Below are positions 1 to 42,210 of a stretch of 42,210 nucleotides of DNA, piece after piece. The notes under the pieces were generated by a model. That model made no database searches. It had not been told where the DNA came from and worked only from the letters and a program-made list of their open reading frames with translations. Made by a program: the position numbers and the translations under genes. The stretch covers positions 1 through 42,210 of IMG/VR virus record IMGVR_UViG_3300048999_000012; one strand, given 5' to 3'. Position 1 is the first letter of the stretch. Every line of letters starts with the position of its first letter. The DNA comes from a virus.

Positions 1-167
1 GAGGCTTGCTCCGCCGCCGACATTTGCACCTGAGAACCTGGTGAACAGCGCCAACGAGCCCAGAAGCACCGCTGTGCCTGTGAGACCCTTGGCGAGCTGC
101 TGCCAATCGAGCTTGGCCAACTTACCCACAGCGATCGCGAGGAGATCGACGGCGATAGCCAGACCGA
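1..167. repeat. Contig-end overlap, left copy (pairs with 42044-42210)
   Basis: Bases 1-167 match 42044-42210 with one difference, C at 127 against T at 42170, which is synonymous (GTG versus GTA, Val) in the tape measure gene. The tape measure frame joins perfectly if 42043 is followed by base 1 on the minus strand. The simplest reading is a circular or circularly permuted genome of about 42,043 bp represented with overlapping ends. It is probably not a biological terminal repeat, because it lies inside a coding sequence. Confidence 0.9.
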
Positions 168-2370
168 TCATCGACGTGATCAAGAAGGGCATCTTGATGA
201 AGCCCTTGGTTGCTGTAATCTTCTCGAAAATGGCCATGGCACCCAAGAGCTGGGTGAACATGACGCTCAGTCCTGTGAGAGACGAAGTGAGCTTCTTGGG
301 GTCGATCAGCGACAACGCAACGACAGAAACCGTCAGAAGTGCGATCGCTCCAGCGATCTTGATGAGAGCATTCGCCTTGAGCTGCGTCTGCATGGCAGAC
401 ATAACTCCGGTTAGACCCTCGAACGCGTCCTTGATCGTCCCGAATACACCCTTGCCGATGTCGATGTTGATTCCACCGGAAAGGAACTTCTTGAAGAGCA
501 GCACAAGACCGGCGAGCAGTCCTGTGTTGATTCCATCCAAGATATGGTTGTAGTCAACGCCGGAGATACCGTCCGAGATGGAGGTCCCCAGATCACTGAA
601 GAACTTCGAGAACAGATCAGCCAAAGGCGTGAATACCTTGAAGACTCGGCCAAGAACACCGATGATCTTCGACCAAACCTTGGAGATAGCCCCACCCAGC
701 TTGCTCAAAGGAGCAAACCTCTTGGTGAAAATATCGCCAACAGAGCCAACGTCCAGATGGCCGATGTTCTTGACCAGGTCGACAATGACGCCAATGAAAC
801 TCTTCACGAACTGAACGGCGCCGGCGATAGCCTTACCGATGTTCTTGAAGAAGTCTTGGAATCCTTGACCCTTCTTGATTGCCTTGTCCAGCGCTACAAG
901 CCAGTCTCCCATGTTTCCGGTGAACTCGAGAATCCCACCGGACCCTCCGGAAAACGACTTGAAGACGGTCAACAGGATGTTTCCGATTCCCTTAAGAACC
1001 TGAATCCCGATGTCGACAATCGCGAACAACCCTCGGAATGTTCTCCGAATATTGTTCATCGTGTCTTCGCCGAGACGCATCTGTCCCATCAGCTTGGTGA
1101 AAGCCTGGGTCAGAGCGAACAACTGCTTACCGGTGGTTGCCGGGAAAATATCCCGGAATGCTTTCTTGATCGGAGTCAAGACATCCATCACGTTGTTGAA
1201 CGCAATGGCGATGCCCTGAATAAGAACCGTACGGCCGCCTAGGGCCTTCCAGTCGCCGAGAACCTTGTTACGGGCCTGTGACGAGGACTGGATGAAGCCA
1301 CCCAGCGTATTACTAAGACCAGTGAACAGCGTCCGAGCCTCGTCGAAATCACCGAACAGCAGCTGGAAAGTCTGAGACCATCCTGAGCCCGCAGCTTCTT
1401 GGAGAGTTCCAATCAACTGGGAAACGGTCTTGACCTTGGTCGCTGCATCCTGAGCAGTCTTGCCCATCTTGAGGATGGCCTTGATCTGCGCATCCGTGTA
1501 TCCGAGGGACTTGAGCTGCTGGGCGTTCATATCGCCCGTGAACTTCTGGAGGGTAGCCGTCAGGACCTTGGTAGTCAGCCAGCCCTCTTGCAGACTGTCT
1601 CGGAAGCTGCCGTTCTTCTTGATGATGTCGTCGATCGCGACACCCTGCGTTCGAGCAGTGTCCTTCAGGGCTTCCTGGAAGACCTTTCCACCCATACCCG
1701 CGTTGACGACCGAGTTCCAGTCGACCAGAGTTGCCTTACCGGCAGCCATGGCTTGAGAGAGCTGGTACATCGCGGTGGACGCCTGCTCGGCGCTCGAACC
1801 AGAAATAGCAGCCAGGTTGGCGATACCCTTGATGGCTGCTGTCGAAGTCTTCAGGTCGATACCGGCAGCCGTGAAGGTGCCGATGTTTCGAGCCATCTCC
1901 GAGAAGTTATAGATCGTCTTGTCGGAGTAGGTGTTCAGTTCCTGCAGAGCACCATTGACTTGCTGAAGGCCGTTTTTACCCTCGAGACCGGTGTTCGCCA
2001 GGATCGTCTGAATCGAGTTGAGGTTCGTCTCGTATTCTTGCAGACCAGCCTTGAGAGGGCCGAGCGCCAAGGAGTTGACCAGCTGGGCACCGACTTGCAC
2101 GCCCTTGACAGCGATAGATGCCAGTGCAGCAACACCAAGAGTGCCCATGGCACCTAGCTTGGACGTTACGGAACCAATTCCGTTGGCCACACCACTCAGA
2201 TTGAGATGGCCGGCCTTTGCGTTGAGCTGGTCAAGCCCCTTGGTTGCCCCCTCGAGCTTCAACCCCTTCTTGAGGTTGTCGAGGTCTTTCAGGGTGGCGG
2301 CGACACCCCTCGCAAAGTCGGATCGATCGAATTTCATCTGGACAATGCGACTGTCAATGCTATTGCTCAT
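1..2370 (-). CDS. Tape measure protein, N-terminal 790 residues (continues at 42043 across the circular join)
   Basis: This is the first part of the tail tape measure protein, which sets tail length and is ejected into the cell with the DNA. The frame is open from ATG at 2370 to base 1 and continues in frame at 42043, ending at 40004, for about 1469 residues in total. The N-terminal 500 residues look like the PhageMin_Tail type, with Gly/Ala-rich helices, NSIQTI and GGKVFQEAL-like segments and alternating hydrophobic stretches. The C-terminal part is strongly hydrophobic. The start overlaps the stop of the upstream gp10-like gene as ATGA, which implies translational coupling. Its length and its position between the tail tube genes and Dit support the call. 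The window edge cuts the gene, so a plain ORF search would miss this part. Confidence 0.93.
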   Translation of the reverse strand, partial: MSNSIDSRIVQMKFDRSDFARGVAATLKDLDNLKKGLKLEGATKGLDQLNAKAGHLNLSGVANGIGSVTSKLGAMGTLGVAALASIAVKGVQVGAQLVNSLALGPLKAGLQEYETNLNSIQTILANTGLEGKNGLQQVNGALQELNTYSDKTIYNFSEMARNIGTFTAAGIDLKTSTAAIKGIANLAAISGSSAEQASTAMYQLSQAMAAGKATLVDWNSVVNAGMGGKVFQEALKDTARTQGVAIDDIIKKNGSFRDSLQEGWLTTKVLTATLQKFTGDMNAQQLKSLGYTDAQIKAILKMGKTAQDAATKVKTVSQLIGTLQEAAGSGWSQTFQLLFGDFDEARTLFTGLSNTLGGFIQSSSQARNKVLGDWKALGGRTVLIQGIAIAFNNVMDVLTPIKKAFRDIFPATTGKQLFALTQAFTKLMGQMRLGEDTMNNIRRTFRGLFAIVDIGIQVLKGIGNILLTVFKSFSGGSGGILEFTGNMGDWLVALDKAIKKGQGFQDFFKNIGKAIAGAVQFVKSFIGVIVDLVKNIGHLDVGSVGDIFTKRFAPLSKLGGAISKVWSKIIGVLGRVFKVFTPLADLFSKFFSDLGTSISDGISGVDYNHILDGINTGLLAGLVLLFKKFLSGGINIDIGKGVFGTIKDAFEGLTGVMSAMQTQLKANALIKIAGAIALLTVSVVALSLIDPKKLTSSLTGLSVMFTQLLGAMAIFEKITATKGFIKMPFLITSMIGLAIAVDLLAIAVGKLAKLDWQQLAKGLTGTAVLLGSLALFTRFSGANVGGGASL

Positions 2371-2750
2371 GCGGATGTCACCGCCTTCCATACCTTCTCG
2401 GCGATCTGGTCAAATATGGGACGAATCGCAGGGTTTATGTAATCCTCACCCTGTACATAACCGCCGGTACCGGTGCCGTAGCCGTACTGCAGCATGATCG
2501 CTACAGGGAAGCCATTTTCGACATCGTGGTTGGTCCACACAATGGTTACGTAGAATTTCCCCCCGGAGATTTTGTAGCCCCAAGAATCTGAAGCCAATCC
2601 AGAATCCTTGGGTGTGGCAGCGGCCAAAGCCTTCACGCCTTGCTGAGCGCCTGCTTCCAGCAAAGGACGAATGTCGAACTTGTCCATCCGTCGCAAGAAC
2701 GCCTCGGTCTTGCTGAGATCGCCCTTTGACACTATAGATATAGCGCCCAT
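2367..2750 (-). CDS. HK97 gp10-like head-tail/tail completion protein
   Basis: A 127-residue protein sits directly upstream of the tape measure gene and overlaps it by ATGA. The pattern of a short N-terminus, an EAGAQQGVKALAAATPKDSG segment and a following SWGYKI strand matches HK97 gp10-like proteins, where a T/D-T/S-G motif precedes an S-W beta strand. Members of that family help join or complete tails. The ORF is open further upstream, but I chose the ATG at 2750 because AAAGGAG lies just before it and residues encoded further upstream read like a shadow of the GDPD gene. The family call is from pattern memory; an exact structural role is inferred from position. Confidence 0.7.
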   Translation of the reverse strand: MGAISIVSKGDLSKTEAFLRRMDKFDIRPLLEAGAQQGVKALAAATPKDSGLASDSWGYKISGGKFYVTIVWTNHDVENGFPVAIMLQYGYGTGTGGYVQGEDYINPAIRPIFDQIAEKVWKAVTSA

Positions 2751-2763
2751 GAGGGCTCCTTTC

Positions 2764-4257
2764 TCAGTAGACGACTTCGACGTTCCGGAAATGCGCGATG
2801 GCGGCTGTGTTGGTCGTGTTGCCGGCCAACAGGTGGAAATATCCACCGCGGTAGGTCGTGTCCGCAACGACAAAGCTCTTCGCGACGTCTGTACGGTTCA
2901 CGGTGATGTTGGTGGGCGTGACGACCACGTTGTAGGACATCCAGACGCCGGCAACAGGGTTGGCAGGATCTGGGGCGCCGTTGTTCGAAGCGCCGATCTG
3001 CGTGCCCGAACCGACACCGGCAGCATGCGTATAGAGCTGTAGGTCGCCGTCGTCTCGGATCAATACGTGATATCCCCCGGAGGCATTTGCCGATCCGAAG
3101 GTGTACACGTCATCCGAAAGCTTCCCGAACGCGATACCGGCGTGCAAAGAGGCTGCCGGAATGACCGGGAACATCATGTCGAACTTGATGGTGTACGTGG
3201 TGGCCGGAATGGGGCACATGGCGCCCATGACAACCGATCGGTTCGGTTGCTGGGTCCAATATACGTCCGATGCGGCGCCGAACTTCAGAGCTTCGGTGGC
3301 GCTGTTGTTTCCGACCGTGATGTTACCTGGAGCTGCGATCTGGAGACCGAAATTCGACTTCTTCATCATCGCGGTAGTGCGTGTGACATACCGGAAGCCG
3401 GAAGTCATCATGCCCTTGACGCCGAGGACGTTGTAGTGATCTCGCTGACTGCGACGATGCACTTCCCAGACGATCACCGGCTTGATCGGCAGGTGATTGA
3501 CGGCCATGGTGATCTGAGCGTCTGTCGAAGTGTGCGGGACGCCCCAGTAGTCGACAGAGACGTCTGCAGCGTCCATCTGAGCCGACGTGCTCGTCGGATC
3601 GATGTAGGCCCAGGTGCGGAAACCGTTCGCCTTCGCCCAGGCCAAGCCCGAAGTTGCCTGAAAATGCGACTTGTAGACTACAGAGAGCGGGGCGTTCTGA
3701 AGGGAAAGCAGAAGCGCCTGGAGCGGAGCAGCCGCGTCGGTGGTCTTCGGCTCCACGAAGAGAACGACGTTGTTGTAGAACTCCTCGATGACCTTGCCGA
3801 AGAGCGGGATCTCGACGTCTTTCCAGCCCTGCCCGAGAAGCGCCTGACCCTTAACAAAGACGGCGTTCTTCAGCTGCGCGTAGGTGTAGTCGGCAATAGC
3901 ACCGGTCAGACCCGTCATTCGGGAAATATCGGTGTCGTGGAAGCAGACCAAGACGCCATCAGCCGTCAATTGAACAGAAATCTCGAGTGCCTTCGCTCCT
4001 GCAGCGACCGCGTACCGATATGCCTCGAGTGTGTGCTCAGGGGCCTCGTCGCCGGATCCACGGTGTGCGATATAGAACGGTGTGGTGGACATGAGACTGT
4101 CCACAGTGATCTTCGGTACGTTGATCGAGAGATTGATCGGATCCAGTGCTTGACGCTCGAGAGACAGCTGTCCCGAGTTGTTGATGCTTGCACCGGTAAC
4201 AGCTGCGCCCGTGAGCTCCAAGACTTTGTCTCGGTCGTACACGATAACGGTAGCCAT
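2764..4257 (-). CDS. Tail protein with glycerophosphodiester phosphodiesterase (GDPD) domain and C-terminal lectin-like region
   Basis: This 497-residue protein has an N-terminal attachment-like region (1-60), a GDPD TIM-barrel-like domain (about 60-300) and a beta-rich C-terminal region (about 310-497) resembling carbohydrate-binding laminin-G-like folds. GDPD motifs visible are HRG at 65-67, EHT at 74-76, an LEISVQ segment at 91-96 and HD at 107-108. The usual metal-binding E-x-D of the family appears as E92-x-S94, so one ligand is changed. GDPD enzymes cleave glycerophosphodiesters; in a tail gene block the likely target is glycerol-phosphate polymers such as teichoic acids at the cell surface, which is an inference. 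It starts at ATG 4257, preceded by AAAGGAG, and sits between a second tail-tube paralogue and the gp10-like gene. Confidence 0.85.
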   Translation of the reverse strand: MATVIVYDRDKVLELTGAAVTGASINNSGQLSLERQALDPINLSINVPKITVDSLMSTTPFYIAHRGSGDEAPEHTLEAYRYAVAAGAKALEISVQLTADGVLVCFHDTDISRMTGLTGAIADYTYAQLKNAVFVKGQALLGQGWKDVEIPLFGKVIEEFYNNVVLFVEPKTTDAAAPLQALLLSLQNAPLSVVYKSHFQATSGLAWAKANGFRTWAYIDPTSTSAQMDAADVSVDYWGVPHTSTDAQITMAVNHLPIKPVIVWEVHRRSQRDHYNVLGVKGMMTSGFRYVTRTTAMMKKSNFGLQIAAPGNITVGNNSATEALKFGAASDVYWTQQPNRSVVMGAMCPIPATTYTIKFDMMFPVIPAASLHAGIAFGKLSDDVYTFGSANASGGYHVLIRDDGDLQLYTHAAGVGSGTQIGASNNGAPDPANPVAGVWMSYNVVVTPTNITVNRTDVAKSFVVADTTYRGGYFHLLAGNTTNTAAIAHFRNVEVVY

Positions 4258-4271
4258 GTGGAACTCCTTTT

Positions 4272-5060
4272 CTATGCAGAACTGATCTCGGTACTGTCCG
4301 CATCGATCGGAACTACCGTGTCGTGTGTGATCTGGTACTGCCCCGTACCGATGAAAGCAATCGCCTTCGTGGAGCCTTCGATGCGCCATTCTCCGCCACC
4401 GAGATCCGTAACGACAAACTCCTCCGAGCTGGAGAAGATATCGATGAGATCCTGGACTGTTGGTAGAGAAGCTGGTGTCGAAGTAGTTCCGTAGAGAATA
4501 TCCTCGACGGTACTGAGGGCTGTGGGCCCGGCTTCGGTTGAATCGATGACGAAATGCGCAGTACGCATCATGCCGGGAACCGGAACGGGCTTGGTCGTGA
4601 TGGGCCAGCTCAACACAGGAACGTCGACGTTGTCGTTGATCGTCGATCGAGTTCTCTGTGAAGGCGACACCAAAGCGTTGTAGACGATATGGATCTTGTA
4701 GCCGTGATCCTGGCCATCTACGTCATTACCGATCTTGCTTCGGTAACTCAAACCGAAAGTCTTTCGACGCTGCTGAGTGGCGAGGAGCCCGGGGGCTGCA
4801 GCTTGTACACCATCGCATTGATCGAATTCTTCGGGACTGAAGTAGGCGTTGATGGTGGCTTCGAACTCTTCTCGAGCCGCCAGATTCAAATACTTCTCTC
4901 CGTCGATGTAGAAAGGTTGAGCGTCGCCCCCCGTAGGAGCTTCGTCAATCGAAACCAGTCCACTCCAGGCATAGCCCGCGTTGTCGACGTAAAGAACGCC
5001 ACGATCGACGCCGAGTTCATAGAACCGTTCGCCTACCGAGTCCCAAGTAAGTTGTGCCAC
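4272..5060 (-). CDS. Second tail tube protein paralogue
   Basis: The 262-residue product is clearly related to the major tail protein at 5645-6511. Both begin with (A/T)QL(T/V)WD and share ETGVDHGVLY-like, YAW(S/N)GL, KYLNL, EF.ATI.A, RKTFG(L/F)SYR and YGTT/YGTS segments in the same order. Tail tube proteins stack as rings to form the tail tube. This copy lacks the Ig-like extension of its paralogue and ends instead with a short strand-rich segment (about 200-262). The start is GTG at 5060, seven bases after GAGGAGG. It is separated from the paralogue by one gene and followed by the GDPD gene, so it may form a specialised ring or the connection to the GDPD protein. That role is inferred. Confidence 0.8.
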   Translation of the reverse strand: MAQLTWDSVGERFYELGVDRGVLYVDNAGYAWSGLVSIDEAPTGGDAQPFYIDGEKYLNLAAREEFEATINAYFSPEEFDQCDGVQAAAPGLLATQQRRKTFGLSYRSKIGNDVDGQDHGYKIHIVYNALVSPSQRTRSTINDNVDVPVLSWPITTKPVPVPGMMRTAHFVIDSTEAGPTALSTVEDILYGTTSTPASLPTVQDLIDIFSSSEEFVVTDLGGGEWRIEGSTKAIAFIGTGQYQITHDTVVPIDADSTEISSA

Positions 5061-5074
5061 GTCGTTGCCTCCTC

Positions 5075-5617
5075 TCAGCCCTTAGTTCCGTACTGGGCGC
5101 GGCGCTTTGCGTTGAGTGCACGGCGTTCCGCTGCTGCTTCTGCACCACTCATCTTTTTGGGCGGTGCATTCTTCTGGTTGATCACCTTGACGAGGGTCAA
5201 TAGACGATTCAAGTGCCAGTGTTGACACTCCATCGGGATCTGCAGACTGATCATCCAGTAGTAGATGATCTCAGCAGTAATCACTTCTCGAGAGTGACTC
5301 TTTCCTTCGTCGGCAAACCACGTTGCAGTCATCTTTGCGCCGATGTACTCGTTGATCTCGTCAAAGTGCTCTTTGGAAAGCTGCTGGAGAATTCCCTCCG
5401 GAAGATTTTTGGTCGTAATCATCGCTGCTACATACCAAAGTGTCTCTTCCGAAGTCTTCTCTTCGGTATGAATGAACGGCTTCTCGAAGAATGACTCCCA
5501 TTTTGAAAGAGAGACGAGAGAATGCTCGAGCTCCAATGAAAAGAACTCGGGCTGCACGAATTCGTTCTTCGATTCGTCGAATCCTTCAGGGGTCATTGGA
5601 ACCAGGAGGGTAAGCAT
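5075..5617 (-). CDS. Conserved tail assembly protein (Gp15-like; possible tail assembly chaperone)
   Basis: This 180-residue protein starts MLTLLVP and has [20 protein letters not shown], a MTATWF segment, an IYYWMI segment and [13 protein letters not shown], all of which I recall from a widespread protein encoded directly after the major tail protein in Firmicutes and related phages. By position between tail tube and tape measure it would be the tail assembly chaperone or a Gp15-like protein. The C-terminus is basic ([18 protein letters not shown]). The start at ATG 5617 follows a GGAG-type site. No enzyme motif is visible. Confidence 0.7.
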
Positions 5618-5644
5618 TCTCTCGTCTCCTTTCTGGGGGAGGGA

Positions 5645-6511
5645 TCAGGCGAAGTTGATGGTCCAGTCGTCGTCCGACTCCGGGGTGAACTTGTAGCCGG
5701 CCGCCGGACGGGCGGTGACCACGGTGTCCGCGGTGATCGGGCCGACGGTGCCGGTGACCAGCTCGCCGTTGACGTAGTACTCCACGCCGGTGACGGTCGG
5801 GATGGTGATGATGTCGGTGCTCGCGTTGTAGGTCGGGGCGACGGTTTCCACCGTGGTCACCGAGCCGGCGAACATCGCCAGGATCTCATCCGGAGTCGGC
5901 AGGTGCGGGTCCGCACCCGAGGTGCCGTACAGCGCCTGCTCGAGGGCAGCGAGGCCGGCGGCCCCGACCTTCGTCGAGTTGAAGACCATGTGGGCGGTCG
6001 GCTTGTAGCCGGTGACCGGTACCGGGGACGTGGTGACATCCCAGGAGAATGCCACCGCCTCGGGGGAGTCGTTGACCGTGGCCCGGGCCTTCTCGGACGG
6101 GGCCGCCAGGGCACCGTACACGACGTGGAGCTTGTAGCCGGCCTCCGGGTTCAGGTCGTTCGCGACCTTGGTCCGGTAGGAGAACCCGAAGGTCTTCCGC
6201 GGCTGCTGCTCGATGATCACACCGGGCTGCGGCTCCACCGAACCGTCGCACTGCGCGAACTCGTCCGGGTAGGTGAACGCCTCGATGGTCGCACCGAACT
6301 CCTCGGCCGACAGGAGGTTCAGGTACTTGATGTTGTCCGCGTACTGCGGGTTGGCCTCGGCGCCGGAGGGCGACTCGGTGACGGTCGTCAGACCGTTCCA
6401 CGCGTAGCCGTTCTCGTAGACACCGAGGTTGTTCGGGATGTACAGGACGCCGTGGTCGACACCGGTCTCGTAGACACGCTGGCCGACCTGGTCCCACACG
6501 AGCTGCGTCAT
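5645..6511 (-). CDS. Major tail (tube) protein with C-terminal Ig-like domain
   Basis: The 288-residue protein forms the tail tube. It shares its core (1-200) with the paralogue at 4272-5060. Residues 223-288 form a separate beta-rich module (APTYN, ITIPTVTG, VVTARPAAGYKF, DDWTI) like an Ig or BIg2-type decoration domain; a similar module ends the capsid protein. Third-position GC is visibly higher here than in flanking genes, as in the capsid gene, consistent with selection in highly expressed structural genes. The ATG at 6511 was chosen over upstream ATGs because AAAGGAACCACA directly precedes it and the N-terminus then matches the paralogue. Confidence 0.9.
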   Translation of the reverse strand: MTQLVWDQVGQRVYETGVDHGVLYIPNNLGVYENGYAWNGLTTVTESPSGAEANPQYADNIKYLNLLSAEEFGATIEAFTYPDEFAQCDGSVEPQPGVIIEQQPRKTFGFSYRTKVANDLNPEAGYKLHVVYGALAAPSEKARATVNDSPEAVAFSWDVTTSPVPVTGYKPTAHMVFNSTKVGAAGLAALEQALYGTSGADPHLPTPDEILAMFAGSVTTVETVAPTYNASTDIITIPTVTGVEYYVNGELVTGTVGPITADTVVTARPAAGYKFTPESDDDWTINFA

Positions 6512-6522
6512 TGTGGTTCCTT

Positions 6523-6831
6523 TCAGAAATACACGTCGAAGACGTCGTGATGGAGTTGCTTTGCCGCATATGATCTCGAGTGAGTACACATGGGAAGGTC
6601 AGCAACCTTGTCAGGAATCGGGCTGTCCGGGTCCTGATCGATGACGGTAACGGTGTACCGAATCATCCGTCGATATGGAGCGTTGTCCGCGAACTGAGTA
6701 TTCGACAAGGCCTTTGCGTAGACGATTGCCGGATACTGCATCTTCACATTCTCAGGGGGCTGGAAATATACATTACTATTGCCAGCACATTCCTCAAGAG
6801 CTGCCTGCAATTCAAGCCGCCGTTGGGCCAT
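6523..6831 (-). CDS. Tail terminator/tail completion-like protein
   Basis: The product is about 102 residues. The segments VYFQPPENVKMQYPAIVY, RYTVTVIDQDPDSPIPDKVA and a C-terminal HHDVFDVYF match a conserved small phage protein I recall from the joint between head completion and major tail genes, where tail terminators are normally encoded. I prefer ATG 6831, with a GGGGG stretch upstream; a GTG at 6840 is also possible and would add three residues. The 5' end overlaps the stop of the preceding gene. Confidence 0.65.
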   Translation of the reverse strand: MAQRRLELQAALEECAGNSNVYFQPPENVKMQYPAIVYAKALSNTQFADNAPYRRMIRYTVTVIDQDPDSPIPDKVADLPMCTHSRSYAAKQLHHDVFDVYF

Positions 6832-7138
6832 TGTAGACACCCCCCAAACGAAGGATTAGGCGGGGAGCCTGCACGTCGACATCAGAGACGACCCACAGGC
6901 TACCCATCCAACGAATGTATCGAATGGCAAAGAAGTGTTCGTTTGCGTACGCATCCGCGACGATGCTGATGGAGTTGTTGACCGAAAGGTCGCTGTTGAC
7001 GTCAGTTCCGTCAATCAACTTCCGCGTGTTGCGGACGACATCGCCGTAGTACTTCCTTTCGGTAATGTCGTCCGCATACACGCCCGGTGCTTTCTCTACA
7101 GACTCGCCGTAGCCGATTTCACCGTAGAACTTTGCCAT
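6812..7138 (-). CDS. Head closure/stopper-like head-tail joining protein
   Basis: This 108-residue protein begins MAKFYGEIGY and contains ITERKYYGDVVRNTRK, NNSISIVAD and a WVVSDVDVQAPRLIL strand pattern ending GGVYNG. This matches a small beta-rich phage protein found just after the capsid gene, in the position of head-closure proteins such as SPP1 gp16. The ribosome site AGGAGGA lies before ATG 7138. The assignment rests on gene order and recalled family sequence; no catalytic motif is present. Confidence 0.65.
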   Translation of the reverse strand: MAKFYGEIGYGESVEKAPGVYADDITERKYYGDVVRNTRKLIDGTDVNSDLSVNNSISIVADAYANEHFFAIRYIRWMGSLWVVSDVDVQAPRLILRLGGVYNGPTAA

Positions 7139-7166
7139 TTTGACTGATCCTCCTGAGCCTGGTGGA

Positions 7167-8501
7167 TCAGCTGCGGGTGAAGCTCCAGTCGTCGACCTCG
7201 CTGTTCTCGAAGTAATACGAGGACGAGGCCGGGACCGCGTGGACGTTCAGCGTCGCACCGACGGCCAGAGCGCTCTGCGCACCAGCGGTCAGGGTGGCGC
7301 CCGTGTCCTTGTTCTTGTAGATGGTGCCGGTCTGGGTCGGGATCGTCACGACGCCCGTGGAGTTCACGAAGGTCGGGGCGGTCGGCTTCACCAGGGTGGT
7401 ACCGGAGGCCACGGAACGGACGATGAGCGCCGACTTGATCTTCACCAGCGCACCGGAGAGACGGGTCTCACCCAGGTACTTCAGCTGGTTGTAGTCGATG
7501 TCGAAGTCGTCGAAGAACGTGACCTCGCCACCGCGGTTGGTGCCGACGTTGTAGTCCGACAGGTTGACGATGATGCCGACCAGACCGTTGGCGGCTTCGC
7601 CTTCCATCACCTCGACGGGGACGATCGAGTCGACACCCATCTCGGCGGCCAGATCGGCCGCGGTACGCCACAGACGCCGGCCCATGGAGTCCTTCGACAG
7701 GAGCATCTTGGTCAGGGTCTTGCGCGTGGTGTAGAACGTCGGGGTACCCGTCCCCTTGTAGAACTCCATGCCGAGCATGATCTCCTCGACCAGGCCCTGG
7801 TAGGCCGTCGAGTCGTTGGCGATCGGAGCCGTGATGGTGGTGGCGTACAGCTCGTGCTCGTGCAGGATGGAGCGCAGACCGTCGCCGCTGGTCGCCGCAG
7901 CCGGGTCCTTGATCTTGTCCGGGTTCGGCTGACCCGCATTGTTCGGGTCCTCCACCGGACGACCGTCGCCGATGAGGATCGCGCGCGCGATTTCCTCCTC
8001 CAGCATGAGCCGCATCTCGGCCTTCATCCACGCGACAATGTCGAAGTCGGTGATGTCGATCACGTCGTCGCGGTCGAGCTTCTGCTTCTTGTAGATCGTG
8101 GTGGGGCCGGTCTCACGGGCCGACAGGCTGAAGAACTCTTCCTTCTTCAGGTTGCCCTTGATGTAGCCCAGCGCACGCGCCTCGTCCATGGTGATGTCCG
8201 CCACGAGCGACTTGACCTTGGCGAAGGGGGTCTTGCTGGTCCCGCCGAGGACGCCGGCCACCCACTCGGTGCGACGCTTGTCGAACTCGGGGGTGTTGGT
8301 GATGGTCTTGGCGTCCGGGAACAGGAGATCCAGGTTCTCGATGCCGTGGCTCAGCGCGTACTGCTCGACCGCGTGGCTCAGCGTGCCGCCGGTCTTGATC
8401 ATCGACTGGATGATGCCGCGGACATCCTCGCGGGACACCGAGTGCTGCAGCGTGCCGCCCTGCTGCCCGCCGCCGGCGCCCTGGGACTCGAAGACGTTCA
8501 T
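7167..8501 (-). CDS. Major capsid protein from internal in-frame start
   Basis: Within the protease-capsid frame, an ATG at 8501 follows GGAAGGA with a seven-base spacer. This is a strong internal ribosome site exactly where the acidic linker ends and the capsid region begins (MNVFESQG). It would give a 444-residue HK97-fold capsid protein in large excess over the fusion, as stoichiometry demands. The last 72 residues (APTFVNS, VVTIPTQTG, VDDWSF) form an Ig-like decoration domain similar to that at the end of the major tail protein. High third-position GC supports strong expression. Confidence 0.85.
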   Translation of the reverse strand: MNVFESQGAGGGQQGGTLQHSVSREDVRGIIQSMIKTGGTLSHAVEQYALSHGIENLDLLFPDAKTITNTPEFDKRRTEWVAGVLGGTSKTPFAKVKSLVADITMDEARALGYIKGNLKKEEFFSLSARETGPTTIYKKQKLDRDDVIDITDFDIVAWMKAEMRLMLEEEIARAILIGDGRPVEDPNNAGQPNPDKIKDPAAATSGDGLRSILHEHELYATTITAPIANDSTAYQGLVEEIMLGMEFYKGTGTPTFYTTRKTLTKMLLSKDSMGRRLWRTAADLAAEMGVDSIVPVEVMEGEAANGLVGIIVNLSDYNVGTNRGGEVTFFDDFDIDYNQLKYLGETRLSGALVKIKSALIVRSVASGTTLVKPTAPTFVNSTGVVTIPTQTGTIYKNKDTGATLTAGAQSALAVGATLNVHAVPASSSYYFENSEVDDWSFTRS

Positions 8502-9215
8502 GTGGGTTCCTTCCTGGTGTTCGAGGTCGCCCTCGTCGGTGTTGGCACCGTCGTTGTCGTCGGTGTTCTCGTCGGTGTTGTCACCGTCGTTGTCGCCGTC
8601 AGAGTGCGCGGCGTTGTCGGTTGCAGCGCTGTCCAGCGCGGCTCCGATCAGGTAGTTGACGACATCCTTCTGCTCCTGCGAGAGCGTGTTGTAGATGTCG
8701 GCGACCGTCTGGTTGGCGTGCTCGATCTCTTCCGCGTCGAACTCCTTGTCGGCGTGTTCGAGAGGGAGACCGAAGCTGATGAGCGCCGCGTCGTCCAGTT
8801 CGTCGAACGAACCGTCAGCGTGAGCGATCGTCACGTTCTCGATGAACGCGCCCGGGTTGGCACCAGCGAGGCACAGACTGACCTCACGAATGACGCCGTG
8901 GAACACCTGCTTCGAACGCTCCACCAATTGGTTGGCGAAGATCGAAAGCGCGCTGATGTCCTTGTGCTCGACGAGGGCCTTGGCGTTCTTGCCGGAAGCG
9001 GTGTCGTTGAAGAAACCGTAACCGTAAACGCCGTCCTCACGAACCTCGAGCAGCGTGTGACCGAGGACATTCCCCGGCTCCTTGTGGCCGTGTTGCCACA
9101 CCAGCGGAACCTGCATGCCGTCCATGTGCTTGAACGCTTCGGGCATGATGGTGCGGCCGTCGGAGCACTTGAGATTGGCCTTGGTGACGTAGCCACTGAA
9201 GTCAGCTACTGTCAT
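7167..9215 (-). CDS. Prohead protease-major capsid protein fusion
   Basis: One 682-residue frame contains an HK97-type prohead protease region (about 1-150), an acidic Asp/Asn/Glu linker (about 203-237) and an HK97-fold capsid protein (239-682). In the protease, the catalytic candidates are H42 or H44 in WQHGHKEPGN and a Ser at 88 or 91 in ISALSIFANQ, followed by REVSLCLAGANPGAF, typical of the S78-like family. The capsid part has the IETEEIARAIL-like spine helix (EEEIARAILIGDG) and a C-terminal Ig-like module (about 610-682). An internal start gives the capsid alone (see 7167-8501). The gene overlaps its upstream neighbour as ATGA. The acidic segment may act as scaffold. Confidence 0.9.
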   Translation of the reverse strand: MTVADFSGYVTKANLKCSDGRTIMPEAFKHMDGMQVPLVWQHGHKEPGNVLGHTLLEVREDGVYGYGFFNDTASGKNAKALVEHKDISALSIFANQLVERSKQVFHGVIREVSLCLAGANPGAFIENVTIAHADGSFDELDDAALISFGLPLEHADKEFDAEEIEHANQTVADIYNTLSQEQKDVVNYLIGAALDSAATDNAAHSDGDNDGDNTDENTDDNDGANTDEGDLEHQEGTHMNVFESQGAGGGQQGGTLQHSVSREDVRGIIQSMIKTGGTLSHAVEQYALSHGIENLDLLFPDAKTITNTPEFDKRRTEWVAGVLGGTSKTPFAKVKSLVADITMDEARALGYIKGNLKKEEFFSLSARETGPTTIYKKQKLDRDDVIDITDFDIVAWMKAEMRLMLEEEIARAILIGDGRPVEDPNNAGQPNPDKIKDPAAATSGDGLRSILHEHELYATTITAPIANDSTAYQGLVEEIMLGMEFYKGTGTPTFYTTRKTLTKMLLSKDSMGRRLWRTAADLAAEMGVDSIVPVEVMEGEAANGLVGIIVNLSDYNVGTNRGGEVTFFDDFDIDYNQLKYLGETRLSGALVKIKSALIVRSVASGTTLVKPTAPTFVNSTGVVTIPTQTGTIYKNKDTGATLTAGAQSALAVGATLNVHAVPASSSYYFENSEVDDWSFTRS

Positions 9216-9811
9216 TTTGACCGACTCCTTCCATTGATGGTTTTGGAGCTGACTCCGACGGAGCCGCCATGTTTCTTTCGAGCAGATGCTGCTGCATCCG
9301 CTTGGGCTTTGAACTCTTTGATCTTCGCTTCGAGGTCTACGACCTTAGCTTTGAGATCGGCAAGTTGCTTTTCGGGAGTATCGCCCTTGTGTTTCTCGTA
9401 GTAAGCCTTGGCTCGCTTGGCCGCGTCGGCCTTTTGCTTTGCCGTGAGCTTAGACGAGGATCCACCCTTCGCCGTGGTCGACTGACTCGAGCTTTTGGCA
9501 GCTGGAGTGCTGGTCGGCTTGACGCCTGATCGAGCTTTTGCCGCGGCGACCATCGCTTGCAGAGTTTCTCGCAAGCGAGCGATACGATTCTCGAAAGCAG
9601 CAACCTGCGCTTCGACTTCACGTCGATGCTGAGCACGAGTCTTGACCTTCGGCTTGGCCACCACAGCTTTCTTTACTGCCGTGGCTCGGGCTATCGCCGT
9701 TTTGTTGACTGGCGCCGGCGGCTTTATGACTCCGGTAGCTCGACCCTTTAGCTGTCTGGTTCGAAGGTAGTACTCGTGCGCCTTTTGAGGGTTGTACGGC
9801 AGATCAGCCAT
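9212..9811 (-). CDS. Lys/Ala-rich coiled-coil head protein of unknown function
   Basis: This 199-residue protein starts MADLPYNPQKAHEYYLRTR, an N-terminus I recall from proteins between portal and protease in related phages. The rest is basic and low in complexity, with a coiled-coil segment (about 60-95), a Ser/Thr/Lys linker (about 97-125) and a second predicted coiled coil (about 145-175). It lies between portal and protease-capsid genes, overlapping both (8 bases with the portal, ATGA with the fusion). A scaffold-like or internal head role is plausible; no enzymatic motif is seen. Confidence 0.7.
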   Translation of the reverse strand: MADLPYNPQKAHEYYLRTRQLKGRATGVIKPPAPVNKTAIARATAVKKAVVAKPKVKTRAQHRREVEAQVAAFENRIARLRETLQAMVAAAKARSGVKPTSTPAAKSSSQSTTAKGGSSSKLTAKQKADAAKRAKAYYEKHKGDTPEKQLADLKAKVVDLEAKIKEFKAQADAAASARKKHGGSVGVSSKTINGRSRSK

Positions 9812-11132
9812 TGGTTACACCCAGATCAGCGAACACCCCGTCCAAACTGGCGTTGAGGCTCGCAAAGGCGTCTTGCATGACCGGATCGGCTGCCCCATTT
9901 GCCGGTTGATCGGCTGGGTTCTGCTGCGTGGCTGTGTCGGTTGGCTGCGGCATGTTGCTGTTTCGGAGTTGATCAGCCTTCGGATCCCGCGAGGGGCGAA
10001 CACCGATGAACTGACGGATCTCGTTGGAAGACAAGATCTCATTCCGAGTGAACTTGTCCGCGATCTCCGCGATGTCGTTGATCGGGACGAGCTTGAACGG
10101 GTCTCGGTAAGCCAGGATCGATTGTTTCTGAGAACGAGCCGTCTTGGTCAAGAAGGATCGTCTCATGGCTTCGACAATGGCGTTGAGAATCGGTTCGACG
10201 GTCCTGTTGTGGTAGTTCAGCATGACCTTCTCGTCGGCCGTTCCGTTCATCACCTCTTCGGTCAAACCAAGCTGGCCGTAAACCATGGCTGTGAGATACT
10301 CGATCTCCTTCAGCAGGTTGTTCTCGGCCGGTCGGTTGAGCTGAGTGATCTTCTCGGTTCCATCCGTGTAGGCGATGCCGTACTGGCTGCCTTTCAGCTG
10401 GAACTCGATGTCCTTGCGTCGTTGCTCGGCTGCCTCTCGGCGGGCGGCGGACTTGATGACGTAAGGAAGCTGAATGATCATGTCGAGTTTGCCCGACGCA
10501 GCCACCTCATCGACCTGGTCCAGAAGATTGAGCTTCCGAATCAGTCGCTGAAGCATCGAATTCTGCTCGTTCATGACCGGATATAGCGGGTTCTCAACAA
10601 TCGCGACCAAACTCTTCGCAAGCGTTATGTCCTCCCGAATACCCTTGTCCGGATGATCGTTGTAGACCTCAGCCTTGATGTGCCGGGGGTACCAGTTGAT
10701 GATTCTGCCGACACGCATCGTGTTGATGTCGTATCCACCCGAAACTTTGGGGTCTAGCGTCGTGTCGACAGGAACGATCGCGGCCACGCCCTTGTCAAGC
10801 GTCGTGTATGCGATGTCTTGGAGAAATGCAGACGCAGCTTGGTCGAGGTTTGCTTCTACCCGCAAGCAGTTGTTCAGATTGCTTGGAATCTCCTCGAGAA
10901 AACGATCTTCATCGTCAACTCGGACGTGCCGAATCGTTGCCGAAGCAACGTCGATACTGATACGAGTCAGGATGGAACTGACGATCGAGCGCTCATTCGT
11001 CCAATTCGTTCGCTGCACATGTGGACGGCCCTCGAAGCTTGCACTTCCGTAACTGAACTGGTTTGTTACTTCCAGATCAGGACGAGCGAAGGCATTCCAC
11101 GCGTGCGACAACCGATCCATGAATTTGCCCAT
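9804..11132 (-). CDS. Portal protein (HK97/SPP1-type)
   Basis: The 442-residue product has the features of phage portal proteins: an N-terminal MGKFMDRLSHAWNAF helix, a WTNERSIVSSILTRISIDVAS segment, a long central region, TYGQLGLTEEVMNG-like motif (VYGQLGLTEEVMNGTADE), and a Pro/Asn/Gln-rich C-terminus. The portal forms the dodecameric ring at the capsid vertex through which DNA is packaged. It lies two genes after the terminase large subunit, and its start is preceded by GGAAGGAGGTGACTC at 11133-11147. The acidic clip residues cannot be assigned by eye. Confidence 0.9.
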   Translation of the reverse strand: MGKFMDRLSHAWNAFARPDLEVTNQFSYGSASFEGRPHVQRTNWTNERSIVSSILTRISIDVASATIRHVRVDDEDRFLEEIPSNLNNCLRVEANLDQAASAFLQDIAYTTLDKGVAAIVPVDTTLDPKVSGGYDINTMRVGRIINWYPRHIKAEVYNDHPDKGIREDITLAKSLVAIVENPLYPVMNEQNSMLQRLIRKLNLLDQVDEVAASGKLDMIIQLPYVIKSAARREAAEQRRKDIEFQLKGSQYGIAYTDGTEKITQLNRPAENNLLKEIEYLTAMVYGQLGLTEEVMNGTADEKVMLNYHNRTVEPILNAIVEAMRRSFLTKTARSQKQSILAYRDPFKLVPINDIAEIADKFTRNEILSSNEIRQFIGVRPSRDPKADQLRNSNMPQPTDTATQQNPADQPANGAADPVMQDAFASLNASLDGVFADLGVTNG

Positions 11133-11165
11133 GAGTCACCTCCTTCCTGAGCGATTAGTGGTTGA

Positions 11166-11336
11166 TCAGTGCTCGCTGGCGTTCCACTTGTCGCCACCGT
11201 GTTGATCAAGGAGCTCCTTGATCGTGGTTTTGCCGGGCTGGATCAGATTCTTCTGACCCTCGAGCTCGCGCTGTTTGTTGCCGGCATGCACGAGCTCATC
11301 GAGACTCGGCTTTTCGGCGCCTACGAACTCTGTCAT
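11166..11336 (-). CDS. Small 56-residue protein between terminase and portal
   Basis: A short frame from ATG 11336 overlaps the terminase stop (GAATGACAG) and encodes a charged 56-residue protein beginning MTEFVGAEKPSLDEL and ending in a KELLDQHGG..WNASEH pattern. Tight coupling to the terminase gene and codon pattern support it. I do not recognise a family, and no motif is visible. It may be structural or may modulate packaging; this is only suggested by position. Confidence 0.65.
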   Translation of the reverse strand: MTEFVGAEKPSLDELVHAGNKQRELEGQKNLIQPGKTTIKELLDQHGGDKWNASEH

Positions 11337-13081
11337 TCGAAAGCCTCCTTGTGGGCCTTGTAAGCGACGTAAGCATCCATCATGGCTGCCACGTTGTCGA
11401 TCTTCTCGTCTTGCCGGCGCTTTAGAAGCTTCCGGTTGCCGTTGGTGTCCTCCAAGGTGATGGCATTACCCATCGTGAAGGTCATCAAGGCTTCGTCGAA
11501 TATGAGCATCCGCTCCGAAGCAAGAATCTTGAGTTCACCCAAGGGGACCGATTCGGTCCGAGCACCCTGAATTACTTTCTCGATGTAGTACGGCCCATTC
11601 TCGGCTTCCCAACGAGTGACGAATTCTTTTGCGTTGTATGGATCGAACCCAAACGATCGAACATCATACTCAAATTCTTGAATATGACGCTCTACATCGT
11701 CGTAGACCTCTCCGCCCACGTCAAGAACGGTGCCACTCATAACGTGAAGGCTGCCTTCTTTGATGAATTCGTCATACTTAGCCCTAAGCGCACCCGGAAG
11801 TTTCATCAGAGTCAACTCAGTAATGTAGCTCCGAGTCTTAACACCGAATTTTTCACCGCGCAATGGAAAGAGAAACGTGAACGCGCAGAAGTCATCACCC
11901 ATAGACAGGTCGGCGCCCAGAGAACAAGGCATACCCCAGAACTTCTGGGGGCGATGAGGTAGAGTCTCCTCATACGTGAAGAAGTAGGTATAGCCTTCCA
12001 TCGGAATACCAAACCGCTTGGCCAGGATATCATTCCGAGAGGCCGGCGCCTTCTCTGCCCGTTCAACATCGAGCTGATATGTCTCGTAAGTGACGGTCTT
12101 GCCGATGTTCGGGTTAGCCTTTGGCCACATCGCCGGATCGGCAACCTCCTCAAGTTCGTCCAGCTTGTAATGCCAGATCGAAATATGAGGGGCGTTGTAC
12201 TCACCCTTGAGAATGTCTGCGAGCTCCATTTTGATGGTGTCGCCGGAACCATTTCGCACAGTTCCCTCTGAGCTAATGGCCACAATCAAGTAATCGTCAA
12301 GCTTAGAAGCACCCTGTTCGACGGCACCAACAACATCCTCGCGTAGATCTCCTGAGAGCCATTCGTCAATCGTCGAAACCTTCGGGCGCAAACCCTGAAG
12401 TTTGTTGATTGCCATGGGACGAATCTCGAGGAGCGAACCGGTTAGGAAGTTCTCGACGCCTTTCTTTGTCGAGGCCAACTTAACGCGGTTGGCTCTTGAT
12501 CCGGTTGTGTTCTGCAAAGATCCCTCTGTCAGAAACCGAAACAGAGGCCCGCGTGCGCGCGTGATAGAAGTACGGATAGGTGACATAACTTCGTCAGCCT
12601 GCTTCATTGTCGGCGCAGTTGTGATCTGATGGGTGGTCGAAGTGTCGACATTCAAGAAATAGTTCTGAATGAGCGAAGCATACATCGACTTAGCAGCACC
12701 TCGAGCGACGATCAAATACTGCTTAGTCGTCAATCGCTTCTTGACGCGCTTCTCTACATAGTGACCACTTGCCCCATTCTTACCTGGGACGTAAACTTGG
12801 CGATCAACGAAGTAGAACCAACCAAATATCTGCTCGGCCCATACCTTGAAGCTATCTAGCAAGTGTAAATCTGCACCATCGGTAAGTGTGAGCTCACCTT
12901 CGGCGTACAGAATAAAACCTTCAATCGCTTGATCGTCGTAGTAGATGTTCGGGTTCGCGATGAGAGCGTCGATCCGGTTCATCTCCATTGCGATCTCCCG
13001 ATTTACCGGAATTTCGCCACGAATAACCGCATCACGGAACCGACCGTAATAGATCGGCGTCGCGGTGTTCGACAGTCCCAT
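11333..13081 (-). CDS. terL: Terminase large subunit
   Basis: This 582-residue ATP-driven packaging motor cuts concatemeric DNA and pumps it through the portal. Motifs visible are an atypical Walker A, VARGAAKSM (about 131-139), a Walker B-like segment STIDEW followed by the acidic pair, and nuclease-domain acidic residues in GADLSMGDD, GFDPYNAKEF and DEKIDNVAAMMDAY. The architecture fits the Terminase_1/YmfN-like family. ATG 13081 is preceded by GGAGGG. The gene is followed by a coupled 56-aa ORF and the portal gene. Confidence 0.93.
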   Translation of the reverse strand: MGLSNTATPIYYGRFRDAVIRGEIPVNREIAMEMNRIDALIANPNIYYDDQAIEGFILYAEGELTLTDGADLHLLDSFKVWAEQIFGWFYFVDRQVYVPGKNGASGHYVEKRVKKRLTTKQYLIVARGAAKSMYASLIQNYFLNVDTSTTHQITTAPTMKQADEVMSPIRTSITRARGPLFRFLTEGSLQNTTGSRANRVKLASTKKGVENFLTGSLLEIRPMAINKLQGLRPKVSTIDEWLSGDLREDVVGAVEQGASKLDDYLIVAISSEGTVRNGSGDTIKMELADILKGEYNAPHISIWHYKLDELEEVADPAMWPKANPNIGKTVTYETYQLDVERAEKAPASRNDILAKRFGIPMEGYTYFFTYEETLPHRPQKFWGMPCSLGADLSMGDDFCAFTFLFPLRGEKFGVKTRSYITELTLMKLPGALRAKYDEFIKEGSLHVMSGTVLDVGGEVYDDVERHIQEFEYDVRSFGFDPYNAKEFVTRWEAENGPYYIEKVIQGARTESVPLGELKILASERMLIFDEALMTFTMGNAITLEDTNGNRKLLKRRQDEKIDNVAAMMDAYVAYKAHKEAFE

Positions 13082-13095
13082 CGCTACCCTCCCTT

Positions 13096-14610
13096 CTACT
13101 TCGCCTTCTTGACTGCTTCGTCAACGAGAGTGCGAGCCTTGGTCTTGACTGCCTGATCGGCAGACTGCTTCCCCGTATCGATCAGAAGTTTGGCGACGAA
13201 CTCCTTCGACTTCTGGATTCGAGTCTTGTCGAGCCCGCCAGAGAGCTTCGAGAATTCTTGCTCCAGTCTCATTCGATCCAGAGCGTCACGAAGCTCCTGG
13301 TTGCTCAGAATCTTGGTGGTCTTCTGGGTCTTGACGCGAGTCTTGATGTCTCCGACTCGAGCAGCATCATGTGAAGTCGCCTCGGTTTGACGAGACTTCT
13401 TGTGTTGACCCCACTTCATGCCCTTGACACCGTGGTGTTCGAGGACAGCCTCGAGATCGGTGCCCCGTTGGATATCGGACATTGCGACCTCCAGTTCGTC
13501 ATCGGCCCACGACTTCAGCTGGAACGTAGGGCCGTCGGAATCGCTCGTCCAGAGAGCGATCTTGTCGAACTCCACACCATTGAAACCGAAGTCTCGAGTA
13601 TCCGGCTTGGCCGGCGTCTCGGGATAGCCCAGCGTCAGGTGTGGTGTCCACTGATCGTACTGCGTGGCTGATTGATAGGCGGTACTGATGTCCCTATCTA
13701 CCAGAAGATTGGTTCGGAACCGATCCAACAGCTTGTTGTTGATTCCCTTGTCGAAGAACAAGACATCTGCTTCTTGAGCACCGAGTGTTCCCCGGCGATC
13801 GACAGACATCCAGAACCGATGGAGTTGGGACGCAGCGTGTTGGATGAACAGCGAAACATTTTGGATCTGTTCCGGCGACCAGTCAACCTGACCCAAATAA
13901 AGCAGAGTCATATGAGGAACCGGCTCGCTTGAAACTTTCCAAACGTAGTCATCCTCCCGGGGGATGGCAACTACGACAAGTTCCAGACGGGAAGGGTCGG
14001 CATGCTTCACGTTGTCGAACGTGTACTCCATCTTGGACAAACCTCCCCAAACAGGATCTTTCTTTCCGCTTTTCGATTCCTCGACAACTTTGAAACCGAG
14101 CTTCTCGTAGATATGACGAGCATCAGGAGAGTTTCCGGGAACCTCGAGGGTCAACTTCTTGAAGCCCTCCTTGCTTCCGAATTCTTCAGATGCTTTCATC
14201 ACCGCTGTGGCATAGCCCTTACCGCGAGCCGATTTGTCTATACCCAACCAAGAAAGGTATAACTCATCTTTGCTTCGCTTTTGGACTGCAGCATCGCCGA
14301 CGGCTTTGCCGTCTTTGTCTTTGATGGTGAAGTAGGCGGCACTAGCGAATTCTTTTCGATAGGCCTCGCTGTGCCGACCTAACCATTCATTCAGGCGATT
14401 CGGCGGGGACTGCGATAGGGTGATCTTCTCACCTTTGGCTGTCGTCCGTTCAATCGTCGATGGACCGAGCTGTTGGAGAACAGAAGCAGGGCGCTCCTTA
14501 TGAACGCCCCACTTCATCCCCTTGACGCCGAAATGCAGAAGCTCTTCGCTATCCAAATGCTCGGCGATCAAGTCCAGGAGAGATCCGTATTCCTTCTCGA
14601 GATCAATCAC
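13096..14610 (-). CDS. GNAT acetyltransferase plus 2H phosphoesterase fusion with two HxGVKGMKWG tags
   Basis: This 504-residue protein is a rare fusion. Residues 26-35 read HFGVKGMKWG, a tag I recall from diverse phage proteins. Residues about 55-197 form a GNAT N-acetyltransferase-like domain, with the acetyl-CoA loop SARGKGYATAVM (127-138) and IYEKLGFKVV. Residues about 205-370 form a 2H phosphoesterase (LigT/CPDase-like) domain with two HxT motifs, PHMTLLYLG (H233) and PHLTLGYP (H324). A second tag, HHGVKGMKWG, lies at 392-401, followed by a basic helical tail. 2H enzymes hydrolyse cyclic or 2'-5' linked nucleotides; the anti-CBASS protein Acb1 belongs to this superfamily. The place in the head block and the tags suggest it is packaged in the virion and delivered to the host, which is an inference. 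It starts at GTG 14610, overlapping the upstream stop. Confidence 0.82.
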   Translation of the reverse strand: MIDLEKEYGSLLDLIAEHLDSEELLHFGVKGMKWGVHKERPASVLQQLGPSTIERTTAKGEKITLSQSPPNRLNEWLGRHSEAYRKEFASAAYFTIKDKDGKAVGDAAVQKRSKDELYLSWLGIDKSARGKGYATAVMKASEEFGSKEGFKKLTLEVPGNSPDARHIYEKLGFKVVEESKSGKKDPVWGGLSKMEYTFDNVKHADPSRLELVVVAIPREDDYVWKVSSEPVPHMTLLYLGQVDWSPEQIQNVSLFIQHAASQLHRFWMSVDRRGTLGAQEADVLFFDKGINNKLLDRFRTNLLVDRDISTAYQSATQYDQWTPHLTLGYPETPAKPDTRDFGFNGVEFDKIALWTSDSDGPTFQLKSWADDELEVAMSDIQRGTDLEAVLEHHGVKGMKWGQHKKSRQTEATSHDAARVGDIKTRVKTQKTTKILSNQELRDALDRMRLEQEFSKLSGGLDKTRIQKSKEFVAKLLIDTGKQSADQAVKTKARTLVDEAVKKAK

Positions 14611-14977
14611 TGACGATCACCGGATCAGGATCCGTCCAAATGGTGTGCTCCACGTAAACGTTGAGACGCCATTCGTGTTCTTGGATCTGTTGCTTCATGG
14701 CCTCGATCAGGTAAGACGTCTGCGGTGGATCGAAAAGCATCTTGACCCGCAACTGGACGTATGTCTTGACCGCGTTGAGTCGAGGGTCGGTACCGAGGAA
14801 GGTGTCCCACGTGTCTGCTTTGTCCTCGATCATGAAGCCCTCGGCGGGACCCACCCCGAGCTGTGTCAGAGTGGAGAACGCCGAGTTGATGTAGATCAGA
14901 ATGTCAGGATCGAAGACTTCGTAAGCCTCGTCGATGCCAAGATTCTTCTTGATGCTAGTGAGGATGCTGTCGGTCAT
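14603..14977 (-). CDS. Head-tail connector (gp6/Gp15-like adaptor)
   Basis: This 124-residue helical protein begins MTDSILTSIKKNLGI and has a YEVFDPDILIYINSAFSTLTQLGVG segment, the typical helix pattern of phage gp6-like head-tail connector proteins, where a first helix is followed by D-x-I-x-x-x-I-N-x-A. Such proteins form a ring below the portal. It has an excellent ribosome site (GAGGAGGTGA) before ATG 14977. It is unusual in lying upstream of the terminase rather than after the capsid gene. Confidence 0.78.
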   Translation of the reverse strand: MTDSILTSIKKNLGIDEAYEVFDPDILIYINSAFSTLTQLGVGPAEGFMIEDKADTWDTFLGTDPRLNAVKTYVQLRVKMLFDPPQTSYLIEAMKQQIQEHEWRLNVYVEHTIWTDPDPVIVSD

Positions 14978-15018
14978 GTGGTCACCTCCTCAGGTACCTA
15001 CCATTTTGACGGTTGTGG

Positions 15019-15771
15019 TCAGCTGGTCTTGGCGCCACGGATGGCGTCGACGATCGCCTTGAGGCCGGCGTTGACCTCGGACCGAATGGTCGAGCCGGTG
15101 CCCGATCCGGTCTTGTAGAAGCGAGCCCAGTACCGATCGTTGCCTTCCTCGACACCCTTGGCGATGGACTCTTCGAACTCGGCCTTGCTGTTGAACAGAG
15201 CCATGATGGCCTCCCAATCATCGGTGGGTACGGTGGGCTTGGCTGGCGTCGTTCCGCGAAGGAAGATGCCGTACCAGGTCTGGACCTCCGCAAGGAGGTC
15301 GTTGAAGATTCGATCGATGTACGGTCCGGCACAGTCTGTCGACTTCCAGTGATGATGGACGAAGACATTCTCGCGAGTCGGAGCGGCCTTGATCACGTGG
15401 ACGAAAAGCCAGCCGGCGAGTCGAGCGCCAGAGCGCCATGTGACTGGGTCGACCTCCCAGTTGGGGGCGAGAGTCTTGTCTGCCATCTCGATCGAGATCG
15501 AGTAGCAGTTGCCCTGCGTGTTCCCCGTGGCCCAGGCGTACTCGTTGACGTCGACATACTGCCCGATGCGGCCGGCGCTGTCCGACTGGAAGTGAGCCGA
15601 AGCCGGCCGAGTCTTCCAGACTTCCAGAATGCCAGCCAATGACAGACGTCCACCGTTGTGGTGGAAAGTCACCGACGTCTTCTTGTACTTGCTGTGCGTG
15701 ACGTGACCGGTTCGACTGAGTGCATCGATGTAGTTGGCGACCGGCTGGTCGTAAGCAATCGTGGCAGTCAC
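15019..15771 (-). CDS. Endolysin: N-acetylmuramoyl-L-alanine amidase (Amidase_2/PGRP type)
   Basis: The 250-residue lysis enzyme should cleave the amide bond between MurNAc and the stem peptide. The amidase domain (about 1-160) has FHHNGG (H37/H38), a catalytic-site pattern NCYSISIEMAD and HHHWKSTDCAGPYI, which supply the zinc ligands (H38 or H37, one His of 139-141, and C147). Residues about 180-250 form a helical C-terminal region that could bind the wall or oligomerise. The start is GTG 15771, overlapping the preceding stop and following AGGAGG. It is encoded in the packaging block, about 20 kb away from the holins. Confidence 0.9.
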   Translation of the reverse strand: MTATIAYDQPVANYIDALSRTGHVTHSKYKKTSVTFHHNGGRLSLAGILEVWKTRPASAHFQSDSAGRIGQYVDVNEYAWATGNTQGNCYSISIEMADKTLAPNWEVDPVTWRSGARLAGWLFVHVIKAAPTRENVFVHHHWKSTDCAGPYIDRIFNDLLAEVQTWYGIFLRGTTPAKPTVPTDDWEAIMALFNSKAEFEESIAKGVEEGNDRYWARFYKTGSGTGSTIRSEVNAGLKAIVDAIRGAKTS

Positions 15772-15920
15772 TCGTCCTCCTCGAAGTCACTCGGCGGCAG
15801 CTCGGTCAGATCACCAGAGCCGTCGTGCGTCTCTCGTTCGAGAGCAGCCGGCACATCGGTGTCGTCGTGGCTCTCGGCGACGCTGTCGTTGATGAGGGCC
15901 TCGATGTTGTTGATACCCAT
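15768..15920 (-). CDS. Acidic 50-residue protein of unknown function
   Basis: A 50-codon frame from ATG 15920, with AAGGAGGACC before it, ends by overlapping the amidase GTG start. The product is strongly acidic (ends SDFEEDE), with no Cys and no membrane segment. The tight coupling with the amidase suggests coexpression. I do not recognise it; a regulator of the endolysin or a DNA-mimic-like protein is possible only by composition. Confidence 0.6.
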   Translation of the reverse strand: MGINNIEALINDSVAESHDDTDVPAALERETHDGSGDLTELPPSDFEEDE

Positions 15921-15937
15921 GGTCCTCCTTCCGTTGG

Positions 15938-16354
15938 TCACCAGAGTTTCGTGTCCCCACGTTTACGCTCAACAAGCGGTTTTGGGAGTTGCCTCTCGTC
16001 TCCGTAGTGAATAGCGTTGTGGGTCGTGTGGCAGGTTGTGATGAGGAACTCCGGATCGAGAATGCTGAGATTTCCCTCGAACACATCTTCCGGTTCCATT
16101 GGATTCATGTGGTGAACGTACAACCGATTATGAATCTCGTAGCCATCAACCCCAAGATCACAACCATTGTCTCGGAGAATGACGTGTTGGCGGATTCTTT
16201 TCCACTCAGCAGAGGCATAAAACATCTGATTGATGTAGCGATCGAACCCAAAGGTTTGATCACCAACCCCACCTCTTAATGCGAGGTACTTGAATCGCTC
16301 TTCGAAGGTCGAGGACTTGATCAGTTCTGAATAAGTCCTAATCTTCGTAGTCAT
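15938..16354 (-). CDS. HNH endonuclease of the terminase-associated type
   Basis: This 138-residue HNH nuclease has RDNGCDLG, then HHMNPM, then a long spacer and a TTCHTTHNAIHYG end, which provide the HNH metal-binding His and Asn residues. Such HNH proteins sit next to terminase genes in many siphoviruses (for example HK97 gp74) and assist packaging-linked cleavage. I chose ATG 16354, giving MTTKIRTYSEL, because it gives the family-like N-terminus and overlaps the upstream gene; ATG 16390 would add 12 residues. It is not an intein or free-standing homing enzyme by context. Confidence 0.85.
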   Translation of the reverse strand: MTTKIRTYSELIKSSTFEERFKYLALRGGVGDQTFGFDRYINQMFYASAEWKRIRQHVILRDNGCDLGVDGYEIHNRLYVHHMNPMEPEDVFEGNLSILDPEFLITTCHTTHNAIHYGDERQLPKPLVERKRGDTKLW

Positions 16355-16691
16355 CGTAGTCCTCCGGCGCCGGAAGCCCTTGATACCCACGCATAGCGTT
16401 CAACGCGTCGGCAATAAGCTCTTCTTGGCGCTGCTGCGAAGCCATGAGTTCGATCTTGGCTTGAGTCAACAGATTCTCGTTTCGCAGACGCTCTTGTTCG
16501 AGGTACTCGCGCGAGGAACCAAGCTTCAGAAAATGTGTAACCTCCTGCGCGGAGGCTGTGCCGGCTTCCATTCGCTTCTCAGCGAGGTCGTAGGCCAGCG
16601 AAACCATCTGATTCTCTCGAGCCTGAGGAGTCGTAGCGGGTGGCCGCGGATTGCGAGGAGCTTCGTCATCACTTCTTCGACGCGCAACCAT
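16338..16691 (-). CDS. Candidate terminase small subunit
   Basis: This 117-residue protein begins MVARRRSDDEAPRNPRP and contains TTPQARENQMVSLAYDLAE and a Q(E)VTHFLKLGSSREYLEQE helix. I recall this as a conserved small protein preceding HNH and large terminase genes in Gram-positive phages. The place in the order, the DNA-binding-like basic N-terminus and the helical core fit a small terminase that recognises packaging sites. No direct motif proves it. The ATG at 16691 follows AAGGAG. It overlaps the HNH gene by 17 bases. Confidence 0.5.
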   Translation of the reverse strand: MVARRRSDDEAPRNPRPPATTPQARENQMVSLAYDLAEKRMEAGTASAQEVTHFLKLGSSREYLEQERLRNENLLTQAKIELMASQQRQEELIADALNAMRGYQGLPAPEDYDDYED

Positions 16692-16736
16692 ACTTTAACT
16701 CCTTCCCAGTCGAGTACCGAGGTAGTTTGTTTGAGG

Positions 16737-16810
16737 AAAAAACTCCCGCGGGGCATTTTTTAGGAGCCGCGCGATGCAGGAGGGGGGTCCATTCTGCGAG
16801 ACCCCCCTCC
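16737..16810 (-). terminator. Two hairpins between the replication and packaging blocks
   Basis: On the minus strand after the 86-aa gene comes an 11-bp perfect stem (arms 16800-16810 and 16779-16789, loop of 10), then a second, weaker CTCC/GGAG stem at 16743-16766 followed by T6 (16737-16742). The first has no U tract; the second is a terminator-like hairpin. They divide the polymerase-like gene unit from the terminase unit. A role as terminator or as a packaging-related structure cannot be separated by sequence alone. Confidence 0.6.
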
Positions 16811-16836
16811 CCCTCCTTGAAGAATTCCCCTCAGTC

Positions 16837-17097
16837 TCAAGAAGAATTCGATGACACATCAGATGCAGTAACTTTCTTGTGCATTCCAGAGACATTCTCT
16901 CGAACGATCTCATCGATCGCTAACTCAATAGCAAGACTCTGATCCGCATCTGATAACTCATCTGAAGTAATCACAATCCTTGCAAGCAACTCAGTGCTAT
17001 GGTAACCAGCACGTAGGTCGAATGCATACCACTCTTCATACTGAGTGAATGGATCATAAGGATTGTCAACAGTAGTCAGCATGCTTTCACTCACCAC
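16837..17097 (-). CDS. Conserved 86-residue phage protein of unknown function
   Basis: The product has the segments MLTTVDNPYDPFTQYEEWYAF and LLARIVITSDELSDADQSL, followed by IELAIDEIVREN. I recall this protein as widely conserved in phages of Gram-positive bacteria, next to the helix-turn-helix/polymerase-like gene. It overlaps that gene by 11 bases. The start could be GTG 17097, GTG 17094 or ATG 17082; the family N-terminus favours one of the two GTGs. No motif is visible. It is AT-richer than its neighbours. Confidence 0.75.
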   Translation of the reverse strand: MVSESMLTTVDNPYDPFTQYEEWYAFDLRAGYHSTELLARIVITSDELSDADQSLAIELAIDEIVRENVSGMHKKVTASDVSSNSS

Positions 17098-19714
17098 TCA
17101 ATCCCTTCTTCAGTGTGGTTACTGATACACCCAATGCATCTGCTACCTCTGCCTGTGTGTAGCCTGATGCAAGCATGGCCTTAGCTCTATTGGTCTTACT
17201 GCTAGACATCAGCAGATCAGACTTAGGAGTAGCCAGCTTCTTCACTTGCTCAAGATTAGCATTCTGTAGGATCTGGCTCAGCTTGTTGGTACTGATAGCG
17301 CCAGCCTGAATAGCAGCCCATTCGTTGTCATCGATCTCGATCTGTGCCTTCTTGGCGCCGGTACGAGAACGGGCTTCAGCAAGGGCTTGTGCCTTGATCT
17401 TCTTGGTCTCAGCAGGATCCATGTCTGGATTCGCTCTCTTCTTGGCAGAGAAGGTGGCGTTCGCCAGGACCTGGGCTTGTCTTTCGAGGGGGGCGTTCCT
17501 GAGGGCGAGGTTTAGTTTCGCATTCAGTGAGCCCACTTCTTTGGAGTAGGCGGTCTTTGCGGACGGTGAATAGGGGGTAGTCTTAGTGTTGACCATAGAC
17601 TTACGTGCTTCGTTAGCCAACGACTTCAACCTATTCGAATGATCCGCATAGATCTTCTCAATAGGAGTACCGGACGAGAGAGAGTGTGCATCTTTCGTGA
17701 ACCCCAACTTAGTTACTTCTGTGAGGTGGGGTTGCACACGACCCGTCTTGTCCGTGTAGGTAGAGCCGGTCTTGACAAAGACCTTCTCACCAGTGGCCTT
17801 GTCGATCGGGCCACCATCTTTTGCACTGCGTGGCTTGAACTCAGGAACCTTGATTGTCGAGGATGCACCAGAGTTAGAGATGAGCGTTGATGCTCCACCT
17901 CGAGCGCTACCCTGATACTTGGCCTTCAGCTGTGCGATGTTGTTTACACGAGCTGATTCCTTGTAATCAAGGTGGTGCTTCTCTGCATCAATCACAACCA
18001 TGGAGTGCCGAACTGCTCGAGCTAGCTCGGCGTTGTTGGCTCCACGAATAGTCATGTCGGTGATGAGGTTGGATACCTTGCCCATCTCAACCTGCTTGGT
18101 ACGAGGCGACATCTTAGGCGCATCGGCCGGCAGCTTGTACTTCATGGGATCGAAGTTCTTCAGTCCCTCAAGGGCTGGTTCGCTCTTCACCCGACCACTG
18201 TTGTTAGGAATCACAAGGACTGTGTCGCCATCGAAGTCTGCACCCGACAGTCGTTCAGCTACCTTATGACTGATACCAACAGCATCTGTCGCATTACCAA
18301 GAAGCTTCTTCGCTTCCGGTTGACGGTTGTTCACGACGAGTTCTGGGATCTCGAACTTTCCACCATGAGGGTAACGAATCAGAGCGACTCGCTCACCATC
18401 ACGATAGTTGGGCGCATAGATCTCAGTTGCCTTCATACTCTCGATCGGCAGGATGACATGCGATCCCTGACGAGGAAGAGCGGCAGCTTTCAGATGAACA
18501 GCAGACGAATCCGCATCATCAGCGAAGGACTCAAGAAGACGCTTCTTGACGGCCGGATTGGTGAGCTTGTTGATCTCATCGAACTCCGACTTCTTCTTAG
18601 AATACGTCATGTCGAGTTGAGTACGAGCGAGGCTCGGGCTCTGCTTGGACAGCATCTGAGACGAAAGGCTCTTCGACCAGTTGCTCCAGTTTCCCTCTTC
18701 ATTGACGATGTTCACATGACCTGATTGCCGACTGATGACCGCACCAAACGGGTTATCGGGGTCATCCTTTAACTTCTTGAAAGCATCGAGCTTGTTCCCG
18801 GTGTTCTCCTTGTTCGTGTTGAACATGAGATCCACACCAGCAGGCAGGTCATCCTTGTACATGGCCATACCTTTGAGGTAGTGCGTGCCATCCACAGCGA
18901 TACGAACCTGAGCGTAGTGCGATTCACCAAGAGAAAGATCTTTGGCGCCAGGGCGAACGTAGATGACACCGTCTGCCTTCTTGCCTTCTTCTCCGTACGT
19001 CACACCAACACGCTTCGAACTCACAGAGGTGGGGGGCTTAATCCCGAGAAATGTACGCCCACCATCTTGCGAATAGTCAGTGATCTGCTGAACGTTATCC
19101 CGATTCTTGAAGACTTCGGAATACGGAACATCCGGCTTGGTCAGCACCTTCATGGTCGTCTGCTTGCCAGTGCCCAACTGCTCGACCTTCAAGTAGTGGA
19201 CTTTGTAGCCCTCTTCCTGAAGAACAGCAACTGCAGTGTTCAGCTTGGTGCGACTCACGCCCATGTGATACTCAACGCCGGCACCGATGTCGATGTACTT
19301 CTTCTTCTCGACCTGGTCCTTCAGCATGTTGGATGTAGCCTCAAGGACGTCAGCTTTATCCTTCTCGCCAGGTGCTAGGAGAGCACGGACCGAAGACTCG
19401 TTGATTCCCATGCGTTCGCCAATAGCTACATTCGACATACCTTTGTCTCTCAAGCGCTGAGCCTGGAAGATGTCAGCCTGCTTCTGTGCATTCTTGGCAA
19501 TCGACTTGGCTGCTCGCAAACGAGTCGTGGAATCAAGTCCCAGTCCTCGAGCGATCTCAGCTTCGGTCATACCTTGCCTTTTCAGGCCGGCAACGTACTG
19601 TAGAAAGTCTCGGTTTCGGTTGGCGCCGTCTTCACCACCAGATCCCCAAGGATAGCGCCCCGAATGGCGAGGCGTGCCGTAGTGCGCGATGTAATCGTCA
19701 ACATCGATGATCAC
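17087..19714 (-). CDS. HTH-containing protein with RNA polymerase beta-prime-like ADFDGD motif (possible single-chain RNA polymerase)
   Basis: This 875-residue protein starts at GTG 19714 after GGAGG. Residues 11-26 read HYGTPRHSGRYPWGSG, a tag-like element. Two helix-turn-helix segments follow (about 49-70, EAEIARGLGL; about 90-113, MSNVAIGERMGINESSVRALL), and a third lies at the C-terminus (about 851-871, YTQAEVADALGVSVTTLKK). Residues about 415-505 match the beta-prime double-psi beta-barrel pattern: GERVALIRYPHGG, then LSGADFDGDTVLVIPN with the triad D493/D495/D497. In RNA polymerases (beta-prime, YonO, crAss-like phage enzymes) this motif holds the catalytic magnesium. I cannot identify the second barrel with its lysines by eye, so polymerase activity is inferred. 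The gene is coupled to the Cas4-like nuclease upstream. Confidence 0.75.
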   Translation of the reverse strand: MIIDVDDYIAHYGTPRHSGRYPWGSGGEDGANRNRDFLQYVAGLKRQGMTEAEIARGLGLDSTTRLRAAKSIAKNAQKQADIFQAQRLRDKGMSNVAIGERMGINESSVRALLAPGEKDKADVLEATSNMLKDQVEKKKYIDIGAGVEYHMGVSRTKLNTAVAVLQEEGYKVHYLKVEQLGTGKQTTMKVLTKPDVPYSEVFKNRDNVQQITDYSQDGGRTFLGIKPPTSVSSKRVGVTYGEEGKKADGVIYVRPGAKDLSLGESHYAQVRIAVDGTHYLKGMAMYKDDLPAGVDLMFNTNKENTGNKLDAFKKLKDDPDNPFGAVISRQSGHVNIVNEEGNWSNWSKSLSSQMLSKQSPSLARTQLDMTYSKKKSEFDEINKLTNPAVKKRLLESFADDADSSAVHLKAAALPRQGSHVILPIESMKATEIYAPNYRDGERVALIRYPHGGKFEIPELVVNNRQPEAKKLLGNATDAVGISHKVAERLSGADFDGDTVLVIPNNSGRVKSEPALEGLKNFDPMKYKLPADAPKMSPRTKQVEMGKVSNLITDMTIRGANNAELARAVRHSMVVIDAEKHHLDYKESARVNNIAQLKAKYQGSARGGASTLISNSGASSTIKVPEFKPRSAKDGGPIDKATGEKVFVKTGSTYTDKTGRVQPHLTEVTKLGFTKDAHSLSSGTPIEKIYADHSNRLKSLANEARKSMVNTKTTPYSPSAKTAYSKEVGSLNAKLNLALRNAPLERQAQVLANATFSAKKRANPDMDPAETKKIKAQALAEARSRTGAKKAQIEIDDNEWAAIQAGAISTNKLSQILQNANLEQVKKLATPKSDLLMSSSKTNRAKAMLASGYTQAEVADALGVSVTTLKKGLSGE

Positions 19715-20277
19715 GACTGTGCCTCCTCCATGTATTGGTTGAGTCGCTTGTCGAGGTACTTGATCTGCTCCATGATGCTCGAGATGTCAACTGGATCAGG
19801 GAGGAAGACCTTAACGTCGTCGTTCTGGTAGATGCGCAATTCAGTTTCGATCTCGAACGGCTTGTAGTCGTATTCGAGACAGAAGAGTGCGGTGTAGACC
19901 TGAAGTTGGTCCATCGACGTCTGAGTGACGCCCGTCTTCAGATCAAAGATGCGAAGCTGCTTTTGCTTGGCACGAAAGCCGATGGCATCTGCAGTTCCGT
20001 AACAATTCGGCGAGTAATATAGAACGCGCTCAGGCTTCATACCGAAGCCGATGCAATCGTTCACGTATTCGTTGAAGGTTGTACCGTTACGCTCAGGCTT
20101 GATCTTCAAACGAATCATGTGCTTTGCCAAATCATGAAGCTCGGTTCCACGCTGTGCGGCCATGACAGCCATGAACATGCGTTCGAGCTTCTCGTCATCA
20201 TACCGGATCCAGTGGTATTTGCTAGCGCTGAGAAACGCGTGACCGCCGGCGAGACGTGAATGATCGTTGAAGTTCAT
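19711..20277 (-). CDS. Cas4/RecB-like PD-(D/E)XK nuclease
   Basis: The 188-residue protein has the RecB-type nuclease set: RGTELHDLA with H48, GTADAIG with D97, FDLKTG with D112 and K114, and QVYTAL giving QxxxY-like Q126 to Y128. These are the catalytic residues of PD-(D/E)XK exonucleases related to Cas4 and lambda Exo. In replication blocks such enzymes support recombination or host DNA degradation. The ATG at 20277 was chosen because GAGGAAG precedes it and it gives MNFNDHSRLAGGHAFLS, with S17/S19 at the expected family start. It overlaps the VRR-NUC gene upstream. Confidence 0.85.
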   Translation of the reverse strand: MNFNDHSRLAGGHAFLSASKYHWIRYDDEKLERMFMAVMAAQRGTELHDLAKHMIRLKIKPERNGTTFNEYVNDCIGFGMKPERVLYYSPNCYGTADAIGFRAKQKQLRIFDLKTGVTQTSMDQLQVYTALFCLEYDYKPFEIETELRIYQNDDVKVFLPDPVDISSIMEQIKYLDKRLNQYMEEAQS

Positions 20278-20551
20278 CCAACACTTCCTCTTCATTTTCG
20301 GGGCAGATGAAAGACGCGTACGACAACTCATCATAGAACCCAACCCAGTAGTCCTGGTTAGGCTGACGTTTTGCATCGAATGACGCCTTCACTTCAAGCA
20401 TGGCCCATCGATCATTGAACAAAATCATAAGATCGGGAACACCCTGGTGAATGGTGTTCGGATCTAAGTTGAACAAGATGCAGCCAGGGAACCGAAGACT
20501 AAGCTCCTTTATAAGAGAAGCTTTGTAGCCGGTACGACCAGTTTCTCTCAC
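20222..20551 (-). CDS. VRR-NUC family nuclease
   Basis: This protein of about 109 residues contains GVPDLMILFNDRWAMLEVKAS, the PD...(D/E)xK core of the VRR-NUC family (Asp in GVPD, Glu and Lys in EVK). VRR-NUC nucleases act on branched DNA such as Holliday junctions or flaps. The start is GTG 20551 with AAGGAGG five bases upstream; the upstream ATG at 20722 would run into HNH coding sequence. The 5' region carries a copy of the shared promoter (20594-20620). The 3' end overlaps the Cas4-like gene by 56 bases. Confidence 0.82.
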   Translation of the reverse strand: MRETGRTGYKASLIKELSLRFPGCILFNLDPNTIHQGVPDLMILFNDRWAMLEVKASFDAKRQPNQDYWVGFYDELSYASFICPENEEEVLDELQRSFTSRRRSRVSQR

Positions 20552-20593
20552 GATTCCCTCCTTAAAATAAGGTTGCTTGCTTCTACTCCTTCT

Positions 20594-20620
20594 ATTATAA
20601 CCTGCGATTCGGCTGCGAGT
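20594..20620 (-). promoter_or_regulatory. Promoter of shared type upstream of the nuclease/polymerase-like genes
   Basis: On the minus strand, ACTCGCAG is followed after exactly 13 bases by TATAAT (20599-20594), the same spacing as in the four copies near small membrane protein genes at 32.6-35.9 kb. It lies 43 bases upstream of the VRR-NUC start and directly after the HNH stop codon. It would drive VRR-NUC, the Cas4-like nuclease, and probably the ADFDGD gene. Confidence 0.72.
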
Positions 20621-20630
20621 GGGTAGTTGT
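20613..20630. repeat. 18-bp direct repeat, copy A (downstream of HNH gene)
   Basis: The minus-strand sequence ACAACTACCCACTCGCAG occurs here and, identical over 18 bases, at 21320-21337 inside the helicase 3' end. The two copies bracket the HNH gene. This copy forms the upstream part of the promoter at 20594-20620. An 11-base core (AACTACCCACT) recurs twice more as an inverted pair at 21188-21216. Confidence 0.9.
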
Positions 20631-21128
20631 TTATTCTGCGATGTATCGGAACTCCTGAAAGGTAGGGAACGTGTAGGTTCGGTTGATGATCGAACTGATG
20701 ATGTCTCGCTCGAGTAGACCAAAGGCTAGAGCCGCTTCCCAAGTGTTCGCATACCGCTCTTGAGTCTTGGTCTCGATGACTGGTTTGCTGCCGCCCTCTT
20801 TGCCATGTTTGGCTTGCAACAGATATGCGACCAGGAACCAGTGAGGGCGCCACATCAGATTGTCGGCACGATTGTTGGTGAGATCGTTGTCGCGATGGAT
20901 GAGATCTTCAAAGTGCTCATACCTCTTAAGCGGTGGCACGAACGTCTTTCCCACCAACCGAGCGATCGATCGACGCCGCTGAGTTCCATCCTTCATCATG
21001 CCGACATAGCACGTTCCGTGTGGATTCCTGAGGACCGTAAGGACGCGGCCAGTCTCTTCGTTGCGGACTCGACCGAACTCACTGACCGAGTATGCCTCGT
21101 ATCCGTTGATCCTTACCCATACTTCCAC
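20631..21128 (-). CDS. NUMOD4/HNH homing endonuclease-like protein
   Basis: The protein of about 165 residues starts with a NUMOD4 segment (EVWVRINGYEAYSVSEFGRVRN) followed by an HNH domain with HRDNDLTNNRADNLMW, the usual H...N...N pattern. Such free-standing enzymes are DNA-binding homing endonucleases that move between phages. I chose GTG 21128, four bases after AGGAGG; residues encoded upstream to 21215 read through the regulatory region. The surrounding AT-rich DNA differs from the rest of the genome. It sits between the helicase and VRR-NUC genes and is bracketed by 18-bp repeats. Confidence 0.85.
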   Translation of the reverse strand: MEVWVRINGYEAYSVSEFGRVRNEETGRVLTVLRNPHGTCYVGMMKDGTQRRRSIARLVGKTFVPPLKRYEHFEDLIHRDNDLTNNRADNLMWRPHWFLVAYLLQAKHGKEGGSKPVIETKTQERYANTWEAALAFGLLERDIISSIINRTYTFPTFQEFRYIAE

Positions 21129-21187
21129 TTGTCCTCCTTGGATGACAAATCCAAAAATTTTGACGAAAACTTTTTCAATTCTATAGT

Positions 21188-21216
21188 AGTGGGTAGTTGT
21201 ATTATAACTACCCACT
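21188..21216 (-). promoter_or_regulatory. 29-bp palindrome containing a -10 box (candidate operator/promoter of the HNH gene)
   Basis: Two 11-base arms (AGTGGGTAGTT and its complement) flank a 7-base spacer. TATAAT on the minus strand lies at 21206-21201, overlapping spacer and arm, so a protein bound to the arms would cover a promoter. The HNH start is about 60 bases downstream. The arms are the same sequence as in the 18-bp repeats. Confidence 0.7.
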
Positions 21217-21295
21217 CGTGTCTTTGAGAAAGAGTTTTAGGTCAAAAATGGCAGATTTGGCAGAATTTTTGGCAGATTTGGGCTTTTTTTGGCCT

Positions 21296-22753
21296 TTACG
21301 AGCCAGACCCATCTTTTCTCTGCGAGTGGGTAGTTGTGATTTTAGACAAGAACTGCTTCTCATTGAAGCTCTTCTTCCCCATCAAGGACCGCATGATGGC
21401 CTTGTCGATCACCGAATTCGACGTGAGGACGTAGTAGTACAGCTTCGAATATGGCGTATTTAGCCTATCCGTACGTCCGTGCGCCTGATGCCAGTTCTTG
21501 TAGGAGTAGGTCAAACTGTAGAAAACGGTCGTGTCTGTGGTGATGCAGTTCCATCCTTCCGACCCTGCCACGTACTGCACCAGATACAACCAGCTGTCAC
21601 TCGTCGGTACTGGCTGGTGCTTGTGGCCATTCCACTCGGCCACTTGAAACGTAGACTCGCTCTTCGGCATCGAGCTCATATCGTTCGTCGAGGACTCCGG
21701 GAGGAACGTCTCGGTCGCAGCTGACGCAGAAGAGGATTGTTCCTTCTCCTGGGACGTCGATCCATCCGACGATTTGATGCCAGCAGGTTTCGGGGTCAGC
21801 CATGATTCAGTCTCCTCTGTTGATGATGTATTGCCACTGCCAGTCGAAGAGTTTGAACCCGATGAATCTTTCGAATTGCTCTCGATTAAGTCCATGCCAA
21901 GTTGCCGCAGCGAGTTCAGCTCGTAGTCGAAGTTGTAGAACACAATCACCTTCGGATGCTCCCTCAATAGGGTAGCCACGGAAGATGATCGGGAAGTATC
22001 GGAGTTGACAACCTTCCTCATGACACTGAACAGCTCCGCTACGTCCCGTAATGGGCGATTCTCGTAGACATGCCATCTGTCTTCCAGCACCTTTCTAAAC
22101 AACTCTTGGTCGTACTGTGTTTCGATGTTCTTGGTGATTCGCGTAGTGTGACGGAACATCGGCATCTCTACCAAGATTTGATTCTTCAACTTGACCAGCT
22201 TGTTGACGTTGAGGTAGCGGTCAACTTTCGGAAACTTGGAGTAGCGGTTGTAGACTACGTGTTCTCGGAGGAACTCGGTTCGGTTCTTGTAGAACCCGTT
22301 TGCAACAAAGACTGGAATGTAGTCGAGCCACGTATCTCCAGGGGTAGCAGATAGTAGGATCCATCGGTTGTTTGATGCAATCCGTATGAAATCCTTTGTC
22401 CATTCCCCAGAACCAACGACACGTTGTTCATCGAAGATAAAGAAGGATCCCGCCACGTCACGATAGCGGCTAAGGTTGTTCCAAGAGTCAACCGTAAGAG
22501 TTCCTGCAACAGTGGAATCCCTAGTTGGTCCAACTCCGAACTTCGCGAAGTCTCCCTGCCAGTCAAGGGAATCGCGTTTCTTGGCAGTGGTGATGACGAT
22601 GACATCGAAATCCTCCCCATACCCTACGTAGTTCTCCATGTAGTATGCAGCTGCAGTCAGGGACTTACCCGTCCCGACGTCGCCCCACAAGATGCTGCCG
22701 TTGTGGAGCTCTCGTACTGCCTTCTTCTGGTGAGGGTATAACTCAACCACCAT
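21296..22753 (-). CDS. SNF2-like superfamily 2 DNA helicase with serine-rich insertion
   Basis: The 485-residue helicase has Walker A GDVGTGKS (24-31), motif II FDEQ (107-110), motif III SATPGD (135-140), VQYVAGSEGWNC (motif V region) and QAHGRTDRLN (motif VI, 423-432). Motif II is FDEQ rather than DEAH. Residues about 291-369 are a low-complexity Ser/Thr/Glu region that interrupts the C-terminal helicase lobe between FDYELNSLRQLG and VAEWNGHKHQ, where relatives, as I recall them, run straight through. A small zinc-ribbon ORF is encoded in another frame there. ATG 22753 overlaps the C2H2 gene upstream by 11 bases. The repeat copy at 21320-21337 lies within the last codons. Confidence 0.87.
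   Translation of the reverse strand: MVVELYPHQKKAVRELHNGSILWGDVGTGKSLTAAAYYMENYVGYGEDFDVIVITTAKKRDSLDWQGDFAKFGVGPTRDSTVAGTLTVDSWNNLSRYRDVAGSFFIFDEQRVVGSGEWTKDFIRIASNNRWILLSATPGDTWLDYIPVFVANGFYKNRTEFLREHVVYNRYSKFPKVDRYLNVNKLVKLKNQILVEMPMFRHTTRITKNIETQYDQELFRKVLEDRWHVYENRPLRDVAELFSVMRKVVNSDTSRSSSVATLLREHPKVIVFYNFDYELNSLRQLGMDLIESNSKDSSGSNSSTGSGNTSSTEETESWLTPKPAGIKSSDGSTSQEKEQSSSASAATETFLPESSTNDMSSMPKSESTFQVAEWNGHKHQPVPTSDSWLYLVQYVAGSEGWNCITTDTTVFYSLTYSYKNWHQAHGRTDRLNTPYSKLYYYVLTSNSVIDKAIMRSLMGKKSFNEKQFLSKITTTHSQRKDGSGS
21320..21337. repeat. 18-bp direct repeat, copy B (in helicase 3' end)
   Basis: This copy of ACAACTACCCACTCGCAG (minus strand) encodes part of the helicase C-terminal tail. No TATAAT follows at the 13-base distance. 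Together with copy A it brackets the HNH gene, consistent with an insertion that duplicated the flanking target or carried its own operator. Confidence 0.85.
21597..21803 (-). CDS. Nested 68-residue zinc-ribbon-like protein in another frame of the helicase gene
   Basis: A second frame within the helicase gene (ATG 21803) has a near-perfect ribosome site, AGAGGAGA with about eight bases of spacing, in AACAGAGGAGACTGAATC. The product starts MADPETCWHQIVGW and contains CxH (C7/H9) and FCVSC (CxxC) in a typical four-ligand zinc-ribbon spacing. Its codons end mostly in C or A/G as in real genes here, while the helicase frame at the same place is Ser-rich junk-like sequence. Just upstream in the same frame a fragment reads REQFERFIGFKLFDWQWQYI before a TGA, like the end of another gene. 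I infer a piece of DNA with small genes was inserted in frame into the helicase. Confidence 0.6.
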   Translation of the reverse strand: MADPETCWHQIVGWIDVPGEGTILFCVSCDRDVPPGVLDERYELDAEERVYVSSGRVEWPQAPASTDE

Positions 22754-22895
22754 AGCGCTTGTGCCAGTTGCGATGGGTGTCCGTGAGTGCTACCAGTGCA
22801 CCACACGACCTGCAGGCCAGAAAGAAGACCTTCTGATCACCGATTTGCACCTCGACTGGCTTGAAACCACGAGGAATGGGCTTCGAATCCGGCAT
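22743..22895 (-). CDS. 50-residue C2H2-type zinc-binding protein
   Basis: The 50-residue protein contains CRSC followed by nine residues and HRNWH, giving a C-x2-C-x9-H-x3-H pattern of a small zinc finger (C28, C31, H41, H45). Similar tiny proteins occur in actinophages. ATG 22895 is preceded by a GGGGG stretch. It overlaps the helicase start by 11 bases and is the first gene after the terminator at 22929. The function is unknown; a nucleic-acid or regulatory role is likely by motif. Confidence 0.75.
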   Translation of the reverse strand: MPDSKPIPRGFKPVEVQIGDQKVFFLACRSCGALVALTDTHRNWHKRYGG

Positions 22896-22928
22896 GATTG
22901 CCCCCAAAAATTTAGGATAGGATTGGAA

Positions 22929-22961
22929 AGAGGGCTCCCAGTATGCGGCCGGGAGCCCTCT
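22929..22961 (-). terminator. Strong hairpin terminator
   Basis: A 10-bp perfect stem (GAGGGCTCCC and GGGAGCCCTC), extended by one A-T pair, encloses an 11-base loop and is followed on the minus strand by TTTCC. It ends the transcription unit of the small genes from 24347 to 23281 and precedes the C2H2/helicase unit. The T tract is short, so efficiency is uncertain. Confidence 0.75.
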
Positions 22962-23280
22962 CGATAAACCGGGGTGTAGCTGGCGTCACGCAGTTAATAC
23001 TCGACTACCATCAGTTCTGGACCGACATCCAGATTATGGCTTGCCTGAGTAGGCATTACAAGCAACGATTGCGTCAAGCATGGCTCGTGCGGGCCGGGTC
23101 TCTTCCCCTTGCAGTGGCCGGTAGCGATCACAACGATCGTGGCTCAAAGAGGGTGCCTGTACGAAGTTATTCAATACACTGAAATCCGAGTATCGTGCTA
23201 GCGGTAGTCGCAGATATCGCTCTGCCGGGCGATCACTAGATTTGTTTACTACGGAGGATGACCTGTCTCGAACAGCATGA
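22962..23280. other. 319-bp stretch without a confident gene
   Basis: The stretch between the terminator and the 42-residue gene has no ORF with a credible start on either strand. One minus-strand frame is open to 23034 (ending ACNAYSGKP), but it starts only inside the neighbouring gene. A small CGATC-GTTGT-GATCG hairpin and a TTCGA-containing hairpin are present; they do not form a tRNA cloverleaf. It may be a leader or untranslated region, or a decayed gene. Confidence 0.5.
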
Positions 23281-23409
23281 CTACTCCTCCTTCTTGCTAT
23301 CCTTCTTCTCCTGCTGCTTCTCCCACTTGCGCCCAACCTTGTGGGCCTGCTTATCGGGGACGCCGTGCTTACCCTTCCCCGGCGTCCCCGAGTCCTTCGG
23401 TCGTGGCAT
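23281..23409 (-). CDS. 42-residue basic protein of unknown function
   Basis: The frame from ATG 23409 (TAATG overlap with the upstream gene) encodes a Lys/Arg/Glu-rich peptide starting MPRPKDSGTP and ending KKDSKKEE. Overlap with the upstream stop suggests coupled translation. There are no motifs or membrane segments. It may bind nucleic acid by charge, but this is not shown. Confidence 0.55.
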   Translation of the reverse strand: MPRPKDSGTPGKGKHGVPDKQAHKVGRKWEKQQEKKDSKKEE

Positions 23410-23582
23410 TACTTCTTCAGTCTCCTGTTCGTGCCGCCGTCGCGCGACATCCGGGTGTCCCGACCGGCGTTCCGGTCCATGGTCCCCTCCATCTTGTCGA
23501 CGATCTTCCGACCGATGAAGGTCCGCGCCTGCTTCGGCGTCATCTTCTCGGTGGGGGTGGTTTTGGCTGGCTTCTTGACCAT
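23409..23582 (-). CDS. 57-residue basic protein of unknown function
   Basis: ATG 23582 overlaps the upstream stop by one base. The product starts MVKKPAKTTPTEKMTPKQAR and is rich in Lys, Arg, Thr and Met, ending RRLKK. It lies in a chain of four overlapping small genes. The family is not recognised. Its high positive charge suggests nucleic-acid or anionic binding. Confidence 0.6.
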   Translation of the reverse strand: MVKKPAKTTPTEKMTPKQARTFIGRKIVDKMEGTMDRNAGRDTRMSRDGGTNRRLKK

Positions 23583-23782
23583 CAGTACAACCTCACTTCT
23601 CCATAGGTGTTGTAGTCGGCTTTGAGGAAATCCGGGAGGAGCTCCTCATGATACACCGGCCAGTGCCAATAGGAAGCCTCTGGACACTGTTCTGGACCCA
23701 GAACTCCCTCGTCCACAAGCTTCTTGATGGCTGCGTACTTCTCGTCGGAGTAGGCGTCTGTGGTGACCGCTCGCTTAGGCAT
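23582..23782 (-). CDS. 66-residue protein of unknown function
   Basis: ATG 23782 overlaps the upstream stop by one base. The product starts MPKRAVTTDAYSDEKYAAIKK, has a central EASYWHWPVYHEELLPDF segment and no membrane span. It is coupled to genes before and after. The ORF is open further upstream, but the codons there are in the frame of another gene and look like shadow. The family is not recognised. Confidence 0.6.
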   Translation of the reverse strand: MPKRAVTTDAYSDEKYAAIKKLVDEGVLGPEQCPEASYWHWPVYHEELLPDFLKADYNTYGEVRLY

Positions 23783-23922
23783 CAGCGTCCGACCTCCGTC
23801 CGGTTCTGGATGTCCTGCTGGTGGCACTGCTCCGACTGGGCGGCCGCGAAGTAACCCGCCAGGAACACGAGAACTCCGATGAGGAGGAACTTGCTGATCT
23901 GCTTGCGGTAGTACTTGATCAT
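23782..23922 (-). CDS. 46-residue single-span membrane protein
   Basis: ATG 23922 is preceded by AAAGG with about seven bases of spacing. The product MIKYYRKQISKF is followed by a hydrophobic segment (LLIGVLVFLAGYFAAA) and a polar tail with one Cys, a positive-inside N-terminus pattern. It may be a small inner-membrane protein, or a lipoprotein-like one if cleaved, though there is no lipobox. Function unknown. Confidence 0.65.
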   Translation of the reverse strand: MIKYYRKQISKFLLIGVLVFLAGYFAAAQSEQCHQQDIQNRTEVGR

Positions 23923-24002
23923 TGCAGTACCTTTCAAGAGAAGGGCGAGACTGCTGCCGAAGGTTAGCCGACAACAGCCCCGCCACAATTAGGTAGTTCA
24001 GA

Positions 24003-24347
24003 TCAGACGTTCTGGAACAGCGGGTCCTGACCGGGGTAGCCCAGGAGTTCGTCGGCCGTCACGCCCTTCTTGGCCGGCTCGAAGTTGTTGGGGAACGCCC
24101 GCTTGCTGTAGCACTTGAAGCCGGTGCCGGCCTTCAGCACCCAGTCCTCGACGAACGCCTTCTTCTGTCGCTCGGAGATGGCGTGTGCCACGTCGACCTT
24201 GATGTACTGGACCAGCCGGCCGCCGTGCTTCTCGAGGATGATCTCCCCGCCGCACCACTCGGCGACCTCTTGCATGTTGTCCACCGTGATCTGGATCGCA
24301 TCGATGGTGAACGGCTTGCGCTGGTACTTCTGGATGTTGAGCGACAT
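24003..24347 (-). CDS. Conserved 114-residue phage protein of unknown function
   Basis: The product begins MSLNIQKYQRKPFTIDAIQIT and includes VAEWCGGEI and a C-terminal GYPGQDPLFQ. I recall very similar QKYxRKPFxVxAVQ proteins in many actinophages and other phages, without an assigned function. ATG 24347 is preceded by AAAAGGAA. It follows the SSB gene. No catalytic motif is visible. Confidence 0.75.
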   Translation of the reverse strand: MSLNIQKYQRKPFTIDAIQITVDNMQEVAEWCGGEIILEKHGGRLVQYIKVDVAHAISERQKKAFVEDWVLKAGTGFKCYSKRAFPNNFEPAKKGVTADELLGYPGQDPLFQNV

Positions 24348-24394
24348 CTTGGTAATTCCTTTTCAGTATTTGGTGAAGTGGGTGTGAGGTTGGG

Positions 24395-24904
24395 TCAGTT
24401 CTCGTCGGGGTCGTCCGTAGCGCCCGACCGGCTCTGTACATCCGGCACGTCGCCGTACTTCTGCTCGAGCTCGTCCTCCCGGACCGTGACGAACAGCGAC
24501 TTCACGTAGGCCTTGACGCCGGTCTTGCCGGCCGCCTCCCAGTTGTACGGCAGGAAGATGACGTCCGCCGTGACGATGTCCGCGTAGTCCAGCAGGTCCA
24601 GCAGGTTCTCGTTGAGCTCCGTCTTGCCGCGGCTGGTGATCATCACGATGCGCGGCGGACGAACCTTGTAGCCGATCGAGACCTGGATGTAGGGCTGGGG
24701 CTCGTCGCCCTCCTCACGGGCCCGGAGCATCTTGACGTTCCAGCCGTCGGCCGCCAGTGCGTCGGCGATCTCGGGATCCAGCAGCACGCCGAAGTTCCGG
24801 TTGCCCTCCCGGTTGAACTGGTCCTCCTTGCCGGCGAAGTTCCGGAAGACGATCCGGGCGTCCTCGATCAGGACCGTGTCGTTCGGGGTGAGTACTCTCG
24901 GCAT
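24395..24904 (-). CDS. Single-stranded DNA-binding protein
   Basis: The 169-residue product has the pattern ARIVFRNFAGKEDQFNREGNRNFGV, DGWNVKMLRAREE, QVSIGYKVRPPRIVMITSRGK and an ADVIFLPYNWEAAGKTGVKAYVKSL strand, which I recall from the phage SSB family with an OB-fold. The acidic C-terminus (DVQSRSGATDDPDEN) suits protein-protein interactions as in other SSBs. It lies two genes downstream of the replicase fusion. ATG 24904 follows AAGGAG. Confidence 0.8.
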   Translation of the reverse strand: MPRVLTPNDTVLIEDARIVFRNFAGKEDQFNREGNRNFGVLLDPEIADALAADGWNVKMLRAREEGDEPQPYIQVSIGYKVRPPRIVMITSRGKTELNENLLDLLDYADIVTADVIFLPYNWEAAGKTGVKAYVKSLFVTVREDELEQKYGDVPDVQSRSGATDDPDEN

Positions 24905-24905
24905 T

Positions 24906-25502
24906 TCACTGCTCCTTGTCGAAAAATGGGTGCTTCTCGAATTCGCCGACGTTCCACGCCGGGTTGTCCTTCAGCGGGATGTTGTTGTCGAGATCCCAAT
25001 CGATTCCGTCGGCCACGCTCATGTTGGTGATGAACCGCGGCTTCTCGATCTTTGCTTCGGCCTCGGCGATGATCTTGTCAAGTCCACGGATGGTGAGGGG
25101 CTTGTTCAGACCCTCGAATGGTGGATTGACTGGTTGCCATTGATGAACGACACCCTCCTTGCTCATGCTGAAATGAGCCACCGGACCTTGAAGCTCCGGA
25201 ACATCTTCAGTGAGCTTGGCTACGATGGTCCCATCAGAGCCGATGACGGCCGTACCCACCTGAGTGGGCTCCCCGTTCAGGTAGTTCATCACCCGGAGCT
25301 CCTTGCCAGCAGCTGCGACAAGCGCTTCTGTGGTGATCGCGCCGGTGATCTTGACCGGCGGGTCATCGTTGGTCCACAGCTCGAACGAAGCGTTGTAACC
25401 GATGAACGACATCATGTCCACCGCCTCCTGCCACTCGTACAGCTCCAGATCGACCTCGGTCATGATGTGATCGATCTGGGTCAGGGTCTCCTGCGCGTCC
25501 AT
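24906..25502 (-). CDS. 198-residue protein of unknown function in the replication block
   Basis: This is a soluble mixed alpha/beta protein beginning MDAQETLTQIDHIMTEVD. It has YNASFELWTNDDPPVKITG, PVNPPFEGLNKPLTIRGLDKI and a tail ending FFDKEQ. No motif is recognised. It is placed between the 1261-aa replicase and the SSB, with ATG 25502 after AAGGAG. It may be a replication accessory factor by context. Confidence 0.6.
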   Translation of the reverse strand: MDAQETLTQIDHIMTEVDLELYEWQEAVDMMSFIGYNASFELWTNDDPPVKITGAITTEALVAAAGKELRVMNYLNGEPTQVGTAVIGSDGTIVAKLTEDVPELQGPVAHFSMSKEGVVHQWQPVNPPFEGLNKPLTIRGLDKIIAEAEAKIEKPRFITNMSVADGIDWDLDNNIPLKDNPAWNVGEFEKHPFFDKEQ

Positions 25503-25515
25503 GTTGCTCCTTAAC

Positions 25516-28500
25516 TTAGTTGGCGAACCATTCGAAGTCGCCGAATTTGTTGATCGTCTTGATCGCTTCTTCAGCCAGGTTATCGAAGTACAGCATGTCG
25601 ATACTGACTTCCTTACCCAGCTTCTGGGCTATCTCCGCTTCAAGCCAGAAATAACCCTTGGTTCCGGCTACTGCGTACTTCTTGTCATCCTTGACGCGAT
25701 ATAGAACGCCACCCCCAGATCCGGCGGTTACAGGGACGAAACGCCCGGTGCGTCCTACGAATTGCATCGACGAGCCATCCGTCATATGCATCGGCTTCTC
25801 AGCCTCGAAGTCGAGATACATCGATCCCTGAGTGACCTGCTTGGTCTCGCAAAGGTCGTCCCAGTCGATCTCTTCTTCGGTGAACAGCGTCTTGTAGACA
25901 TACGGGTGCTGGAACTGCGCACCCACCGCGTCCCACTTGCCGTCCTTCTTGGCGATGTAGACCGCGTCGTTGACGAGACAGAACTTCTCGTACGTACCCT
26001 CATGCTCGAAGTCGTAGCCGTACTTCTTGCCGTACTCGGTGACGAACTCGATGATCTCCGGTGTGGCGTTGGGGATCTTGATGGAGTCGGTCTTGATGTG
26101 CACGACGTCGAATCCGCGAGCCTCAACCTCATGCATCAGATCGATCATGAACAAGGCGCCGCGCTTGGCGACGATATTGTCCTTGTTGCGGATATCACGG
26201 AACGGGTTGTCGAATTTCGCCGACGTGAGGCCGTAGACGATGTTGATCACGATCTTCAGAGCGTAGGCCAGAGCATCTGCTTGACTCTCATCGGTAAGGA
26301 ACGGAGCCAGCTTGCCGCCGAGCATCTCCTTTGCCGCAGCGAAGTCGCGATGCTTGATGGCCATTCGCGCGTCCTTGAGAGCAGCGAAGTTGGCGGTGTA
26401 CTTCCCGAAGAGATTGAGCTGGATGATGCTTGTAGGATGCATGCTGGCCACATCGAGCAGTGCCACGTTCTCATACATCCCTGGCTTGGCTCGCACGAGC
26501 CCGCCTTCTCCGACCTCCTCGTCTCGGTAGTAGCTCTTCCCCATGTCGAACTTGTATCCAGGGAAATCCCGTGACAGATCGGTATACTCGAACGACGCCT
26601 GTGGATTACGGTCGGTTCCGAATACGATCCGGGCCGTGTGCTTCTGGGTTGTGTCATTGACGCTCAGCCCACTCAGGTCGGCGAGAATTTGACGGGCCAC
26701 GAAGTCCTGCTTCCGGGCCTTGTGTGTCGCCTCAGTCGCAGCGACGTCGTTGCAGCAGTACTCCACGACCTTGTCGACCAGCTCCGGCGGCACCGGCTGA
26801 TCCCAGGGGTGATCCATCTCCATGTGATGGATACCCAGCTCGATCTCGAACTTCTTGAGACCCTGCTTCTTCGAGCTGTAGTCGTAGATATCCGCGTAGG
26901 ACAGGTTGTACGCCTCGCCGAACATCGACCCGACCGAGCCGTTGATGATCTTCTGCGAGAGGTTGTACAGCTGCTCGTTGTCGTAACCGAGGAACCGTCC
27001 ATACAGGATATGGTTGTCGTACCGGCGGTTGTTGAAGCCGACAAGCTTCAGCTTGAACAGCGGCTCAACCTCTTGAGGGGTGGGGTTGATCATCCGAACG
27101 ATCTCGGATGCGCCTTCGTACTTCCAGCAGATCACGAAGAGGTTCGGATATACCTCGACGTCGTAGAAGACCAGGCGATTGTCGAACGCTTCTGGAACAT
27201 CCGCGCCCTTTGCCATGAACTCGGCCGGCGTCTCCTTGGCGGAGGCAGCTTCGTCACCCTGGAACTTCATCTGCTGCACAATGGCCAAGCACTGATGTGG
27301 TTGGTTGGTGCTGTTGTTGGCGAATGCGACGATGCGCCCCCGCAGATCGGTTACGTCGTACGCCATGCCGGCAGCGTAAGCGTCGTCGAGGACCTTCTTG
27401 ATGAAGTCGATCGACGGCTTCGTGCCAGGGTGGATCTCCTTGCGCAGGTTGCGGAAGATAAGGTCACGAAGACCCTTCTCGCTCTGCATAGTATTAGCCG
27501 GGAGCACTTTCTTCTCCTTAAACGGCAAGCCGCTGTTGATGGTGGCTACCGGAACATTATTGCATTTGGTCAGTCTTCTTCGGAGCGAAGCCTCTCCAAG
27601 AAGAGTCTTAACCTCAATTCCCGTCGCGTAGGACTGAGATAGTTCGGAGACATCTCCGTCGTAGGTATAGTGGAGGTGAACCCCGGATCCTCCCTGAGAA
27701 AGCTCAGCATATGTGGCTGGCCACTCAGACGCCGCAGCGAGGTTTCGATCAAGGCTTTTTCTTCCCGAATCATCTGTGAGATCAAAATCGATAATAACAT
27801 GAGATTCAGGTACTCGGACGTAGTGGAGTTCCGAAGTAACCACGTCAGAAAGCGTGGTGTCCACCTTAGCCCAAGGCCGAGCTGGGATAGATTGTCCATC
27901 GGGACCAACCTTTGACTTTTGTGCTGGCCAATCAGCGGCGAGCTCATCGAATATAGATTCGGTTTCCTCCAGCACCAGCGAGAAAGCCTTGACGTCCTTG
28001 GTAGTGGGCGTCTTGAATTTGTTTGCGTTGAACCCCGAGTAGTAGCTCCGGTAAATAACACCGCCCACAGTTACTCGATCGTTGAAGTCGTCGAAGTAGT
28101 TTCGCAACTCCTCACGTACCTTGTACTGTGGCAGGATCTTCTCGACGCCTGTCTCGTTGCAGAACTCCTTGTAGAACTGGTAGGCCTGCTTCAATGTGGC
28201 TCCATCCTGCTCCTTGAAGACGTCGAAATATGCTTCGATGAAGTTGAAGAAGACGTCTGTCTGCAACATCATCTCCACTGGTCGATAGGCGTTGTAGTAG
28301 TTCTTGCCCAACGACCGATATACTTCGAGGCAATGTTGGGCAATAGCACCCAACTCGAAGTCGACCCGACTCATCAAGGTGTGGTAGTGGTTCACCGGAA
28401 TGGTGACGCCCGTAGGATGGACGTCAATCAGTCGCCGGATAATACCCGACTTAGCATCGGAGATCTTAACCGGCAAGTTGGTACCCATAAAGAGAAAAGC

Positions 28501-29301
28501 ATTAACCCGAGATGTGTAGCTCGGCTTGTACTTCTCATTCATCGGCATGTCTTCGTGAGATATGATCGAATTCAGCTTGGTGTTGTCCTGGATGCCGGAC
28601 AAATCACCATCATGCTGTATGGCTACCAACGGGTTGTTGCGAAACGATTCCGTTGCGAATCCATTGTTGTTGGATCCCAACGCCTTAGCCTCGAAGGTTG
28701 TGGTGTAACCCTCGAAGAGCTGTTGAATAATCCCCAGAATGGTGGATTTGCCAGTTCCTCCGGGACCATAGAAGACCAAGAACTTCTGAATCTTCTTCGA
28801 GTCACCGGAGACTACAGCCCCAATCGCCCACTCGATCTTGGCGCGTTCTTCCTCGGAATATAGAGTTCCGACGAGCTCATCCCAAGCACTGTGATCACCC
28901 CCAGTCAGTGGATATGGAAGCCTACGACTGCGATAGTCGTTCTTCTTCACCACATCGTTCGCGAAGGTCAGTGAATCATCGAGTTGATGGCTGTTGTCGC
29001 TGATGTTCTGCAAGTACTTACGGAACTGGCTCCACCCATTACTGCCGAAAGAACGGAGGTACTTCACGTTGTACGTCAGGCCAGTCTCTTCTTTAGCCTT
29101 CTGGGTATGGAGATCGAGTTCTTCATCCACAAGTCGCTGCACGTCATACTCGTCAGTAGACCACAGCTGTTCCTGCTCGTCCCAGATTGCGTAGAACGAC
29201 TTTCCTCGGACCATCAGGTCCTTGGAACGCCCGACAATGAAGTCAGGGTAGATCTCTTGTGCACCCTTCGTTTCTCTCGTGCAGATGCGAAAGAAATCCA
29301 T
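25516..29301 (-). CDS. Replicase fusion: SF3 helicase, archaeo-eukaryotic primase, family B DNA polymerase
   Basis: This 1261-residue protein combines three replication modules. A P-loop helicase of SF3/D5 type lies at about 150-330 (Walker A GPGGTGKST 179-187, VAIQHDGDL near 230, GTNLPVKISD near 273). An archaeo-eukaryotic primase-like domain lies at about 495-600 (DFDLTDD 505-511, SQGGSGVHLH 535-544, GIEVKT 561-566). A family B polymerase lies at about 710-1261: Exo I YDVEVYPN (D714/E716), Exo II GFNNRRYDNH (D762), Exo III VEYCCNDV (Y848, D852), motif A LLDVASMHP (D950), motif B KIVINIVYG (1016-1024), motif C HIKTDSIKI (D1072). In motif C the first Asp of DTDS is Lys; the second, catalytic, Asp is kept. 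ATG 29301 follows GGGGG. Confidence 0.9.
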   Translation of the reverse strand: MDFFRICTRETKGAQEIYPDFIVGRSKDLMVRGKSFYAIWDEQEQLWSTDEYDVQRLVDEELDLHTQKAKEETGLTYNVKYLRSFGSNGWSQFRKYLQNISDNSHQLDDSLTFANDVVKKNDYRSRRLPYPLTGGDHSAWDELVGTLYSEEERAKIEWAIGAVVSGDSKKIQKFLVFYGPGGTGKSTILGIIQQLFEGYTTTFEAKALGSNNNGFATESFRNNPLVAIQHDGDLSGIQDNTKLNSIISHEDMPMNEKYKPSYTSRVNAFLFMGTNLPVKISDAKSGIIRRLIDVHPTGVTIPVNHYHTLMSRVDFELGAIAQHCLEVYRSLGKNYYNAYRPVEMMLQTDVFFNFIEAYFDVFKEQDGATLKQAYQFYKEFCNETGVEKILPQYKVREELRNYFDDFNDRVTVGGVIYRSYYSGFNANKFKTPTTKDVKAFSLVLEETESIFDELAADWPAQKSKVGPDGQSIPARPWAKVDTTLSDVVTSELHYVRVPESHVIIDFDLTDDSGRKSLDRNLAAASEWPATYAELSQGGSGVHLHYTYDGDVSELSQSYATGIEVKTLLGEASLRRRLTKCNNVPVATINSGLPFKEKKVLPANTMQSEKGLRDLIFRNLRKEIHPGTKPSIDFIKKVLDDAYAAGMAYDVTDLRGRIVAFANNSTNQPHQCLAIVQQMKFQGDEAASAKETPAEFMAKGADVPEAFDNRLVFYDVEVYPNLFVICWKYEGASEIVRMINPTPQEVEPLFKLKLVGFNNRRYDNHILYGRFLGYDNEQLYNLSQKIINGSVGSMFGEAYNLSYADIYDYSSKKQGLKKFEIELGIHHMEMDHPWDQPVPPELVDKVVEYCCNDVAATEATHKARKQDFVARQILADLSGLSVNDTTQKHTARIVFGTDRNPQASFEYTDLSRDFPGYKFDMGKSYYRDEEVGEGGLVRAKPGMYENVALLDVASMHPTSIIQLNLFGKYTANFAALKDARMAIKHRDFAAAKEMLGGKLAPFLTDESQADALAYALKIVINIVYGLTSAKFDNPFRDIRNKDNIVAKRGALFMIDLMHEVEARGFDVVHIKTDSIKIPNATPEIIEFVTEYGKKYGYDFEHEGTYEKFCLVNDAVYIAKKDGKWDAVGAQFQHPYVYKTLFTEEEIDWDDLCETKQVTQGSMYLDFEAEKPMHMTDGSSMQFVGRTGRFVPVTAGSGGGVLYRVKDDKKYAVAGTKGYFWLEAEIAQKLGKEVSIDMLYFDNLAEEAIKTINKFGDFEWFAN

Positions 29302-29832
29302 TTAACCCCCGTTCTCGAGTAAATACTCACTCATCTGATACCAGAGTTCAACTTCACGTTGATCCTCATGGGCGTCCATCATCGGGAACAGTCCACCACG
29401 ACCGTTCGGTTCATATGTCCGCCATATGACATCGTCGAGAATTTCATCGACGTCTTGTTCGGACCATCCTCCTCGGTCCGTGCAACCGTGCAACCCAAGG
29501 TTCTCCAGCAAATGCCAGAACCACTCATCTACCGGCAAGTCATCCTCGAATGAGAGACGTCTCGACAGAGCAATCAGCATCTCCAGCATGGAGCAACCCA
29601 GGTCCATCCACGACGGTTCGACGTCATGGATATCGTTCAGTTCAACGAACTCGACTCTCAGGAGTCGACCATCTTCAAGCCGATTGTCGTCATTCGGGAC
29701 AATCCACACAAACTCCTTGGTATGGAGCAGCTTCAGAAGGGACCAGTGTGTCCGGGAGGGATTCTTCAGCCTGACATTGCTGACTTGAGCGTACAACCAC
29801 CTGAAGTACAGTTCGTCGAGCGGTTCACTCAT
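29302..29832 (-). CDS. Conserved 176-residue phage protein of unknown function
   Basis: The protein begins MSEPLDELYFRWLYAQV and has THWSLLKLLHTKEFVW, DLGCSMLEMLIALSRRLSF, a WFWHLLENL segment and EILDDVIWRTYEPNGRGGLFP. I recall this sequence pattern in many Gram-positive phages, always without function. ATG 29832 overlaps the preceding stop; an upstream ATG (29910) would read in the shadow of the upstream gene. It lies directly before the replicase gene. Confidence 0.75.
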   Translation of the reverse strand: MSEPLDELYFRWLYAQVSNVRLKNPSRTHWSLLKLLHTKEFVWIVPNDDNRLEDGRLLRVEFVELNDIHDVEPSWMDLGCSMLEMLIALSRRLSFEDDLPVDEWFWHLLENLGLHGCTDRGGWSEQDVDEILDDVIWRTYEPNGRGGLFPMMDAHEDQREVELWYQMSEYLLENGG

Positions 29833-30580
29833 CGTCCCAGCGCCGCTTGATACGACGCTCAGGCTCGTCCGAGTGGTTGAATCCGAGCACCTCGTGAGCG
29901 AACTTGCCATCCGAGTGCGTGACCTCGATGTCGAGCTTCTTCTGCTCGTTCCGGATCAGCAGGATATGCGGATCTTCCGGGTCCGAGGCGCCGAACATGT
30001 TGAGGTTCATCCGACCCACGATGCCTTCGACGTCCTCGATCGGCTCGTCGTTGTCATCTCCGAGGACTCCGTCGCCGGCGTAGTACGTCAGCTGGACCTC
30101 TTCATGACCATCGGGATGCTCCATGTACTCGTCGTAGTCCACCACGTACGGCTTGGAGGTGTCCCGTTCCTCCTTGTGGATGGCGAGCTGGTCGCCGTTG
30201 TCGAAGATGTTTCGCTCGACAACCTCCACCTCAATGGATTCCTCGACGGCTTCCTGAGGAGACTTTTCGTACTGCAGGATGGACCCCTGATCGATCAGAT
30301 CCTCCGGCTTGACTGTGACGTTGGCGTACTTCCGGAGAGCGATGGTCGCTTCCTCGAGCTTCACGTCCGGGATCAGTGCCTCAGCGGCGTCGGCCGGTGT
30401 CGGGTAATCCTGCTTGTACAAGTTGGCGTAGAACTCCTTCGCCTCCTTGATCTCCTGTGAGATGACCTCCTCGTAGGAGCGGTAGTACTTCTTCATCGCC
30501 CACCGGTATCCACCGAAGAACCCGGCACCGGCAGCTCCGAGGACGGAGGTCCCCAGGATCAAATATGTCTTGTTGTCCAT
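29825..30580 (-). CDS. Conserved membrane-anchored 251-residue phage protein
   Basis: The N-terminal segment (LILGTSVLGAAGAGFFGG, about 7-24) is a membrane anchor, followed by a basic KKYYRSYEEV and a long soluble part with VEGIVGR, TYYAGDGVLGDDNDE and LIRNEQKKLDIEVTHSD. I recall this family as always near the DUF6353-like membrane proteins in related phages. ATG 30580 follows GGAGGT. The C-terminus is strongly charged. Function unknown; a membrane-proximal scaffold or tail-associated assembly role is possible. Confidence 0.75.
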   Translation of the reverse strand: MDNKTYLILGTSVLGAAGAGFFGGYRWAMKKYYRSYEEVISQEIKEAKEFYANLYKQDYPTPADAAEALIPDVKLEEATIALRKYANVTVKPEDLIDQGSILQYEKSPQEAVEESIEVEVVERNIFDNGDQLAIHKEERDTSKPYVVDYDEYMEHPDGHEEVQLTYYAGDGVLGDDNDEPIEDVEGIVGRMNLNMFGASDPEDPHILLIRNEQKKLDIEVTHSDGKFAHEVLGFNHSDEPERRIKRRWDDE

Positions 30581-30594
30581 GATGAGACCTCCTC

Positions 30595-31482
30595 TCAGAT
30601 CTTCTGGTAGACCGGGCCGTCGACGTTGAAGTCGAGCCAGATCGCGTTCTCGCGGCCGGTGAAGAAGGCCAGGTGCTCGGGCATCATGTCGTCGTTGAAG
30701 ATGCCGAAGTCGACGTAGCCGTCACCCTCATCGTCCAGCACCCAGCCGACGATCTGACCCTCCGGAGTGCGGTCCAGTCCGAGGTCGTCGTACACCTCGT
30801 TCAGGAACAGGTGGCCGCGGGCGTGCAGACGGTCATTGGCGTACTTCTGCTGCGCCTTCAGGAACACCATGTTGTAGTCCGGGTTGTGGTTCCACGAGCT
30901 GGAGTTCTCGTCCCAGAGCTTGGCGTAGATCGACGGGCCGTCCGACGCCGCACGCCGCACGACGGTCTTCTCACCGTTCTCGTCCTCCACGACGACGTCC
31001 TCGACGCCGTAGCGGAACTCCCGGTCCTTCTCCTCGCCGAACTCGTCCACGACGCGCTCGCGGTACTTGTTGAAGCCCTTCTCGAGCGCCACGTAGGCGG
31101 CGGTCAGGCCGGCGTTCCGACGCGACAGGACGACATGCGAACCGGTCAGGCAGGCGATCGAAACCGCGCCGACGATGACGGCCGGCCCATAGAGCTTGGT
31201 CAGCTTGCCCGCTGCCTGGATGTAGACGACCGCGGTGTCCTTGGCCTTGTCCTCGTCGCTGTAGTCCGGACGAACCGTGTCCTTGATCAGACCGAGGTTC
31301 TTCTGGGCGTCGATGAGGACTTCCTGCTCCACCTTCAGGGTGGCCTTGCTGGCGAGAACGACCGTGGCCACAACACCGATGACGCCGGCGCTGAACAGGA
31401 TGGTCGGGGAGTGCTTCTGGGCGGTCAAGAGCTGACGCGCCGCCTTGCTGGTCACAGCATCCTTGATGCTCGAGAACTTCAT
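30595..31482 (-). CDS. Membrane protein A of the duplicated DUF6353-like family
   Basis: The 295-residue protein has a hydrophobic segment SPTILFSAGVIGVVATVVLASKATLK (about 25-51), a second one (AVIVGAVSIACLTGSHVVLS, about 101-120) and a conserved LTAAYVALEKGFNKYRERV helix. It is clearly paralogous to 33363-34136. I think it is the family often labelled DUF6353 (recalled, not checked). Its high GC and the ribosome site AAGGAG before ATG 31482 support expression. Function unknown. Confidence 0.8.
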   Translation of the reverse strand: MKFSSIKDAVTSKAARQLLTAQKHSPTILFSAGVIGVVATVVLASKATLKVEQEVLIDAQKNLGLIKDTVRPDYSDEDKAKDTAVVYIQAAGKLTKLYGPAVIVGAVSIACLTGSHVVLSRRNAGLTAAYVALEKGFNKYRERVVDEFGEEKDREFRYGVEDVVVEDENGEKTVVRRAASDGPSIYAKLWDENSSSWNHNPDYNMVFLKAQQKYANDRLHARGHLFLNEVYDDLGLDRTPEGQIVGWVLDDEGDGYVDFGIFNDDMMPEHLAFFTGRENAIWLDFNVDGPVYQKI

Positions 31483-31495
31483 TTGTGTATCTCCT

Positions 31496-31630
31496 TCAGA
31501 GTTTGTTTTGCGTTTGCAGATTCCGGTAGATGGCTACAACTTGGTCGTCATTCATCTTGTCGACCTTGGCCTTCCACCGCTTTCCGGTGTAGACCGTCTT
31601 GAGCGCTGCTCGCATCGCTTTTGTGTTCAC
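31496..31630 (-). CDS. 44-residue small basic protein
   Basis: GTG 31630 overlaps the upstream stop (CAGTGA). The product begins VNTKAMRAALKTVYTGKRWKAK and ends with QVVAIYRNLQTQNKL, a pattern I recall in small phage proteins. It has a basic helix and no membrane segment. It lies between the 211-aa conserved protein and the DUF6353-like gene, with its stop close to the ribosome site of the latter. Function unknown. Confidence 0.65.
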   Translation of the reverse strand: MNTKAMRAALKTVYTGKRWKAKVDKMNDDQVVAIYRNLQTQNKL

Positions 31631-32262
31631 TGGATGACCTCGGGCTTCGGCAGGTCGAGGAGGTACCCGTTGCGGATCTTGGTAACACCCGCTCCACGGA
31701 TATCAGTCCAGCCCCATTTGTGATCGACGTGGTTGCTTGTCACACCGACGAGCTCGAGCAGATCGGCGACTGTGGCCTGCTCGTACTGGCTCACCAGGTC
31801 GAACAAGCGGTCGATGACTTCTTCCGCCTCCGCTCGAGTGGCCAGAATGATCTCGTCGAAGTCATGCGAGGAACGACGCTCCGGCCGGCGAGCAAATTCA
31901 TCGAGGCCGTTCCGCGTCGGCTTGTTGGCGCTCATTCGGTTGTAGCTGACGTAGCCGTTCGTACCCGTCGGTCGACTACTGTGGCTCCTGGAGGGACTGC
32001 GCGATTCTCCGAAGAGCATCCGGTCGATTCCCTGGCTGACGGCGTCCGACATCATGTCCTTGGCTGCAGGAATGAGGACTTGCAGGACTACGTAGCTAGC
32101 AACCGTGTTGATGTCACCACCGACGAACGTCTCCATGAAGCGCTTCCCCAGTGGCTTCTTGCGCCGGGTGACTTCGCCTGTCACAACCGTTTCGATCTTC
32201 TTGGGCTCGGGCGCTTCTTCAGCTGCCTTCGCGGTACGGCTGTTGCTTGGGTAGTTATCCAT
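31627..32262 (-). CDS. Conserved 211-residue phage protein of unknown function
   Basis: The product begins MDNYPSNSRTAKAAEEAPEPKK and has VVTGEVTRRKKPLGKRF, VLIPAAKDMMSDAVSQGIDRMLFGE, a VSYNRMS segment and WGWTDIRGAGVTKIRNGYLL near the C-terminus. I recall this sequence in many phages of Gram-positive bacteria. ATG 32262 follows GAGGAC. No transmembrane segment is certain, but the conserved VLIPAAKDM region is amphipathic. The gene lies after a terminator (32285), without an obvious own promoter. Confidence 0.75.
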   Translation of the reverse strand: MDNYPSNSRTAKAAEEAPEPKKIETVVTGEVTRRKKPLGKRFMETFVGGDINTVASYVVLQVLIPAAKDMMSDAVSQGIDRMLFGESRSPSRSHSSRPTGTNGYVSYNRMSANKPTRNGLDEFARRPERRSSHDFDEIILATRAEAEEVIDRLFDLVSQYEQATVADLLELVGVTSNHVDHKWGWTDIRGAGVTKIRNGYLLDLPKPEVIQ

Positions 32263-32284
32263 ATTTGGTGTCCTCTTCCGAGTG

Positions 32285-32317
32285 AAAAACTAAAAGGCCG
32301 TGTTATTGGTCTTTTAG
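32285..32317 (-). terminator. Rho-independent terminator T1
   Basis: On the minus strand CTAAAAG-ACC and GGC-CTTTTAG form a stem of 7 bp plus 2 bp with one mismatch, followed by T5. It ends the P1 cassette (gene 32332-32571). The stem and loop (GTGTTA on the plus strand) resemble T2-T4, suggesting a common origin. Confidence 0.8.
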
Positions 32318-32331
32318 CTTGAGGTAGTAGG

Positions 32332-32571
32332 TCAGGACTTCTTGACGTTGGTCTGCCACCAGTGGGCGATCTCTTCGATCTTGGTGTCGGTGTACTTCTT
32401 TGAGATGTCAGCAACCATGGTTCCAAGAACGATCGCTCCGGCCGTCATCGTCACCGTGTCGGCGAGGTTTTCGGGCTGAGTGTTGTTCTTGATGATCTGG
32501 GTGATGATCTTCGAAGTTCCGGCACCAACAACGAACGAGGTCACGCCTTTGGCGATTTCGAGCTTGGTCAT
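32332..32571 (-). CDS. 79-residue small membrane protein (cassette 1)
   Basis: The product starts MTKLEIAKGVTSFVVGAG and has two hydrophobic segments (SFVVGAGTSKIITQII and ADTVTMTAGAIVLGTMVADI). It resembles cassette genes 3 and 4 in the Gly/Ala-rich helix pattern. ATG 32571 follows AAAGGAA; promoter P1 lies 21-51 bases upstream. Function unknown; a small membrane protein that may act on the host envelope or superinfection is possible. Confidence 0.72.
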   Translation of the reverse strand: MTKLEIAKGVTSFVVGAGTSKIITQIIKNNTQPENLADTVTMTAGAIVLGTMVADISKKYTDTKIEEIAHWWQTNVKKS

Positions 32572-32595
32572 TAGTGTTCCTTTCATAGGGGTCTC

Positions 32596-32622
32596 ATTAT
32601 AGGCCCAGTAAATCCTGCGAGT
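32596..32622 (-). promoter_or_regulatory. Promoter P1 (ACTCGCAG-N13-TATAAT)
   Basis: On the minus strand ACTCGCAG (32622-32615) is followed after 13 bases by TATAAT (32601-32596) and then GAGACCCC. The same pattern occurs at P2-P4 and near 20594. The small membrane gene starts 25 bases further. No TTGACA-type -35 box is visible. Confidence 0.8.
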
Positions 32623-32723
32623 GTTGGGGCGCATGTTCCCGACTTGACGGTCGGCTGTCGTTTTACTTGGCGAGCATCCGGACTAGGCGAGACCCTGATT
32701 CCTTGCTGCCACCCCATCGACTG

Positions 32724-33344
32724 CTACGTGTTGTACTGAAGCCAGACGCCGAACTCCTCGGCGGGGAGCTCCATCGCTTCCTCGATCGTCATGCCGGCGT
32801 ACGGAGGCTTCACCTTGGCGTCGTTCTTCTCCTTGTAGGCCGCCAGGAGTTCTGCCTTGGAGCGGGGCTGCTTCTTGCCCGGCCGGCCGGTCTCCATCAT
32901 CTTGGCGGGCTCGTCCGGGAGCTCGAGGTGCGCCTGCAGGTTCTGCGAAATACCGAGCTCGGACTGCATCTGTTCGACCTTCACCGCCAGGTCGTTGGGC
33001 ATGATCGCCGAGATGAATTCGGCCGACTTCTTGGCGTTGGTGCAGATCTCCATGAACAACTCCGAGTAGGCCTCGCTGGCCATGAACTCGTCGAAGGCGC
33101 CCGCCGGCTTGACGAACTTGCCTTCCGCCGTACGGATCCCGTAGGACAGCCGGAGGATCTTCTCGAACGTGTCGATGATGGCCTGACCGTCTCCGGACTC
33201 GACGATGCGGGTCAGGTAGTCCTGGAAACCCTCGCCTTCACGCAGCTGCATCTTGACGAGGTCAGCGGTCGTGAGGTTGAAGTAGTGCGTCTCCGACGCC
33301 GCGTTGCCGTCCACGTCGGTGAACGCAATGGTCTTCTTCAGCAT
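32724..33344 (-). CDS. Tail assembly chaperone-like protein
   Basis: The 206-residue product begins MLKKTIAFTDVDGNAASETHYFNLTTADLVKMQL, with LTRIVESGDGQAIIDTFEKILRLSYG and YSELFMEICTNAKKSAEFISAIMP, a family I recall as tail assembly chaperones in phages of Gram-positive bacteria. It lies far from the tape measure gene in the membrane block. After the stop, another frame (+1) stays open for 23 residues (WGGSKESGSRLVRMLAK end, stop at 32663), so a frameshift extension is possible. ATG 33344 follows AAGGAG. Confidence 0.7.
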   Translation of the reverse strand: MLKKTIAFTDVDGNAASETHYFNLTTADLVKMQLREGEGFQDYLTRIVESGDGQAIIDTFEKILRLSYGIRTAEGKFVKPAGAFDEFMASEAYSELFMEICTNAKKSAEFISAIMPNDLAVKVEQMQSELGISQNLQAHLELPDEPAKMMETGRPGKKQPRSKAELLAAYKEKNDAKVKPPYAGMTIEEAMELPAEEFGVWLQYNT

Positions 33345-33362
33345 TTGAATTTCTCCTTGTTG

Positions 33363-34136
33363 TTACTGAACGCGGGAATATCCGCGGATGGGCACGACCT
33401 GGTAGTCCATCACCATGCACGGACGGTCGTCATCCGAGAGGACGGTCGAGAACGTGAGCTCGAGCAGCTTGTCCGAGTTCCATCCCATGTCATCTGAAAG
33501 CTTGGTGCGGTCCAGGCCGATCAGATCGTAGAAATCGCTCATCGAGGCGTAGTAGTTGTTCAGGACCATGTAGTTCAGGTCGTTCTGAGCCTTCTTCAAC
33601 GTCTCCATGTCGCTCATGAAATATCGCCCGGTGAAGGGTTCGTAGCAGAGGACCTTCCCACCCCCTGAGACGATGATCTGGTTCTCGCTCACCGGGTTGT
33701 TGCGAACGCGGTCCTGAGCGATGTCATCACGGACGGCGCGCTCCTTGTTCTCCCCGAGCTTCTCGACGACCTTCTCCTTGTACTCCCCGAAGGCCTTCTC
33801 CGACACTGCGTACGCGGCGGCCAGAGCAGCAGCCCGTCGAGTGCCAATCTGGCTCGCAGTGATGATGGAAGCCACAGTCAGCGCACCAACCGCAACAGGA
33901 GGGATGAACTCCTTCCATGACCAAACCACCTTGTCCTTGGTCGTCGCGTAGTACGGCTCGCTGTTCGAATCCCGCTTCATCGTTTCGTACTTGATCAGGT
34001 TGTGAGCCTTGAGCGTGGCCTTGCCCGTCAGAAGCGCAGTTCCGATCGTGCCGGCGACAGCGATGCCCGTCAGGATCTGAGGGGAATGGTCGGTCGTGAA
34101 CTTCTCAGCCTGCTTGGCGATCGCCATCAAAGTCAT
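33363..34136 (-). CDS. Membrane protein B of the duplicated DUF6353-like family
   Basis: The 257-residue protein has two hydrophobic segments (SPQILTGIAVAGTIGTALL, about 19-37; and VAVGALTVASIITAS, about 80-95) and an AAYAVSEKAFGEYKEKVVEK helix matching paralogue A in order and sequence. Its C-terminal region shows FYDLIGLDRTKL like EVYDDLGLDRTPE in A. I chose ATG 34136 with GAGGAG upstream; earlier ATGs lie in shadow. It overlaps the upstream gene by 32 bases. Function unknown. Confidence 0.8.
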   Translation of the reverse strand: MTLMAIAKQAEKFTTDHSPQILTGIAVAGTIGTALLTGKATLKAHNLIKYETMKRDSNSEPYYATTKDKVVWSWKEFIPPVAVGALTVASIITASQIGTRRAAALAAAYAVSEKAFGEYKEKVVEKLGENKERAVRDDIAQDRVRNNPVSENQIIVSGGGKVLCYEPFTGRYFMSDMETLKKAQNDLNYMVLNNYYASMSDFYDLIGLDRTKLSDDMGWNSDKLLELTFSTVLSDDDRPCMVMDYQVVPIRGYSRVQ

Positions 34137-34344
34137 TGCGGTACTCCTCGATTTTGTTGAAGAAATGTTCGTGGTCGGCTTCGTCCTTGCTGAGGGCGAG
34201 CTTGATCTCTTGATCGTCTTGCTTCGCAGGTCGCTTGTCCAAAGTCTCGACGAGGATAACCGCGACGATGACGAACAGAACGAACACAGCAAAGGCGGTT
34301 ACTTCTCGCGTCAACGAGAATGCGGGAGCGGCCTGCAGGATCAT
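34105..34344 (-). CDS. 79-residue membrane protein with charged tail
   Basis: Residues about 14-34 (VTAFAVFVLFVIVAVILVE) form one membrane span. The remainder is charged and helical (KLALSKDEADHEHFFNKIEE). ATG 34344 comes one base after the upstream stop. The 3' end overlaps the DUF6353-like B gene. Topology suggests a small inner-membrane protein with a cytoplasmic coiled coil. Function unknown. Confidence 0.65.
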   Translation of the reverse strand: MILQAAPAFSLTREVTAFAVFVLFVIVAVILVETLDKRPAKQDDQEIKLALSKDEADHEHFFNKIEEYRNDFDGDRQAG

Positions 34345-34345
34345 G

Positions 34346-34468
34346 TCAGCGGCCGCCCTGGCTCAGGTAACGCAGCAGCAGGAACAGCCACCACAGGCCG
34401 CCGGTCAGGACTCCGAGCGTGAAGTCGAACAGGAAATGGATGACGCCGTACTTCTTCTTGTTCTTCAT
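34346..34468 (-). CDS. 40-residue small membrane protein
   Basis: ATG 34468 overlaps the HTH gene stop. The product starts MKNKKKYGVIHFLF and has one hydrophobic segment (LFDFTLGVLTGGLWWLFLLL), ending YLSQGGR. It follows the positive-inside rule. It is too short for most ORF searches, but tight overlap on both sides supports it. Function unknown. Confidence 0.65.
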   Translation of the reverse strand: MKNKKKYGVIHFLFDFTLGVLTGGLWWLFLLLRYLSQGGR

Positions 34469-34797
34469 GATGCCTTCCTTCTGGATCTCAATGTGACCTC
34501 GCACCGCTTGAATACGCGATACACGGTCTTGTGTGTGATACCGAACATCTCGGCGATGTCGTACGGACCGAAGTTGGTGTTCTCGTACACGTCGATGATC
34601 TGCCGTTCCGTCTCGGCACCCATCCAGACGTTCCCACCTCTACCAGAACCCGGCCTCAGTGTGTTGGGGTGTTTCCTCTTCAGCTCCTTTTTGGTCAAGA
34701 ATAGGTCGCTCCAGATTTCGGGGCGAGGATTTCCGTCGTTGCAGACAGACCAGTCGAGTCCGATGGGTCGACCGTGGTTGTCATAGCGAAGCGTCAC
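34465..34797 (-). CDS. HTH DNA-binding protein
   Basis: The 110-residue protein has a C-terminal helix-turn-helix (about 74-101: GPYDIAEMFGITHKTVYRVFKR) and an N-terminal region with LTKKELKRKHPNTLRPG. It could regulate the surrounding cassettes. GTG 34797 lies behind a GAGACCCC sequence that also occurs downstream of the -10 box in promoters P1, P2 and P4, but no TATAAT is present here. It lies after terminator T2, so expression may rely on read-through. The target is unknown. Confidence 0.75.
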   Translation of the reverse strand: MTLRYDNHGRPIGLDWSVCNDGNPRPEIWSDLFLTKKELKRKHPNTLRPGSGRGGNVWMGAETERQIIDVYENTNFGPYDIAEMFGITHKTVYRVFKRCEVTLRSRRKAS

Positions 34798-34820
34798 AGG
34801 GGTCTCTTTCTCGGAAAATG

Positions 34821-34850
34821 AAAAACCTAAAACCCTTGTGGGGTTCTAGG
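34821..34850 (-). terminator. Rho-independent terminator T2
   Basis: A 10-bp stem (CCTAGAACCC and GGGTTTTAGG, one G-T pair) with a 5-base loop is followed by T5 on the minus strand. It ends the cassette of gene 34859-35032. Confidence 0.85.
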
Positions 34851-34858
34851 TGGTGAGG

Positions 34859-35032
34859 TCAGTTCTCTTCAGTCTGGACGGTCTTGGCTTTGCGGGCCTG
34901 AATCTTCCGGTAGATGTACCGGCCTGCGACGAAGGTCACGTAGGGCGCCGCCGCAACAGCAACTGCTTTGGCGATGTCCTTCGCGAACTCCGACGAGGTG
35001 TACTCTTCGGTGGATTCGATTTCGTTTTCCAT
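34859..35032 (-). CDS. 57-residue small membrane protein (cassette 2)
   Basis: The product starts MENEIESTEEYTSSEFAKDI and has a hydrophobic helix (AKAVAVAAAPYVTFVAGRYI) before a basic tail (YRKIQARKAKTVQTEEN). An ATG further upstream (35095) exists, but its codons cover the promoter; ATG 35032 follows AAAGGAA. Its own promoter P2 and terminator T2 bracket it. Function unknown. Confidence 0.72.
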   Translation of the reverse strand: MENEIESTEEYTSSEFAKDIAKAVAVAAAPYVTFVAGRYIYRKIQARKAKTVQTEEN

Positions 35033-35063
35033 GATGTTCCTTTCAGAATTGGATAGGGGTCTC

Positions 35064-35090
35064 ACTATAAGCCCTGTAATTCTTGCGAGG
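35064..35090 (-). promoter_or_regulatory. Promoter P2 (CCTCGCAA-N13-TATAGT)
   Basis: On the minus strand CCTCGCAA and TATAGT are separated by 13 bases, followed by GAGACCCC. It differs from P1 at few positions and lies 32-58 bases upstream of the cassette-2 gene. Confidence 0.75.
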
Positions 35091-35101
35091 TCCACGAAAG
35101 G

Positions 35102-35134
35102 AAAACCTAAAGCCCGTGTTAGGGGCTCGAGGTT
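35102..35134 (-). terminator. Rho-independent terminator T3
   Basis: A stem of AACCTCGAGCCC and GGGCTTTAGGTT with one mismatch, loop CTAACAC, and TT after the arm terminates the cassette-3 gene (35139-35363). Sequence is similar to T4 and T2. Confidence 0.75.
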
Positions 35135-35138
35135 TGGG

Positions 35139-35363
35139 TCATACTTTGGCTTTCACGATGGCGACGGTTACTTGGCGTACCGTGTCGAGGACGACGTAGC
35201 CTCCGACAAGCGCACCGATAGCGATCACCGCGTCCTTACCCGTCTCACGAACTACTTTTACGTAGTCGATCGGCGGGGTCGGGGGGATCTCTTCGGCCTT
35301 CTTGTCTGGCTTCGGGGTCTTCACGAGTTTGGTCTGCGTTTGTACAGAGAGTCGGTTGAACAT
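35139..35363 (-). CDS. 74-residue small membrane protein (cassette 3)
   Basis: The product begins MFNRLSVQTQTKLVKTPKPDKKAEEIPP and has a C-terminal hydrophobic helix (DAVIAIGALVGGYVVLDTV) with a short basic tail. The N-terminus MFN(R/A)(L/K) is shared with cassette 4. ATG 35363 follows AAAGGAA. Own promoter P3 and terminator T3 bracket it. Function unknown. Confidence 0.72.
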   Translation of the reverse strand: MFNRLSVQTQTKLVKTPKPDKKAEEIPPTPPIDYVKVVRETGKDAVIAIGALVGGYVVLDTVRQVTVAIVKAKV

Positions 35364-35386
35364 GAAATTTCCTTTCGTAGGGTCTC

Positions 35387-35413
35387 ATTATAGCCCAAGT
35401 GATTTGTGCGAAT
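35387..35413 (-). promoter_or_regulatory. Promoter P3 (ATTCGCAC-N13-TATAAT)
   Basis: On the minus strand ATTCGCAC is followed after 13 bases by TATAAT and GAGACCCT. It is the least similar copy in the upstream block, but spacing and downstream bases are conserved. Confidence 0.72.
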
Positions 35414-35468
35414 TTCCTCCCCGGGCAATTTTCAGGATCCAAAAAATAAAGCCCTTGTAGGCGAGACG

Positions 35469-35499
35469 AAAACCTAAAGCCCGTGTTAGGGGCCCTAGG
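35469..35499 (-). terminator. Rho-independent terminator T4
   Basis: A 10-bp stem (CCTAGGGCCC and GGGCTTTAGG, with two G-T pairs) with loop CTAACAC is followed by TTTT on the minus strand. It ends cassette 4. Next to it (35440-35462) lies a partial GCC...GGGC copy followed by a T-rich run, probably a decayed duplicate. Confidence 0.85.
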
Positions 35500-35526
35500 C
35501 TTTCAGTCTCCTGTGGGGGTTACAGG

Positions 35527-35811
35527 TCAACGGGATTTCAGGATGAATCCCTTGGCGACAGAGGTGATCACGCTCGACTTTTCGGCGAGGACGATCGTCA
35601 GGATACCGGCGAGGTTGCCACCGACGATCGCCAGCGTGTCAGCGCTGACCCGGCTCTTGGAATTGTCTTCCTTGAGCGAGTACAGCTTGACGAGCTGGTC
35701 AACCATCTTGGCGTAGTCGATAGTACCCCGATCGGTCGTCGACATCGCTTCGAGCAGCGCGTCGATTTCCTTCTGAAGTCCAAGGTCTTCACGCTTCTTG
35801 GCGTTGAACAT
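35527..35811 (-). CDS. 94-residue small membrane protein (cassette 4)
   Basis: The product begins MFNAKKREDLGLQKEIDALLEAM and has a hydrophobic segment (LAIVGGNLAGILTIVLAEK). ATG 35811 follows AAAGGAG; promoter P4 lies just upstream. It shares N-terminal residues and the Gly-rich helix pattern with cassette 3. Function unknown. Confidence 0.72.
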   Translation of the reverse strand: MFNAKKREDLGLQKEIDALLEAMSTTDRGTIDYAKMVDQLVKLYSLKEDNSKSRVSADTLAIVGGNLAGILTIVLAEKSSVITSVAKGFILKSR

Positions 35812-35835
35812 GGTTCTCCTTTAATAGGGGGTCTC

Positions 35836-35862
35836 ATTATAGGAGATGTATTCCCCGCGAGT
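35836..35862 (-). promoter_or_regulatory. Promoter P4 (ACTCGCGG-N13-TATAAT)
   Basis: On the minus strand ACTCGCGG is followed after 13 bases by TATAAT and GAGACCCC. It overlaps the last base of the holin gene stop codon. It lies 25-51 bases upstream of cassette 4. Confidence 0.75.
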
Positions 35863-36242
35863 CACTCCGAGGACGTCGTCGGTACAACCTTCAAGACGAT
35901 GGCGTCCTTCTTGCCCAGGTCCTCCGGCGGAGTGGTGATCTCCAGCTGATGGATCAGTCGAGTGTCTTGGTTGTCCACGTGCAGGGCGCCGTCGAACTTG
36001 GTGTCGCTGTTGTTGTAGTTCTTGGTCGCGACATTGAGCAGGAGCCCCAGGAACGTGTCCAGGAGCGTGACTGTGCCGGCAACCTCGGTCGGCTTGGGAA
36101 GATCCCAGAGGGCGGCCAGACCGAGATATAGCGCGGCGAGCGCCGGAAGGAAGACCAGTGCGATCCACTTCAGGACGTTGTACTGCTCGTTGGTGAGGAT
36201 CGACTGCTTGACCGGCTCAGCCGGTGCGGTGGAGCTAGACAT
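35862..36242 (-). CDS. Holin (Dp-1 type)
   Basis: The 126-residue product has SILTNEQYNVLKWIALVFLPALAALYLGLAALWDLPKPTEVAGT as core, with two membrane segments and a conserved TEVAGTVTLLDTFLG turn; this matches the Dp-1 holin family (PF16938, from memory). Holins form lesions that let the endolysin reach the wall. ATG 36242 follows AAGGAG. It is the last gene of the tail/lysis unit, with a soluble C-terminal part (about 75-126) longer than usual. Confidence 0.85.
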   Translation of the reverse strand: MSSSTAPAEPVKQSILTNEQYNVLKWIALVFLPALAALYLGLAALWDLPKPTEVAGTVTLLDTFLGLLLNVATKNYNNSDTKFDGALHVDNQDTRLIHQLEITTPPEDLGKKDAIVLKVVPTTSSE

Positions 36243-36567
36243 GCTCGAGTTTCTCCTTCTGCTTGAAGTTGTAGTACACCAAGGTGGCGGTCAAATATAG
36301 CGACGTCAGAGAGACGAGACCGAGGAATACCACATTGATGACCATGATTTTGTACAGATCCGCGGTGAAGTCCCAGAACTGCGCATAGGCAGTAATATCG
36401 ATCACCAAGGCAATCGACAAGGACTGAAGCAACACGGCCCGGCCAAGGTGAGACTTGTACCAGGGTGAAAACAAACCGTAAAGCAGCGGGAACGTGGTCA
36501 CGGATACCGCTGCGATCGCAAGGAAAATGCGACTCACTTGCATCACGGTCTGAACATCGTGAGGCAT
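36235..36567 (-). CDS. Four-helix membrane protein, second holin candidate
   Basis: The 110-residue protein contains about four hydrophobic segments (about 8-30, 40-61, 65-75, 80-100) and a basic C-terminal tail (NFKQKEKLEHV). The location directly before the Dp-1 holin suggests a holin, antiholin or accessory lysis protein. ATG 36567 follows GGAGAGGGGG. No family is recognised. Confidence 0.65.
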   Translation of the reverse strand: MPHDVQTVMQVSRIFLAIAAVSVTTFPLLYGLFSPWYKSHLGRAVLLQSLSIALVIDITAYAQFWDFTADLYKIMVINVVFLGLVSLTSLYLTATLVYYNFKQKEKLEHV

Positions 36568-36568
36568 T

Positions 36569-36760
36569 TTACCCCCTCTCCATAATCACCTGCAGTTGTT
36601 CTGCGAAGTGATTTCGCTCTCGAATAGTCCTAAGAGCCCCCGAGATTTGGTGTACCTCGTCATCTCTTTCGCGTACCTCGCGCAACGACTTTGTTGCGTC
36701 CAATATCGCTTGCTGAGAATCTTTGGCTTTCTGCTTGTCGCGCCTAGGGAAGAAACGCAT
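36569..36760 (-). CDS. 63-residue helical protein of lysis block
   Basis: The product starts MRFFPRRDKQKAKDSQQ and forms a charged helix (ATKSLREVRERDDEVHQISGALRTIRERNHF). I recall similar proteins between tail and holin genes in actinophages. ATG 36760 lies next to the spanin-like stop. It has no membrane segment. Role unknown. Confidence 0.65.
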   Translation of the reverse strand: MRFFPRRDKQKAKDSQQAILDATKSLREVRERDDEVHQISGALRTIRERNHFAEQLQVIMERG

Positions 36761-36761
36761 T

Positions 36762-37037
36762 TCATGAATCTCCCGACTTGATCATTTCACTGCTGGTATG
36801 AACGGCCTCAAGAAACTTGGCACTCGTCTTGGCGACCTCCAGCAATTCACTTGTTTGGGCTTGCAACGCAGATCGAGCAGTGCGTTCCACCTCGTAGGCA
36901 GCTTGCCACCGCTCGGCTTCTTTCACCTTTTCCAGATATGTTCTACGAGGAACAAGCCAACCTGTGAGCACCATCAAGACAGCACCCAGCAGGAGGCCTG
37001 CTGGAGTCAGCCCGATGATAGAAATGCCGTCAATCAT
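36762..37037 (-). CDS. Spanin-like membrane protein with coiled coil
   Basis: The 91-residue product has an N-terminal membrane span (IIGLTPAGLLLGAVLMVLTGWLV) followed by a long charged coiled coil (KVKEAERWQAAYEVERT...), a layout of inner-membrane spanins or stator-like lysis proteins. ATG 37037 follows GGGAAAGG. Spanins normally serve Gram-negative hosts, so in a Gram-positive phage the role is uncertain; it may be a minor holin-associated protein. Confidence 0.6.
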   Translation of the reverse strand: MIDGISIIGLTPAGLLLGAVLMVLTGWLVPRRTYLEKVKEAERWQAAYEVERTARSALQAQTSELLEVAKTSAKFLEAVHTSSEMIKSGDS

Positions 37038-37049
37038 AGGGCCTTTCCC

Positions 37050-37748
37050 TTAGTCGTAGAGGATTTTCCAGACACCATTCTGCTTGACCCAAGCTCGAGC
37101 CATCTTCCAGGTGCCATTGTCGTTCACGTAAGGTACTGCGCGTTTCCAAACCCCACCAACGTTGACTCTTGCGCCGGCAATCAGAACCACTTCGGTTCGA
37201 TCGGAGAACAAGCTCCATCCATACGCATTTCGAGCTTGAGCCCAGTAGTAATACGTACCGCCAGGCGTCAGGTCGATATCGTGGAGTATTGTGGATAGTC
37301 CAGTAGACATGGTGGTACTAGGACCCCATGGGCTGGTTCCACGCAAGAATCGGTACTCCAAGATCGGCGAGTCACCGTTCCAAGTTGGTGCAATGAACAA
37401 GTTCACGTTGGTTTGAGACTTCAACACAACAAACGGACCCGATGGTGGATCAGGAACGTCTCGCGTCCTTACCATCGTGCGGGCCGACAGATCGCTCCAT
37501 CCGTAGGCGTTCCGCTGACGGTTCCAGAAATAGTAGTTCGTCCCCGGATCGAGGCCGGCCACAAATCCAGAACCGTCAGCAGCGAGATCCCCAACTTGAT
37601 CGGGGGTGTTCGGACTCTTACCCCACCCGAGCTGCCATTGGAGAATCGTGGCGCCACCTGTGCTGTTGGCTTTCGCCTTCCCAGCGACTCGAACGTTGGT
37701 GTACGAGGATATGACCCACGGGTTCGGGGCAGTAGGTGCGGTAGGCAT
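37050..37748 (-). CDS. Minor tail protein with fibronectin type III-like domains
   Basis: The 232-residue product has two FN3-like repeats: WQLGWG..PNTPDQVGD...TNYYFWNRQRNAYGWS and NLFIAPTWNGDSPILEYRF...YYYWAQARNAYGWS. The second half ends with VGGVWKRAVPYVNDNGTWK and WVKQNGVWK, repeats typical of C-terminal tail fibre modules. It is a surface-exposed tail protein, possibly binding the host surface. ATG 37748 follows AGGAG. Confidence 0.83.
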   Translation of the reverse strand: MPTAPTAPNPWVISSYTNVRVAGKAKANSTGGATILQWQLGWGKSPNTPDQVGDLAADGSGFVAGLDPGTNYYFWNRQRNAYGWSDLSARTMVRTRDVPDPPSGPFVVLKSQTNVNLFIAPTWNGDSPILEYRFLRGTSPWGPSTTMSTGLSTILHDIDLTPGGTYYYWAQARNAYGWSLFSDRTEVVLIAGARVNVGGVWKRAVPYVNDNGTWKMARAWVKQNGVWKILYD

Positions 37749-37756
37749 GTCTACTC

Positions 37757-37993
37757 CTAGACGATCTTGAAGTAGACGTCGCCGTCGTTACCTCGGACCG
37801 GATCGGTGGTACCAGAGGTGATACCGCTGGCCTGCCGATATGCCTCCTTACCAACCGGAAGGAGGAACTTGACCTGAGCGATGAAGTCTCGGCAGCGGTT
37901 GAGCTCCCGACTACCCCAGCGAACACGGCCTTCTTCACCCGAGTCGGGCACAAGCGGATAACCCGCGGTGGTGGCGTCGTCTCCAACAGCCAT
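37757..37993 (-). CDS. 78-residue small tail protein
   Basis: The product starts MAVGDDATTAGYPLVPDSGEEGRVRWG and has a central ELNRCRDFIAQVKFLLPVG helix. It sits between the Gp37-like and FN3 genes in the tail block and resembles small minor tail proteins of Gram-positive phages. ATG 37993 follows AAGGAGGA. Function not known. Confidence 0.65.
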   Translation of the reverse strand: MAVGDDATTAGYPLVPDSGEEGRVRWGSRELNRCRDFIAQVKFLLPVGKEAYRQASGITSGTTDPVRGNDGDVYFKIV

Positions 37994-38004
37994 AGCGTTC
38001 CTCC

Positions 38005-39180
38005 TTAAGGTTTATCAGCCCAAGTCGTTGCGTCATCGTCGTAGTCGATCCATTCGGTAGTACCTTCGGCCAACCACGAACCAGGCGTAACAAGCTGCTT
38101 GACAGTCAGAGTTGGGTAAGAACGCTCGCCACCGTCATCGTTCACGAATATCTGCTCCGTGACCCGCATGTTGCTAGCGATACCATCCTTACCATGCAGC
38201 TCAACAAGATCGCCGAGCTGGTAGTCAGTTCCGTACTTGTACTGGGTGGATTGCGTAACTTCTCCGTCGAAACCTTGGAAGCTACGTACCTTTGCCAGTT
38301 CCTCTCGGCCCTTCTGCTGCATCAGAGCAGTGACTACGGCCGGAGCAGTGCCTACGTCGATATCGTCCATCTTGACGACCAAGACCTGCCTCTCGAAGCC
38401 CGTGAGGTTAGGATCGACGTCGGTCGCCACAACAACCTCGAAACCCAGGTTCGAATATACGTACGCCATGTTCTTGACGCCCGAGATCGACTTAAGCTCC
38501 GTAGTACTTCTGAGATTCTCAAGGTCGGGACTGAATATGACCGATGGGTAGACGGTCTGTGCCGAGGTTCGGTCTACGCCAGAGTAAATATCGAACACCA
38601 ACTGCGAGTTATCGAAGTTCCGGAGCAACCGAAACCCGAGGTCGTATGGTTCGCAAATACCCTTGATTACGTTGTAGACGGTGTCTGGCTCGATCTCGAC
38701 AGTGACGTCGTCACCGGGCTCAGGGATGTTGTCGGCAGGAAGAAGAGCAACACTCGCCATGAAGGGAATGATGTCATGCGTATCCAAGATACCTGTAACA
38801 CAAATATCGTGGAACACCTTCCGTGCAACATCACCAGGCTTGTCGGTGATAGTCCACTTCGGGTTCGTAGTGAGATCGTCCTTGACATTGAACGCCACTC
38901 GGTCATCGAGAATGATCTCGATGGAGGGTCCCGAGATTTCGAGAAGGGCTGCGCCTTCCTCGTCGATCTTGTCTTGAACGGTCTCGATCTTCATGACCCG
39001 ATATGACTCATTGAGTGCCAGCCATCGGCCGGCCTTGTAACGCTGTCGATTCTCCAAAGTGGACTGAACCACCAATTGGAAATCACCGGCTTCTTGGTAC
39101 CTTTCGGTCCAAATAAGCGACTTGTAACGGTCTACTACAGTTTCCCGGCGGAGGAGACCGTCGAGCAGATATAGATCCAT
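38005..39180 (-). CDS. Siphovirus ReqiPepy6 Gp37-like tail protein
   Basis: The 391-residue protein begins MDLYLLDGLLRRETVVDRYKSLIWTERYQEAGDFQLVV, the start of the Gp37-like family (Gp37_Gp68, as recalled), with ISGPSIEIILDDRVAF and KYGTDYQLGDLVELHG near the C-terminus. It is a baseplate hub or tail tip protein that connects Dit to fibres. ATG 39180 lies just within the Dit stop (TAATG) and follows GGAGG. Confidence 0.85.
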   Translation of the reverse strand: MDLYLLDGLLRRETVVDRYKSLIWTERYQEAGDFQLVVQSTLENRQRYKAGRWLALNESYRVMKIETVQDKIDEEGAALLEISGPSIEIILDDRVAFNVKDDLTTNPKWTITDKPGDVARKVFHDICVTGILDTHDIIPFMASVALLPADNIPEPGDDVTVEIEPDTVYNVIKGICEPYDLGFRLLRNFDNSQLVFDIYSGVDRTSAQTVYPSVIFSPDLENLRSTTELKSISGVKNMAYVYSNLGFEVVVATDVDPNLTGFERQVLVVKMDDIDVGTAPAVVTALMQQKGREELAKVRSFQGFDGEVTQSTQYKYGTDYQLGDLVELHGKDGIASNMRVTEQIFVNDDGGERSYPTLTVKQLVTPGSWLAEGTTEWIDYDDDATTWADKP

Positions 39181-40004
39181 TACAGGCCTCCATACCGGTT
39201 GTAGTAGCTCAAGACGTACGGGACCGCTGCTCCCTCCGCATACACACGGAAGGTGTTCACGCCTGGATAGAAGTCAATCCAGCTCGATTGAGGCGTCATC
39301 CCATACAGAAGAGACTGTGGGACAGAACCTCGGAGGAGTGTGATTGACTTCTCGCCAGGAATCGTGACGATCGTCAACGTGTCGCCGGCGTGCATCTGGT
39401 ATGCGAAGTCGAGACGACGCGCCAGACCACTCGGTAGGTTGCTGAAAATCGTGAACTCATCGATATCGCGGTTGGGGAGAAGTTGGAACGTCATCCCCGT
39501 CTCTACGGTGCCCTCGGGAAGCTCGATTTCTTGATCGGTCGTGTCAGTGACCGTCGATCCAGCAAGAGTCTCGATTGTTGGGTCGATGAATTCAGGTTTG
39601 AAGCAGGTGATCCCGACATTGATCGCCGGATCTTTGGAGAATATAGCGGGCTCGCACGTCTCGATCATGCCGGAGATGTTTACCACGAGCCCGCTATCGT
39701 CAGTGAACTGCAGGTCGACATTCGTCTTCGGCATGAAGTACGAATATAGACGCCGACGTACCGCAGACACCGTCTCCACAAAAGGGTCAGGAACTAGGCC
39801 TAGTTGGAACACAAGGTTCCTCGGCTCACGCTTGGCCGAGAGGTACTGGACCCCGTCGGTGGTAGCGAAGCTGGACGACACGATGGTCGCCTTGACTGGG
39901 CCTAGTCCGTCGATGTTCTGTATTGCTATACCGCCGGCTGTATCTTCCAACGGCATCGTGAGAGTGAGTCCCTGGGCATTGGTAGCCACAACTTGTGTAA
40001 GCAT
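39180..40004 (-). CDS. Distal tail (Dit-like) protein
   Basis: The 274-residue protein has NAQGLTLTMPLEDTAGGIAIQNIDGLGPVKATIV and a C-terminal QSSWIDFYPGVNTFRVYAEG segment, typical of Dit proteins (siphovirus-type tail component) where the N-terminal domain forms a ring on the tail tube and the C-terminal part resembles carbohydrate-binding modules. It sits directly after the tape measure, with a TAATG overlap at 40004. Confidence 0.87.
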   Translation of the reverse strand: MLTQVVATNAQGLTLTMPLEDTAGGIAIQNIDGLGPVKATIVSSSFATTDGVQYLSAKREPRNLVFQLGLVPDPFVETVSAVRRRLYSYFMPKTNVDLQFTDDSGLVVNISGMIETCEPAIFSKDPAINVGITCFKPEFIDPTIETLAGSTVTDTTDQEIELPEGTVETGMTFQLLPNRDIDEFTIFSNLPSGLARRLDFAYQMHAGDTLTIVTIPGEKSITLLRGSVPQSLLYGMTPQSSWIDFYPGVNTFRVYAEGAAVPYVLSYYNRYGGL

Positions 40005-42210
40005 TACTTCTTACTCAGAGCTCCCTTCACGACGGATAGTTGGTTGTTAGTCTGACGGTAGATCTCTGCGTTGGACAGAGCCTTGGGTGAATTGTTGATC
40101 TGAGTGAACTCGAAGTTGTCTCCCGGAGTAGCAGAGACGTCCTGGGTAGCCAGCTTGTTAGCCGAATATCCAGCCGAAGCGTCCGTAGCCTTCGCAACCG
40201 TCGTGTCGACAGCCAAGGGCTTCACTGCCAGCATCGAAGAGATCTGTCCGGCGTCCTTCTTCACGTCTGTCAAATCCAGTACAGGCCGGACAATCGGAGT
40301 GAAGTTGGCGTCGGTGATCAGAATATCGGAGATGCCGGACATCGAAGAACGCAACGATTCGATAGCGTCAGTGCCCACAGCTTCGGCGGACTTGACCACG
40401 AACTTCTTGTACTTGACAAGACCGTTAGCCAAACCCTCGTTCGAGAACCGGCCCACCTTCTCGAATTCCTTCGAGGGGGAGTTGATGCCCAGAACGTTCT
40501 TAGCAGCGTTGAGCGCACTGCTTGCAACTTCCTTGGCCTTGCTGGCGATCTTGCCAACACCAGAAGCCAAACCACCGGTCATACCATCGATGATGGCCGC
40601 AGCGAGGTTGAGACCCGCTTCACGAAGAGCACCGCTGTTGCTTCGAATGGTACTCGCCAGGCTATTGATGAACCCGATGATCAGGTCCGCACCGGCCTGC
40701 AGCACTCGAGGAATCTGCTGCTGAATACCCTTCAGGAAGTTGACGATGACGTCAGTACCCGACTTAACGAGCTTGCCGACGTTTCTGGCCAAGGCCTGCA
40801 GAATCCCGTTGAGGATCTGCAAAGCTGCGTTGGCCATCATCGGAATATACTTGACCATTGCGCCCAGCATGAGCTGGAGCATCTTACCCAAGGTCGAAAC
40901 GATCCTGGGTGCGAGCTTGTTGATTGCAGCCAAGAATGCCAGCAGCAAAGCAACAATCGCGTTGATCAAAGCAGGTCCAGCCTTCGCGACTGCGTTAGCA
41001 AACGCAACGATGAAGGCACCGAGTTTCGTGGCGATCTCGGGAAGGAAGTTCAGAACCGTCCTTACCGCGCCGACGATGACGCCGATCGCTGCTGCTCCGG
41101 AAACCGCGAGCAGTCCCAAACCAGTAGCAAACAGCAGCATTCCTGCGCCGGCAGCAAGCATGCCAACACCCATCAGGGTGATAGCGATGCCCAGACCGAT
41201 CAAGATTGGCGTCAGTGGAGTCAGTACCAAACCAGCCACACCGAGTACCAGGAACACTCCAGCAAGAGCCAGGAGCGCCTTACCGATTTCGCCCAGAGAC
41301 ATGGCTCCGAGTGCCTGAAGCACCGGAACAAGGACCCTGAGAGCGGCAGCAACCACGACCAAAGCCGCAGCGCCTGGTAGAGCCAGAATCATTGCGGTTG
41401 TAGCCGCAGCGATAATGACTAGCGAAGCAGCCAAGACTACGAGAGCCTTAGCGATCTCCGACCACTTCATGTCGCCCATGGCTTGGAGTGCAGGAGCCAG
41501 GATCATCAGTGCGCCGGCAGCTACGATCAATGCCGCTGCACCCGGAAGTGCCGCAGTCATCAAATATAGCGCACCAGCGAGAATCGCCAGCGAAGCAGCC
41601 AAGAGCACAAGACTCTTGGCGATTTCACTCCACGACATTCCACCCATCTGTCCGAGAGCCTTGGCGATGAGCCCTAGCGAAGCAGCTACCACCAATACAG
41701 CCGCGGCAGAGAATACCGATGTGGGTGGAATAAGAGCGAGAGCCGCACCCATGAGAGCGAGCCCAACACCCATCGCCACAAGACCCTTGGCCAGCTGAAC
41801 CCACGACATAGAGCCGAGATCAGCAAGAGCATTAGCTAGGATCTTGATAGCTACTGCGAGCAGAATAAGACCTGCTCCTTGGGCGATACCGCCCTTGTTT
41901 GCAGCCGAGAGCTTGGTGAAGAGAGCCAAAGCAGTGAGCAGCGCTGCGGTACCTGTGAGGCCCTTAGCGATCTCACCCCAGCTCATTCCCGCCATGTCCT
42001 GAACGGCGTTGACGAGAATGTTGATAGCAGCCGCAAGCAAGATGAGGCTTGCTCCGCCGCCGACATTTGCACCTGAGAACCTGGTGAACAGCGCCAACGA
42101 GCCCAGAAGCACCGCTGTGCCTGTGAGACCCTTGGCGAGCTGCTGCCAATCGAGCTTGGCCAACTTACCTACAGCGATCGCGAGGAGATCGACGGCGATA
42201 GCCAGACCGA
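40004..42210 (-). CDS. Tape measure protein, C-terminal part (continuation of 2370-1; 42044-42210 duplicates 1-167)
   Basis: This part encodes about 679 residues after the join at 42043. At least six hydrophobic repeats of about 57 residues are visible, each starting with a (M/L)(S/D/K)W..(I/L)AK(G/A/S)L motif and running through Ala/Leu/Ile-rich helices; the sixth has L in place of W. The C-terminus ends with polar sequence (VKGALSKK). Such repeats fit a tape measure whose hydrophobic segments enter the cell membrane on ejection. Start is not in this part; the ATG at 42163 is internal. Confidence 0.93.
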   Translation of the reverse strand, partial: GLAIAVDLLAIAVGKLAKLDWQQLAKGLTGTAVLLGSLALFTRFSGANVGGGASLILLAAAINILVNAVQDMAGMSWGEIAKGLTGTAALLTALALFTKLSAANKGGIAQGAGLILLAVAIKILANALADLGSMSWVQLAKGLVAMGVGLALMGAALALIPPTSVFSAAAVLVVAASLGLIAKALGQMGGMSWSEIAKSLVLLAASLAILAGALYLMTAALPGAAALIVAAGALMILAPALQAMGDMKWSEIAKALVVLAASLVIIAAATTAMILALPGAAALVVVAAALRVLVPVLQALGAMSLGEIGKALLALAGVFLVLGVAGLVLTPLTPILIGLGIAITLMGVGMLAAGAGMLLFATGLGLLAVSGAAAIGVIVGAVRTVLNFLPEIATKLGAFIVAFANAVAKAGPALINAIVALLLAFLAAINKLAPRIVSTLGKMLQLMLGAMVKYIPMMANAALQILNGILQALARNVGKLVKSGTDVIVNFLKGIQQQIPRVLQAGADLIIGFINSLASTIRSNSGALREAGLNLAAAIIDGMTGGLASGVGKIASKAKEVASSALNAAKNVLGINSPSKEFEKVGRFSNEGLANGLVKYKKFVVKSAEAVGTDAIESLRSSMSGISDILITDANFTPIVRPVLDLTDVKKDAGQISSMLAVKPLAVDTTVAKATDASAGYSANKLATQDVSATPGDNFEFTQINNSPKALSNAEIYRQTNNQLSVVKGALSKK
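42044..42210. repeat. Contig-end overlap, right copy (pairs with 1-167)
   Basis: It matches the first 167 bases with one T/C difference (42170 versus 127). The tape measure repeats themselves have a similar period (about 170 bases) but are far more divergent, so this near-identity is not one of them. The sequence should be counted once in the circular map. Confidence 0.9.

Follow-up and report, generated by a model that had tools for sequence, protein, structure and literature searches.

Single-chain RNA polymerases with a two-barrel core are known from several phages and from eukaryotes. In the Thermus phages, P23-45 gp64 and P74-26 gp62 are non-virion RNA polymerases, and gp96 is a virion enzyme fused to the tape measure; the virion polymerase transcribes the earliest genes (PMC10770324). 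The product of gene 66 of the crAss-like phage phi14:2 (gp66, 6VR4) is also a single-chain two-barrel enzyme (PMC10770324). YonO of SPbeta (PHROG 8308) is a phage single-chain polymerase with a DxDGD motif. A single chain, a two-barrel core and DxDGD are likewise found in QDE-1 and the eukaryotic RNA-dependent RNA polymerases (RdRPs, PF05183). The phi14:2 enzyme is located in the virion.

The window analysed here is the whole 42,210-base record of a siphophage, in which all main genes are on the minus strand and the tape-measure gene spans both ends. It encodes a full-length member of PHROG 4291, a family that includes ORF75 of Lactococcus phage 1706 and gp55 of Streptomyces phage Scap1 (40–91% identity). 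QDE-1 is the best fold match of this protein. Unlike QDE-1 and the eukaryotic RdRPs, the window enzyme belongs to a phage with a dsDNA genome and has fused helix-turn-helix (HTH) domains, a virion-type tag and a promoter-like element of its own. The Thermus phages are also siphophages with single-chain two-barrel enzymes, and gp62 and gp64 are fold matches. However, the window phage has one enzyme instead of two, this enzyme stands alone with a short tag and is not fused to the tape measure, and it has HTH domains and a different putative promoter. HTH domains and the tag also distinguish it from the crAss-like gp66. YonO, which is matched weakly over the DFDGD barrel, belongs to a separate PHROG and itself has no HTH model match in Pfam.

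The open reading frame starts with GTG. Its coordinates and strand, the motifs quoted from it and the numbering of the aspartates were all given correctly in the initial annotation. The sequence GERVALIRYPHGG corresponds to residues 439–451 and LSGADFDGDTVLVIPN to residues 489–504, and the LSGADFDGD motif holds D493, D495 and D497. The profile of PHROG 4291, named 'RNA-dependent RNA polymerase', covers residues 5–874 (E = 0). This end-to-end match, the presence of the gene in 250 sequenced phages and the invariance of the aspartate triad in 102 homologues show that the reading frame did not arise by chance. Three HTH segments had also been claimed, and these were borne out by Pfam and by the model. 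HTH_23 and Sigma70_r4_2 exceed their cut-offs, a Sigma70_r4-like match lies at residues 78–113 and C-terminal HTH matches lie at about residues 840–872; the helices of the HTH regions in the AlphaFold model are at 30–57, 63–113 and 838–873. The features are listed in Table 1.

Table 1. Features of the polymerase locus and promoter-like sites in the 42,210-base window
Feature	Position	Strand	Basis
Single-chain two-barrel RNA polymerase (very probable), 875 aa (PHROG 4291)	17087..19714	-	ORF, PHROG, alignment, AlphaFold, Foldseek
N-terminal tag, residues 8–27 (YIAHYGTPRHSGRYPWGSGG)	19634..19693	-	alignment, disordered in model, regex count
HTH 1, residues 30–57	19544..19627	-	model helices, Pfam
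HTH 2, residues 76–113, sigma-70 region 4-like	19376..19489	-	Pfam, model
First barrel region (beta-like), residues 236–345, with conserved K281 and K302	18680..19009	-	model, Foldseek, conservation
Second barrel region (beta-prime-like), residues 417–503	18206..18466	-	model, Foldseek; sub-threshold PF05183 from residue 484
Catalytic DFDGD, residues 493–497	18224..18238	-	ORF translation, conservation in 102 homologues
C-terminal HTH, residues 838–873	17096..17203	-	Pfam, model
Constant partner gene, 86 aa (PHROG 4303)	16837..17097	-	overlaps polymerase gene 3′ end
PD-(D/E)XK exonuclease (PHROG 3953), directly upstream of polymerase, same operon	19711..20376	-	
Small nuclease gene, first of polymerase operon; GTG start about 48 nt below promoter-like site	20222..20551	-	
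Protein between connector and TerL genes; two DUF7211 tags (HFGVKGMKWG, HHGVKGMKWG), GNAT and 2H-phosphoesterase-like domains	13096..14610	-	
Promoter-like site TCGCAGCCGAATCGCAGGT-TATAATA, upstream of nuclease-exonuclease-polymerase-partner	20593..20618	-	looser pattern, shuffles
Promoter-like site TCGCAGGATTTACTGGGCC-TATAATGAGACCC; start codon 30 nt from first T	32589..32620	-	
Promoter-like site TCGCAAGAATTACAGGGCT-TATAGTGAGACCC	35057..35088	-	
Promoter-like site TCGCACAAATCACTTGGGC-TATAATGAGACCC	35380..35411	-	
Promoter-like site TCGCGGGGAATACATCTCC-TATAATGAGACCC	35829..35860	-	

The window protein was aligned with IMG/VR homologues 44–91% identical to it, giving 102 sequences, and the AlphaFold model was built with this alignment. 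D493, D495, D497, K281, R447, P449 and H450 are invariant in all 102 sequences, and K302 is kept in 101. The model (pLDDT 85.3, pTM 0.76) drops below a pLDDT of 50 only at residues 1–32 and 214–224, and its strand clusters, at 236–345 and about 417–505, flank connector helices. Searches of PDB sequences with the single protein or with a profile gave only HTH or chance matches, so a fold search was needed. Among solved structures, Foldseek matched Neurospora QDE-1 (E = 7.7e-10), P74-26 gp62 (3.8e-8) and maize RDR2 (1.1e-7), each with a probability of 1.00, and multisubunit RNA polymerases more weakly; 6VR4 was absent among the matches listed. The viral library yielded P23-45 gp64 (E = 9.0e-8). 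Full-length TM-scores are low, at about 0.3, which we count against our preferred explanation; they indicate that the match covers the core and not the whole chain. Strands of a predicted barrel around residues 417–505 and a second predicted barrel region with conserved lysines, on which the proposal of a polymerase had been made to depend, are both present in the model. By their order and the fold match, K281 and K302 may be the counterparts of the beta-subunit lysines. In the model, two conserved long helices (537–556 and 561–580) follow the catalytic barrel, where a bridge helix and trigger loop would be expected.

The PF05183 profile matches residues 484–585 with E = 6.3e-4 and 19.0 bits, below the curated cut-off of 23.8, and P0004 scored 16.3 bits, also under this cut-off; by this score, the window protein lies outside the eukaryotic-type RdRP family. 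The YonO profile, PHROG 8308, matches residues 426–505 weakly (E = 9.7e-4). The profile comparison with YonO placed the window protein outside that family (hhalign probability 2.7%), the likeness being confined to this 80-residue match over the DFDGD barrel. The sequence support from PF05183 and PHROG 8308 is weaker than the fold match but independent of it.

We consider it very probable that the window protein is a single-chain two-barrel RNA polymerase. A regulator that derives from a polymerase but has lost catalysis, and that binds DNA via its HTH domains, would fit a protein for which no activity is known and which many depositors label simply as an HTH protein. This is highly improbable, since the complete conservation of the aspartate triad and K281, and the nearly complete conservation of K302, argue for catalysis and not for scaffolding. 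The phage-encoded, HTH-guided RNA polymerase proposed in the initial annotation is the best reading of the fold matches and conserved residues. The enzyme would synthesize RNA and would use DNA as the template.

Homologues of the polymerase were found in 250 of 50,697 phage records, including phages of Arthrobacter, Gordonia, Streptomyces, Lactococcus, Curtobacterium, Rhodococcus, Microbacterium, Faecalibacterium and others. A scan of host genomes with the single protein found no polymerase; an alignment scan did find prophages, with homologues in prophage-like contigs of Lachnospiraceae and relatives. PHROG and RefSeq name the family 'RNA-dependent RNA polymerase', which is probably wrong about the template, and many deposits read 'helix-turn-helix DNA binding domain protein'. 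The view that the group has no functional description was upheld in that the literature search returned no paper on the KGMKWG motif or on the function of the PHROG 4291 polymerase, but the family as such was already present in both databases. The tag, the promoter-like element and the partner of the polymerase appear undescribed in the literature searched.

In each of the 97 loci whose sequence extends far enough, the partner gene lies directly downstream of the polymerase gene. It is present in 250 phage records, and its listed host-group counts match those of the polymerase. The model of the partner (pLDDT 90) has no fold match in the PDB, so an omega-like role is without support. The partner could possibly be a subunit, a specificity factor or a packaging factor.

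The sequence TATAATGAGACCC recurs in intergenic regions of the window. An element of the form TCGCR-N6-NC-N6-TATAATR is common to these phages, where it is located upstream of non-structural genes and sometimes of tRNA genes. The pattern TRTARTGAGACCC occurs in 101 copies in 24 of 42 family records, on a single strand in each genome; the reversed-pattern control gave 0. In 86 aligned sites, counted from the first T, the bases T, C, G and C at −19 to −16 are present in 97, 99, 99 and 94%, A at −15 in 79% and C at −7 in 100%; the conserved TCGC and the C at −7 are outside the search pattern. A ribosome-binding site and start codon follow 27–39 nt downstream at most sites, commonly 29–31 nt. The general pattern TCGCRNNNNNNRCNNNNNNTRTARTR found 126 sites, which are spread over 20 of 25 records, distant members among them; the control gave 0, and one site was on the opposite strand. 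A slightly looser pattern found five sites in the window against 0 in 100 shuffles. The 13-base core with three mismatches is at chance level, and the searches were therefore confined to exact or extended patterns.

The element varies between phages. Lactococcus relatives carry TTTTACATACCC-TATAATGA or TATAGTAGAAAGA, the latter in 1706, and the genomes G019 and G035 carry TCGCG with TTTTATGGA or TTTAATGG, which shows that the entire element drifts with phage lineage. Only one degenerate site is present in G015, whose polymerase is 67% identical, and no element was found in the part of the FP_oengus genome that was searched; both observations speak against the explanation that we prefer. Ten bacterial genomes with the polymerase gene contain 0–4 matches each, the same as the control, and the clearest of these lie near prophages in Blautia, Butyrivibrio and Ruminococcus torques, as judged from coordinates.

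Nine complete or nearly complete genomes contain 55 sites; every one of these is placed between the mapped tail genes and the polymerase, and 0 lie among structural genes. A site about 1–1.4 kb upstream of the polymerase is present in several genomes. Four of 21 tRNA genes are preceded by the element. In these, the hexamer has its first T 9–13 nt before the tRNA, a distance that agrees with a start of transcription but not with a signal for translation. Some mycobacteriophages have start-associated sequences, and the usual position of the element, about 30 nt before start codons and just above the ribosome-binding site, could be taken for a translation leader or an operator. This reading has very little probability, because tRNA genes have no start codon and the element is asymmetric with a single orientation.

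A host sigma-70 promoter with a −35 was considered and rejected: TCGCR is located 14 nt above TATAAT, and no conserved −35 is found at 16–18 nt in the 86 sites. The −10 part is TATAAT in most genomes, like that of a host promoter, and we count this against our preferred explanation. A related possibility is that the element is a host promoter with a phage activator, in the manner of the T4 MotA boxes, which lie near −30 and are combined with TATAAT. Host RNA polymerase would then transcribe these genes, the HTH protein or another core protein would activate it, and the phage polymerase would act elsewhere. The identity of TATAAT with the sigma-A −10 hexamer agrees with this, as do the position of TCGC near −30 in sigma-70 numbering and the small core proteins to which no function is assigned, such as PHROG 4303 and 4259. 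It is nevertheless unlikely. The −10 part drifts with lineage in G019, G035 and 1706, which the host sigma-A consensus does not; besides the missing −35, host genomes contain the element no more often than expected by chance; and the only shared protein with an HTH domain is a polymerase itself.

The link between the element and the polymerase was also approached from the element. When 2.9 million viral contigs were scanned for the strict form alone, 42 contigs of at least 32 kb were tested among the matches listed, and 34 of these encode the polymerase. Seven of the eight remaining contigs among the matches listed carry the family replicase or TerL, and these seven may be fragments. Polymerase-less family members were sought via TerL and the replicase; the main host-group counts were equal, and the few extras were short fragments. 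The genes common to the window and eight distant genomes encode structural proteins, a fused replicase, a single-strand binding-like protein, a helicase, nucleases, probable membrane proteins, the polymerase, its partner and the small PHROG 4259 protein. The fused replicase is a relative of 1706 GP55 (PMC12205980). Among these shared genes, only that of the polymerase combines HTH and polymerase features. Since the family core genes always co-occur, the genomics ties the element to the core set and not to the polymerase alone. It is likely that the polymerase reads the element, and the genes behind the element would be early genes.

The N-terminus of the polymerase, YIAHYGTPRHSGRYPWGSG, is predicted to be disordered, yet H11, G13, S18, G19, R20, Y21 and G24 are invariant in the 102 homologues. 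The tag consensus HYGxxRxSGRYPWGSG is nearly invariant and is related to the DUF7211 tag; a strict regular expression for the tag matched 297 of the 336 polymerase ORFs that are 820 aa or longer. The same phages encode proteins with the related motif HxGxKGMKWG (Pfam DUF7211), usually adjoining the terminase. The polymerase-type tag is also found on small basic proteins in L088, L171 and L173, adjoining TerL in L088, and one protein each of L088 and L173 matches both the N-terminus of PHROG 4291 and PHROG 7021, a DUF7211-tag family. In Lactococcus phage 1706 (EU081845), the tagged polymerase homologue ORF75 is deposited as 'structural protein', and most of its neighbours as 'unknown'. ORF7 of 1706, which has two DUF7211-type tags and has its positional counterpart in the window protein at 13096–14610, is also deposited as 'structural protein'. 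We take these labels to stem from virion proteomics. The 'structural' label of ReqiPoco6 and ReqiPepy6 gp106 is repeated by similarity.

The deposition of both tagged 1706 proteins as structural suggests that the enzyme is virion-borne, and we regard carriage of the polymerase in the virion as probable from this annotation of a homologue. The passage of an 875-aa enzyme through a siphovirus tail is hard to account for and was counted against virion delivery. Alternatively, the polymerase could be made after infection and first be expressed by host RNA polymerase, in which case the ORF75 label would reflect contamination, or the tag would have another role and act, for example, as a signal for assembly or maturation. 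The location of the gene among replication and nuclease genes, outside the structural module, and the promoter-like site of its operon would agree with this. We consider it rather unlikely, as the tag is common to proteins encoded beside the terminase, both tagged proteins of 1706 carry the structural label, and a self-driven promoter requires an initial dose of the enzyme.

The best explanation, which we hold with moderate confidence, is that the virion delivers a single-chain RNA polymerase which contains HTH domains and reads promoters of its own. This enzyme would have a QDE-1-like catalytic core, flanked on either side by added HTH domains. The N-terminal tag would direct the polymerase into the virion, and the enzyme would enter the cell with the DNA on infection and start transcription at the phage-specific TCGCR-N6-NC-N6-TATAATR element. 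The element would serve small non-structural genes, some tRNA genes and the polymerase's own operon; from its position before this operon we propose that the polymerase amplifies itself. Transcription of the late genes would come from read-through that starts at the operon site and crosses the joined cos ends, or would fall to the host enzyme. We infer the injection, the timing and the read-through in this scheme. In a broader form, a large siphophage family of Actinomycetota and Bacillota would carry out early transcription with a virion-carried single-chain polymerase. This polymerase would have built-in HTH domains for reading promoters, a 26-bp promoter of its own and a small constant partner, and a short tag, general for cargo and shared with other enzymes, would load it into the capsid. 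To us, this broader form has about an even chance of being right.

At least 250 sequenced phages, many of them from teaching programmes, carry the gene under labels that hide its role. Hundreds of related phages, whose hosts are soil, dairy and gut bacteria, share the enzyme and the matching element, and it is therefore probable that they do not rely on host RNA polymerase alone. If the proposed mechanism is true, they would bypass the host RNA polymerase in part or altogether, and their regulation would be explained by this. The enzyme and its element would then form a compact polymerase–promoter pair and would allow genetic tests of the way in which single-chain two-barrel polymerases locate promoters. 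The selection by phages of proteins to pack and inject could be approached from the tag.

Several homologues of the polymerase carry other names in the databases. The homologue in an oral phage, L084 8992-11652 (KF594188 gp106), is annotated as a tail fiber protein, and many other records name the family RNA-dependent RNA polymerase, a name that is probably wrong as to the template. Small stand-alone proteins resembling pieces of the polymerase, either its HTH or its barrel part, were also observed in Arthrobacter phage Qui (A0A5B8WIH5) and in two further genomes (G069 23647-23910 and G083 27214-27381), both of which possess the full polymerase gene besides the small protein.

The promoter-like element TCGCR-N6-NC-N6-TATAATR is found in Streptomyces phage Scap1 (L085) at positions 23058, 23389, 23702 and 26822, either exactly or with one mismatch. 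As gp27, gp28, gp29 and gp36 are annotated, the element lies within these genes, just past their starts, so the true start of each is probably further downstream. The 33,203-base contig L406 contains three copies, one of which precedes a tRNA; the family polymerase, the replicase and TerL were all not detected in this contig. L406 may be fragmentary, or it may represent a distant genome that uses the element. Near the 20631-21215 gene of the window, a strong palindrome, AGTGGGTAGTTGTATTATAACTACCCACT (21188-21216), shares bases with a TATAAT, and its arm GTGGGTAGTTG is present again near 20620. The palindrome is a possible operator.

Further genes of the window
Product	Position	Strand	Remark
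Glycerophosphodiester phosphodiesterase-like sequence	2764-4389	-	within a gene amid tail genes
Head maturation protease and major capsid protein, apparently joined in one protein	7167-9215	-	PHROG 3270
DUF7211-tagged protein	13096-14610	-	between connector and TerL genes
Fused helicase-primase-PolB replicase	25516-29301	-	

The replicase, which occurs in 253 phage records, is related to GP55 of Lactococcus phage 1706, a four-in-one protein (PMC12205980). The phosphodiesterase-like sequence was detected in only one of the eight relatives compared. In the tagged protein, GNAT and 2H-phosphoesterase-like domains are flanked by two DUF7211 tags, and these enzymes are possibly injected cargo.
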